A stretch of DNA of 64,000 nucleotides from Onthophagus taurus (Eukaryota; Arthropoda; Insecta; Coleoptera; Scarabaeidae), in contig NC_091970.1 in the NCBI RefSeq assembly GCF_036711975.1, positions 3,913,501 through 3,977,500 of the forward strand, in the 5' to 3' direction. Positions 1 to 64,000 of this stretch are shown here, one piece after another. Numbering within the stretch: position 1 is the first letter of the stretch; every line of letters begins with the position of its first letter. The translations under genes and the position numbers were made by a program. A model generated the notes under the pieces. It saw nothing but the letters and a program-made list of their open reading frames with translations, ran no database searches and was not told where the DNA came from.

Positions 1-3000
1 TTAAAAGTTGGACAAAACTAATCGTAACGGAACAACACAACCAGAATTGAACGCAATTCCATAAATTTGAAACGAAATGTCGTGATTCCCGGATTAATTG
101 GTGAATCGGAATCGGTTGTTGTTCGCGTTTCATCGATAAAGAACAAGCGATCGAATTTAATTTTCGCGATAAATCAATCGGTGATGGGACATCTTTCGGA
201 AGATTTTTTAAATCATACGGAGTGAGTTTTTGACATACTTGAGGGTATAAAGGTTCAACCGAGATGCTAAAAAAAATGGTATTAATTAAAATTAATTTGA
301 GATGGGTTAATTACCTTGCATCAGCCTGCATAAAAATTCCCATATTTTCATTGCTAGCAGATGAGCCGATTACACAAACAACTTCATCGTAATCTTGCAT
401 AATTTGAAGCATCTCTCGTGTTACGGAAGCTGTACAATCGGTAAATAAAGATACTAATAAAGGAACGTTGTCTACTTTTTCAATGTGAGGACGTATTTTA
501 TCAATTCCTCTTGGTAATTTTGCCTAAAAATAAAAATTAATTAAAAAAATATATAAAAAAGATGATTTGAGGTTATGTTTTTGACATAACCTCAAATTTT
601 TTTAGGTTAATTTTAATTATTTATTAGGAATTAATTTAACTAACCCTATTTGACATATCAAAATTAATTGGGGCACTATGTTCGCTACTATCATTAGTTA
701 AATGGCTCATTGATTGCCAATCGTGTGGATTTCCTGGATCATGAACACTCTCGTTGCTATTGCACTTATCTTCTTGTCTCAACATCGGAATAATTTCATT
801 TTCAAATTTAACAACCGTATAATCCGTATTGATAGCTGATGGAGCTGAGAAACTCATCGCTCGAGAAGCTCCGAGGTTGCTAAAAAAATAAATTCACCTC
901 AAAAATCTCACTTTTTCGTTAAAATTAATTAAAAACATTTAACAAAAAACGAAGCAATCTTCTACAGCAAGCATTCAAAGTAGTACTCCATTCCACCACA
1001 ATTTTTTTTGCCAAAATCTACAATTTTTTCTGTAATAATTTTTTGTGCTTATTTTTTTTGGGTACCTAAGTTTGGTTGAATGAGTCGGTGACCCAAGAGT
1101 GGTGTGAAGTCTTCGGGCGCTTTGAGAGATGCGACGTTTTTCACACATGTAACCGGTGCCTCTTCTAACGGCGACCAATGAAGCATCCGGAAGTCTTTAT
1201 TTTGCGTAACAATACATACAACAGAGAAAGAGTAGAGAAACAAAACAAACAGAAACACAAAAAAGATTTTAGGTTAGCAATTTAATCCATAAAATTCATT
1301 CAAAACATTAAATACACATTTATTAACCCTAACGTTATTATTTCTCACCTAATTCTATCGCTTAATAATGAAATATGGCAATTCCAACCACTCTCCAACC
1401 CCATTTTTTCGCTAAAAACCCTCGATCTAAGCTCATTTTCTTTACTAAAATGAACGAATCGTATACAAGCACGTTCTAATTGCTCAATTAATTGGACCAT
1501 ATCCGATTGTGCTTGATATTGCATGGTGACCATACCAATAAAAACTTGGTTGCATTGCATATCGAAGCAACTCTCCGCATCACACGCTTCCAAAGAAGGG
1601 CTATCATTGTACAACAAGGAATCCGTGCTATAAAATTGAGCTAATGGCGTTTTTATTTTCGGCTCTAACACGTTTTTACTGCAATCCCAATGAACAGGAG
1701 TAGGGCTTCTATGAGTTCTGTATAAATGACGACTATCGCTTGGTAATTCCAAATAAACTTCACTTAATTTATTACTAACTCCTTTAGAAAGTGGTCTAAA
1801 ACGGAAAAAATATTATTTTGATGTTAGTCAATTTAATGTCATTTTAAAAAAAACTTGCCTGTAAGCAAAAGCTGTACAATAAGCTGTTAAACTACTTCGT
1901 TGATAAAAATCTTGTATTTTTTTTCGATCCGCCGGCGTTAAGGGGCATAAATCGTAGCCGTCCCAAAAGTCCACGCACGAATCCAAAATGATATCGGCCG
2001 TTCCTTGGGATAAAAGTTGCACGGAACCGCTACTTAACTCTTTAACGGCGACTGCGAACATGTGCGGGAAAGGAAATTTTAATTTCGTGGACATACTTAA
2101 TGATCTGGCGTATTTATTGTCCCTCCTAACCATTTCAGGTTGCTAGAATCAAAGTAGAACAGTTAATCGGAACGAAAAAAAAATGTTAGTGAGCGTACTA
2201 AATGCCTAAAAGTGGACAACTGCTGTTCCAAAGCAAATATTTTGTGAGCTTGGTCAAGAAAGCCGATTTCTTTAGCCAGCTCGCACAAACATCTCCTATT
2301 GATAACAGGAACCAGATTTTCGTTATACATTGCCTCGCATGTTATGTGTGAACAAAAAGTTGTGTAATGTTCCTTAAAAGAATTTAATTTAGCAAGAAGT
2401 GAATAAAATATCAAAAAACTTACTTGCGTATCAATATTACAAGTATTCAATAAAATCGAAAGCCCCAACGGCTTCAAACTGGTCAAAAATTTCTCCCATT
2501 TTCTATCATCGAAGTGTAATTTAAACGGATCTGACTGATTATGGGTTAAATCAAGTACTTCACCCACCGTTGAAGAAGCACAATCTTCATTAAACTCCGA
2601 AGTTTCTTTCCCTCCCTCTTTATTCGTTAAATTCTCATCGATTTCGCATTCAATATCGTCCAAATTCGAGTTTAAACTAGACGATTTCGATAAATTATCC
2701 GAATTACGAAGAAAAAATACTTTTTCCGCCGTGGGATTAGGCCAAGATAATATCCCCTTTTTATCAACACAACACAAAGCTGTCACACTGCCCAAAACGT
2801 GCACAATATTCGTCGTTCTCGAGATAATCTCGCTTTCCCCGCGGACCACGTCCAAAAAATTCCTCCAAATAACTTTCCAATCGCATTTTACTTGGTGATA
2901 AATAAAAGTATCATTCTCTTCCAAGTCATTTAAAGCCATCGAGCATTGACAGTTTTCATCATATAACGCTTTAAAATGCGCCACTCCGTAGCTGTTTAAT

Positions 3001-4023
3001 AAACTCCAAGTAATCGGGAATAATAAGGGTAAGAAAGGTAAAACTGTGGATACGGGGATTAAAAGGAATAAGTTTAACGTTGATGATTTCCCGATAAATC
3101 GTTCCAAATAAAAGTATCGGAACAAATTTAATAACAAAACCAATAAAAAAAATGTTGGCAAAATGATTCTTTCCATGATTTGAACCATCACGTAGTGTCT
3201 TTGTTGATTTTGTAAGCTCACTGGGCGATCTAACGCTTGTTCCAAAGCAATTTTTAAATTATCGATGTAAGGGGTTTCTTTCAACCGATATTTCTTACAT
3301 TCCAAAGGTTTCCGCGACTTTGGAATACTAAAAATTTCATTTTCCGCGCGTAAATTCGGACTAAACATCTCTTTGGAGTGCAAAATTGGAAATTCGGTGT
3401 TTTTATCGATCGCCTCACAATACCCAGGACTTAATTGCCCCGGTCGCATTAAAATCACATCTCCTGTCACTAAAAGGGCCCATGGTAAATTAACGATTTT
3501 ATTATCTCGATAGGTCCATTGTAAAGTGATACATGGCGAAGGTGGCAAATGTATTTGTGGATAATTCTCATAACCCCACTTAATTTTTTCTAAATTTATA
3601 CTTAAAATATCCAAAAGTTTATTAACCCGGTTTGGTATTTCATTGTATCGTAACTTTCGGTCGTAATATTGAAACATCCCGTTAAAAATTAACAGAAATA
3701 ATAAAATTAAAGCTTCAACTAAATAAATCCATAATGAATTTATGTAATATGTTACGATCAATAAAATTATACACAATAAACTAAAAAATAACGAGAGGAA
3801 ATTAACCGTTGCGTGTTTATTCCTAATAAGAAACCCCTTTGTTATCCAAGTGTTTAATTTCCTATAAAAGAAATAAATCAAAATTAATTCAACTAATTTT
3901 ATTTTATTATTACCGATTCTTTTGTGATGCTTTAAATTGATTTAAAACCGACGCTATCTCCCCGTGTAATCTTTTAAGGGCTTCTTTTGTCGCTAATCCA
4001 GTTCCATTTAAATCCTGCTCCAT
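1..4023 (-). CDS. TMEM94: TMEM94-like ER P-type-ATPase-like transporter, 3' end beyond window
   Basis: Multi-pass membrane protein of the TMEM94 family. The human member is reported to act in magnesium uptake into the ER and resembles P-type ATPases. Exons read on the minus strand: 3914-4023 (start ATG at 4021-4023), 2424-3861, 2199-2372, 1859-2142, 1349-1795, 1066-1194 (possible cassette), 645-879, 315-523 and 1-266, and phases agree at every junction. Family-like stretches seen include LKPLGLSILLNTCN, NRRCLCELAKEIGF, GTADIILDSCVDFWDGYDLC, DFYQRSSLTAYCTAFAYRP, AKLPRGIDKIRPH and VDNVPLLVSLFTDCT. Two hydrophobic segments follow the N-terminal region (about 3720-3830) and two more lie near 3010-3180. 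The C-terminal membrane domain has only begun at position 1, so the protein is incomplete. The intron at 1796-1858 starts with GC rather than GT. Identification is by recalled similarity to the human protein. Confidence 0.93.
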
Positions 4024-4438
4024 AACAAATACTACTTTTAATACTTTATAATTATAAATTTAATTTTTTGAGGTTATGTCATCACATCAATCAGAGATTA
4101 AGTAATAAATTTGAATTCAAACCGATTAACACTCATTCTCAAAGAATTTAATCACCGTTTTAAACTCTAAATTAATATTTAATGTGGATTTACCCAAAAT
4201 AAAACGTATATATTACATTGTGTTATGTAAATTTGTTTGATTTATATTTGGAGGTTATCTTTTCCTGCAAATTCCTAATTTACCGACATCAACTGACATT
4301 TATCAAAACGCTTTATTCCTTCCCAAATTATTTATTTTCTTTAATACAATTCAAAATTAAACAATGTGTTCTTTTTAATTTTTAATTCGACTACAAGCTG
4401 TTTTCTTCTACCCCCGTCTCGATCCTCATCATTTACAT

Positions 4439-4902
4439 TTAATGATATTTGTAGTTCCTATGCTTCTTAATCTTGCCGTAATTTAAGAAATAAAATACAG
4501 CCATTGAAACACTGATCAACTGGAAGAAACCAGCGATTCCGGCGCGTTTCGGTTGGATATATTTATGTTGCCATCTCCACCAAGCCCGACTGCAAGCCCC
4601 GGCTACGGCTTGTGGACTTTTAGTTCTCCTCCCAAACCATGAACCTAATTCGCCAAGTTTTACTTGACCAAATGGGGTATCCGCTAAAAATATTAAGTTA
4701 AATAAATTTAATTGAAGATTATGAAACAAGAAACAGTGATGTGGTTATGTAATACAAAAAAAGTGAGGTTATAATTTTCTAGGTGGGTTAATTTTAATTA
4801 AAGAATTAGTGATGGATACTCACGCTTCCCGTAAAAACGTGCAGGATCATAAGGACCGTGCACTTTCGGATTATATTCAGCGGGATAATCTCCAAAACCC
4901 AT
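4439..4902 (-). CDS. ATPsynF: Mitochondrial ATP synthase subunit f
   Basis: Subunit f of the membrane (Fo) part of mitochondrial ATP synthase, in the inner membrane. There are two exons, 4824-4902 (start ATG at 4900-4902) and 4439-4683 (stop TAA included), joined by a GT..AG intron at 4684-4823. The 107-residue product starts MGFGDYPAEYNPKVHGPYDP, continues with FGQVKLGELGSWFGRR and the AWWRWQHKYIQPKRAGIAGF block, has one membrane helix (about residues 77-97) and ends in KHRNYKYH. This is nearly the whole length of the insect family. The first exon is short and easily missed. A TTTATT on the plus strand at 4331-4336 (AATAAA in the transcript) lies about 100 bp past the stop. The gene is in the same orientation as TMEM94 but has its own start region. 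Confidence 0.96.
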
Positions 4903-5541
4903 TTTTTGGACTTCACTTCAGCAGGTCAATATGGCCACGAGTGAAGTTAGTTGAAATTGAAACTGACAGGGATATAAAAATAATTTTATTAATTATAATT
5001 ATTAATTATTTATTTTATTGCGATATTATTAAGATTTGTTAATGATGATGTAAAATGAAATGAATTTTTAAGATTGTTTTAGTAAAAAAATTATTTCTTA
5101 ATAAATGTCATTTTAAGAACGCATCCCACGTCAGCTGTCACTACAAATGTCAAAAAAAAAACGATAGTTTTTCCATAAAATAGTTAATTTCTAACTGAAT
5201 CACCTCACACATCTCCGCAAAATCAAGAGAAAACCCGTTTTAAGCTTGCAATTAAGCAATAAAAGACGATCCATGCGGCTCGGATTAAGTTCAAAGAACC
5301 CGAAACGTCGACGACGATTTTAAAGAACCACTTGGTAGGAGATTAATTTTTTTTATTGTTTACTAGGGAGAGAAAAGGGGTTTCGATGCGTTTTCTCGCG
5401 GACGGTTGAATTGGTGGTTTTGTCTCTCTCAAACGGGGGACGCTTGTGTGTTTGTGGGAGACACAGACGGGGCAATGCACGTAGGCTGTCCTTGCGGGGT
5501 TGAAACGAACGGTTCGCGACGGCTTTCGAGGAGGCCCTCCA

Positions 5542-6493
5542 ATGGGCAGCTGTTTAACTTGTTTCAAGGAGCCAGTAACTTCGGCCCTCGACAATTCCAC
5601 ACATTGTCATAGAGAGGGTGAGTAAATTGTTAAATTAAAATTTTATCACTAAAATAATCTTCTTCATTACAACAGAAATGCCTGAAGCTCGTTTACATCC
5701 AGCCCCGAGTCATATAGCACCTCAATCACCAGACGATAACATAATAATAAGCAACGGTAATCATTTACCAATTATAATACAAGATACGGGGGGCCGTTTT
5801 ACTGCCAAGAGACCTCACATAATAAAATTAGCGCCTACAATGGGGATTGGAGATAGTAAACCGTCCGATGTGAAATTAAATAATTTATTTGATAATTACC
5901 GAGAGAAGGATGAAGATATGATCCGAGTCGATGGAATAATACAGCTGTGTAAAGACTTGCAGGTACTCCCAGAAGACTTTAAAATATTGGTTTTGGCCTG
6001 GAAATTAAACGCGGAACAAATGTGTCGATTTACTCGCGGAGAATTTGTAAACGGGCTAAAATCAATGTGTTGCGATTCAATTAAAGCCGTACAAAATAAA
6101 CTGCCTGATTTAGTGAGTGAAATTGAAGACTCTCCAGAACTATTTAAGGACTTATATCGGTTTACGTTTAATTTCGGGTTAGATATCCAATCGGGACAAA
6201 GAAGTTTATTAACAGAAATGGCGATAGATCTCTGGAACTTGGTTTTCACAATACGTAAACCACCAATTTTAACACGATGGATTAAATTTTTACAACGGCA
6301 CCCAAGCATCAAAGGAATCCCGCGGGATACTTGGAACATGTTTCTTAATTTCTCGGAAACCGTCGGTGACGATTTGAGTTCGTACGATGATAACGAAGCG
6401 TGGCCGAGCCTGTTCGATGACTTCGTTGAGTACGAAAACGATCAAATGAACCAAAATATATCGACGGAGAAAGATATTGAAGCGCGAGATTGA
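5542..6493 (+). CDS. SCCRO3: DCN1-like protein 3 (DCUN1D3 / SCCRO3)
   Basis: Cofactor or regulator of cullin neddylation. The C-terminal PONY domain binds cullin and the NEDD8-E2, and DCUN1D3 proteins are held at membranes by N-terminal lipid. There are two exons, 5542-5617 and 5676-6493, with a 58-bp GT..AG intron. The chosen start gives MGSCLTCFKEP: Gly2 for myristoylation, with Cys4 and Cys7 as likely palmitoylation sites, as in DCUN1D3 of other animals. The next ATG (5678) would lose this signal and lies two bases inside exon 2. PONY features seen are LFDNYREKDEDMIRVDGI, LVLAWKLNAEQM, FTRGEFVNGL and, near the end, DNEAWPSLFDDFVEYE, which holds the Asp/Ala/Asp surface that contacts cullin. 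The product is 297 residues (human 304). AATAAA at 6746-6751 is a likely poly(A) signal. Confidence 0.95.
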
Positions 6494-6999
6494 TTTTAAA
6501 TTAAGTTTTAAGCTGTGTATAAATATACGATAATTTTTTTTAATGAAATTGTTTCTACTGCCTATATTTGTTAAACTAACACTTACTGATAACTAAGTAA
6601 AGAGAAATGTGAGAAATCAAGATAAATAAGAATCAAATATAAATAAAAGGAGAAAACGTTCATGATATGATTAATTTTTTTGGAAAGTATTTAATATTTG
6701 TCTTTATAAGTTTTTTTTTGTATATAATGATGTGTACAGAAACCGAATAAAAAAAAATATAGGTGTATTTACTTTTTTGTGAATAAAATTTAATTAAAAC
6801 GACTTAAAATGAAATTTGAGGTTATGGTTGCTTGGTTGTTATTCCGGTAGAGTTCGAACTTTTGTTCATATCATATTTATTTAATCACAGTGCTTTCATG
6901 ATATATTTAAGCTTTATCACAGTTTGTCTTTACATACAATATAATTATAATTTGAGATATGTCAAAACTTGTATCACAGTTACTTTACTTTCTTCAGCG
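6494..6999 (+). other. 3' UTR of the DCUN1D3 gene and spacer
   Basis: AT-rich sequence after the stop with several AATAAA-type signals (about 6640 and 6746-6751). No coding potential is seen. Confidence 0.5.
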
Positions 7000-7085
7000 T
7001 TACAGCTCAGGGTGAACCTTAGCCTGCTTCACGACTTTACGCAATCCATCTCGGTCAGCCTTTCCAATTTCCCACCTCCATACTT
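7000..7085 (-). pseudogene. Fragment of a non-LTR retrotransposon polymerase C-terminus
   Basis: On the minus strand the sequence reads ADRDGLRKVVKQAKVHPEL followed by a stop. This has the form of the last residues of many insect endonuclease-reverse-transcriptase polyproteins (a DRD..W.K.V.QA.. tail). The upstream frame is shifted and nothing more of the polymerase is recognisable, so this is a short decayed remnant. An open frame on the opposite strand (6832-7176) is its shadow. Confidence 0.4.
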
Positions 7086-7735
7086 TAAAGATCTCTCTCT
7101 AAAATACCTTCAATCTCTGCCTTTGTTGATATTCGTAATTCTCGTTGCTCACATATTACTCCAAATATTAGTCTGATTATTTTTCTTTGAAAAACAAGAA
7201 GTTTCTTTCTTATATTGCGGTGATTCTTTCCATTCTCTTTCCCAATTATTGTATATTTCGTTTTCCATGATTCTAACTACGTGATAACCTCAATTTGAAG
7301 TTATTATTGTGACAACCTACACCAACTTCACACCAATTTTTTTAATTTATTATTTTTATTGATTATTACTAATAATTAAGTTTTTTTAACACAAAATGAT
7401 TTGTTATTAATTAATTTTATTTCAAATTAAATTAATTTAATAAATCGAGTTTTATTTAAAATAGAAATGAGCGAGATGGATAGTATGCAAAAGAGAAATG
7501 AAATCGCTGTGAAGTTAGTCGTTGTGGTTTCTCCTTCGGTGGATAATATTCCAGATGATTCTATAAACCGAGACGTACAGAAAAGCGAACCTTACGTGTT
7601 CTAAAATACGCGTTCGTAAGTTATCGCGAATGTTGCAGTGGTTCTGATAATTTCGCTCGATTTAGCGGAAATTGACCTTATAAAAAAAGAAAAGTTGGAG
7701 GAGAGATACAATTGGATCTTTTTCTTACCAAAAAT
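7086..7735. other. Spacer upstream of starvin
   Basis: AT-rich, with no recognisable gene. A 46-codon open frame starts at 7467 (MSEMDSMQKRNE...) but has no known relatives and no splice site that joins it to starvin. It is left unassigned. Confidence 0.4.
7679..7685 (+). promoter_or_regulatory. TATA box of distal starvin promoter (candidate)
   Basis: TATAAAA lies about 57 bp before the first-exon ATG at 7736 and about 30 bp before ATACAATT, which could hold the start site. Inferred from spacing only. Confidence 0.35.
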
Positions 7736-7759
7736 ATGTCATATCCAAATTCGCCATTT
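7736..7759 (+). CDS. stv: Alternative first coding exon of starvin (distal)
   Basis: A start codon followed by eight codons, MSYPNSPF, then a consensus donor GTAAGT at 7760-7765. The exon ends in phase 0 and so joins directly to the common exon at 9582, which also begins in phase 0 (SGFPFEDDF). Starvin in Drosophila is known to make isoforms from alternative first exons. The evidence here is the splice site and phase only. Confidence 0.55.
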
Positions 7760-7765
7760 GTAAGT

Positions 7766-8890
7766 AATCTAAACCTAACCTCAAAATTAATTTATTTATA
7801 TAAAAACTTTTTTTAACATTTAATTAAATTAACAAATTATTTTTGATACGTTTTAGTAACAATAAAAAATTGGTGTATTTTAGTTATTTATTTATTTTTA
7901 TTTAATGATTTTTGTAATAATTCTAACCCAATTTTTTGATTTATATTTAATTTTACATTAAGATAATTAAACGCGTAAGTGTTGGTTTTATAAAAGTTGG
8001 GTTCGAAAAGGCGATTTCGTTTTTAAAGTAACACTTTTTGGACTTGTGCCAAAATATTTAGAAAACATAAAATATTTTCGCTTTTTTATAAATTCTAAAA
8101 ATTTTAACTTTTCGTATTATTATTATTAATTATTTTTTTTTTAATTTCTCATCGTAATATATCATTTTTAATATTAATAATAAACATTTACAAGGTTTAT
8201 TTACTTATTTTTGACGTTTCTGGGTCATCGGTAACCTAAAAATTAATCTCAGTTTTTTTTTTGATTTAACATTGGCAATTCTACGTGTCAAAGTTTTTAA
8301 TTCAACTTCACGATTGTTTATTAAACGAGTTATTTTTAATAATTTTTAGCCTTTTTAAGCGTTTAAACTCGATTCTTTTTTGATCGTGACCGTTTTTCTT
8401 CTGCAGGAAAGTCCCAACACAAATTAAGCCACACTTGCAGTTGAATTAACGTTGGTGTGAGTATTTCCCTAAAATTACTTGCTTTTTTGTGTTATTTGCA
8501 TCTTGTAGTTCAAAATCATCATTTAATCGAATAAATTTACATAAACCATTAACATAGAGCTAAAAATTTACCATGTCAATTTTTTTATTTTTAAAAATGA
8601 TCTAATGCGCGTTGTTACGTAGCATAACAATAAAAATAGGTTAAAAAAGAAGCAATTTCAAATAATTTCCTGTATTTATCTCAATTATTTATATAAAAAA
8701 ATTAGTCATGTTATGAAACATCACCAATTTAGGTTGGTGCGAATGCATCGAGGTAATTCTTTGTTTATGAATCAGATTTTTACTATTTTTAACGTTCTGA
8801 TAAGTAAATTAGTTCAATTATGACTCATTATTATTAATAAAAATGAAATTTGGGCGATTTTACTTTCTAAATAGCAATTTTTCGCGGATT
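7766..8890. other. Intron or upstream region of starvin
   Basis: AT-rich sequence between the two candidate first exons. A possible 5' UTR exon is bounded by a CTGCAG acceptor near 8405 and a GTGAGT donor near 8457, but it has no coding content and is not claimed as a gene feature. Confidence 0.35.
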
Positions 8891-8929
8891 TTCTAGAATA
8901 GAATGGAATAGAATTGAACTAGAAGATTC
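8891..8929 (+). promoter_or_regulatory. Heat-shock elements of the proximal starvin promoter
   Basis: TTCTAGAA at 8891-8898 and GAAGATTC at 8922-8929 are two perfect inverted nGAAn pairs, the heat-shock factor site. Further GAA units lie between them (GAATAGAATGGAATAGAA). They sit 80-115 bp before the TATA box at 9008, the usual place for heat-shock elements. Confidence 0.65.
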
Positions 8930-9007
8930 TCGTAGAAAGAAAAAAAGGGGTGGGGTTAAAAATGGGCCAATGAGCGTGCGAGATCCCCCCCTAATTTTTT
9001 CTTATTC

Positions 9008-9043
9008 TATAAATGTGACGAATTTCGGTCTGAAATGTCAGTT
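9008..9043 (+). promoter_or_regulatory. Core promoter (TATA + initiator) of starvin
   Basis: TATAAA at 9008-9013 is followed by the arthropod initiator TCAGTT at 9038-9043. If +1 is the A at 9040 the TATA box starts at -32, the canonical distance. The first ATG follows at 9132. Confidence 0.65.
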
Positions 9044-9131
9044 ATAAAATTGAGGTTAAGTTAATAAGTTATTTTTATTAAACAAATAAATAAATAATTT
9101 TGTATTAATAAATTAGTCTGAAGTAAAGAAA

Positions 9132-11108
9132 ATGTCAACGCCTTGTGTGGATAACCCGAACATTTTGCTGGAAAATCAGGGTCGATTAAATCCAGATGTA
9201 AGTTGGAAAAGAATTTTTTTTGTGATGAATTGAGTTCTCAAGGTTTTTTCCTTATATGTTAATAATCGACCTACTTGAATTGAACGATTAAGACGAAAAC
9301 GAAAATAAAGGATGAAAGGCACGAAATGTAACCTAAAAAGGAAAAATTAAATTTATTAATAAAAAAATTATTATTTATTAATTTCGATTAATTAAACGAC
9401 GAATTAAGTGGATAAGAAATAAATAAAATTAATTAAAAAAAATATAACAAATTAGTGAATGCAACCCAAATGACGTTTAATTTGATGTTGATACATAACC
9501 TATAAATGTCAAACAATAATTTTTGGACGATTTAAATTAAAATGTTTTTTTTTATTCTAAACTATTTTTTTTTATTTTTAGAGTGGTTTTCCGTTCGAAG
9601 ACGATTTTGGTGATAGAAATTTTCGTTCCCAACTTGACGATATCGCACAGCGTCACCCGGAATTTGCGCAACATTTAAATTTCGATCGGTTTCCGAGTCA
9701 AGGACGCCGTAGAAGGGGCTCCGACGAGCGGACTCAACCCCCGCCGGAGAATCGCCGATTTGAGCGCCCGTTTCGGTCGCGTTTCGAAGATTTTGGGTTT
9801 CCTTTTGGTGCTCGGGAGTTCGAGGAGGGTCCATTTTACCGGGAAGAAGATTTTTTGCCAACAGAGAGAGAGGAGCAAAAAAATCCCGTTGAGGAGGAGA
9901 AATTGAGCGAAAAAGAGGAAGGTGGTGTTAAAAAAAATATCCAACAAAGTAATACGGTTGATTTGGGGAAAAACCAGGAGCCGGTTGATGATCAAAGAGG
10001 GCAAAGATCAATGTCTGCCCCACCAGAGAATCGCCCAAGATTTGTTTCTAGTATTAACATCCCCGTTCAAGGGTTACAAACTCCCGGAGGTGGTGAACAA
10101 ATGGGGGGGAGGTCGTCCCAGCCGGAAAAACCGATGGAACGAGTTATCCCGATTCATGTCGAGGGAAGAGATGAACCCGTTTTACCAAAAAATCCTAACT
10201 TTACAACTAACCAACAGCAACAACCTCAACCGGAACGGATTTTTGGGAGAAATCCGAACCAATTTACTCAATTTTTAAACAAAGGTGAACCCCAAGTGAA
10301 TCAAGATGAATTATTTAAACAACAACAGCGAGGTTATCAACAAAAACAAAAAGAGAATTATCAACAACAAAAACAACACGAACAAGAACAACCACAACAA
10401 CAACAAGAAGAAGAATGTTGTGAATCTCAAGAAGAAAAGAAAAAGCCTTTAACTCAATTAGATCAAATTCAAAACATACAAAAGGATGTTTCCGAGTTGA
10501 TGAATCGTGTTGAAAGGTTTAACGGAAAACCAAAAGATAAAGAGTACCTTTATTTGGATGAGATGTTAACTCGTAATTTGATTAAATTGGATAACATTGA
10601 AACCGAGGGCAAAGATAATATAAGGCAAGCTCGTAAAGAGGCGATTAAATGTATTGAAGGATGTATCGGAATCTTGGAAGCTAAAGCGAATGCTAATTTA
10701 ACGAAGGAGAATGTCGTGGAGGAGGAACCTAATCAAATTCAAAACGATAATGAAATGAAAGAAATAAAAGATGAAGTGAAAGAGGAAATAAAAGATGAAG
10801 TAAAAGAGGAAAGTAAAGAAGAAATTAAAGAAGGAACGAATGAAAATAATAAGGAAGATGTAAAAGAAGAAATAAAAGATGATGATAAAAATAAATGTGA
10901 AGAGATTGAAGTTGAAAAAGATGTTCCTGGGGGTTCATTGGAAGTTTCGGGTGTTGCGCGAAGTGGAACTTTGGTTGTTGAAGAAACGCCGATGGATGTT
11001 GTTGAAGGTGGTGGTGATGTTAAGAAAGAAGTTGATGATAAAGAAAGTATAAAGGTGGAGGAGAAAAAGGAGAAGAAAAAAGTTACAAAAAAGAAGGAAA
11101 AGAAATAA
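9132..11108 (+). CDS. stv: Starvin / BAG3-like co-chaperone
   Basis: BAG-domain nucleotide-exchange cofactor of Hsp70, acting in the cytosol and, in flies, in muscle upkeep and stress recovery. The proximal form uses exon 9132-9197 (22 codons, [19 protein letters not shown]) and the common exon 9582-11108, giving 530 residues. The common exon opens with [14 protein letters not shown] and [15 protein letters not shown], a motif region typical of Starvin. An arginine- and proline-rich part, a Gln-rich stretch (nt 10330-10410) and the BAG domain follow. The BAG domain is at about residues 311-391 ([48 protein letters not shown]). The last 140 residues are Glu/Lys-rich repeats of EEIKDEVKE type and end in a basic tail. 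The distal first exon at 7736-7759 gives an alternative N-terminus. Heat-shock elements in front of the proximal exon fit a stress-induced gene. Confidence 0.92.
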
Positions 11109-11570
11109 ATTGCCTTTTTGATTATCACAAAGCTGTGATTTTGATTGCGATTATTCACCCCCTATTTTAATAATTATTTTTTTTAAGTTAATTTTTCGTT
11201 TTTACCGTCCGTTTTTAATTAATATTATATTTATTTATATAAAGAATTAAATTAAATTAACCCTTTTTTGATGTACATAGATGACCAGTATGTTTTTTAG
11301 GTTGTGCCATATGTACATAATGTATCACATTGATGAAGAAATTTTCTTAATTTAGATGATTATTAAACGATGTAGAGAAGAATTAATGATGCCTTGCTTT
11401 TTTGTAGAGATCTCGTTGACAAATAAATTAATCTCTACTTAATATTTAAGTAATAATATTAGTTTTAGTAATTTTTTGTGGTTTTATTTAATCTTAATTT
11501 TTTTTTTGTTGTTATTTTCGAATAAAATGGTTTTTTCTACCAAATTTCTAATTTTCGATATGTGATCATG
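11109..11570 (+). other. 3' UTR of starvin and spacer
   Basis: AT-rich 3' region with several AATAAA-like signals (for example near 11422 and 11521). No other gene is seen. Confidence 0.4.
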
Positions 11571-11574
11571 ACAC

Positions 11575-12160
11575 AAGCTGTAATGGGGTCATACACACTT
11601 ATTAAATTTAGAGAAAATTTTTATGTCAAACGATATATGCAAGTATATGCATGAACACAAAGTAAAAGAAATATTTTGATCAATTTTATATTTTGCGTAA
11701 TTTGAAGTGAAAAATAGCAAATATTCAAACGAAATAATTTCGCGGCTTTTCTGTGACGTAGGAACCGCACTGCCTAAAACAAGTTAAATTGTCCGTTAGA
11801 TAGCGCTTGCGGTGTGACAGTGTCAAAATAAAACCATGGATGTAATACAGTGTCTCTATTACATCCATGAACAAAACATAATAAACATAACCTACAAACA
11901 CTCTATCTCTTTTCAATACAACCTAAATGACGTTCATCTCTTTCTCGCATTTGAGCGGGGAGCAGGGGACGCAAAAGTGAGAATCGTACGTCATCAACGC
12001 GGGAATTTTAAAAGCGCAAATGGGTATATAAATTTTCAATAATTTTTTTAACAATGATTTTGTTCGAAAATATAAAAAAAAAATAACGGTAACTATATTT
12101 TTATATAAACTTTCAGAAAATATAATAAAAAAAAAATCGTGTATGACCCCATTGTGCAAA
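11575..12160. mobile_element. MITE-like element with AATGGGGTCATACAC termini
   Basis: AATGGGGTCATACACAC at about 11583 is mirrored by GTGTATGACCCCATT at about 12139-12153. The roughly 570 bp between them hold no conserved protein. Inside is a perfect 13-bp inverted repeat around a 9-bp loop (CATGGATGTAATA / TATTACATCCATG, 11834-11869). Termini, size and lack of coding fit a non-autonomous DNA element. Target-site duplication is not clear. Confidence 0.45.
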
Positions 12161-12248
12161 CTTTTAAAACTTGTAAAAGGGGAAAACTGTGAGAAAAACT
12201 ACTTTTTTTGCATCACAGTTTGCCCCTTTTAGACTTTAAAATTTAAAG
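12160..12248 (+). ncRNA. MicroRNA-like hairpin with miR-2/miR-11 family seed (candidate)
   Basis: An extended hairpin with a loop of about 20 nt. The upper stem pairs AAAAGGGGAAAACTGTGA (5' arm, from 12174) with TCACAGTTTGCCCCTTTT (3' arm, 12213-12230) with a single mismatch. The AT-rich lower stem continues for about ten more base pairs with small mismatches. A putative 3' arm product from 12211 begins CATCACAG, so positions 2-8 are ATCACAG, the seed shared by insect miR-2, miR-11 and miR-13. Expression is unknown, and a decayed palindromic element could look the same. Confidence 0.4.
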
Positions 12249-12261
12249 TGGACACTGCAAG

Positions 12262-12442
12262 TGTAAAACTAGAACTAAAACTATACCTAGAACTAGAATC
12301 ATTCGGGTTTAGCCGCACGTCTCTAAAGACGGCTAAACCCGAATGGTTCTAGGTCATTGATTATACATATAAAGTATATAAGTATACTTTGATACTTACA
12401 TTGATTATGCATAATCAATGTTATAGGTCTAGTGTTAGTTCA
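12262..12442. mobile_element. CTAG foldback element, copy 1 (interrupted)
   Basis: The arms read AACTAGAACTAAAACTATACC... and TTCGGGTTTAGCCG, mirrored by CGGCTAAACCCGAA, around a short centre (about 12300-12350). The outer part of the right arm (GGTCTAGTGTTAGTTC, about 12426-12441) is displaced by an insertion of about 65 bp that has its own short inverted ends ATTGATTAT / ATAATCAAT. Same family as the copies at 14384, 39816, 39931, 40062 and 62680. Confidence 0.7.
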
Positions 12443-13784
12443 ACAAAAATATAAAACAGTAATATTTTATGCTGAAATTCAACATAAATTAATTTTGGGG
12501 TGAAAATAAACGAAAAATAATGATGTAATAGTTATAATGTTTACTCACAATACACATTATTTTTTTGTATGTACAAAATTTACAGTAAATATATAGACAT
12601 CACAATTTCCCTATATTATCTTTTTTTTACTTTTAACGTTCTAAATCTTATATTCTTAGTCGCTAAATACACTGTACACAAGTCCTTAATAAAAACGAAC
12701 TATAAAATAAAAAATAATAAAAAGAAGGGTTATCGGGAATTTGTGAGGAAAAACTAAAGGTAAATGAAGATATTTTTTTTTAATGAGAGAAAAAAAAGAA
12801 CTAAACCTATTTTATTCACATTTGAAAAAAAAAATAACTATTTTATCTCCCTTTTTTCATCTCATTCTTAATATGCTACATATTTATATATTATATACGA
12901 TTATATTAGCCATTTTTTTTCTTGCCAACTATTAAAGGTAACAAAAACGTTTGTATCCATCAATTTTTCGCCGCGTCTCGTTTTAACTTAAACCTCTTTT
13001 AATACCCATTATATTAGTATAAAGGGTACGAAAAAATTACTCTATTAAATTAAAAATTATCATAAATTAAAAAAAAATTAGCTTAAACTACTTTATTTAA
13101 AGTTTCTTTTAATTTAAGAGACGCGGCGAAAAGTCGCTGATAAAAATAAAAATAAAAACGGATTCTTGTACTATCTAAAACAAACTCGGAAAATGGAGTT
13201 TGTTTTAAATATTTTTTTTTTAAAAAGCAATTTTTATTCTTTCGATTAAATAAAGAAATAAGAAAATAAAGATTCTTAAAAGAAACAAAAAAAAAAAAGA
13301 AATATTACAACTAAGTGTTTTTTCATGAGATCTCTTATATAGGTAGTAAGTTTTATTTTTTTTCCTTAATATACCTTTTTTTTAAAATATTTTTCATAAT
13401 AGTTTTATATTAACTACTTTTGTCAAGAAATCACAGTGAAATTTAAATATTTTTATCATCTCTTTTCCCCCGCTTTCTTCCATTTCAAAACTTCCATTCT
13501 TATTCGCTTTTTATTTATACATTTTTATCGCATATTTCGAGTCTATCCAAACAAAAATTTACGAAAACAATCAAAAATTCTTCGTCAATCACATTTTTAA
13601 TCTTCTCCAAATCTCCCAAATCTTATCATCAACGAAAAAAAAATCTTATTTAATAATTTTTTAGAAGTCAGTGGTTTTCTCATAATCTTTTTTTTTTGTG
13701 TGTGTGTAGATAAAGTTAGGTTTTTAATAGGTACAAGTTAGGAGCTAAATTTTTTTTTAATGTTGTCTCAATAATTGTTTATTA
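12443..13784 (-). other. 3' UTR of spen and spacer
   Basis: Very AT-rich, on the transcript side of the spen stop codon (13785). The exact poly(A) site cannot be chosen, since several TTTATT (AATAAA in the transcript) occur near 12810. One long inverted repeat at 12964-13133 is listed separately. No second gene is seen. Confidence 0.45.
12964..13133. repeat. Inverted repeat in the likely spen 3' UTR
   Basis: TTTTCGCCGCGTCTC at about 12964-12978 is mirrored by GAGACGCGGCGAAAA at about 13118-13132. Partly matching AT-rich inner arms (TTTAACTTAAA / TTTAATTTAAG) follow. The roughly 115-bp loop is AT-rich. In RNA this would form a stable GC-rich stem. Confidence 0.6.
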
Positions 13785-16700
13785 TCACACCGTCGTTATT
13801 ATTATTAAAAGGTGCGCTATCGATGACACCCTCTCCAACAGATCGGGCGCCACCCTTCTTAGATTGTCGTTTACAAAGTCGCAAGATGGGAAAATATGTA
13901 CTACATAAGCAGGCTAAAAAAGAAAAAAAAATTAATTTAAATTAATTCAAAATTAATAAATTAATCTTACGGGTTGCTTAGTTCCTGGAGCAGCAACGTT
14001 AATAATCCCCGCTGCTTGTTTCTCAGTTAAATATTTTATAAGACCAGCTCTAAGTAAGTTAGTTTGTTCGATTACATCCTCACTCGTTTGCCCACATGGC
14101 AAAGCAAGAAGCATACAATGTTCCTTCTCAGCCTAAAAAATGAATTTGATCAATATTGTTTACAAAATCCATGTTACTAGTAGTTTTAAGAATTTAAAAA
14201 TCAATGATTAAACATTTAAAAATTTATTTTTTTAAATAAATTTTTGAATAAAGCTAATGTGACACAAATTCAATGTTACCAACCGTAACCAACTTCATAA
14301 CAATTTGTCAAATTAAATGTCAATTTTATGAAACGTCATCTTTTTTTTTAGGAAAATTAATTAATTGTTGTATATTTTTATTGAACTAACGATAGAACTA
14401 ACACTAGACCTAGAACTAGAAAGTTTCGGGTTTCTGAAGACGACGGCTAAACTCGAAACTTTCTAGTTCTAGGTCTAGTGTTAGTTCTAGTTTTATATTT
14501 AAACACATTATCTATCAACCTAATAAAATCAAAGATATTTAACCAATATATTTTCTGACATGAAGTTCTTATATTATCTAATGACGTTTTCAATATCAAA
14601 CGTCCTAATAATCAAAATATCTAAAAAAAATTAAAAACAAATTTGACTTTTCTGTCATTTTTCCTGTCATTATAAAAAACATCAAAATTATAACAAATTA
14701 AATTCTCGTATATAAATTTGAATGTTAGTTCTAGTGCCAGTATTAGTCTAGTTTTATTTGCTACTCAGCGCTAGATTACTGTATATGTATTTTTATTGAG
14801 CTATAAAGGACACTGCTTTCCCCGTATTAATCCGTTATATCGAGGTTTTGGTGTAATGTTAAATTGTATTGCACTTTATGTTTTGGTTAAACAAATAAGT
14901 AATTAAATTTTCTTATGAAACTAATAAAATTAAAAAATAAATAAATCACACTTTTTATATTAACAGCAACTTTTTGCTTTGTGTCCCATTAGTAACGGAG
15001 CAGCCCCTGTATAATAATTTATATACTTCTTCTATCTGTTTATTCAATACTTTTAACACTTACAGAAAATATTTAATTTTCCGAACACATTTTCCGACCT
15101 ATATATTATTTATTTTTGTTTTCTTTTCTTTCCATTGTTGAAAATAAAAAAGACTGGTTTTCGCACTTAAACAATGGATTTTTCAAATTTTAACACATGC
15201 GCATTAGTTATTTGTTATTCTAGGTTTTCTCGCATTTTCAACCATTTTATTTTATAACTTTTCATGTAACGCCGTATTTTACTTATAATTTTAAACTTAA
15301 GACTTGCAATAACTTTTTATTTACTACATTAACAATTTGTTGGTTTTTGAACGTCAACCTTATTTATAATGACAAGTTAACTTTATTTATAATTTTATAA
15401 CAATTCTTATTGTCATCATTAATTGTAGTGCTTCTAAAGATGACCTTATAAGGTCGAAACATGTACAGCGGATATATTTTATAATAAAACCAGTACAAAA
15501 AAATTTTTAATCATTGATTTTTAAATCGAATTTAAATTCTAAAAAAATAATCGTTTACACAAATAATTTTTTTAAATCAAATGAAACAAACCTGCATCTT
15601 CCTTGTAACTCCCTCAACTTGAGGCGGTTCTAACCTCATTCGCTGGAAAATCCTCAACGGAGGAGTTGACCCATCGACATTTTTCGGCAAACTCATCTTC
15701 GCCACATCATCATTCCCCGACACATAATACATTTGAACAGCTGCTTGATCATTCTTCAACGCTAACAAACCTTGCCACATACACGGATAATGCTGCAACA
15801 TCTAAATTTTAAATCAAAATGATTACTTTATTAATTAATCAATTAATTAAATAATTCACCTTTAATAATTGGAACAAATTATCGTGAGATTCCCTATGTT
15901 CAACTCCAACAACCCCCGAACTAGGAGTCCCAGTACTCGGAGTCCTCGCAATCCCTTCCAAAACGGCTACATTCATCCCTGAAACGATTCCGGCCGTGCT
16001 TAAATCATGATTATTCACAACACCCGCCCTTTCTTGTAAATGCATCGCAAGCGGGCGATCTAATCCTCCGATATGATTCACTGAGTGAGCCATTAAAGGT
16101 TCGCTACTATATGGCCGATCATTACTTAAAGGACGATCAGGCCGCACCATCCCCACCATCGGAGGCCTCTCCGTGCTTAAAGGCCGCTCTACGTAACCTC
16201 GATCGTTTGCAAAGGTGTTTACGGAACCGTGGGGGACTGCACGATGTGCCGGAGGTGGCTCATGATCGTATATTCGATTGTAATGTTGCATCCTAGCGGT
16301 GTGCATTCCATAAATTTGGGGCGAATCTAAAATTTTAAACACATAATCTCACATTTGATCAAATTAATTGATTAATTTACCTGTTGTTCGATCATGTGGT
16401 GATTGTAAACTATGTGGGACAGCACTCGTTCTGTTTAATCCCACGGCTAATCCCACCGAGCCGGGGCGTCGCAATTCTAAAGGCGGGGAAGTCACCGGAG
16501 CTTCTTCACCTTCTTGCCCGTCGATGTCTCGTTTATCCACGTTAACCATAGGGGACCTAAAATTAATAAAAAAAAATATTTTTAACATGTTTAATTTAAT
16601 GATATAATTGTAATAATACCTTGGTATGTATTGATGACGAAGTAATTGTTGATACATAACGTGGGATGGATGTAAATAATGCAATTCATGAGCTGCTCGC

Positions 16701-19700
16701 AATTGAATCGGACCTGGCGGGAAATGAGCCGCTATTCCTTCACCCTGAAAATACAATATTATAAATTTATTAATAATTTAAAATACTTTAATAATTTTTT
16801 TGAGGTTAACGACGTTTGATGTTCATTTTTGACATAAAATTGCCAACTTCACAACATAAAATTTAATAATTACGAATTCAATGTTATTAATTTAAAACAT
16901 TATTTATTTAATTGAGTAATTTCGAAATAATTATTTAATAAAAAGATTAAAAATGTTTTTTTTAATTAATAATGAAATAATTATTAATAAAAACAATATT
17001 TTATTAATAAAGCGCCATCTATTAGCAAAAAGCTAAAACTTAATTAATTTTTAATACGCAAACAATTCTCTTTATTATAATGAAGTGAATTCCGGATATA
17101 AAAAAAAAATTATAATAATATCGATAAAACGCAATAAAATGGTGTAGTATTTAATTATCGTTTAATTAAAAACGATGAATGATGATTATTTAAACATAAT
17201 TGGGTTCATGATTAACTTCACAGCATAACAAGTGGGAAATGTCAAAGTTGTCAAAAAATCTATTATATTACGTTGCTATATTTACGGAGATAGTTATTAA
17301 AATTATTGGTAAATAGTAGATATTTTAATTTATATTGAATGAAATAGTTGTATTGGAATCATAGTTATAGAAAGAAATAATTGTAAGTATCGTTATTAAA
17401 ATTAAAGTTAGTACTTCTACTAATAGATGGCGCTATTAAAAAAAAATGTTTTTTTTTTTCATCTTGTCATTTAAATAATTATTTTTTCGATTATTTTATT
17501 AATTTAAACGGAACTAATAAAAAAAGACTGATTTTATCACCTGTTGTGGTGACGGCGAATTTTGATGTGCGGGCGGTGGACTACGCCCGTGATTAAACGC
17601 CACCGCCGCGGCTACGACGTTCCGTTCCCCATGCTGCTGCGTGTTAGTAAAAGCACACCGTTAGTAAGAACTAAAGAAGCGGTTATTACAACAACCCGAT
17701 TCTCACAAACGAGAGAATCACCGTTGTCTTTTTCGCTTTACTCACCAAACTCGCTTCGTATCCGGGAACAGGCATCCCTGTTGGTAGAACGTGTCTTTGT
17801 GGACCTCCAGTTGGAACCGTCGTTGTCGTCACTTTAGGAACCGTCGCGCATGATACTTCAAGTTTAACTCCATCTTTAGATGTTGCAGATTGAACCACCC
17901 GATTTGGTATGGTGTTGTAGGTTGATGGCATTACACCACTTTGAGGGAGAACCCCACTTTGATGAATCCCACTTTGAGGATGAACTCCACTTTGAGGATG
18001 AACTCCACTTTGAGAATGAATTCCACTTTGAGGGTGTACTCCACTTTGAGGATGAACCCCACTTTGAGGGTGTACTCCACTTTGAGGATGAACCCCACCG
18101 TGTTGTTTATTAATTGATTGAGCCGATTTAAGAATATTTTGATTATTCGACGTTGGAATTTGGCTCGTTTTAATAATCGGCGCTTTTTGCTTCTGCTTAA
18201 TTAAATTGGCTTGAACGTGATTTTGAATTTGTTGCGTCCCGATTGTTTGGATGATTGGGTTCAATATTGGCGATTTTTGCACTAACGGTTTTTGAAGGAT
18301 AATTTGATTCGGCGATAACTGTGGTGGTTTCGGAGACGGTCTCGGCGACAAATGAGCCGAAACGTAACTCGCGGGGGGCATCGCCGTCACGTTTATGTTC
18401 AAATTTTGAGTCACCGGAAGCGGACTTGATCTCGGCGTAAAATTCGTCGTGGAACATGGGGTCACCACGGAAGGTTTTTGGGGTTGAACCGGTTGGGTAA
18501 CCACAATGTTGTTGTTTGAAGATTGAAATGATAAAACGTGCGCTTTTAAACTTTGAGGTTTTTGTTTTATAACAACGGAAGGCGTTACAACCGGGTGTTG
18601 TTGATTTATTGGTTGGTGATTCAAAGTTGATTGATTCAAAACTTTTTGATCTAATTTTAGTTGATTTGTTTGGTTATTTCCAGTTACTGGGATGTATTTA
18701 TTTTCCTCGCATTCTCTCATCGGCGTTAATAACCCAGTTACCGGATCAATAAGTGTCATTGGTTCTTGATTCATATCCCCTTTGATTCTTCGAAGAACCG
18801 TAGCTTTTAACCCTTCAATCGGTTTCTCTTTAGGCTTCTCAATTTCAACCGAAACTGCTTGTGTTTGAACATTTTGTTGTATTTGTTGAGGTTGTTGATT
18901 TAATTGAGTTAACTGACTTTGTGGTCGTTGTTGCGATTTAACCTCAACCTTTACATTTTGATTTTGACTTTGAATCTCCTCCTTATCCGCATTAATTTTA
19001 ATAGGTGCTTTTTCCTCGGATGAATCATCCGTAGTTTCAGATCCCCTCCTTTTATATTTCCCAACTCGCGTCTTTTTAATTGGAGTTACAACTTCCGGGA
19101 CAACCTTAACCTGCCCCCTTCCGGATCTCCTCGTACTCAAATTCATTGCGGATCTTGTGATAACATGCGGGCTATTTTTAACAACATCCTCAATCGTATC
19201 ATCAACGGTGTTCTTAAAAACATCTTTTTCTTGCAATCGTTTCGATTTTCTCGTGTTACTAACAGGAGGGGCGAATTCCTCTTTATTTTCAACTTTAACA
19301 ACCGGTTTAACGCTGACTTCTTTTACGATGGCTGTTGGTTGTTGGTTATTTCCATTCGCACTGGGGATTATTGGTTTTATTGTTAATATTAGTCTCGGTC
19401 TATCTTTAGAGTCATCACTATCATCTTTAAACTCATAAATATCGTTTGTAGCTTCCGATTCTGATTTAGTAACTTTCCTCTCATTCTTTGGGCGCCCGCC
19501 TCTCCCTCCGCGTTTCGTTGGGGTTGCAACATCTTTAACGACGCCTTTACCCCGCCTCGTTTGCATCCCTACACCTCTATCGATGCCTCCTCGGGCTTTT
19601 CGAGCACCTCGACTTCTCCCACCACGTCCTCGGCCACCCCCTCGCACAACAATTTCTTTCTCCTCGAGATTTTCGCTTAACAGGTTTGTATCTTCGATGA

Positions 19701-22700
19701 AATCGGAAGGATCGGAAGCTGTGGGGGATGATTCGATTGCAACTTCAACTTTTTCCGGGGATGCACTCACAACTTTTTTCTCATCGAACCAATCATCTTT
19801 ACCGATCTCGCTACTTCGATCTGAAAGCTCATCCGCTGAGCATAAAGCATCAACTTTCTTAATTACCGAATCTATGTTAACCTCTTTCGCAGACCAATAA
19901 TCGCTGTCTTCTTTCGAATCCATCGGATCATCCTTCGAGAGGATTTCAGCACTCAATCTTTCCTTGCTTATATCAGAAACAACACTATCAGTGTCTTTTA
20001 CGTCTTTCTCATCTTCAATCTTTTCAATTTCTTTGATTACCGATAATGATTCGATTTCTTGGTGATGATTTCGAGGTTTCTCTGGTTCGGCTTCAACTTC
20101 ATTTTCATTCATTTGAATTTGATCGGATTTAATTTGGTCATTTAATTGAATTTGATTTAATTCAACTTGTTTTAATTCAACTTGTTTTAATTCAATTTGC
20201 TTTAATTCAACTTGTTTTAAATCAACTGGAGTTGTTTCAACTTGTTTTAATTCAACTTCTTTTAATTCAACTCGATTTGTTTCAACTTGTTTTAATTCAG
20301 CTTTATTTAATTCAACATCACATTCTTTCCCATCATTTTTAACCTCGCCATCATGTTTCTCCTCCTTAACCAAATCATTCTCTTTAATTTCTTCTTTTTC
20401 AAGCTTCTCCTCCTCGATCTTCTCCTTCTCCAAAGTCATATTAAGCTCCTCAGTAACTTTCTCAATCGCCAACGGGGTAAATTCTTCTTTTAATTCTTTA
20501 ATTTCTGTATTAACCTCTTTTTGAACTTCATTAACTCCCTTCTCAACATCTTTTACATCAACTTTAATTATTTCTTTTTCTTTATTAACTACGATAACTG
20601 GACTTGGTGTTGATGTGGTTCGGGATGCTTCTTTTTCTGTGCGATTTTCTTGTTGATTCTCTTTTGGTGGGGCTTGTTGGATAATCGTGGGTGATCTCAT
20701 TTCTTGCACGTGAGGGGGAGTCATCGGAGTCATTATTTTCGGGGTTTCTTGAATAACGGGCAGATACGGTTTTGAAATATTTACTTCCAATCTATCAGGA
20801 ATCGATGGTATTGGTGGAGGTGGTTTTGATGACATAATTATTGATTGTTGAAGACCACCAAATGATGATTGAACACCACTCGGAGGTAACGGCACACTTC
20901 GAGGTGGTGATTGATTATGTCCCCCAGATATTTGAAGACTTTGAGATGATTGAACGCTTGGTGATGATTGAATACTTGGTGGTTGTTGAATTCCTGGTGT
21001 TCCACTTGATTGTATCCCACTCGATTGTATCTTCTGATTATCTTGATAATTAACTTGATACAACCCCTCAGACTTCTTAACATCACTCTCCAAGGATACT
21101 CGATAAGATGGGAAAATGGGCGGCCTTTGGAAAAGCATTTTTGGAGACGATTGAATAAATCCAATATGCCTCGTAGGTGGAAAACCTAATCGTGGTTGAA
21201 CCAACTGCGCTTTTGGCAAAACCAACGTTGAAATTTGAACCGGTTTTTGTACTTGCCCATGTGCCACTGGTAATCGTATCTTTGTAAAATCTTGTTTTTG
21301 AGAATAACTTATATGAGGACCGCTTGGTGAAAGTTTTATTGGAGGGGGAGGTGTTGCTACGTTCGTTTGGATTACTAATGATGATTCCGAAGGGGGTTTT
21401 TCGTATTGTTTTGGGATTTCTGATGGGGTTACAACTGATTCGGTCACTTTTAAAAGGGGCATTGAGGCTAAGGTGACCGGGGAGATTGCTTTGATTGAGT
21501 TTGAAGTGATTGGTGGGATTTGGGTGGTCAATTCCGGCTTTATTTTGTCATCTTTCTTTTCTTGATTATCCCAGTTTTTGTTGATTACGGTTCTTTGTTC
21601 GGGGAGTAACGGTAAAGAAGCTCCAACAATTTTCTTAGATAACTCCAAATTTTGCGTGCTCTTTATGGTTGGTTGTTCCAAATTCGGTTTTATTGCGTTA
21701 ATATTTTTAATTGGCGTCAAAGAAGGTGGACTTCCAATGTTAGCAATTTTATTTCCAATTTTCGGTTCCTCACTTTTATAATAACTCGGTATATCCGGCG
21801 TTTTCGGTGGATGCGATAAATCGACACCCTCTGGCGTTTTCGGTAATTGATCGAACCTTAAAGGAACTGAATCTTCTTGGTCTTCGGTATCGGTGTCTAT
21901 TTGCAAATCGTTTTCGCTTTGAGGCGTTTCTGGTTTAATATCTAACTCAGTGGTGTGCAAACTTTGCACCGCCTGTCTCATTTCTTCATCATCTTGATTA
22001 TCTTCGTCTGGTATCGTTGGTGGATTAATCGGACTAATTGGTTGTTCCGTGTAATCATCAAATTCACCACCACTTCGGAAACTTTCTCCCAATAATGCCG
22101 CGACGGCATCTTCAGTTTCCTCTTGAGAAATAACAACACGTTGTTTTTCATCGTTTGCTTCTTTATCTTCTTCTTTAATAATACCTACAACATAAATTAA
22201 TTAATTTAAATAATTCAAATATTTTAGTTTTTTTAATAAATTAAATTATGAGGTTAGATAAATTTGCTTTGTCGGCATGTTAACATAAATGTTAAGTGGC
22301 GGCATCCATTAATCTTAGTTTAAATTAAGATAAAAACATTGACCTTAACCTCAGAATTTTCTTAAACTTTTTAATTCAAAGAAAATGAGTACTTTAACCG
22401 AATTTAATGCCCTCTTTGATGGTTTTTATTGTTCTAGGTCTAGTGTTCTACTTTTACTTCCCGGTAGTTATCAACGTAACTTACAGATTTGACAGTTGCA
22501 AAAAAAATTGACATTTCATTTAAAAGTCATGTGTCAAATTTGACGTTTTAAGTGAGATTAAGTTAGAATGTAATCAATAATGTATGTTAATTATGTATAA
22601 AATGTTGGTGTAAAGATAAAATTAATTTAAAAAAATATACAATACCTTCTTCAATTTCTAATTTGGGTTGTTCGTACTCTGAAATCGATTTAACAGCGGT

Positions 22701-25700
22701 TTCGTGAAGTTTTTCATCAATTTCAGCTCCAAATCCAGGTATAAATTTCTCCCTATGCTTTTTATCTTTTGAAGACGACGAAGACGAAGAAGAATTTGGA
22801 CTTATAATTGTTGTTGTTGTTTCTAAAGCAACCGGTGAAGATATCTCTACCTTGAGCGGTTGTTGTGGTGGGCTGGGAATTTCAAGAATATTCGGCAAAC
22901 TCGGCTCGACGTCGCTTTTAATCAAATTATTATCAACTTTCTCCTCCACAGTACTATTATTACAAACGACCTTTATCTCTTTCTTATTAAATTCCGTCGA
23001 AAACGTTTTCTTGTTCTTATCGTGATGGTGATGATGATGGTGATGATGCCGTTGTTTCTCATCTTTACTTTTCTTCCGTTTCTTTTTCTTCTCCTTATTT
23101 TCCTTGCGATCATCCAAATTCTTTTTGAATTCATCACCTGTATTAACGGGGTTATTTTCAAATTTAAACTCGATGTGTTTAATTTCATTTTCGCTTTTTA
23201 TTTCCGGTTTGATTTCGGATTTAATTTCAGATTTAATTTCGATCATATTGGGAAATTCGTTACTATCATCTTTAATATTATCTTCTAATTGTTTACCAAG
23301 ATCGGAAAAATCGATACTGTTATCGTTTATTGAAACTTCCTCGCGTCGGCGTTGTCGCTCTTTATCTCGCCGTTTCTTTTCCTTTCTTTTTCGGTGTTCC
23401 TCTTTCATCACACGTTCTTTTTCTTCCGATTTGTTATTAAAGAATTCCGATTTTTGATCCGAATCGCTTGTGTAAGGGATTTCTTCGCTGTTAACTCGCG
23501 AGATGAAAGGTTTTTCGTCTTTTCCGTTATTTTCGGAATCATCGGATAACGACCCAAAAATATTTTCCATTTTCCCGTCGCGTTTCGTGGTTTCTTTGAT
23601 TTTATTTCGTAGTTTTTTCGATTTCTCCCTCAACTCGTCTTTGGATTTATCCCGCTTTTTATCTTTTTTGCTGTGTTGTTTTTTCTTTTTATCGTACTCG
23701 TTCGATTCGTCTTTATTGATGGAATCGTCCGATAAGAAATTTCGCTTCTTTTGCTTCTTCTTGTGTTTCTTGCGGATTTCTAATTTCTCTTTTCGTTCGT
23801 TTTCTTCGGTGGAAGAAGCTTCCCCGAAAATTTGTACGTTAATATCGTTGGATAACTCGATTTTGTTTTGCTTTTTCTTTTCTTTTTTGAAAAAATCGAA
23901 TTGGTCGTTATCATTATCCGAGAATATTTCCGTTTTGATTTGTTTGAATTCATCCTCAGACGTGTCGGACGTTATCCGCGATTTTGACCCTTTCCTTTGA
24001 AGGTTTTTCATGTGATCATCGTCGCTTGTATCGAAATTTTTGATTTGGTTCCTTTCGGAATCGCTATCTGAGTAAATATTTTTTTTGTGGGGGTCGTCTT
24101 CCTCATCGGAGCTTTGAATTAACATTTTCCCTTTGCGCTTAATCTCTTTTAGATCACCGCGTTCTCGATCTGAATCTGAATCCTCATCCCAAGATGTTGA
24201 TCGTTTCTTTTCCTCCCTTTTAGCCCTGCTTTGTTTTAACTGACTAAACTTAGCCTTGATTTTTTCTTGTCGCTTCTCCTCCTCTTGTTTTTGCATATTC
24301 TTGCAACTCCTAGCTTTTACCTTATCGTACATTGAGATATAAGCCGGTTCATCATCAACGATATCAAATATTGAGTGCTTTTTTGGTTCATCCGAATCGG
24401 AATTGTCACTGCTATTCGTTATTTTTCTAATACGCTGTTCTTTTTTGATCTTATTACGTTGCTCTTCCGACTTACTCAAATTTTCTTCGCATTTTCGCTC
24501 AATTAACGGAAGGAATTTGTTGTCCGATGTGGGTTTTGACGATGTGATACTTTCCTCGTCGGCTTTTCGCTTCTCTTTTCGTTGCTTTTGCGATTCCTTT
24601 AATTCTAATCGCGATAAAAAGTCTTTTTCCATTGAAACATCTTTCCCGGGTGTACTAGGAGTGCTTGGAGATTCTTTATCTCTTTGTTTCTCTTTATTCT
24701 TAATTTTTTGTTTATCGGAAGATTTCTTTTTATGCTCTCTCTCCCTATTTTCTCTATTCTCCCTATTATCCCTATTATCCTTATTCTCCCTATCTTTCCG
24801 TTGCTTATCTTCATCCCTAATATTATTGTGTTTATCTCTCTCCCTGTTTTTCTCTTCATGCGATTTCGAACTAATTTTATACTTTTTATTCTTATCATCT
24901 TTGCTATCTCTCGAACCGCGCCTCTCGTTGATTTTCTTGTGCTCCTGATTGAGCTTAATCTTTTTCGATTCGCTCTCTTCGTGGCTATCATGCGAGCTTA
25001 ACCTCCTTTTGCTGCCTATGTGAGCGGGAAGCGAGTTGTTGCGTTCTTTTCGCCTGCTCGGATCGAGTTTTGGGTCGCTTTGTCGGTTATTTTTGTCTAA
25101 ATCGATCGACAGATGGCGCGTTTCTAAAGATGGTCGATCTTTGTCGCGAATTTCATTGTTGTTTTTCGACTTTTCGTACGAATTATTTTCGCGGTTCTCT
25201 TTGGAATTCTCTTTTCGTCGTTCCGAATCTCTTTCGGAATGGATTTTTAGATGCTTTTCTCGGCTCTCGTGGTTTCGAGAATCGTGTTCTTTTCTTACTT
25301 CGTGTTTTTCACTGTGATTTTCTCTCGAGTGTTTATTATATTTCTCGTGATTGTCTTCTTTGTATTTATTACGTTCTTCTTCTTTCTCTTTTTCTCGTTT
25401 CCTCTCTTTCTCTTTTTCTTTCTCAATTCGTTCCTTTTCTTTTTCTTTTTCCAACTTTTCTTCCAATTCTCTCCTTTCCTTCTCCTCCCTCTCTTTTTTA
25501 TCTCTCTCCTCTTTCTCCAATTTCTCCAATTTTTCCAACCTCTCCAATCTTTCCTTCTCCTCTTTCTCTCTTTCCTTTTCCTCTTTCTCTCTTCTTTCTT
25601 TTTCTTCCTTCTCCAATTTCTCAACTAATTCTTTTTCGACTCTTTCTCTTTCCCTTTCTCTTTGTTGTTGTTGTTCGATCTCGTTATTATCACAATTGTC

Positions 25701-28700
25701 CATGACGCTATTACGTCTTGATTTCGATGAGGATGAAGTTAACGTTGACGTTGAATCAACGCTAGCCGTCGAATCGCGCCGTTTTGCTTTACCCGATTGA
25801 AGAAGAAGAAAGGGACTCGTTACGTCCCCAGGAATGCTGCACTTCGAACTATTACCACTAGAATTATTATTGTTATTATTATTATTTCCGCTGTTATCAC
25901 TATTATTGTTATCAAGTGTTTTTAACGAGGCGTTCGTGACAACAGTTCTATTTACAACGACAGTACTAGACACCACCTTATTACTACATATCCGCTCGGC
26001 GGGTTGTTGTTGCAATTGTTGTACTTGTAATTGTTGTACTTGCTGTACTTGTAATTGTTGTACTTGCTGTACTTGTTGTATTTGTTGTATTTGTTGTACT
26101 TGTTGTATTTGTTGTAATTCAACCCCATTTAGATTATTAACATTTGTTGATTTTAGTCTCGGTGTAATTGAGCACGTGGGAGATGCTGTAGTAACCGCAA
26201 CTAATGTAGTTGTTGGAATTGTTGGCGGAGGTGGCGGTGGTGGTGGTGCTGGAGGTGGTGGTGTCGGTCCAATTAATGTTGGTATTGGTGGGTGGCTTGG
26301 AAAAGGATATTGTAATCCTTTCGCTGGAGGAATTCCTGTACCTAAAACACAAATAGAATTAATTAATATATTCAAACAATAATTTATTTGATTTACTTGT
26401 TGATCTAGGTGATAAAGTGGCTGGTGTTTTTGTTGGTTGCGTCGTAGAGATCTTTAATATAGTAGCCGGGGGTAATGGACTAGCGGGGATTGAAGATGAT
26501 GATGAAGGCGGTGGCGGGGCTGATGATTTGGGGAATGCGCCAAAATCCTTGGGTTCGTATTTTTCGCCGACGTTCTCGAGCCGTTTGGAGTCTTCGTCGA
26601 AAACGGATCGTTTGGCCATCACCGATTTGACGATTTCGGACGGCTGCAGCACCTTCAGGTCGAGATTTGGGTCGAGGAGTTTGTGTCGAATTTTGAATTT
26701 GTCGCGGTTCGCGTCCAATTTCGCGAGGGCGTCTCCGCCGGCTGCGCTGAGTGCTCGCGATCCCGACCACTTTTCGTATTTTTCATCAAGGGAGCGTATC
26801 CGTTCATCTAATGATGGGCTGGGTGAGGCTCCATCGCTGTCGCTTGATGATGAGCTAAGAGATGGCGGCCTCGGGGGTGGCGATGCCGGTGGGGGTACGT
26901 GAACAGGACTAGGCGGTTTAGGGTTGCTTACTATTCTCGGGCTTGTAACAGCGGCTGGTGGACTAGATAGGATGTTATCCTTTTGGCCTTTAATACCCGC
27001 AACGGATATACTGCCCTTGTGTAATATTTGGGTGGCGAATCGAGGTAGAGGCAAACTTAAAGGTCCCTCTCTGTCTCTAGGCGTTCGTCTTGGTTCACTC
27101 GGTATGTGTTCGGGTTTTTCGTCACACAACGGCGTCCCGGGTCGCGATCCACCAACACTCTCCGATCCCGATTGGTCGTAATGATGCACTCGCGAACTCC
27201 CATTATCACTACCACCCGTTTTTCGTCGTTTACAAATCGCGTGCGGCATATACGATGAGTTCCTATCGTGACCGGTCAACTCGCGATGTTTACTACCATC
27301 AACGGACGGTCTTCGCGAGTGATGTTTCGCACTCGCGTCCGACAACCTGCGCACTTCCATCACTTTCCGGTGATCACGATTCGCCTCGATAATCACATCA
27401 CAGTTCATTGGTCCATCCAAGTGATCCAATTTAATTTTTTTCTTTGGACTAATGATCTCGTCGCCCGAACTGCAATCGTCGAGCTGCTCGAGAATGTGAA
27501 CCCGCTCCTTTTGTAAGTTTCGGATGTCCGGCGGCGGAAACGCCACCGGATGTTCCGAAACCACCGTTTGTAACCTGTCGATTGGTTCCAAATGGGACGG
27601 GCTTTCGTGGTAGTTGTACTCGTGCTCGTAGGGTTCGTCTTGAGACGCCCCACTACCCTGACTATACTCGTCGTAATTCCGAAAATGCCTCTCAGGATAC
27701 TCGGAGTTTTCATAATAATCAGGAGGGTACCGAGATACTCTCGACCGTGAAGCTGCACCCCTCGGCGTCACCGAACCTGGAGTTCCCGGTGAAGGTAACG
27801 TGGTGAGTTGATTTACCGCAGCGGTTGTTCTGTTACTGTATGATGACGTTCTTGGTCTTGTTGGGGTTTCATATCTTATAAATAAATAAATTAATTAAAT
27901 TATGTATTAAAATATTAAAAAAATTAAGAATAACTACCTTGAGAACCTTGCCGGAGTTGTGGTGGCCTCAAAAGTTCTCGAAGCAGCATCTCTTCTCTCC
28001 TCGAATGTTATCCTATCAGCAGAATGTCCCTGCTTTTCTAAATGATCGAAGAAAGCTTCTTGGCATTCCCGACTGGCAAAATCCACTTGGATCTTTCTGT
28101 TACGCCCTAAAGTTGCACCACGCATTTTGTTCACAGCCGCTTGCGCGTGGCCTTGCTGCTCGTAAAACACCAAAGCTTGACTTCTTTCTCTGTCAATGCT
28201 CACCTAAAAAATTAAACAATAATATAAATAAAAATTTACATTTACATTTCTTATGTTATTATTTTGAAAGCTTTACTTACTTGTTGAATGGAGCCGAACG
28301 CCTCAAACTGGTTCATCAGGTACTTTTCACTAACGTTCTCCGTAACTCCATCAACCCACACACACGACGTGGGCATCGACTTGCCAAAGCCAAGTTTGAT
28401 CCGATTGTTCCCCAAATGTTCCCCATCGAGAGCTCGAATCGCCTTCACCACGCTAACAATGTCGCTGTACTGACAAAACGCGTACGAACTGACGACGCCT
28501 TGCTTTTTGATGTCGATCTCGAAGATTTTCCCGAACTGGTCAAAGTGTTTCCGAAGATCCGATTGCGTCACGTCCTTCTCCAGGTTGCCGATGAAGAGGG
28601 TTCGAGTCGCCTTCGGGTTGTACTCGTCGATTTCGGCCTCGTATAATCGCGAATCGGTCTCGTCAACCTCGTGACCTTGATACGGCACCACCTCGATCTT

Positions 28701-31700
28701 ACTGCCGAAGAACAACTTGTCGTAACTGACTTCGAGCGCCTTCTCGACGTCTTCCGGTTTTTTAAAGCAAACGATCGCGTGGCGTTCCGAACTTTGACCT
28801 ACCACCTTCACCGAGGTTACTTTACCGTGTTTCTTGTATTCGTGGAATAAACCGTCTTTTAATGATGTATCAGATGACCTAAGAGGAAGAAACGTGGTTG
28901 TGAAAAGATTGTTTTGGGTGCGTTTTTGATTTCTTCTTACCGACACGGTAAATTTTTAACACATATAGCTAATGGTCTCCGATCTTCTTGATACTGCGCG
29001 TTACCCTGCTGCCTCCTGGACCTCGGCGAACTCGTCGAACTGGATCCCCTCGACGTGGAACTGCTCGAACTACTCGAACTGCTTCGTGATCTCGACCTGC
29101 TGGCCGATCTACTAGACGTACTCCCTGAAGGTGACGGCGATCGGGTTCCCGATCTAGACTTGGTCTTCTTTTTTGTACTACTAGAATCTGACCGTCGATC
29201 GTTTGCTTCGCTGGGTGCCGTCGAATACCCCGCATCACTATTTTGGTTATTATATCTACTAGAGTTAAATTTTAAACGGAATAAGTCACCGAATTGTTTA
29301 CCCCCCTTTATTACTTTACCTTGTTGTACTTCCTGTTGTGGTTGTTGATGAGGAATCGTATGAAGACGACCACGAAGAGTTGCTGAGCCGATGCGATCTA
29401 TCAATAATGGGATTGTAAGGTCCGTTTCTGGCGTAAGACGGCCTATCGCGGTTTCTACCCCGATTGTTGGTGTCGTGGTAAGCGGCTGGGGCTGGTCTAC
29501 CGGTGGCACGGATGTAGTCCGGTGGTTCGGGGACGCGACCCCCCGCCGTTCTATCGTAGAACCTATCCGTAAAATTACCATGATCATCGGTCGGACTAAA
29601 CACCAAAAAAAAAAATACGCATAAAAGAAAATTGTAAAAGTATCATTTACATAAACACGTGCGCGAGAGCAAAATGAAACCACCTGAATCGCGGTCCGTT
29701 ATCGGTTGTCTCACCTTGAAAACAACAACAGTTGGTTCTTTGACGCAAGTTAAACAATTCTTTTTTTTCTACCAAGTAAAAATAACCTTGACTAATACTT
29801 TACTTACACTTTATTTCCAGACACTTACAAAGTAATGCATGTCACGTTTTCTACGTATTTAGAATATTCAACTTTGTACGCGATGTTTTGGGTTCATTGT
29901 TATCGGGAAAAAATAAATTTTTTTCTTACCCGTGCCCGTTTGGAAATCGTGTACTGCTAGGTGACGTCACGTAGGCGTTCGGGGGCGTTTGGGGCGAAGC
30001 TGTGGACGGAATGGCGACTGGCTCGTAATACTCCGTGGTCAGAGTTCTATCGTCGATCTTGTGCTCGGCGTCCCGGGCTTTCGAGGCGCTTTTGATGTCC
30101 ATGAACGCCACAGTACACGCCATCGTACTCTCGCTCGCCTCCTCTTTCGTACCGACGTTCCTCGGCAACAATTTGACGCTCTGCACGCGGCCATACCTAA
30201 AACAACAAAAAAAATTGTTGAATAATAATCAAAATAACATATTAAACTTATTTGTTTAAGATCCCAACAAAAATAATTGAAGTTTTCTTTATTATCGTTG
30301 AAATTAAATCGAATGCTTAGCAACGGCAATCCGACAACTTAAATTTTTTACTATAATTAAATAAAAAATAATTAATTACTGTATAAATATATTGATTTTA
30401 TTTGTTATTAAAAAAATTTATCGAATTTGAACACAAAATCGTTTAAGAAATCTAAAAAATTTTCGATGGTCTTAAATTTGAGGTTAGGTTGTTTAAAATT
30501 ATTAAAAATGTTAAGTTGGAATAAATACCTGAAAATTTAGGTAGAATCTTCTTAAATTTGATTTAAATTTTTTGATTTTGATCAAAAATAAAGAGAATTT
30601 TGACACTCTTTATTATCGTTGAAATTAACCCGGTTGCTTCGTAACAACAATCCGGCAACTTAATTTTTTGTTATTTTTAAATGTAACCAAATAGGAATTA
30701 ATTAAAAATTAATGTATAATTAAAGATTGATAACATGGGTCATTGAATTTATAGCACGTACAACGTTATCCATAATTTAAAGAAAATAAAACAACCACGC
30801 AGGAAGTTTTGAATGGGCGCAAAAGTTTTCCAAGGCACACCTGACGCGTTATGCAAAACTCTCGCCGCTCTCTCTCTACTACGATTCCAGTTCAGACAAA
30901 CGTTTTTGAAGTGTTGCGCGAATACAAAAGAGACGCTCGTAACGTAGGTCCTAGCTCGATTCGCGACGAAAATAACTCGACCTGAGGGTGGGGAAACGGC
31001 CCCGATTGGTTTGAGGACTGCGCAAGCTCCCCACTTCGCTTATAAAAACTAACTGCGTAGCTATGTGGGCTCATTTCCTCTCCGACCAACACCCATTGGA
31101 TACGTTCGAATATAAGACGTCATTAGGATTAATACCAACGAAAGAAAACCCCAAGGATTTTCGTTTATTAATAATTGATATTTAAAGAATAAACAAACAT
31201 TTAGGATCGTTATTTATCGACTAAGTGAAGTGCTTTCACTTGGAATTATCTCGAGATCGGATTATGTGTTGTGTTCTTTTTTGGTTTATTTCAGAAACAA
31301 ATTAATTGAAGGTTTTTTTTTAAAAAAATGTGATTTATATATATAAAAAATTGGAAGAAGAAAAAGTTGTAAGTGTATTATTTAAAAAAAATTTTGTTCA
31401 TCGGGTTCTAGATTCTCGCTTTTCTCTACTCCACACAACCGGGGAATATCGATTTTTTGCCCCTCCCTTCTCCCCTCCATTCCGACTAAAACCGGGTACC
31501 GCTAAAGCGACGTTGCCACGTCTACACAGCCAGCTTTCCAGTTCGCCTTGTGTGCCGAACTCAAACAACCAAACAAGTTTTCAACGGTAGAAATGTACGG
31601 GACTATCACGAAGTATTCGGTTGATTGTGCGTATTATAGGACAGTCATTAAAACAAAAAAAAAATGAGTATTCGAATCGTTTGGATTTTTTTTATTTCGT

Positions 31701-34700
31701 TCCGCGAATACAATTCTTTTTTTTTGTCTTTTTTTTAACCCACGCCTACGCGATCGATACGAACACCACCAAAAAATTTTTAATTCACTCCGCCCATAGT
31801 AACTAATTAAAATTAAATTAAAACAAGAAAACATTTTATTATCGTGGTGTAATTTTTGTTGATTAACAATAATAAAACGTCAACGTTCGATGATAACTGT
31901 CCCTAACCCAGCAAAAAAAAACACTACTATACAAAACAAGATAAGACGTTACTACGGCGAAATAACGGACACAGAAAGCGGAGAAACGTGGTCGTTTTTT
32001 TTTGTTTCTTTTAAAAGACGCTCGAAACTAACTTCCGCGCGTTCGCTCTAAACTACGTTCCGCAAACCAGGACTCGAATTACTAGATCTTTTAAGTGGGT
32101 TCGAGCTGCGGACCGAATCAACCGCCTTGGATACTTTGCGCAAAAACGTCGAATAACAAACAGGTCGAGTGTAGGTACCGATGACGTCACGATTTAATAT
32201 TTTTTAATTAATTTTTGATTAAAAAACAATGTGTTTATAGAAAGTGTCGAAAAACGCGGCCATAATGGAAATAAATCGATACGAGATTGTTTCTCGCGTC
32301 CACGTAGGTCTTGAATCGACGTCGCGGCGTGTCGCAACCGAACTCTAAAATCGTTTTCCGTCTTTCTCTACGCGGATGGTGCGGTCTCCGTCCCGCGTTC
32401 GAGACTCTCGTACTCGTAACGCCGGGATACTAGCGTCGACGTTTTCACGTCGGGCAGTACGGATGAGTCAGCAGCCATTTTAAATGATCGAAGTGCGCCG
32501 TGCAAAAATAACAAGTGCCTGTCGTCCGGCCCACGACTTTCAAAACCTAGACTATTAGAATATTAAAAAATCGAATATCCATTATGATAATAATAATAAC
32601 GAAAACGTTTCGTTTTACCTCATTATATTTTTTTAAATTATATTTAAGAAGCTTATTTTCGACTTAATTTTTTTTCATTAAGGTTATGTTTACATTGGTG
32701 TTTTTGGACTACACCCGGACGTAGTAATTGAAGTAAAAATAAATATAGAGTAAGTTTATGTAGGGTTTTTTCTTTTTGGAGGTCACATATAAATAGAAAT
32801 AAATATTGTCAAATCGGCGTTGCAACTCACAAAAAATAATATTAATAACTATTTCGACTTACATTTCATAATTATTCCCCGAAATAACCATTTCCTGCAA
32901 ACTCGTTTTTACATTAACAATCTTTGCATAACCGACAAACATGTGACACTGAACAAAAATGAAATCTAAGGGACTTTTAAGCAGGTATAAAAGTCTAGAA
33001 TTCTAAGACGTAAAAAGATTGGTGGGGGGATTTTGTCTTTAAAGAAGATAGCTTGTTTTGGAAATTAACTGTCAATTTTTGTTATAAATATGAGTTGTTG
33101 TATTTTAATGTTTAATCTTTTGTAGTTATTGTTTTAATTATATTATTTTTGTATTTATAAATGAAATATCTATGATCGAATGCCGTCGAACGCTGTCAAA
33201 TATAGTTTAGCCGAGGCCACTTGCGGCCGAGGCATTAGCTTTTCTGCATTGCCAAAGATAAATCAATATCAAAGCGTGCAGAATATTATTTATTTAGTAA
33301 TCATTGTGTATCACAACTATTTAGAGCATATTTTAGCCGAGGTCGTTTGCGGCCGAGACAGTATTATTCTCTATATCATTAGAGGTAAATCACGATTAAA
33401 GTGTACATGATTTAAGTAATAATAATGAAATAAAAGTTATTGTTGGTGGTCAAAAATGTTGGGTGCACTTTTAGCAGAGGTCGTTTACGGCTGAGGTAAT
33501 AGTTTTTCTGCATCGTTAACGATAAAACAATATCAAAGCGTGTAGCATATTATTCATTTAATAATCATTGTGTATCACAACTATTGAGGGTATATTTTAG
33601 CCGAGATCGCTTGCGACCGAGGCAGTATAATAATCATTGTGTACCATAACTGTTGAGAGCATATTTTCGCCGAAGTTGTTTGCGACCGAGGCAAAATATG
33701 TTAATGATATATCACGAGTATATGCAACATTGTTTTATTAACAAAAATCTAAAAAAAAGTTGTATATCAATATTGGAAAGGAGATATCATAGTAGAGGCA
33801 GTACGGCGAAAGATTTTAAATTTTAAAAACAAACAAAATTGTATACACTAATATTGCGTTTATCACAAAGCTAATTTTTCATTTAGAAATTGTACCACAT
33901 CCTATGTCAAGATGAATATTCTCAAAATCATATGATTCTTGCAGTCCTTGCATTTACTTCAGTGCAAAACTTTGTAAAACTGTAGCATTGTGTTAGCCTA
34001 ATGTTGTCGAGACACCGATATTTTATAACGATTTCATTCTCCATTCATGTTGATACAGGGAGATATTCATATCTTCATCCTTTATGTGGTAAATGTTAAA
34101 TTTTTCCCAAAGTGCTCGAGTCCTAAGTATACAGCAATTACATGAAACAACTTCCCAACCACTGATACTGTTTTTCGTAGAGTTAATACTTTATAGAGTA
34201 CTCTTTAAACTGTTCTATATCTGCTTCGCCGCTATGATTCTAATCAGTGTCTTATCCATAAGAGTTAGTTGCAATATCTTTCGCCTACATAATTGTTCCA
34301 GAAAAATTGGATAGCCCCCTCCGAGTGACATATCACGTCTAAAGTCCAATTAAAAATTTATAGTCAAGATCTTTAGTTTCACTGAATTTGTGAATGTAGA
34401 TTATCTTTGTAGCCATATTTCTTGCATATTCTTCTTCCAACATATTCCTGCTTCAGCATACGTCTTTAACATTAGAACTAATGATGAATCAACAAGCAAG
34501 ATTAACCATAATCATAATGAATATGATAATAAATTTCTTCTCAATTCAGCACAACTTCTGATTCCTTTTCTATGTTCTACAAAGAGCTAAATAACTCAAG
34601 AGGTAACAAGATAGCTGTTAACATAAAGCAGGTAACAAACTTAGCCTATGGAGGTAATGGAGTTAGTATAGCTTGTGATCTTGGCGCAGCAGCGTTATAG

Positions 34701-37700
34701 AGATAAGTTAATTTGGTCATGAATACAAATAAGTATCCTTAACACGCTACTTCATCATTTTGTTCTTTGCATATTTCCAACCTCAAATTACATTTATCAT
34801 ACACAATTAATCCAACTTGTTGGATTCAACACTAAGTCGTAATCTTCATGCACAGGAATTTGTACCAATATCACGATTAAGCAAGGTTTACGATAATTAT
34901 TATTATTAAATCGAGCTAAAAATAAGAAATTTTTGAAATACTACACATTACTTAAATATTTCATAAAAGATTCATTACGATATTTTAAGAAATCAATGTT
35001 TTACAATCGTTTTTATTATTGTATTATTTTAATCTTATAAAATAAAAATATTTTCTTACATTTCCTTTTCTACTGCTTCAATGATTATTTAACCGGGAAA
35101 CTTCCGCCCACAATCACAAACAAACCCAATCCACATTTTATGCCAGACGTAAATGGTGACACGTTGTCGTCATCGCCGTTGAAAACAAAAAAATAGTTGA
35201 AACACTTACAAAACAGAAAGCCACGTAACTATAGAATATACTTAGAATACTTGGACACAATTGAACGCGTAGGATCGCGAGTACAATGTGTCGATCGGCA
35301 ATAACTAAAACTAAAAAAAATGTTTTTAAAGCGCGTCCCGAACAGAACACGAAAAACCTCGAAGGTTATGAACGACGCATAAACGTGAGTAATTCGTAAC
35401 GTGTTCGCGCGGCATTTAAAAAATGTTAAAATAAAATGTTTCGGGATTAAATAATTCCTGGAATTTCCTCCACCTTTTATCAGAATAAAAGGAATTTCGT
35501 TTTTGGTGGAATTTAAAATGCGATTTTAAATAAGCGACAAAATTTTTTTTATTACACTTGAAGGTCAATGGACACGTCAGCGATTTTAGGCTGATGCAAT
35601 ACCAGTTACAGTATTTGTTAATAAAAATATAAATGTAAATTTATATTCATAATAATTTTGAATAGATTTAAATAGAATTCAAACCGAATAGAAACACTCT
35701 ACATCATTTAGTTTTTAGTTTGTTACGATTTTAGATCACTTTCGAACGATTTCAATTTTAAAAACGTGTTAAAAATCAAAAAACAACTTAATCTTGTTTT
35801 AAATGTGAGGTTAGATTGTCTAAAATTGTCAACGTTAAAATGAACTCGGTTGTTTAGCAACGGCAATCCGGCAACTTAAATTTTTGATTCATTAAAATAA
35901 CTAAATTAAAATTGATTACTAAATTAAATAAAAAATAATTAATTATGGTATAAAAGAACTTAAATGAAAAGTCATCGAACTTTAAGCTTAAAATCATGTG
36001 AGGAATCTAAAAATTATTCGACTCGGTCTTAAATGTGAGGTTATATTGCTTAAAATAATTAAAAATATAAAATTGGAATAAATACCTGAATATTTAGGTG
36101 AATCAGATTTTAATTGGTTAAAATTTGCTTAAATTGGCTTCAATTTGTTTAAAATTCTTCGATTTCGCTAAAAAATCTTGAAATAATTTTGACGCTTTCT
36201 TTATCATCGTTGAAATGAACTCGGTTGCTTAGCAACGGCAATCCAACTTAATTTTTTTACTTTAATTTAACCTAACAAAAATTTATTATAAAATAAAATA
36301 GTTAATAAAATAGAAAACGTTTTCTCAATAATTTCAATTAGTAAGAAAATTTGATTACATTTTTAAGGTTAATTCGGAAACGTCAAAATATTAAATGTAA
36401 AATTTACTAAAACCATTAAAAATTTAATTATCTAACGAATACCTGTGAGATTATGATACGAATCCAATTTTAAATTAAGATTTCATTGAAATTTTTCTTA
36501 AATTCACTCCAAATTCTTCGATTTTCATGGAAATTCTCGCACGATTTCTACACGTTTACTTTATGATAGTCGAAATCGATTGTTTAGCAACGGCAATCCG
36601 GCAACTTAAAATTTTAATTCGTTAAATAACCATAAATTGTTTAAATTATTATTTATTAAATTTCGTAATAATAATAAAATAGAATAATAAACAATGAAGT
36701 AAAACGAATTAAAAATAATATTTCTAAAGAAAAAATATTGAAATCAGCAAAAAATGTTGAAAATTCTCCTTTTAGTTTAAAAACAGACTATAATAAAAAA
36801 AAGATTTTGACGTAAAATATAACCTCAAAAAAGTAGAAGATAATTTCATTAAAATAAATTTAATTATTTTTTAATTTTTATTCATCTTTTTAGGATATTT
36901 AGAGGATTTAAATCGTTTTCGAACGATTTTTATTAAATTCAAGAATGATTTTCTTTCAAAATAATTAAAAAAGACTCCATGAATATAGTGAAGTTGGGAA
37001 TACACACCTCGAGAATGTTTTGTCAAAAATTCAATAAACTCGCAATTTTGAAACTTATAGAAATACATATCGTATTTAATATCGTGTATATTTGAACTTA
37101 TCAAGCGACAATGCTATAAAAGAGTCTTAGGCAAAAAGATAGATCCAACAACATCCAACATCTTTTGTAAACTTAGATACATAGTTAACTTAAATAGTTT
37201 TTGTGCATTGTTAAAGATAAATTAACATCAAAGTGAAGTTAACACTATTTATTTAATAATCATTGTGTATCACAACTATTAAAGGCATACTATAGCCGAG
37301 GTCGCTTGCGGCCGAGGCAGCAGTATATTCGCTATATTATTAAAGATAAATCACGATTAAGATGTATTCATGATTTAAGCAATAATAATGAAATAAAAGT
37401 CATTGTTAATGTATCACAACTGTTGAGAGATTTTTAGACGAGGTCGCTTGCGGCCGAGGCAGTGAATTTTCTATATTATTAAAGACAAATCATGAAAATA
37501 TATATGATTTAAGTAATCATAATGAAATAAAAGTCACTGATAACAGCCGAGGTTGCTTGCGGCCGAAGCTTTACAATTAAATATTGTACCAACCCTCAAC
37601 TAGTAAACAATTTGCAATGCCTCGGCCGCAAGTGACCTCGGCTTGATCCAACATGGTTTGCAAACTTAGCCGAGGTCGCTTGCGGTTGAGGCTTTACAAT

Positions 37701-40700
37701 TAAATATGGTATCAACCCAAAGCTGGTAAATAAATTGAAATGCCTTGGCCGCAAGTGGCCTCGGTTTAACCGATATTCTTTATAAGCTTAGCCGAGGTCG
37801 CTTATAGTGGAGGCTTTACAATTAAATATTGTATCAACTCAAAACGAGTAAATAAAGAGGAATGCCTCGGTTTTATCAACAACATCCTTTATAAATTTGA
37901 TATGATCAATATATGATACCTAAAGACGCAATATTAGTTTACATATTTTGTGTTACTGCAGTTTCTAAGCTGACTAATACACAACAAAATGAGAGAAATA
38001 TTAATTTGATATACACCAATAAGGCTGATGCTTAATAATTAAGAATGAAAATTTTAATAATTAAAATTCTATTTTTAATCTTACATAATTCGCCCGTTCA
38101 AACATAATGTTTAAGTTTATAACGGTTGAACGATGAGAATAACACGAATTTAACGACTTGGAGATGTTTTATTGTCCATTAAGCTTTTTAATCGAATTTA
38201 ACTCCACAACAAACAAAAACAATTCAAAGTCGTAAACGATAAATCACAAAAAAAAAAAAATAAATTATTCCTTCAAAAATAAGAAAAGATTTTCTTCGAT
38301 AGTGTATCAAAATAAACCGGAAACCTTTTCATCGAAAGCTAAAATCTTCGTTTCGGGCGTATTCGTGTAAAATCGAGGTTTTAGTGGGGATTTCCCCCAC
38401 CAACTACGAATCGAAATGGTGTTGTGTTCCCCCACTTCGTTTATTTCACCCCTCCATCGTAACGAAACCCCTCTTTCCCCCCACTAAAAGCAGCAACAGC
38501 AACGACGGCTGCTGCTGCTACTATTCCGACGTTTTAAGAGAATATAATGCGGGAGGAGGCTCGACCGGCGATCGATAAACGCGGCGTTGCCGCTCGTTGT
38601 AGTGGGTGATGGAGAACGCGGCGTTGCCAAAGAGAAAGCAACGCAGCACAACGAGATATATTAAGTCTACGAAATTGTTTTGAAAAAAATTAGTGTTTGT
38701 GACAACACTTTGAAGGTCGAATAAAAATTTTTGTTGAAATTATTAAAAAAAAAAAAATATATAGTATCGTTATCTTATCGTGTGTTTATCCTAGATACGT
38801 TTTTGATAAAGTCTGGGGTTTTAAGACGCGTTTGATTTTGTTAATCTAATTTTGTAGTTGTAATAAAATGATAAACATAAAAATAAGCACAAATTTTCTT
38901 GTATAATCAGCAAGTACAAATGAAACTCAGCGAAATAAATGCAAACAAGTAAACAAATTAAATTAAAATTGATTTTAAGAAATGAAAAAGAAAGGAGAAA
39001 TGAACGTGGTCCATTTCCGGGGCGGTTTTGGTGAAGAGTGAGTTCCCGGGGCCCCCGGTGAGTCAGCGCCCACCACTAGATTTCCTAGGCGAGGTCACCG
39101 CGAATCAATATTTCAAACTTCGCTCGCCCGCCGCCACTGCCTCTCTGAAACGGGAACAAACCGGGAAAGGAATCCGGGTGCTAGAGTTCTAGAGACTTTC
39201 CAGGACGACCTCGAACGCCCATCCCAACAATCTTCCAAAAGCGTTTTTTACTTAATACAATTAAAAAAAATGTAGAACATTTTTAGAAATACAAAGAAAA
39301 TGAAGATTTTGAGATGTGAAAGAAACGGTAAATGGCAATTTAAGACGAAGATCATCGTAATTCTCGTCCGTGCACTATCACGATTCTCAACCTAACCTTT
39401 TTTTCCCATTATTTTAATCCCAAGTGGTTTTGACCCCACATAATGTGTAAGCCAAGCCTTAATATCAAATAAGAGATCTAATTTTGTAATTTTTTTTAAC
39501 AACCCTGTATATAAATGGAAAAAAATTTATGTACAGAAAAAATCTAAAATTAATTTTGAAGTTAATTGTTAAAAAAACATCACTTTCATGCACATAAATG
39601 TATGTATATACGGGGAATTTCAGAACTCGCAATATATGAATGCAGTAGCCATAGTTACGAAGCTACCGTGCACTTGCAGTGTCCCACATAAAATGCAACA
39701 TAGCTTAATAGGACAGGTATTGGGTAGTTATGCAAAGGAAAAGGTTTGCTTGGAAAAAAGTGAGGTCTTTATGACAACCCGGAGTTTTCGGCTGTCTTGA
39801 AATATCTCTGAATAACAACTAAAACTAGAACTAACGCTAGACCTTGACCTAGAAACATTCAGGTTTAGCCGCACGTCTCTCAAGACGCCTAAATCCGAAT
39901 GATTTTACTTCTAGCTCTTGTGATAGTGCTAGTGCAAAACTAGAACTAACACTAGACCTATAACTAGAAACAGTCGGGTTTAGCCGTACGTCTTTCAAGA
40001 CGGCTAAACCCGAACGATTCTACTTCTAGGTCTTGTGATAGTTCTAGCGATAGTGCTAGTGTAAAACTAGAACTAACACTAGACTTAGAATTAGAAACAT
40101 TCGGGTTTAACTGTCTTAAGAGGTGCCCGGCTAAATGGAATGTTTCTAGGTCTAGTGTTAGTCTAGTTTTATTTGTTATTCAGCGCTAGATTGTTGTATA
40201 TATTTATTAAGCTATAATAATATATCGAGGTTTTACTGTCATGTCAAGTTATGTTGCATTTTATGTGGGACAAAGTAAGTAGGTACGCCCTGGTTTCTAT
40301 GGAAATATACTTTTGTATATTGCATCATAAGTGAAATTCACTGTAAATTTGGACAAAAGTCTACAAACAGCATAAACTTATGAAGTTTTTGTAAAACATA
40401 ATAAGATAATAGAAAATTAGTATTACAGTGTGATCAGAGATACTTATTACATAATAAAAATTCAACAAACAATGCAAAAACTAACTCGAGAAAAGTCTAC
40501 ATTCAATGCAATTGAGTTAAAGAAATCAAGTAGGAGTTGCATAAAATAGCTGGCATTGTATTTCCTTTTTTCTTAATTCAGTAGGTATTATGGATCTGAT
40601 TATTAGTATTTAGTTCGTGTTTCGTCACTGTTCTAACTGGCTGCAAAATGTCATCTCGAAAAGAAATTTCTGTTAAAATTAGTAAATTGGTGATAAAACA

Positions 40701-43700
40701 TCGAAAAGAAATCTTACGGCGAAATTGCCAAAAATGTAAATGTAAGCCGAGTTACAATGAGACTGATTCATTCGCTATCAAAATTCGTACAAGCCGGCCA
40801 AAGAAACTTTCTAGAAGAGATATTAGCTCCTTATTAAAAGAAGTGAGCAAAAACCGTAGAGTTAGCGCCCCAAAATTAGCTGACCACATCGCGACTGTAT
40901 CTAAGTCTATCTAATAAGTCTGTGATTTCTGCTCCGCAGCGTTTGGTGTAGAAAAACTGGCATTCTTTGATGGAATTATGGATCGGTATAAATGTAAAAG
41001 TATTTTAGAACAAAATTTGAAGCCATCAGCTTGGCCCTCGAGGATCGCTGGTTATTCCAGCAAGACAATGACCCCAAGTATACCGCAAACCTTATCAAAC
41101 ATTGGTTGTTATATTATGCACCCATTCACTTGCATACACGTCCTCAGAGTCCGGATTTAAATCCAATCGACTATGTTTGGTAGCTTTAGGAACGTAAGAT
41201 CCAAAATCGCAGATGCGAAAACACTGAAATCTGCGTTAGTCGAATCTTGGGCTGAAATAACAGCAAAAGAGACAACAAACTTAGTTGCCTCAACGCCACG
41301 ACACCTACGTGCTGTTATAGAAGCTAATGGAGAGCCAACGAAATATTGAAAACTGCTGTGTATGTAAAGTTTTGTACCATTAATTTTTGTATTATTTCTT
41401 GAATTTTTAGTATATAGCTGTTAAGCTATTTGTGTTTTGTTCTTTTTTGTGAATAAGTAAGTATCTCTAATCACACTGTAAGACTAATTTTCTGTTATCT
41501 TATCACGTTGTACAAAAACTTCATAATTCAATGCTGTATGTAGACTTTTGTCCGCCACTGTATATATTTTTTTCTCCTAAAAATAAAAAAAAAACAAACA
41601 TGCAAAACATCAAACGAGCTTAATTTGATTTTGAGACGTTACTTGTCAAAAAAAAAAAAAAAGAAATTTTTTGATCGATTTTTTTTTTAATTTTTGGGAA
41701 AAAGGAACACCGAGAAAATGGGACAATAAGACATAGATATACCTCATTTTCGGTGCGCCCGCGCAGCTAAAAAAAAGAGAAAAAACAAAAATTACTCATC
41801 GCTTCAACAAATATCTTTTTTTTTTAATCTTTATTATATTATTGCAAGTGGAACTCGGTTCTAAATCAGCAACCGTGAAGAAGGACTATTTTTCTCTCTC
41901 TCTCGTCGGTTTTTAACTTTTTGCGTAACAAGATATCTTTGCGAACGCCTTTACAACGCGTTTCATAAAGAAGAAAATAGCAACGCTCTATTTCCCCCCT
42001 ATTCTAACATTTCATAAAAAAATATTTTTTATTAATTCAAAAAAAATAAAAATTATATATTTTGATTCTTGCAATAAGATAGAAAGAGATGGGAAAAATC
42101 GTGTTTCGGTCTCGAAAAACTTGGCAACGTCGCGGAATTACATAAGTTACTCACACAGACGTAGCTGCTTCGTTCATCACGAACACACACACACACAAAA
42201 TACAAACGTAGAGGAGCCGGCTTCGATTGACGTCACGACACATAAAATGGTTACGCGAGTTCAGTGGTACCAAAACAAAATTTTCATTTTAAATCATTTC
42301 TTTTTATAATAATGGGAAATTAGGAGTGTATTAAATTAATCATCTTTAATCGTGTTGCTTTGTAGAGTGAAAAAGCAAAACTATTAATTGATAACGACGG
42401 TAACGAAAAAATAATGATTTAATCTAATCAATTTGTAATTGAATTTTGACTCAATGTGTTAGTTAAATAAAAAGATTACAAAATTTTCTTTCTCTAATTT
42501 TATTTTTTAATAAAAATAACTAAAAATAATAATTGTCAAGATTAATTCGAAAAATTTTGTTTATTTGAAGTTGGCAGTTTTGGAAATCGGCCATTTTTAT
42601 AAATTTTTGACATAAACTTAGAGATGAGTTCTGTCAATCATGATGCTAACTGTAAAAAGTGGAAAATAATTTTCAATTCGGGGTAAGTAATACGTTTTGA
42701 ATTAATAATTACACGTCTCTGAATTACACATTAAATCATTTATTTTTTTGAAGATGACATCGTCAAACTTTGACTTGGTCCTAGAAATTTCATAAAACTT
42801 AAAAATCAAGATGATACATTAGAATCAAGAAGATTGAGGTTAGAGTTAACATTCCACATTCTTCATAAAAAATGATAATTGTGATAGTAAAGATGGAATG
42901 AGGTTGTCAAAAATATTTAAAATCAAGGTGATAAAACTGCTCAGACCTTTCAAACTTACTTCTTTAGACAATTTGGAATCATGCAAGAAAATAGAGGAAT
43001 CAAAAAACGTATTTTAACTCCAACTTTGAATTTTTGGTTACTTGGATTTCTTTTAAATTAGTTATTAGTGTATTATAGAACTTTATTAATACTGTTTTAG
43101 TTTCTGTTGGTGTCAACTATGTAATTAGAAGATTTTCGCTGTTTTAGAAGCAGTCAGATGCACTGTAATAATATCAAAGTTAACGAAAGAAAACCCGAGA
43201 CGATCCACAACTCGAACTTCAATGTTCTCGAAGTTGTAGTATCTTCTGGGTCGCTAATGCTGGAATCTATGTCTTTGCCGAATTTAATCGAAGGCGTTGC
43301 AATTAATAATAACCTAATCTGCTTGAAACTAATTAACACAACTTACACAACCTCAACACAGTTGCAAAGAACCTCGGCTAAAGTTAGAGTCGACGTCCCT
43401 GCCTGGATCAAGATAAGACGTTACACTAATATTACATACTTATGAAACTGATGAACACACATCCTGTGTACTTGCGACCTCTTGCGAATTGTTCAAAAGA
43501 GATACATAATGATATAAAATTATTCAAAATAATGGAAACCTTATTGGTAATAATTAGAAACTTGTCTAAGAGTTATGGGTTTGTTTCTAACTACTCCAAG
43601 TTGTTCAAAATGATTCAAAGCTTGTCTCTAAAGTTGTCTAAATGTTTGGAAGTTGATTTAGCTACTCTAAGGTGTTGAAAATGACTACGACGTTCATTTA

Positions 43701-46700
43701 AAATTGTTCAAAATGAAGGAAAGTTGATTGGTAATCATTGAAAATTTGTCGAAATGATTGAGAGATGATTGTTAGGTACTCCAAGGTTCAAAATGATGAA
43801 AACTTGTTTAGTGATGATTGAAAACTTGTTTAGTAATAATTGAAAACTTGTGTAAATGACTAAGAATTTATTTATAGATAGTCTAAGTTGTTCAAAACGA
43901 TCGAAACCTAATTGGCAATTATTGAAAATTTATCTAAATAATTCATAGCTACTCCAAGTTATTCAAAATGACTGAAAGCTTCTGCTAAGATTGTGCAAAA
44001 CGGTACATAATTATGTTAACGTCACAATGACATTTATTTTGCCGTTATCCATAAACAAATCTTGTCTAACTATCTGTATACTCATAACAAACTCGAATTT
44101 GTAAAAATCGTACAATCGCAACCTTAATATTGAAATTATCTTTATCAGTTCATAAAAAAACTTTAAAATCAATATAAATCGGAACATTAGGGCTGAAAAA
44201 CTGTGGATTAAGTTCCAACCTTACACATAATAGGTTATGAGACGACAGATCTGAGGAATTAACTTAGAACCGATCGCCTATAACATCTCGTTCTCGATAT
44301 CTGAAATTTAGGTTCATTCAGCGGGTTGGGTAACTTTTTTATTACTCGTCATGTTCAACTGTAAAATTAGGTGACAACTCAATCTTTCCTTTATTTCTCC
44401 CTCCTATTGAAAGGTATCCTTAGTATCATCCAATATTCTTAATCAAGTGTAATGCTTGTAATAAATCAAGCGTGTTAGCTATCATTACTTAGCCAAGATG
44501 TAGTTTGTATTTGTCCCTGTTAGATGTAGTAAACCGAATTTTTCAAAATGTCTCATAATATTCGAGCTTTCGGTGTTTTATGGTATTTGTCAATTCAGTT
44601 GAGTCGCCATACAACTGTTTAATTCATAATTGTATCTACCCAGTCAATCTTCAAGGTCCTTCTATACGCCCATATCTCAATTAGGTGTCCGTTAATGTCT
44701 GGGACTCAACCCTTACTATCTATTCTGCATTATTTTCTACATAACACTTCTATTTTGCTTTTTTAAATTGTACTGGCTCTGCATTCCCAACTCCGCATGA
44801 ATTCTAGTACCATTAAGTCAATTTGGGCGACAATTTCGGTATCGATCATCTTTATTTAGTCCAAATGAGTCATCACTCTGTTAATTTTTATTTATAATGC
44901 AAGCAGATCTCTAACCAAGACAACGAAAGAAAGATGCTGTCATTGAATTTGTTTTAGTTTTAGGTCAACCATGTATAACCTTACACCACGTCACACGTCA
45001 AAAATGACTGACATATAGTAAACTGCCACCTTCACTTTAGTGTCAAATTTGACGTTTCTTATTGCTTGTACGTTTTTTTGAGATAATTTCGCAGTATTTG
45101 GGTTCATTTTAAAAGTATAAATGCATAAACATAGCTATAATTTTAATAAACATGGTTTAAAAAGAATTTATAAATGTCACAAAACTTCAAGGTTAAGGTC
45201 ACCCAAAAACTGTGCCAAAAAAATAGCTAAATTAAGATTTGTCCAAAATATTTCTTGTTATAAATAACTCCAAAACAAATTTTCTTTTTCGATTTAATTC
45301 CAAAATTAAAATTTACTATATCTATATGTATGATATTAGAACAAGTCCTAACAAGTATTTTAACGTCGCGCTTTATTTCTAGCCGCAACGGTATTTATTT
45401 TTAGGCCGTCCGTGTTCCTATTTTCGAGTCGCTTTCCCTTCTGCGACGACCGTTTAAAGAATCGACCACAAACAACACTTTTTCAATTTCCTCTATCAAC
45501 CCAATCAAACAAAACGAATCATTTAAAGTACTTCTAGCAAAAAAATAATAATAAATTTTATTAAAATAAAAATAAAATCTTCTTTATATTCATCTACAAA
45601 GTCTAGACGGACAAAAAGAAGGATCACGGAGAAGGCCAGGTTTTGTTAAAAAGGGCAAAGATGCCCTTGCGGAAGGTCAACACTCACACATACACACCCA
45701 ACACTCACATACAAGACAATTTTAAGTCTCTTTTTTCCTCTCCTTTCTTTTCTTTGAAAGAGGGTCTTACTTCTACCTGCTGACGATTTAAAAAAAGGGG
45801 ACCTTCGAGAAACCGTACCTGAAAAACCCTAAATACGAAGAATACGAAAGTTTGAGAAGAAGAATAAATTAAAAAAAAAATAATAAATGATTTTTGGTGA
45901 ATGTAGGGCATCCTTCGAGATGGTCCAAATATTACAAAACTAGTTTCGTAAAGAAATCGATTTCTCGTCATCATAAATTCATGTTAAATAATTTAGAAGA
46001 TTATTACTGGGTTTAGGGTAGGTAATTGCAAGGTACGAAATGGGACAGATTTTTTTTGTGTATTAAATGAAATTTTTATCTTGGGAAGATACAAATGTAT
46101 TTTTGAACCACGTCACTATACTTTTTAATGTTTTCAATTGATAATAAACTGATATGATTTCATTTTTAGATAAATTTTTATTTTAGAGATTTATTTTTTT
46201 TAGTATCCGGAAAAAAAAGAATTCGGAGCGGCGTTGAAAACAAAGAAGATCCGCCGCGGATTAGGCAATTGTTTCCCGACAGCGTACAACGAAACAATGA
46301 TCCATTGTGACAGAGAGAGAGAGAGAGATAAAAGCAGAACGAGGGGAAAAGAGTACCTCCCGTCTTTTGTTTTTCACATGATGGCGACCGGCGGACGAAC
46401 CAACCCAACAACAACAACCATCAGCGTCAGAAACACATCAGTAGCGTCGCCGTCGGTCGTTGCTCTTATTACTCTATAAAAGTCGCAACACCGCGAAAAT
46501 TTTGCAACTCGCTAATTTCTATTTTAAAATTTTTTTTTGAAACAAACGCTAACAGACCCCGGAGCAACTAAAATGAAGAACGGTTACGAAAATACAATAG
46601 CGGGGAAAATGGCCGACTTTAAAGCCGAACTAATACAACAACCCAGCTCGCAATGGAAGCTTCGAGAGTTGACGGGCGACCCTCCCTTCAAACTCTAATA

Positions 46701-49700
46701 GCCACCTCTCCTTCTATCGTTTGAAACGAAGGGGTGACGAGAGAGAGCAAACAAAAAGAGAGAGAAACAAAGAGAAATAAAGGGAAAGAGACTGCACCTG
46801 TCCCTGCTGCGTTGCCAAATTTACAAACAAAACAATATTGAATAAACTCTCTCTTTAAACATCTTAAAATCCTCAATAAATAATAATAAAAAATTATTAC
46901 GTCAAATTTGTTAATTCGAATTGGTAACCCTGGAAACAAATATAAATCTTACGCGAAAATGAACATTTTCGAAATAAGAATTTAACTTTCAACACCCTGT
47001 GCCTTGAAAACCACCGACATGTATATAAAAGATGTTAGGTTAAATTGTTATATTTTGGTATCTAGTGTCTCCGGTATTCGGATTTTCCATTCTTTCTTAC
47101 TCACCCTGTATAACGTTGCAAAATTATTCAAAATGATTGGTAGCAATTGAATGGCCTAATAATAAATGAAAAAACTGCTTCACTACTCAAAGTTGTTTTT
47201 TAATGATCAAAAAATTCGTCTAGAATTGTTCATAACAGATGCATAATGTTCAAAATGATTGAAACATGATTGGTAATCATTACAAATTTGGCTAAAAGAT
47301 AAAGAATTGGTTTATAGTTACTCCAAGGTGTTCAAAATGTTTGAATACTTCACCTAAAATAGTTCAAAATAACTACATAATGCTGCTAAAATATTCAAAA
47401 TGATTGTAACTTGATTGGTAATCATTGGATAGTTGTCTAAACACTGCGAATTGGTTCATAGCTACATCAGATCGCTCAAAATAATAAAATACATCATCTA
47501 ACATTGTTCAAAATAGATACACAATGTTACAAAATTATTGAAAAATGTTATATAGATTTTTCAAATATATTGAAACGACATCTTGGTTTAGCTATAAGCC
47601 ACTTTTCAGTTTATACCTATTCGAGGTTGTTCAATATTGTTCAAGAACTGATTCCTAGCACTTTCAATTTGTTGAAAATGATTAAAAGTTTCATCTAGAA
47701 TATTTCAAAACTGGTACATAATATTGCAAATTGTTTAAAGTGTTTATGTTAACGTGGAAAGTGCCTGTGATATTCTGTGTTGGGATCGTTCCTCACTACC
47801 TAATTCTATTTGCGTGCACCTTCTCCATAACGTAAAGCATAAATCCGCTTTTCCTGTTTGACATGAAACGAGTCTTTCTCTTGTATTTTTATTGTATGGT
47901 GACTTCCCTTATTCCAACGGGCAAATAAACGCCCATCTTCATTCATTCATTTATTTTTGGTTCGTCGATTACACCTTCACTAAACATAACCAATTTGACC
48001 GCATCGACAGGAAATAACGAGAGTATAACTTGTGATGCGGAATACGTGTCATATCTGACAAAAACAATGTATCCGAGATTGATTTTCGATTTTTTGTAAT
48101 ATCTTTTCCACATTTATTTTTTTTTTTTCTTGCAACAAAGCGTCACGAACGTGTGCAGACAATCGAAACTAAAAAATATCGTAATAAGAAATTTGATCAT
48201 GCGTGGGAAAATACTAACTGTGATGAAATGGTTTAGAAACTACATATATTATATTTAATACATTTTGTTGTTTAATAAATAACTCCAATTTATAGGAAAG
48301 TAAGGTTATGTTTCCATAAAAACTTCACCGATTGATTTGAGGTGTAAAAATCACTTCGTGGGATCTAAAATCACTTTAAATAGTTTGCGTCTGCAAACCG
48401 CTTTTTTGAAGGGGTTTTTGAACCAATTAAACTTTTCTTTTTCATAAAAATTTCATTTAAATGACAAATGTCAAAAATTGACGTATCTTATTTCGGTGGT
48501 TAACGCTAGATAGGGTTAGTTAAAAACGAATTATTTCTTCTTTAAAGATTTAAACGAAATTTAAAATTTCTAAATAAATACTAAAATAATTAAATAATTT
48601 CGACTTACTCCGTTCATTTTCTTTAATAATTCACAAAAATTTATAAAATTACCCAAAAAATTGACGAGATAAAAAATGTGGTTATGTTTCGATGAAATTT
48701 TTTTTGATTAATTTGGAAGGGAAAAATTTCTTCGTGGAAGCTAGAACCGCTTTAAATAAATAATTTGGGTCTTCAGAAACGTATTTCGACATTTCTTTTG
48801 GTTCAATTACATCTTCCTTTTATGAAACATTCGATGATTTTAGAAATTGATAAGTAGTGGTTGAAACAGGTTTAAATGTCAAAAAACGATTTAATTTGGA
48901 TGATTACCAATAGATGGGGGTGAGCAATTGAGTTTTTGTAAAACTTTTTTTCTATTTAGTTTTAAAAAAATTACAGAATTAATATTTAAATAATAACGAC
49001 TTCCTTTTTTTAATAAATCATCCCGTATTTCTTATATATCTAAAAATTTTAAATAAATAAGAAAAAAAGTTGCGACGAAATTTTCTTTGATTAATTTGGA
49101 GAGGAATAATCTCTTCGTATTTCGTGTTCTTTTTGGTTCAATTACATCTTCTGTTTATGGAAAATTCGATAATTTTAGGTTGAAAAGTCAAAAACGATTT
49201 AATATGAATGATTACCGATAGTTGAGTGCGCAATTGTTAAATAAAAACATACAAAATTAGGCTATGTTAGGACGAATTTTTTTTTGATGAATGTGAGGTT
49301 GAAAAACTTCTTCGTAGAAGCCAAAATTACTTTAAATAAATAATTTGCGTCTTCAAAAACGTATTTTGATGAGTTTCCTGGGTAAATACATACAAAATTT
49401 GAAACGTCACAAAACGATTTAATGTGGATGATTACCGATAGATGGGGGAACAATTAATTAATAATTATTAATTAAAACAAAGTAATGAATTAATAAATTA
49501 ACTAATTATAGAATAAAACTTAACATTCGATTTATTTTACACGCGTAATAACTTTTCGTACTTTGATCAAAATATTAACATCCAAAAATAGTTTTATTTA
49601 TATCCGATTTATCAAAGTTTCTCAATCAACGACATTTATATTACATTAGTTTCAAGGTTTTCCATAAAAATTAATCCAAAATTTCAAAGAAACAAACACA

Positions 49701-50596
49701 TACTCCCTTATTTGCTTTCATTTAATAAAATTTATCAACGTTGTGTCAACATTTTTAGGACGGCTAATACAATTTATAGCGTTGATCACGTTTCGACACA
49801 AAATAAGTCGAAATAAATAATAACATCGAATTTATTCGATAAAAAGAATTATTTGTTAATCGATAAAATAATGTTTTTATTATTTTTTCGTAATTTTTTA
49901 TTGTTAGAGATTTTGATGTTTTTAGAATTGGTAGTAAAAGAAACCGTTTTTTTTTTAGTTTTGACAGAAGAAATGTCATTATTTAATTGACAGATTAAAA
50001 AAAATGAAAATCGATCAATTACGATTATTATTGTGGCAATTTATTTATTTTTTTTAAATAAAAGTGGGTTGTTTTATGTGGGGGTTAATGTAAAACCGAA
50101 AAAAGTGTTTCTTTCCCTTTTATATAGTAGAAAACCCAGTCTGGGGCGTTTGGAATATAGCTGCATAATAGCCCGTTGTATTAACCGAGGTAAAAACATC
50201 GTTTACAGTTATTAATAAAACCAGTTTTATACAATATATCAAAAAAAAGCTTTAAATTTAGCTTTTTGCGTTTCCGGTATGATTGAAATGATGTTTTTCG
50301 CGGATTTAGTGAAAAATAAAACGCGAAATGAAAAAGAAACAGTTCGAAAATAAGGACGAACTCACGCGTCTACGTTGGCCATGGAAAGCTGGCTGTGGCG
50401 GTTATATCGTTCGACCTAAAAATATCGAACGAGAAAACACAAACACACATCATTTCTAAAGGGTTTTTTTTGTTGGTGTTCGATTATTTTTTAATAAGTA
50501 AATTGAAAATTACCGTTTAAAATGTTCCCGGATGCGCTCCTCTCGAATGTTATCGGGTAAATTGCCGACCCAAAGATGTCTAGTCTCTCTAACCAT
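13785..50596 (-). CDS. spen: Split ends (Spen) RNA-binding transcriptional regulator
   Basis: Nuclear RRM + SPOC scaffold that recruits co-repressors (human SPEN/SHARP). There are 16 coding exons: 50514-50596, 29930-30196, 29320-29595, 28941-29258, 28281-28878, 27938-28203, 26397-27874, 22646-26341, 17746-22184, 17541-17636, 16620-16744, 16381-16556, 15860-16326, 15592-15801, 13971-14132 and 13785-13913, in phase throughout, for about 4261 residues. RRM1 starts MVRETRHLWVGNLPDN. RRM2 to RRM4 lie at about residues 303-565 (AICVKNLPCR, RTLFIGNLEKD, CVWVDGVTENV). Conserved blocks follow (LDPNLDLKVLQPSEIVKSVM, KRSVFDEDSKRLENV, IFDIVDDEPAYISMYDKVKA), then charged, Gln-rich and Lys/Glu-rich low-complexity regions. 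The C-terminal SPOC domain (about 4096-4261) has MWQGLLALKND, QRMRLEPPQ and AAGIINVAAPG. The Arg-Met-Arg patch that binds phosphorylated co-repressor tails in human SPEN is kept. The first intron is about 20.3 kb. Confidence 0.96.
14384..14505. mobile_element. CTAG foldback element, copy 2 (spen intron)
   Basis: A near-perfect palindrome. AACTAACACTAGACCTAGAA and CTAGAAAGTTTCGGGTTT are mirrored by AACTCGAAACTTTCTAG and TTCTAGGTCTAGTGTTAG about a short centre (GAAGACGACGG). Arms are about 50 bp each. It contains no reading frame. Confidence 0.75.
14725..15020. repeat. Flank relic of a larger foldback composite
   Basis: GTTAGTTCTAGTGCCAGT then TAGTCTAGTTTTATTTG, CAGCGCTAGATT, GAGCTATAAAGG and ATATCGAGGTTTT resemble the right flank of the composite at 40155-40272 (CAGCGCTAGATT, TATATCGAGGTTTT, TTGCATTTTATG). 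The sequence ends near 15010 in TGTCCCATTAGTAACGGAGC. It suggests that both loci descend from one longer element. Confidence 0.5.
17012..17434. mobile_element. MITE with AGCGCCATCTATTAG inverted termini (spen intron)
   Basis: AGCGCCATCTATTAG at 17012-17026 is exactly mirrored by CTAATAGATGGCGCT at 17420-17434. The 423 bp between the outer ends have no coding capacity. Flanks are ATTAATAA on the left and ATTAA on the right, a possible short AT-rich target duplication. Confidence 0.65.
17541..17636 (-). other. spen: Small spen exon with a NAGNAG acceptor
   Basis: A 96-bp exon encoding [20 protein letters not shown]... in phase 0. Its acceptor in transcript sense reads GCAGCAG, so splicing at either AG keeps frame and adds or drops one Gln codon (exon end 17636 or 17633). 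Confidence 0.75.
17925..18095 (-). repeat. Coding tandem repeat, SGVHPQ units, in spen
   Basis: About nine 18-bp units encode SGVHPQ with variants (SGIHSQ, SGVLPQ) in the large spen exon. The DNA units are nearly identical, which suggests recent slippage or expansion. The frame is kept throughout. Confidence 0.85.
20135..20320 (-). repeat. Coding tandem repeat, ELKQV units, in spen
   Basis: Five-residue units of the form VELKQ / IELKQ / VETNR / VDLKQ repeat about ten times, with a 15-bp DNA period (TTTTAATTCAACTTG on the plus strand). An alpha-helical or coiled region is likely. Copies are diverged at single bases. Confidence 0.8.
22185..22645 (-). other. spen intron with a foldback fragment
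   Basis: This 461-bp intron separates the two largest spen exons. It holds TTCTAGGTCTAGTGTTCTAC near 22432, a small piece of the CTAG foldback family, and otherwise plain AT-rich sequence. Confidence 0.55.
26010..26130 (-). repeat. Gln-rich coding microsatellite in spen
   Basis: Repeated CAA-type codons with interspersed Val, Ile and Leu (QQIQQVQQ, VQQLQVQQ). The plus strand shows TTGTTGTACTTG units. A typical slippage-prone tract inside a low-complexity part of Spen. Confidence 0.8.
30260..30720. repeat. X-box-bearing repeat, array A (2 units)
   Basis: Two diverged units about 323 bp apart share GAAATTAA..CGG..GCTT.GCAACGGCAATCCGGCAACTTA-type cores (30312 and 30633) and stretches such as AATAAATACCTGAA.ATTTAGG. 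The same unit recurs at 35.8-36.6 kb. Confidence 0.6.
30721..31480. other. Intron segment with CpG-richer block
   Basis: 30780-31110 is richer in CG than its surroundings, but no conserved frame is present. It could be an alternative 5' exon or an enhancer of spen. Confidence 0.25.
31490..32560. promoter_or_regulatory. CpG-richer block with CRE and AP-1 sites
   Basis: A stretch with many CG dinucleotides in an otherwise AT-rich intron. It contains a perfect cAMP-response element TGACGTCA at 32182-32189 and an AP-1 site TGAGTCA at about 32463. A candidate internal promoter or enhancer of spen. No transcript evidence is available from sequence alone. Confidence 0.3.
33190..33700. repeat. GCCGAGG repeat, array 1
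   Basis: Five copies of a GC-rich core (TAGCCGAGGTCGCTTGCGG then CCGAGGC, with variants) at about 33207, 33333, 33470, 33597 and 33668. AT-rich linkers such as AATAATCATTGTGTATCACA recur between them. Spacing is about 70-140 bp. Confidence 0.75.
33750..35120. other. Intron segment without recognisable features
   Basis: AT-rich. Short open frames (34093, 34390) have no family resemblance. Confidence 0.3.
35750..36660. repeat. X-box-bearing repeat, array B (3 units)
   Basis: Three units about 355-380 bp apart with cores at about 35846, 36219 and 36578. The middle one contains the perfect palindrome GTTGCTTAGCAAC (36224-36236), followed by GGCAATCC. Between cores the units share TTAAATGTGAGGTTA and AATAAATACCTGAA segments. 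Confidence 0.7.
37210..37890. repeat. GCCGAGG repeat, array 2, mixed orientation
   Basis: About eight cores at 37292, 37438, 37546, 37619 (inverted), 37669, 37742 (inverted), 37792 and 37863 (partial). Linkers such as GGCTTTACAATTAAATATTG repeat between them. Inverted and direct copies alternate in the second half, so hairpins are possible. Confidence 0.75.
38330..39210. promoter_or_regulatory. CpG-richer block in spen intron 1
   Basis: Contains GCGGCGTTGCC twice, a CAGCAG/CTGCTG tract (38488-38520), an AP-1 site TGAGTCA near 39061 and a GGGGCCCCC run. A short open frame at 38384-38578 shows no similarity. A candidate alternative first exon or enhancer. Confidence 0.3.
39580..40300. mobile_element. 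Composite foldback element with three palindromes
   Basis: Outer arms TGTCCCACATAAAATGCAAC (39680-39699) and their exact mirror GTTGCATTTTATGTGGGACA (40253-40272) enclose three tandem CTAG foldbacks at 39816-39930, 39931-40061 and 40062-40180. No protein is encoded. Each palindrome has AACTAGAACTAACACTAGAC-type arms around a TTCGGGTTTAGCCG stem. Confidence 0.75.
40339..41562 (+). mobile_element. Degenerate Tc1-type DNA transposon
   Basis: Long inverted ends of about 115 bp: GGACAAAAGTCTACAAACAG... at the left and its mirror ending TGTAGACTTTTGTCC at the right (about 41537-41555). An inner shared part ACAGTGTGAT.AGAGATACTTA lies at about 40425 and 41450-41480. The right end is CACTG before a TA target. 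The inside holds two transposase remnants. The element cannot be active. Confidence 0.8.
40648..41350 (+). pseudogene. Broken Tc1 transposase
   Basis: The first part (40648-40914) reads MSSRKEISVKISKLVI... with SRRDISSLLKEVSKNRRVSA, the N-terminal DNA-binding region of Tc1 transposases, and then stops. The middle is missing. After 40978 come MDRYKCKSILEQNL, QDNDPKYTANLIKHW and SPDLNPIDYVW (the catalytic-domain hallmark) across frameshifts and in-frame stops. Confidence 0.8.
41563..43440. other. Intron segment with a CRE site
   Basis: Mostly AT-rich. The block 41880-42260 is richer in CG and has a perfect TGACGTCA at 42228-42235 next to a CA-repeat (about 42185-42197). No gene is seen. Confidence 0.3.
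43480..44020. repeat. TTCAAAATGATTGAAA repeat, array 1
   Basis: Diverged tandem units built from TTCAAAATGA, TTGGTAATCATTGAAAA, TTGTCTAAATGA and TAGCTACTCCAAG. The same unit forms an array at 47.1-47.7 kb. Confidence 0.65.
44021..46190. other. Intron segment without recognisable features
   Basis: AT-rich with no gene-like frame. One pyrimidine-rich stretch lies at 45720-45780. Confidence 0.3.
46191..46830. promoter_or_regulatory. CpG-richer block with a TATA box
   Basis: Richer in CG than its surroundings, with an AGAGAGAG run (about 46314-46327) and CTATAAAAG near 46475. A possible alternative promoter in spen intron 1, or one on the plus strand of unknown product. Confidence 0.25.
47100..47740. 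repeat. TTCAAAATGATTGAAA repeat, array 2
   Basis: Units of about 145 bp contain TTCAAAATGATTG.AAC, TGATTGGTAATCATT and TAGTTACTCCAAGGTG. Same family as the array at 43.5-44.0 kb. Confidence 0.65.
48300..49460. repeat. Tandem array with GGTTATGTTTCGATGAAA units
   Basis: Four diverged copies (starting about 48303, 48680, 49070 and 49260) share TTGATTAATTTGGA, TTCTTCGTGGAAGC, CTTTAAATAAATAATTTG.GTCTTCA and GATTACCGATAGATGGGG. Spacing is about 380-390 bp, the last copy being closer. Confidence 0.65.
49461..50513. other. 3'-proximal end of spen intron 1 (transcript 5' side)
   Basis: AT-rich, with no coding evidence apart from the donor next to exon 1. Confidence 0.3.
50514..50596 (-). other. spen: First coding exon of spen
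   Basis: Start ATG at 50594-50596. It encodes MVRETRHLWVGNLPDNIREE and RIREHFK, the first half of RRM1 including the RNP2 motif LWVGNL, and ends CG|GTAATT. The second half of RRM1 is 20 kb away. The match to the Spen N-terminus is diagnostic. Confidence 0.93.
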
Positions 50597-51480
50597 TTTG
50601 CCCTGGACAACTCATTGAGAATTTTTTTGGGTCCGCCGCCGCGCACACACTCAAAAACAACACTATTTCACCGCAGAACACCGCCGTTTCAACAACTTCA
50701 TCATCATCATCAACAACTTGATCATCATCACCATAAATTATTTTCCCGCACCAAACACTTGGATTAAATCACCCCCAAAAAAAAAGAAACTAAATTTTGT
50801 TTAGAAAAAAAAATAAATCACTAAAAAATAAATCTCACTGTTAGGATTCCTCCTCCATTTTTATTTTTATTTTTCTCACTAAATCACTTTTTTTTAACAA
50901 AACCACCACTTTAAATGATCAAAAGAAAAGAAAACCACAGCACACTCTTTATTATTTATTTATTATTATTATCAATAATAATAATATAATTTTTATAACA
51001 ACATTTTTGACCCTCTTTTTCTACGCACACTAACTCACTACTTACACACACACTATTTACACTACGAAGGAAATGACACACCAAAAAAAAATAATTTTTT
51101 TTTACGAGACGGGTGTGCGGGGGCCAACTTTCAGAGTTGCGTTTAAGCGAGGACTCACAACGTACTGCGCGAACTCTAACAACGAATGATCACCGGACCG
51201 AACGGAACCAAACCGAGACGTGCGTACTCGGTTTCGCGACGAAGACGGAACGAGAATAACACGAAATCGGGAACGTACGTCCGAGTTTTGGAGCGTACCG
51301 TTTCGTGTATTAAAACGGTATCGCTTTCCTTTATGTTCCGTCTCGCTCCGACTACGAAAAAGAACACAAACCTGAAGAAATATATATTATACTAGGCGAA
51401 CCAAAAACATTTTTGGTCTTCTTCTCTCAACTTCCGTTTTTCATTCGTTTTGTTTTATTCGTTTCGTTCGGTTTTCTTAT
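50597..51480 (-). promoter_or_regulatory. 5' UTR and promoter region of spen
   Basis: The sequence upstream of the start on the minus strand is rich in short repeats (AACAA and CATCATCATCA near 50690-50730, CA repeats near 51045). A CpG-richer stretch follows at 51100-51400, the likely start-site region. No exact start could be chosen. Confidence 0.4.
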
Positions 51481-53010
51481 TTATTTCGTTTTTGCGAAAC
51501 GGGATTTAAAGTATTTAAATGAAAAAGGTTAAATTTTATTTTCGTTTTTTATTTAACACAAAATATAAAAACAATCGATATTTATAATCGGAAATAACAA
51601 TAAAACATTAATCTAGTACGTCAAAATTGACGTTGTCAAATTAAAAAAAAAAACTTGTATCGAAGAAATCTTGTTTCACTTTTGAAATGGACAAAACCTC
51701 TCGGCACAACTGCCTGATACGTTATCAACTGGTTTTATAAGCAGTTTATGGTATTTTGGTGGGGTTAGAAAGGTAGACGTGGCCGATTTATGGGGGCATG
51801 CGTACCAAAAACACCGTTCAATACCGTTTTAACACAAAAAGAAGACATCTATTGGGGGAGATTAAAATATTTTATTACAGATTCCTGTAATATGTAATAC
51901 ACACCCTATTTTTTTTTATTAATCTATTTCAATATTGTACAGAGTAATACTTAATTTAATAATACTGTGTGCTTAAATAGGATGATTTGTCGATATATAA
52001 ATAATAGCAACCGTAAACAAATATGATTATTGAAGTAATAATGAATTATGGCCTTTATATTATATTTAGAAATAAAGCAACATTTACATGGTGTAGTGTT
52101 GATGAATCTATAAAAAAAAATAATAAAGAAATTGTTTAAAGGTTTTAAGATAACCTAACCTAAAAAGGATAAATCCTTTGGATAAATCAATAAATAAATA
52201 CAAAGATTATTAAAATACATGCTTGAAATAAAGGAAATTATTTTATTCCTACCTTTATTCCTACATAAAAAGAATCTTAGTATTTAATCTTTACACGATA
52301 ACAGAAGGACACAGTTGGATTTAAATAGGTGTTCAAAGTTCCTTGAAATGGATAACTATATTCTTATTAATGTGTATTAATTAGAAAATATAAAGAAAAT
52401 GTAAAAATTTATCATACAAATGAACAAAAGTGAAAAATAAAATTTTGTTGTAAACGGAAGTTAAATTTATTAAATGAAAATTGTTAAAAATTATTAATGA
52501 AAATTGTTGTTAATACACCAACAAAATGATATTTATAAACGATTTCCTTCCAACTTAATCGTATTTATAGATATAAAGGATAAAATTTCCTAACCTCTAA
52601 TTTGAAGTGTTTGATTAAAATTCTTTTATAACTTGAAAATTAAAAATGTTAGGATAAAATGTCAATGAAAATTGTTGTTAATATAACAACAAAATGATAT
52701 CCATAAACGATTTCTTTCCAACTTATCCGTGTTCGTAGATATAAAGGATAAAATTTCCTAACCTCTAAATTGAAGTTTATTAGTTTAATCATAGCCTTTG
52801 ATATCTTTCAATTCAAATCGTCCTACCTACGGCTTACTTTGAACGTATTCATAAACTCTATTTCAGAGATTAACATCTTTATTAAAACTTATTTTAAAAT
52901 TTAAATTAAAGTATAACAAAATAAATAAATCAAATTAAATTTTTTTTATTTATTAAACCATCTTAGTCATTACATAACCCTTAAAAACACAAACGTCAAA
53001 AAGAGTAAAA
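51481..53010. other. Spacer between spen and RpL3
   Basis: AT-rich. It holds a direct repeat (listed separately) and, at 52945-52950, TTTATT, which is AATAAA for the RpL3 transcript about 60 bp past its stop. Confidence 0.45.
52499..52780. repeat. Direct repeat of about 115 bp, two copies
   Basis: Copies at about 52499-52612 and 52667-52780 share AAAATTGTTGTTAATA, CAACAAAATGATAT, TAAACGATTTC.TTCCAACTTA and GATATAAAGGATAAAATTTC. They are roughly 90% alike by eye. Confidence 0.75.
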
Positions 53011-55541
53011 CTAAGAAGTGGTTGCTGCAGCAGTGGCTTTTTCGTCCTCCTTGATACGATCCTTCTTTAAAGTACCCATAAAATCGCTCTTGTCCTTTGG
53101 CGTCTGGAAGCGACCGTGCCCAAATTTGGATGAAGTATCGATAAACTTGAGGTTAATCTTTTCGAGGGCAACGCGTTTCGTATGAACCAAAAGAGACTTC
53201 CTCAACGTGATCACCCGCTTTTTAGGCCCCATACAACAACCCTTAATCATAATGAAATCGTTGTTGACCTCACCATAATGAGGGAAACCACCCATCGGAG
53301 TAATCGTTTTTTCAGTTAAATCGTATTGGGTTGAAGCGTTATTTTTAATAACCTAAAAGTTAAAAAAAAATTTAATTAATAAATGTCATCAAATGACGTT
53401 TGAGGTTAAGATTTTTTTGAGGTTAATTCAGACCTATCATTCATAATCACGGATTTTTTTCATAATCCTTTTGGCTTCGTAAGTTTCATCATTTATTTAT
53501 TAATTAATAAGGGTAATTAAAGATTTATTTTTCTTACTTTTCCGTCTTTTGTATGTATCCCTGCTCCGATTCTATAAATTTTCTTATTCATTTCGGTACG
53601 GTGATGATAACCCTTTTGACCGGCGCGAGCAACTGTGAAAGATACTCTCGATGGATGCCAAGCCCCAATACAAGCAACCTTTCGGAGACCTTTATGCGTT
53701 TTCCTGGGAAGTTTCTTTGTGTGCCAACGGGATGTGACACCTAAAAAAAATTAAAAATGATTTAAATAACATAATAAATTAGATTGTTAAGTTTTGAAGT
53801 TAGAATTAATTTCAGTAGGAAGGCAGCAACATGATCGTATCCTCAATGATTTTATTCAGGTTTCAATACACATCATGCGTTCTCATCACATTGATTAATT
53901 CAGCAATTAATGGGCAACATTTTTTGAGGTTACCTTTATATCCTTTTCCTTTTGTAACTCCGATACAATCTATCATCTCATCTTGAGCAAAAACGTTGGT
54001 TATGGGGATGGGTTTTTCTAAATGCTCGCGAGCCCATTTAACTTTATCTTCGATGGTGCCTCCATTGAGTTGAATTTCCATGATGTGGGCTTTCTTTTGG
54101 CGTTGTTTCAACAATTTCATCTAAATAAACCAAAAAATTTTGTTAAAAGGAATTAAATTTTGATTTGAGATTGTAACGAGCATGGTTTTTCCAAGTGTCA
54201 TTGCCTAAGTGGCTACACAGTGACTCAGGAATATGCCCGATGCACCTCCCAAGGGGTACATTCTCTTTGACACTGCGATGAAAGCCCCATTAATAAAAGA
54301 CTTTCTTCATCGCCAGTTAGGGGGTAAGCCCGATCACTGATCGTGTCAATTATTGATAATCAAAAATAAAACCAACCTGAGTGTGAGCGATAACTCGAAC
54401 AACTTTGCAATATTTAACAATTTTCTTAAAATCTTTTTCGATACTCTTCTTCCCAAGCTCATCTTGCCACTTTTTCGAGGCCTTCGTAAACGCCTTCTTC
54501 TTACTCTTGTACCTTAACGCATAAAAAAGATCGAAACATCTTTAAAAACGTGATAAAACGAGCTCCTTTAAAAATAAAATTCATAAAGGGCAGTCTCATA
54601 ATTTAGCGGAGACTTAAAATCCCTTCCCATCACCACCGACTACTTCATTTTTGAGTCGAGTGGTGATTAAAAATTCTCTCATCTTTTTAAAAGAGAGGAG
54701 AGTCAAAATGATTAAGTTAATATCTCACCAATTCTTATAGAAACGTCTTCTACAATCTTCAGAAAGATGCTCAGCCCAAACAGTAGCTAATGCTCTTAAA
54801 CCATGGGGTGTTTCAATGTACCCAACACAACCAACGATAACCATTGGAGGTGTTTCTAAGATTGTTACGGCTTCAACAATTTCTTTCTTATTAATTTCTA
54901 AAAAGGAAAATTTAAATTAATGAATGACATAATCTCAAAAGAAAAATTCTTTTTTCCTTTTTTAATCAGACCTATCATTAATAATCATTTTTTTCATAAT
55001 CCTTTTGGCTATTAGCTTTATCATCATCATAATTAAGCAATTTTGATACAAATTTGTAAAACTTACTTGATCCAGGGCGATCGGCTTCGCGCAAAACATG
55101 GGTCATACCAGCTTTATACCCAATAAAAGCGGTGAGATGTACCGGCTTGGTTGGATCATCCTTCGGGAAGGCCTTAACTTTACCACGATGTCTGCGGGAC
55201 CTCTTTTTGGGGTAGAACCCCATCGATCCATGACGGGGGGCGCTAAACTTCCTATGGGACTAAAACACCATAGTTAATATCGCAACTAAACCGATAAAGT
55301 CATCAAATTTAAACGATTATTAATCAGACCGCCCTAGAATTGAATCTACATAAAATATTTCAGTAGACGTTCTAACCTTAAATTCTAGAAATCATCATGT
55401 AATCGAAATAACATTTTAAAGGGATTAAATTATGTTTAAATTGATGGATTTGAACCGAATTAAATCAACTTGATAAAGGATTATGTTGAAATTTGCGGAT
55501 TAATACCAAACAAATAAAATTAAAAGAAACAAACTTACCAT
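53011..55541 (-). CDS. RpL3: Ribosomal protein L3 (uL3)
   Basis: Large-subunit ribosomal protein close to the peptidyl-transferase centre. Seven exons: 55539-55541 (the ATG alone), 55067-55259, 54729-54897, 54377-54512, 53934-54120, 53538-53740 and 53011-53352, 410 residues in all. The protein starts [20 protein letters not shown], followed by [69 protein letters not shown] and [15 protein letters not shown]. The basic C-terminal region ends ATAAATTS. A three-base first coding exon after the start is known in RP genes. The introns carry snoRNA-like sequences. On the minus strand TATAAAA (plus 55588-55594) and a CACGTG (55575-55580) lie just before the start. Confidence 0.97.
53423..53505 (-). 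ncRNA. Box C/D snoRNA in RpL3 intron (paralogue a)
   Basis: Minus strand: C box ATGATGA (plus 53486-53492) and D box CTGA (plus 53428-53431), with short terminal pairing TTAAT/ATTAA. Between them are GCCAAAAGGATTATGA and AATGATAGGT directly before the D box. The same two segments occur in the intron at 54962-55036. Target not recognised. Confidence 0.6.
53802..53901 (-). ncRNA. Box C/D snoRNA in RpL3 intron, 18S guide candidate
   Basis: Minus strand: C box GTGATGA (plus 53883-53889), D' box CTGA (plus 53856-53859), D box CTGA (plus 53811-53814) and an 8-bp terminal stem GAATTAAT/ATTAATTC. The bases just before D, TGCTGCCTTCCTA, are complementary to AGGAAGGCAGCA, a universally conserved piece of 18S rRNA (recalled). 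Human RPL3 introns also host C/D snoRNAs. Confidence 0.75.
54193..54350 (-). ncRNA. H/ACA-like snoRNA in RpL3 intron (candidate)
   Basis: Minus strand: a 5' hairpin closed by TTGACAC/GTGTCAA with an inner GCGATGAA/TTTCATCGC stem, then AGAGAA (fits the H box ANANNA). Next come hairpins TGTACC/GGTGCA and CCTGAGT/ACTTAGG, and ACA followed by three bases CTT (plus 54193-54198). The order fits an H/ACA RNA of about 158 nt, but the extra middle hairpin is unusual. Confidence 0.45.
54513..54728 (-). other. Structured RpL3 intron
   Basis: Minus strand hairpins: CTCTC/GAGAG, ATCACCACTCGACT/AGTCGGTGGTGAT and AGTCTC/GAGACT inside AAGGG/CCCTT. No H, ACA, C or D box set could be found, so the class of RNA, if any, is open. 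Confidence 0.3.
54962..55036 (-). ncRNA. Box C/D snoRNA in RpL3 intron (paralogue b)
   Basis: Minus strand: ATGATGATGA near the 5' end (plus 55021-55030), GCCAAAAGGATTATGA, AATGATAGGT and D box CTGA (plus 54966-54969), with TTAAT/ATTAA terminal pairing. It matches the snoRNA at 53423-53505 in both internal segments. Confidence 0.6.
55314..55405 (-). ncRNA. Box C/D snoRNA in RpL3 intron 1, double 18S guide
   Basis: Minus strand: terminal stem CGATTA/TAATCG, C box ATGATGA (plus 55392-55398), D' box CTGA (plus 55360-55363) and D box CTGA (plus 55324-55327), about 92 nt. Before D is CTAGGGCGGT and before D' is GGTTAGAAC. They are complementary to neighbouring parts of insect 18S rRNA (recalled as ACCGCCCTAGTTCTAACC). 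Confidence 0.75.
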
Positions 55542-56135
55542 CGCAAAAAGTGTGAACAAAATGGGAGAATACGTCACGTGTTTCCACTTTTATACCATGT
55601 CAGAATTCGGGGGAACCAACCTAAATTAAATATATTTTCTTCAGCTTTAAATAGATAAATTAATTAATTTTATTATACATAATTAGTTATTTTGCATTAA
55701 ATAGCTTTTTACTTAATTTTATTTTGATGAATTAATTTAATTCCGAATTTATTTTGTTTATTTATGCACAAACATCAAAATAGAAATTCCCCTAGATTAT
55801 AAATTAATTAAAAATAAGCTATTTTATTAAATTAATTAATTATAAACCCGAATTTATTTCTTATTAACAAAAAAATAATGAATTAAATAATAATTAGAAA
55901 TAATTAAATGCTTTAAACAAAATTGATTAAACGTCGTTTAATCGTCAAATAATTAAGTGAAAAATCATCGTTTCGGTTAAAATCAACTTAACAACTTCTT
56001 TCGAAATTCCAGTTTATACACATTTTCAGTTTATTATCAAATATTTTTGGATTTAATAAATAATTGCGGTAAAAAAGAAACATAACCTAAGAAAAAAATA
56101 ACATAACCTCAATACATCACGTTTACCCAATTATA
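55542..56135. promoter_or_regulatory. Divergent promoter region, RpL3 / UQCC4
   Basis: About 600 AT-rich bases between opposite start codons. The RpL3 side has TATAAAA on the minus strand at 55588-55594 and an E-box CACGTG at 55575-55580. No clear core element is seen on the UQCC4 side. Confidence 0.5.
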
Positions 56136-56627
56136 ATGTCTTTGTTGAGGGTTTTTATTAATACTTCTAGGTCTAATTTATTAAAACCAAGGTAATTCCA
56201 TTTTATTTTATTAATTATTAAAATTTAGATTCAATTTTTTTTTAGTCGTGGACCCAAATTTTTTTATTCGAATAAAAGTAACATCGATAATGAAAAAATT
56301 AAGGATGAAGATGATAAACCGATAAAATATTCAATGTCCCCGGCTAGTAAATGGAAAGCTGAGCAAACTCGTAGTGGAAATAAAAATCAACGATTGTGGT
56401 ACGAACCCTACGTGGTTATTGCAAGCCTCTCGGCTATGCTAATTTATTTTTGCGTATTAAGAGAAGAGAACGATATCGATTTAGAGTTACAAAAAAGTCT
56501 TTACGCTCGAATTGAAGGACTTGAGGAGCACCAGCTTCGTGTACTTTTAGATTATAATAAACGGCATGGTTTGGAAACTCGGGATATAATCAAACGGTTA
56601 GATGAAATTGAATCATCACGAAGATGA
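56136..56627 (+). CDS. UQCC4: CCSMST1/UQCC4-like complex III assembly factor
   Basis: A small single-pass mitochondrial inner-membrane protein. The human relative (CCSMST1, renamed UQCC4) helps assemble complex III. Two exons, 56136-56191 and 56246-56627, with a GT..AG intron, 145 residues. The N-terminus MSLLRVFINTSRSNLLKPSR is basic and lacks acidic residues, like a mitochondrial presequence. The family core is KPIKYSMSPASKWKAEQTRS, then QRLWYEPYVVIASLSAMLIY (membrane helix) and the hallmark CVLREENDIDLEL. After this comes a C-terminal part of about 45 residues (GLEEHQLRVLLDYNKRHGLE, RDIIKRLDEIESSRR), predicted helical, which differs from the human tail. Family assignment rests on the core motif only. 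Confidence 0.72.
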
Positions 56628-57100
56628 ATTTTAATAAATTGTGTAAATTTTAAGGTATTTATTTGTTGAGGAAATTAGGAAAATGATGTTTGAGGTTTAT
56701 GTAATGGGAAATTATTATCTTAAATACATAAAAATACATAATAATTCATAAAATCGTAATTTTTAATTAATTCCAAATTATTTTCGATTAATAAAATAAC
56801 TTTTTTTAATTTATTAATCACGAATTATTTAATTAATTAATTTGTTATTAATTAATCCTAAATAAACGTTGAAATTTCCGTCTAAATATAGCCATGACGT
56901 CAAATAAATCAATTTTGCGTCATAACCCCGATCGAGTTCGGACTTGTTTTGTATTAAAATTAAAAATAAGTATAAAAACATCATTTTTGAGCAATCACAC
57001 GTTTAATTAACGCAATAATTTAGTAAAAAATCACGTTTATATAAAATAATTTAGCACAGATTTTTGAAAATCCGAGGTTGATCTTAGGTGACCTCTAACG
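56628..57100. other. 3' UTR of UQCC4 and spacer
   Basis: AT-rich, no gene seen. CpG and CCAAT content rises toward the H3.3 promoter after 57090. Confidence 0.4.
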
Positions 57101-57102
57101 GA

Positions 57103-57192
57103 CCAATCGGGAGCGTCGTTATTTTGACCAATCAAAAGCGCTTATTCACCAGAACCTTATCCAATATAAACATTCGAAGCGTAGCGTCAGTT
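57103..57192 (+). promoter_or_regulatory. Histone H3.3 promoter
   Basis: GACCAAT twice (CCAAT at 57103-57107 and 57128-57132), a third CCAAT running into TATAAA (57161-57170), and the initiator TCAGTT at 57187-57192. Two CCAAT boxes with a TATA box are usual for histone variant genes. The distance TATA to initiator (24 bp) is a little short, so the start may lie slightly downstream. Confidence 0.55.
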
Positions 57193-57257
57193 GTGTTCGT
57201 GCATCTGCAGTTGCAAGACGTGAAATTAGTGTATTCCGAATTGTCACGGATTGAAGT
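57187..57257 (+). other. 5' UTR exon of histone H3.3
   Basis: A non-coding first exon ending GAAGT|GTAAGT at 57257. The intron ends at TTTTTTAG (57753), nine bases before the start codon. Confidence 0.55.
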
Positions 57258-57756
57258 GTAAGTTAAAATCTTTCGAATCGGCCCAAATTCGCGTTAAAAA
57301 CGCCCCACGCGACGTTATTTCCCCTTTTAACGCGTTTTAACATTTTCAAATAGGACGTTAAAGGTGTTTTTCCGAAAATTTTTGTGATCAATGAGGAAAC
57401 CTAGAAACGGCCGCCATTACGTGTTTTCACCGTAGGCGAATTTTTTAGATTTTTCTCTAGACTTTTGATGCCCAAAAAACCCTAAAAAATCGCTTTTTTT
57501 TTATTTCAAACTGCGAGCGAGAGTTAGTTAACACCGAATCGGTGCATTCAGATTATTTTTTAGCTTTAAAATCATTTTGGGCGGGATTAATTTAATAACA
57601 AAGGTTGAAGAGATGCTGATGCCGTGAAAGTTGGAGTTAATGTAGGGGGCGTTGTTTTAATTGTTGTGAAGTTAACCACGTGATTTCTTTTTTCCCGCCA
57701 AAATTTAAAATTAAATTTTTAATTAATTTATTTTTAATAATTTTATTTTTTAGTGA

Positions 57757-58227
<471 letters not shown>

Positions 58228-58900
58228 GTTGATATTTTGGTGATTATTCACATTAAAACAAGTGTTTTGTGTTCGTTTAATTTTTTTAAAGTTTCTTTTT
58301 TTGTTTTTGAATTATGTTAAATGGTTTTTTTAAAAGAAAAAAGTAATAAATTATTTCCTGGCCCTAAAATCATCATCTCGATCTTTTCTAAACGGTAGTT
58401 TCAACAGCGAAAAATTTTAATTTGATTGTTTAAATCTTATTGTAGCTAAGTTCACATTTGTTTATTTTTTTTTCTGGTGGGGCCTTTAGTTTACGAGTTC
58501 TTACTGCCGTTAATGTAGCGTTTAAACGATTAATACGTGAAAATAAAAAAAAATGTATGGATTTATATATGATTCATTGGATATGTATGGGAATTTTTAA
58601 TTCCGACAATGTGTAACATTTAGAATTTTTGATGAGTAGTCAAAAATTAAAATTTTACACCTTGTATTCTGTCCTTTAGTATGTACACATTAGTTTCTAA
58701 GTTTTTTCTATGTAAGTTTATTTAAATAAATATCAGTACTACATTAATTTTTTTATTATTTATTAATAGAGGGAGACTTGGTGAGGTATGTTGAATTGGT
58801 AAGGGAGAGGATTAGGGGAAAGATATAACGATACGGGAACCAGCCATGGTGGGACCTAAGATGATAGTTTATGATGTGGACAGAGAAATGAGCGAGGGGG
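58228..58900 (+). other. 3' UTR of H3.3 and spacer
   Basis: AT-rich, with several AATAAA-like signals (58343 and about 58725). The region from 58760 is less AT-rich and leads into an inverted-repeat element. Confidence 0.45.
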
Positions 58901-58914
58901 TGATGTACAACAGT

Positions 58915-59775
58915 TGGGTAAAAACCAAGGTCTATAGAACATAAGGTTACCCAATACCGATTCTCCTCCTCTGAGAGGCAAGGTGGGTCAGTGACGTAGC
59001 TGGTTCTATGAACAACACAACACGATGCGAGGTTTAAATATTTTATATAGACTGTACCCAAGACTGTACCACAGTATAGGCACGTATAGGCTATCTTTTA
59101 TTCTGACTGTATCGAACCAGTGACGTCAATTTGCGGGGTAATAATCGATACTACAGAGGCACAGAATAACCAGAAATGACAGCTTTGTCGGAACGTTTGA
59201 TGTTTTAGATTGGCGAGTTTGGGACCTCGATGCTTTGGCGCCATGTATGGCTCCACTGTTTCAGCCATTTTATTGGAGTTTATAATACAGGTTCACACGC
59301 TTAAATTTGTATCGTAAAAGAATTATTTATACACAGCATTTTTTTTTTGTGTTTATACTATTATTTTATTTAATAATATAATATACATACACAATTTATA
59401 TATAAAAGTAGAATTGCAATATAAATTTTTTTAATCCATCGTTATTGATAATTTTAAGGACAGAATTACACGTTCTTAGTAATTTATCCAAACAGTTAAT
59501 GATAAGAAACATTATTTAATTATTTGAGATCACGTACTTATATAAACTGATGTATATATCATAAATAGACTTTAGGTTAGAGTCAGTATGTTAAACTTTT
59601 ATTAGTAAATAATAAACCGATGTGATATTAGCTCAAAATAAACTCCAATAAAATGGCGATTCACAAGGCCCCATTTTGTCTAGACGGGCTCACTGTCATT
59701 TCTGGTTATTCTGTGACAGAGGCATAGGGAATGAGGTAACCTTATGTTCTATAAACCTTGGGTAAAAACATGACC
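58915..59775. mobile_element. Long inverted-repeat element
   Basis: Outer arms: GTTGGGTAAAAACCAAGG and GAACATAAGGTTACCCAAT (58915-58957) are mirrored by GGTAACCTTATGTTCTATAA and CCTTGGGTAAAAACATG (59737-59771). Inner arms: GAGGCACAGAATAACCAGAA with ATGACAG (59156-59182) are mirrored by CTGTCATTTCTGGTTATTCT (59693-59712). The left side has about 190 extra bases between arms. No transposase frame is seen. Confidence 0.6.
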
Positions 59776-59805
59776 GAGAGGGCCAAGGGGTTAGGATAGG
59801 TTAGG

Positions 59806-60147
59806 ACGACTTTCGAGCCAAAATGGCGGCAAACCGCGGTACTTTGATATTACATCTTACATCTAAAGTCCCTAGATTTACAAAGTACCGCGGTTCATGA
59901 CGCCTGTTTTCGACCCAAAATGGCGGTTTGACAACTTGTCACTGCATCTCACCACTTATTTACAAAAATATTGCCGTCTTGTTGCCTTTGGAGTTGCAAA
60001 AATAGCAGTAAGAAGGGCTTTCGACTCTTAACAGTACCACGAGAAAAAAGAATGGAGTTTTGGCGTAATGTTATCAATAGAACGACATAGTTTTAAATTT
60101 CCCGCTTGACTTTCGAGCCAAAATGGCGTCAAACAGCGGTACTTTGT
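59806..60147. repeat. Palindrome and direct copy, CCGCGGTACTTTG family
   Basis: AACCGCGGTACTTTG (59832-59846) is mirrored by CAAAGTACCGCGGTT (59881-59895). The left part GACTTTCGAGCCAAAATGGC recurs as a direct copy at 60109-60128, again followed by GCGGTACTTTG. CpG-rich in an AT-rich setting, probably related mobile-element ends. Confidence 0.6.
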
Positions 60148-61013
60148 AAATCTACTTGACATCTTGTATAATTGGAACATTTTAAAAAATCGATGAATAC
60201 ACAATAGATGGAAATAAATTATTAATAGATTATGTTTTGGTGATTTATTACGAACAATTTTCATTTACGAGATTTAAAAGAATTTTGATCCATAAAATTC
60301 ACCCCATCTAGCGGCAACAATCTACATTAAATTAATTTTTGGCAATAAATTGTTAATTTTACGAAAAAGAAAGTGTTATTCAACCAAAACACTTTTGTGA
60401 AATCATATAATTAAAATTCTTACGATTTATTACACCAAATTTTTAATTATGAGAATTTTAAATTTGTACATAAAATGACCTCATTTGTGATTGGTTGAGG
60501 ACGATTTTTCTTCATTTTTGACAACGATTTAGATTTAAAGGTTAGGTTACGAATTGCAATAATTTTAGAGTGGATTTGATTAAAAAAGATAACAATAAAT
60601 TGTCTTTTATGATACAGTTGTCTTGTTTAACGAGGTTCGGTAAAAACATTTAATTTAATTTATCACTTTACAGAATTCGAAATTTACGCATAAATATTAT
60701 TATAAAACTTTATTTCAAAATTAATTATAAATAAATATTAATAATGAATAAATAATCTGGTGATATTTTTTGGTTTATTTAGTGGTACCAACTTGATGTA
60801 ATAAAGAAGTTAACCTTAAATAACCTTTCAACCTTGACGTTTGATATAAAATTGAAATCAGAAAAAGTGATAAAAGAAAGAAACATGACCGCACGTAACA
60901 GTTTTAAAAGTGATACAAGTTATTTAAGATTAAATTATTTTTTGGTCGATGCAATTTTCGATCAAAACATAAACGTCCTTGCGTAAAGGAAAGGCTACGG
61001 AAAATTCGTCGCG
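60148..61013. other. Spacer upstream of unkempt
   Basis: AT-rich, no gene seen. Composition changes sharply near 60960 where the CpG-rich promoter of unkempt begins. Confidence 0.4.
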
Positions 61014-61021
61014 TCACGTGA
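61014..61021 (+). promoter_or_regulatory. E-box in unkempt promoter
   Basis: Perfect palindrome TCACGTGA, a site for bHLH-leucine-zipper factors such as USF or MITF/TFEB, 75 bp before the start codon in a CpG-rich TATA-less stretch. Confidence 0.45.
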
Positions 61022-61095
61022 CCCGTATCATTTTCGTTCATTGGCCGATTGGCGGCGTGCCCTGCGCAGCTCCACTGCGCCACAGTGATTACAAA

Positions 61096-64000
61096 ATGCC
61101 GTCAGAGTCTAAACCTTTGTTGACAGCCCAAACGGAAAAACCCAATCATTACTCGTAAGTGGCCCCATCGACGGTTTCGCTCACCGTACGACGACGGTGC
61201 GCGAACCCCGGACTTTTCCGTCGAACGGTTTTAACGGGCCCCGCTGGCCGTTCCTCTTCCAGATACTTGAAGGAATTTCGGGTGGAGCAATGCCCGCTCT
61301 TCCTACAACACAAATGTCAACAGCACAGACCGTTTACCTGTTTCCATTGGCACTTTATGAATCAGCGACGTAGGAGACCGGTGCGGCGTCGCGACGGCAC
61401 GTTTAATTATAGCGCCGACAATTACTGTTCGAAATATGATGAAACCACTGGCATTTGCCCCGATGGCGACGAGTAAGTCTACACAAATTTTTATTGTTAA
61501 ACAACCAACTATATAACCTAACTTTTTTGATAGCACCTGTCAATTACAAAAAAATATATATATTTATCTATAAATTTTATGTTTACCCACAAAAAATAAA
61601 CACCTGTTTATCTAATTTTTCTTTAAATTCATTCATTTCACTCCACTTTACATAAATTAATATATTTAAACCAAAAAAAATTTTTTTTTTTAAATTTCTA
61701 ACCTTACTTTTAACCTGTCAAAAAAAATTAATTAATTTTTTTCTCTTTAGGTGCCCTTTTTTACATAGAACAGCCGGTGATACAGAACGCAGATATCACT
61801 TGAGATATTACAAAACGTGTATGTGCGTTCATGACACAGATTCCCGCGGATTTTGCGTTAAAAATGGTTTGCACTGTGCGTTCGCTCACGGTAGTCAAGA
61901 TCACCGACCGCCGGTTTACGATATTAAAGAGATTCAAGCGTTGGAAGCGGCCGAAGCGGAAGGAAATTCCGCGAACGGCCCCAACGCTCTAGATAAAGAA
62001 CGGAATTTAATGAATGAAGACCCGAAATGGCAAGACACGAATTATGTACTTTCGAATTACAAGACAGAGCCGTGTAAACGGCCCCCTAGGTTGTGCAGAC
62101 AGGGATATGCCTGTCCCCAATATCATAATAGCAAAGATAAACGCCGAAGTCCGCGGAAATTTAAATACCGATCGACGCCATGTCCAAATGTGAAGCACGG
62201 GGAGGAATGGGGGGAGCCCGCAAATTGTGATGCGGGTGATTTGTGTTCGTATTGTCACACAAGAACCGAACAGCAGTTCCATCCGGAGATTTACAAGAGT
62301 ACAAAGTGCAACGATGTCCAACAAGCTGGTTATTGTCCCAGGGGCGTTTTTTGTGCGTTTGCTCACGTTGAGCGTAAGTTTTTATTTTTTTGGGTTTACT
62401 GTGTTTACCATAAAATAATAATAATTGAATGATAGCGTTTATCGTAGAGGAAATGGGGGTTTCTAGAGAAGCCGCTGGTTCTTTGGATACCGGCACTAAT
62501 TTTCAAGAGATCTTATCCAACGTTTTACCCCCGTCTATTGACAAAAAGGAAAAAAGTAGCGATAGTAGTGTAAGTTAATCCGAAATTTATGTAATTATTT
62601 TTATTTATTTACTTATCCCTTACTGTATGATTTTTAGATTTATTTAAAAACAAATCTATTAGACTATTAACCTATTCAGTTCTAGGTCTAGTGTTAGTTC
62701 TAGTTTTGCACTATCACTAGAACTAACACTACACCTAGAACTAGAAACATTCGGGTTTAGCTGCATGTCTCTTAAGACGGCTAAACTCGAATGATTCTAG
62801 TTCTAAGTCTTGCGCTCATCTAGCGCTGAAAGATACTTAATTAATTTTATTTTAATTTCCAGAATGGAAGTAGCGAAGTATCTGAATCAGCATCAACATC
62901 ATCGTTAGGTTCGAATAGTTCTCATAGTAAGGCACCGGGGGCTCAGCTAACTCATAAGCCGATCCCATATCATAGGCCAAACACATTAAACACTTACGAA
63001 TTAGCCAAACAATTGTTAGCAATCGAACGTGATCCAAATTTAGGTGAGTAATCGTTTCTTTATCGTTCTAATTTTTTTTGAGTCACTTATTAAGAGCGTT
63101 TGCGTTTGATTTCGTCGCGTTCACGCGTCTGTTTCTTTTTTTGGTGTTTTTTGCCGATACGATGCGTTTAGATGTAATAGAGAGAGAACAAAGGAAACAA
63201 AATCTGTGTTTAGCGTATACAGGAATTGGGCCGCCATCCTCGTTCTTCACCGGAAATGATACCGTAGAGAGTGTAGTTGGTAAATGTTTTTTTATAACTA
63301 AAGGAACAATTTTAATTGAGTCTTTTTTAATTTAGGAAACGCATTAGATGAGTTACACATCGAAGATCCGCTTAATTTAGCGTCTTTGGATCGGGATTTA
63401 GAGCGTGATTCGCCCACGGTGACAAATTCGATTTCGGTTGGGTTGGCAACGTCTGGTTTATTGGGTAGTTCGGCTCCTGTGAATATTCCGGGTGCTCAAA
63501 GAAGTGGAGGAGGAGCTCCGTTAGCTTTTAGTCCGACGAGTAATAGCCCGTTGCAGCAATTGAATAGTAGCTTTTTATCGGCGACTCGTTTTTCGCAACC
63601 GGAGCATATGGATCCGTTCATGAATCATTCTCAAATTCAGTTGAGCAGTTCTGCGTCGAAAATTAATAGTTTTTCGAATTTTTTCGATTTCCCATCGCAT
63701 CAAAGCTTATCATCGCCGACTAATCGGAACCATAACAATTTTAATATGTCACCTGGATTAGGAAACAATTTGGAAATAGTACGGTTACGCGAAGAACTGA
63801 ATAATTCTCGATTACAAATTTCAAATTGGGAGGAACGTTTATCGCAAGCCCGAACGGCTTGCGAGGCTTGGCAAAGAGAAACTGAGGAGGCAAATCGTAA
63901 AGTACAAATGACCGAGGGGAAATTAAGCGATGTACAAACGCAGTGTAGTAATTTAAAGCAGGAATTGGAGAAACAACAGGGCGGACCGCATTTGCATAGT
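61096..64000 (+). CDS. unk: Unkempt, CCCH zinc-finger RNA-binding protein (3' end beyond window)
   Basis: Cytoplasmic RNA-binding translational regulator with tandem CCCH zinc fingers. In other animals it acts in neuronal morphology and differentiation timing. Exons: 61096-61154, 61263-61472, 61751-62373, 62436-62569, 62863-63043, 63172-63279 and 63336 to the window end, in phase throughout. The start gives MPSESKPLLTAQTEKPNHYS then YLKEFRVEQCPLFLQHKCQQ. Successive CCCH fingers follow, for example CMCVHDTDSRGFCVKNGLHC, LSNYKTEPCKRPPRLCRQGY, STPCPNVKHGEEWGEPANC and STKCNDVQQAGYCPRGVFC, each ending in an AF/QYH-type His. A Ser-rich linker and the start of a coiled coil (IVRLREELNNSRLQISNWEE, ending near residue LHS) are reached at 64000. 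The C-terminal RING-like part is outside the window. The intron 62570-62862 contains a foldback element. Confidence 0.95.
62680..62818. mobile_element. CTAG foldback element, copy 6 (unkempt intron)
   Basis: AACTAACACTACACCTAGAA and ACTAGAAACATTCGGGTTTA are mirrored by GGCTAAACTCGAATGATTCT around a TCTTAAGA-centred loop. A further partial arm, TTCTAGGTCTAGTGTTAGTT, precedes it. It ends near AGCGCTGAAAGA, close to the AGCGCTAGATT flank seen at 14.7 and 40.2 kb. Confidence 0.75.

Follow-up and report, generated by a model that had tools for sequence, protein, structure and literature searches.

The first intron of RpL3 in Onthophagus taurus holds, on the minus strand, a box C/D snoRNA of the Rfam snoU43 family, two segments of which are complementary to adjoining stretches of the species' own 18S rRNA. 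We favor, with a probability of about 0.8, the reading in which the D guide of this snoRNA (CUAGGGCGGU) directs 2'-O-methylation of 18S C1077 and a second element, GGUUAGAAC, serves as an accessory guide that raises this methylation. Judged from the pairing register, C1077 is the most likely target of the D guide. The whole 64-kb stretch of DNA that was analyzed is called "the window" throughout, and the features located in it are collected in Table 1.

Boxes C, D' and D and the terminal stem had been described as intact in an earlier, sequence-only reading, and all were located on the minus strand. Boxes C and D lie near the ends of the snoRNA, as is characteristic of the class, and the stem CGAUUA/UAAUCG is present in the predicted fold. 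The consensus of boxes C and C' is RUGAUGA. Ten Watson-Crick pairs are formed directly before box D (about nine or more bases beside D or D' are looked for in a guide of this class). The assignment to RpL3 intron 1, also made in that reading, held up: splice sites were read at both ends of the intron, and the Ribosomal_L3 family (PF00297) was matched by all three of the exon peptides that were compared with Pfam (E values of 6e-28 for exon 2, 8.2e-25 and 8.5e-23). The end of the snoRNA is 54 bases from the last base of the intron, which is the usual position for an intronic C/D snoRNA. Human SNORD43 (U43) is likewise a box C/D snoRNA with RPL3 as its host gene, according to an excerpt of PMC6466398.

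Table 1. Features located in the window.
Feature	Position	Strand	Details
RpL3 start ATG	55541	-	
Host intron (RpL3 intron 1)	55260..55538	-	splice sites read: GT at 55538, AG ending 55260
Box C/D snoRNA, Rfam snoU43 family, including terminal stem	55314..55405	-	RF01174 match at 55320-55398
Terminal stem	5' arm CGAUUA 55400..55405, pairing with UAAUCG 55314-55319	-	6 bp
Box C, AUGAUGA	55392..55398	-	read from sequence
Putative accessory guide, GGUUAGAAC	55369..55377	-	9 Watson-Crick pairs with 18S 1082-1090
Box D', CUGA	55360..55363	-	five bases 3' of GGUUAGAAC
C'-like box, AUGUAGA	55345..55351	-	5/7 vs RUGAUGA (two mismatches); absent from the sequence-only reading
D guide, CUAGGGCGGU	55328..55337	-	10 Watson-Crick pairs with 18S 1073-1082; C1077 faces the fifth base 5' of box D
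Box D, CUGA	55324..55327	-	read from sequence
C/D candidate, RpL3 intron 2	54962-55034	-	RF04327 (snoMe28S-A3420), 27.4 bits, cut-off 60, E 1.9
SNORA73 (U17/snR30-like) H/ACA candidate, RpL3 intron	54169-54349	-	RF00045, 49.7 bits, E 1.1e-10, cut-off 74
U83-like C/D candidate, RpL3 intron	53805-53899	-	RF00593, 27.9 bits, cut-off 35, E 0.0023
Sphinx_2 match	4449-4606	-	Rfam, 88.1 bits
Sphinx_1 match	4808-4907	-	Rfam, 47.4 bits

The window was scanned with cmscan, and three matches at Rfam gathering scores were returned. One of them was a full-length match to the RF01174 (snoU43) covariance model at 46.9 bits, barely over the cut-off of 45; the same locus scored 31.4 bits, below the cut-off, when RF01174 was searched genome-wide. 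The latter search covered the 290.8-Mb genome; 74 candidates out of 43,517 were scored, and 18 matches had E values of 10 or lower. Among the 74 candidates scored, the RpL3 intron 1 locus was the best match (E 5.4e-5) and no second good snoU43 copy was found, the runner-up having an E value of 0.64. The RF01174 consensus features, like the RpL3 snoRNA, a C box, a GGUUAGAAC block, UGA at the D' position, a CUAGGGCGG guide and a D box. The interior after D' diverges, and the spacer before D' carries one inserted base in the RpL3 snoRNA, at a place where the alignment is of low confidence. Because GGUUAGAAC falls within the consensus, it is not peculiar to O. taurus, and since both rRNA-complementary blocks do, contact at two places is apparently a trait of the snoU43 family. 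The conservation of the intron 1 snoRNA is read solely from this consensus. The name snoU43 was not met in the literature searched, and a snoRNA-shaped pattern had no matches in viral contigs.

The genome's own full-length 18S gene (L009, 4058-5984; 1927 bases; 1750 bits to RF01960) was used as the reference for all 18S pairings. The 18-base target motif was found at three places in the O. taurus genome, each within an SSU rRNA match (the best being the reference gene itself); insect 18S primers given in excerpts of PMC10051671, PMC9290502 and PMC4674751 contain it as well. In a wider search for relatives, the 18S motif had no matches in viral contigs and three in genome contigs. One of the latter three is in a contig labeled as a cyanobacterial MAG (Coleofasciculus; L002, 1-2500, minus strand), yet the 18S there is eukaryotic; this contig is probably a contaminant, given its matches to eukaryotic 18S, 5.8S and 28S.

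Both segments are Watson-Crick-paired to the reference over their full lengths (10/10 for CUAGGGCGGU and 9/9 for GGUUAGAAC), and no other G-U-free run of at least 9 was found between the snoRNA and 18S. The duplexes (-19.7 kcal/mol at the CUAGGGCGGU site, -14.1 kcal/mol at the GGUUAGAAC site) are colinear, and the 18S contacts abut, with G1082 the sole common base. The claim that the two guides are complementary to side-by-side stretches of 18S was thus borne out with the species' own gene. Counting against an accessory role, two other 18S stretches equal the 9 Watson-Crick pairs of GGUUAGAAC, though with G-U pairs: snoRNA bases 16-25 with 18S 155-164 (one G-U) and snoRNA bases 31-42 with 18S 1569-1580 (three G-U). 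The first of these, which closely follows box C and is adjacent to neither D nor D', was presumed to be a chance match. Pieces of 28S (915 and 706 bases) and 155 bases of 5.8S were also scanned, and the best run there was 8 Watson-Crick pairs; it was dismissed as a second target, as it is located at the 3' end of the snoRNA, outside both guides.

Shuffled sequences were used to estimate how often such contacts arise by chance. At least 10 pairs located 0-2 nt from the D box, anywhere in 18S, were obtained in 93 of 20,000 dinucleotide shuffles and 766 of 200,000 base shuffles. At least 9 pairs between the C-to-D' region and 18S, no more than 30 nt from the D-guide site, were obtained in 263 of 20,000 shuffles in the dinucleotide test and 771 of 200,000 in the base test. 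Nine-pair matches to 18S as a whole arise readily (495 of 5,000 shuffles), and the weight is therefore carried by the adjacency of the contacts; when 336 other 70-nt windows along 18S were compared with the C-to-D' region, 13 contained an 8-base match. The joint chance of both contacts, calculated as a product assuming independence, would be ca. 1.5e-5 to 6e-5. The earlier judgment that two adjoining guides are unlikely by chance consequently stands for their closeness, which was rare in the shuffles.

Two explanations of the double contact had been offered in the sequence-only reading, i.e. two neighboring 2'-O-methyl sites or a chaperone-like interaction. Under the former, the D guide would act at C1077 and GGUUAGAAC, as a D' guide, at a neighboring base of the same 18S segment. 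Both contacts are indeed real and adjacent, and excerpts of PMC5389607 describe four yeast snoRNAs for which modification of two bases within a single target region is predicted, by way of unusual C'/D' motifs and, in snR13, of extra pairing as well. However, GUCUA, the spacer that occupies positions -1 to -5 and links GGUUAGAAC to D', forms no standard pair with the facing 18S bases 1081-1077, which are already within the D-guide duplex; the five-base rule thus names no nucleotide for D'. Two adjacent methyl sites were rejected on account of this empty catalytic register, and we hold them to be highly improbable. The latter explanation is supported by the predicted anatomy of the snoRNA: the second duplex (9 pairs, 1082-1090) is beside the guide site and outside the five-base register, with five unpaired bases before D', as is expected of an accessory or chaperone-like element.

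Box D' could instead serve a second guide elsewhere in 18S. The segment UUAGAACGUCUA, directly before D', can pair with 18S 1569-1580 and would thereby direct methylation of U1573; sharing snoRNA bases with the accessory contact, such a guide would compete with it. The twelve contiguous pairs (9 Watson-Crick and 3 G-U) end exactly at D', and the duplex energy of -13.6 kcal/mol is near that of the accessory contact. On the other hand, a run this good was equaled in 23 of 1000 shuffles against 18S alone, the target base itself is in a G-U pair, and the spacer GUCUA on which this pairing depends is missing from the RF01174 consensus. U1573 presumably corresponds approximately to human U1509, and we know of no methylation at that human site, which also counts against this guide. 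We consider both the U1573 guide and its competition with the accessory contact unlikely.

The D guide might also, or even mainly, serve another site. ACCGCCC occurs twice in the O. taurus 18S, at 1073 and 1760, and a homolog of U43/SNORD43 would use the second occurrence to methylate C1764, which we take to be the counterpart of human C1703. The human SNORD43 guide core, presumably GGGCGG, is likewise present in the RpL3 snoRNA. Excerpts of PMC6466398 give C1703 as the 18S target of human SNORD43, hosted by RPL3; this site is elsewhere in 18S than 1073-1090. Furthermore, a separate C1764 guide was not recognized in the genome: two patterns that place GACGGGCGG near the boxes, covering one guide register, were found at 2 and 1 places, none of them C/D-like by eye (a backwards control of the first pattern also gave 2). 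However, only 7 pairs (-15.0 kcal/mol) are formed with ACCGCCCGUC at the second occurrence, compared with 10 (-19.7 kcal/mol) at 1073, and the accessory element fits 1082-1090 (-14.1 kcal/mol) far better than the surroundings of 1760 (-5.0 kcal/mol). The snoRNA is not matched by the SNORD43 family (RF00221), for which the genome search returned nothing over the cut-off and, away from this locus, two weak matches (E 2.04 and 9.31), neither of them recognized as a separate C1764 guide. For chicken U43, a table excerpted from PMC2653536 lists a 5' guide; in the RpL3 snoRNA it is the 3' one. Action at C1764 is thus quite unlikely in our estimation, and the name snoU43 should not be taken to denote a C1703 guide. 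Very unlikely, too, is a combination of two exclusive modes, in which snoRNA bases 29-42 would either clamp 1082-1090 or methylate U1573 by way of D', with the core of the D guide also reaching C1764; if true, one RpL3-hosted guide would link up to three 18S sites.

The favored reading, i.e. C1077 methylation assisted by an accessory contact, can be laid out as follows. The snoRNA would be expressed by release from RpL3 intron 1. With the D guide annealed to 18S 1073-1082, fibrillarin would 2'-O-methylate C1077 in keeping with the five-base rule. GGUUAGAAC would bind the next eight or nine bases (1082/1083-1090), such that the 18-base rRNA stretch would be held almost unbroken; because the duplexes are colinear and abutting, snoRNA bases 38-68, including D' and C', would be looped out. 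A local hairpin, GUUAGAG/UUCUAAC, is predicted in this part of 18S, with the accessory target as its 3' strand; we take this hairpin to be helix 24. By occupying this strand, GGUUAGAAC could keep the target open and so increase methylation at C1077. The predicted cost of opening the D-guide site, calculated in three fold windows, fell from 5.5 to 2.4, from 3.3 to 2.2, and from 3.4 to 1.1 kcal/mol when the second site was taken. The hairpin is the best predicted fold in a 71-nt window, but not in 141- or 251-nt windows, and its stability is no better than that of shuffled sequences (z of -0.63; 55 of 200 shuffles were as good).

Excerpts from the literature on snoRNA pairing provide precedents for this arrangement. 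Accessory contacts beside the guide site are ordinary (PMC5389607), and accessory pairing adjacent to the target, including overlap with the guide, is documented (PMC5389607, PMC6124571, PMC8522698). The accessory-guide snoRNAs of yeast and vertebrates (van Nues et al. 2011, cited in PMC5389607 and PMC6124571) have the same geometry, with a second element beside the guide site and the intervening snoRNA looped out; snoRNA loops between two interaction sites are described in PMC6124571, and overlap of the two contacts is reported for these snoRNAs as well (PMC5389607). Extra pairing was without effect in U18 constructs (PMC5389607). The RpL3 snoRNA differs from the yeast and vertebrate cases in that both of its contacts are on insect 18S 1073-1090 and the stimulation is predicted from modeling.

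A fly 2'-O-methylation atlas is reportedly available (Sklias 2024). In a newer fly map, 17 of the 18 established 18S sites were detected; Am28 and Cm1367 are the only ones of these named in the excerpted text, which is neutral on C1077 (PMC13228274). Fly Cm1367 was placed at C1342 of the O. taurus 18S, and, by its distance from Cm1367 and assuming no indels, the fly counterpart of C1077 would be near C1102. In the literature searched, no paper was found that joins snoRNA, 18S and Drosophila with C1831, C1096 or snoU43.

Three further snoRNA candidates are present in RpL3 introns, all below the Rfam cut-offs (Table 1). For the SNORA73-like candidate, stable folding (z of -3.4) is predicted when its limits are extended a little, and AUAUUCCU and AAACCAU are presumably the m1 and m2 elements of U17; AAAACCAUG forms 7 pairs with 18S 902-908, but 364-370 is paired equally well (7), and for AUAUUCCU no place gives more than 6 Watson-Crick pairs, so that the rRNA contacts of this candidate are at most putative. 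The guide of the 28S-A3420-like candidate, UAAUGAUAGG, pairs with CCUAUCAUUG of the species' own 28S (9 Watson-Crick pairs and 1 G-U); 9 Watson-Crick pairs are likewise attained at two further places in the region scanned, neither of them beside D. Short 28S-like pieces repeated ca. 880 bases apart were observed in G000 (C19, C26, C32 and C33), including 63-base and 41-base matches to the 28S fragment in L019. The fly sphinx RNA is derived from an ATP synthase F chain gene, and the two Sphinx matches in the window may therefore be exons of this parent gene rather than a long non-coding RNA. The U83-like candidate has a guide one base before D that is complementary to 18S 438-450 (12 Watson-Crick pairs, 1 G-U) and would point at A441; U83A and U83B are also hosted by human RPL3 (PMC3412847, in excerpt).

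The RpL3 intron 1 snoRNA is a further snoRNA of a known family with an ordinary arrangement. As the mechanism of accessory pairing is already established, the gain is modest and consists of an annotated snoRNA in the O. taurus genome, together with a clear example on 18S in which accessory pairing can be tested, 18 contiguous rRNA bases being matched by two snoRNA segments.
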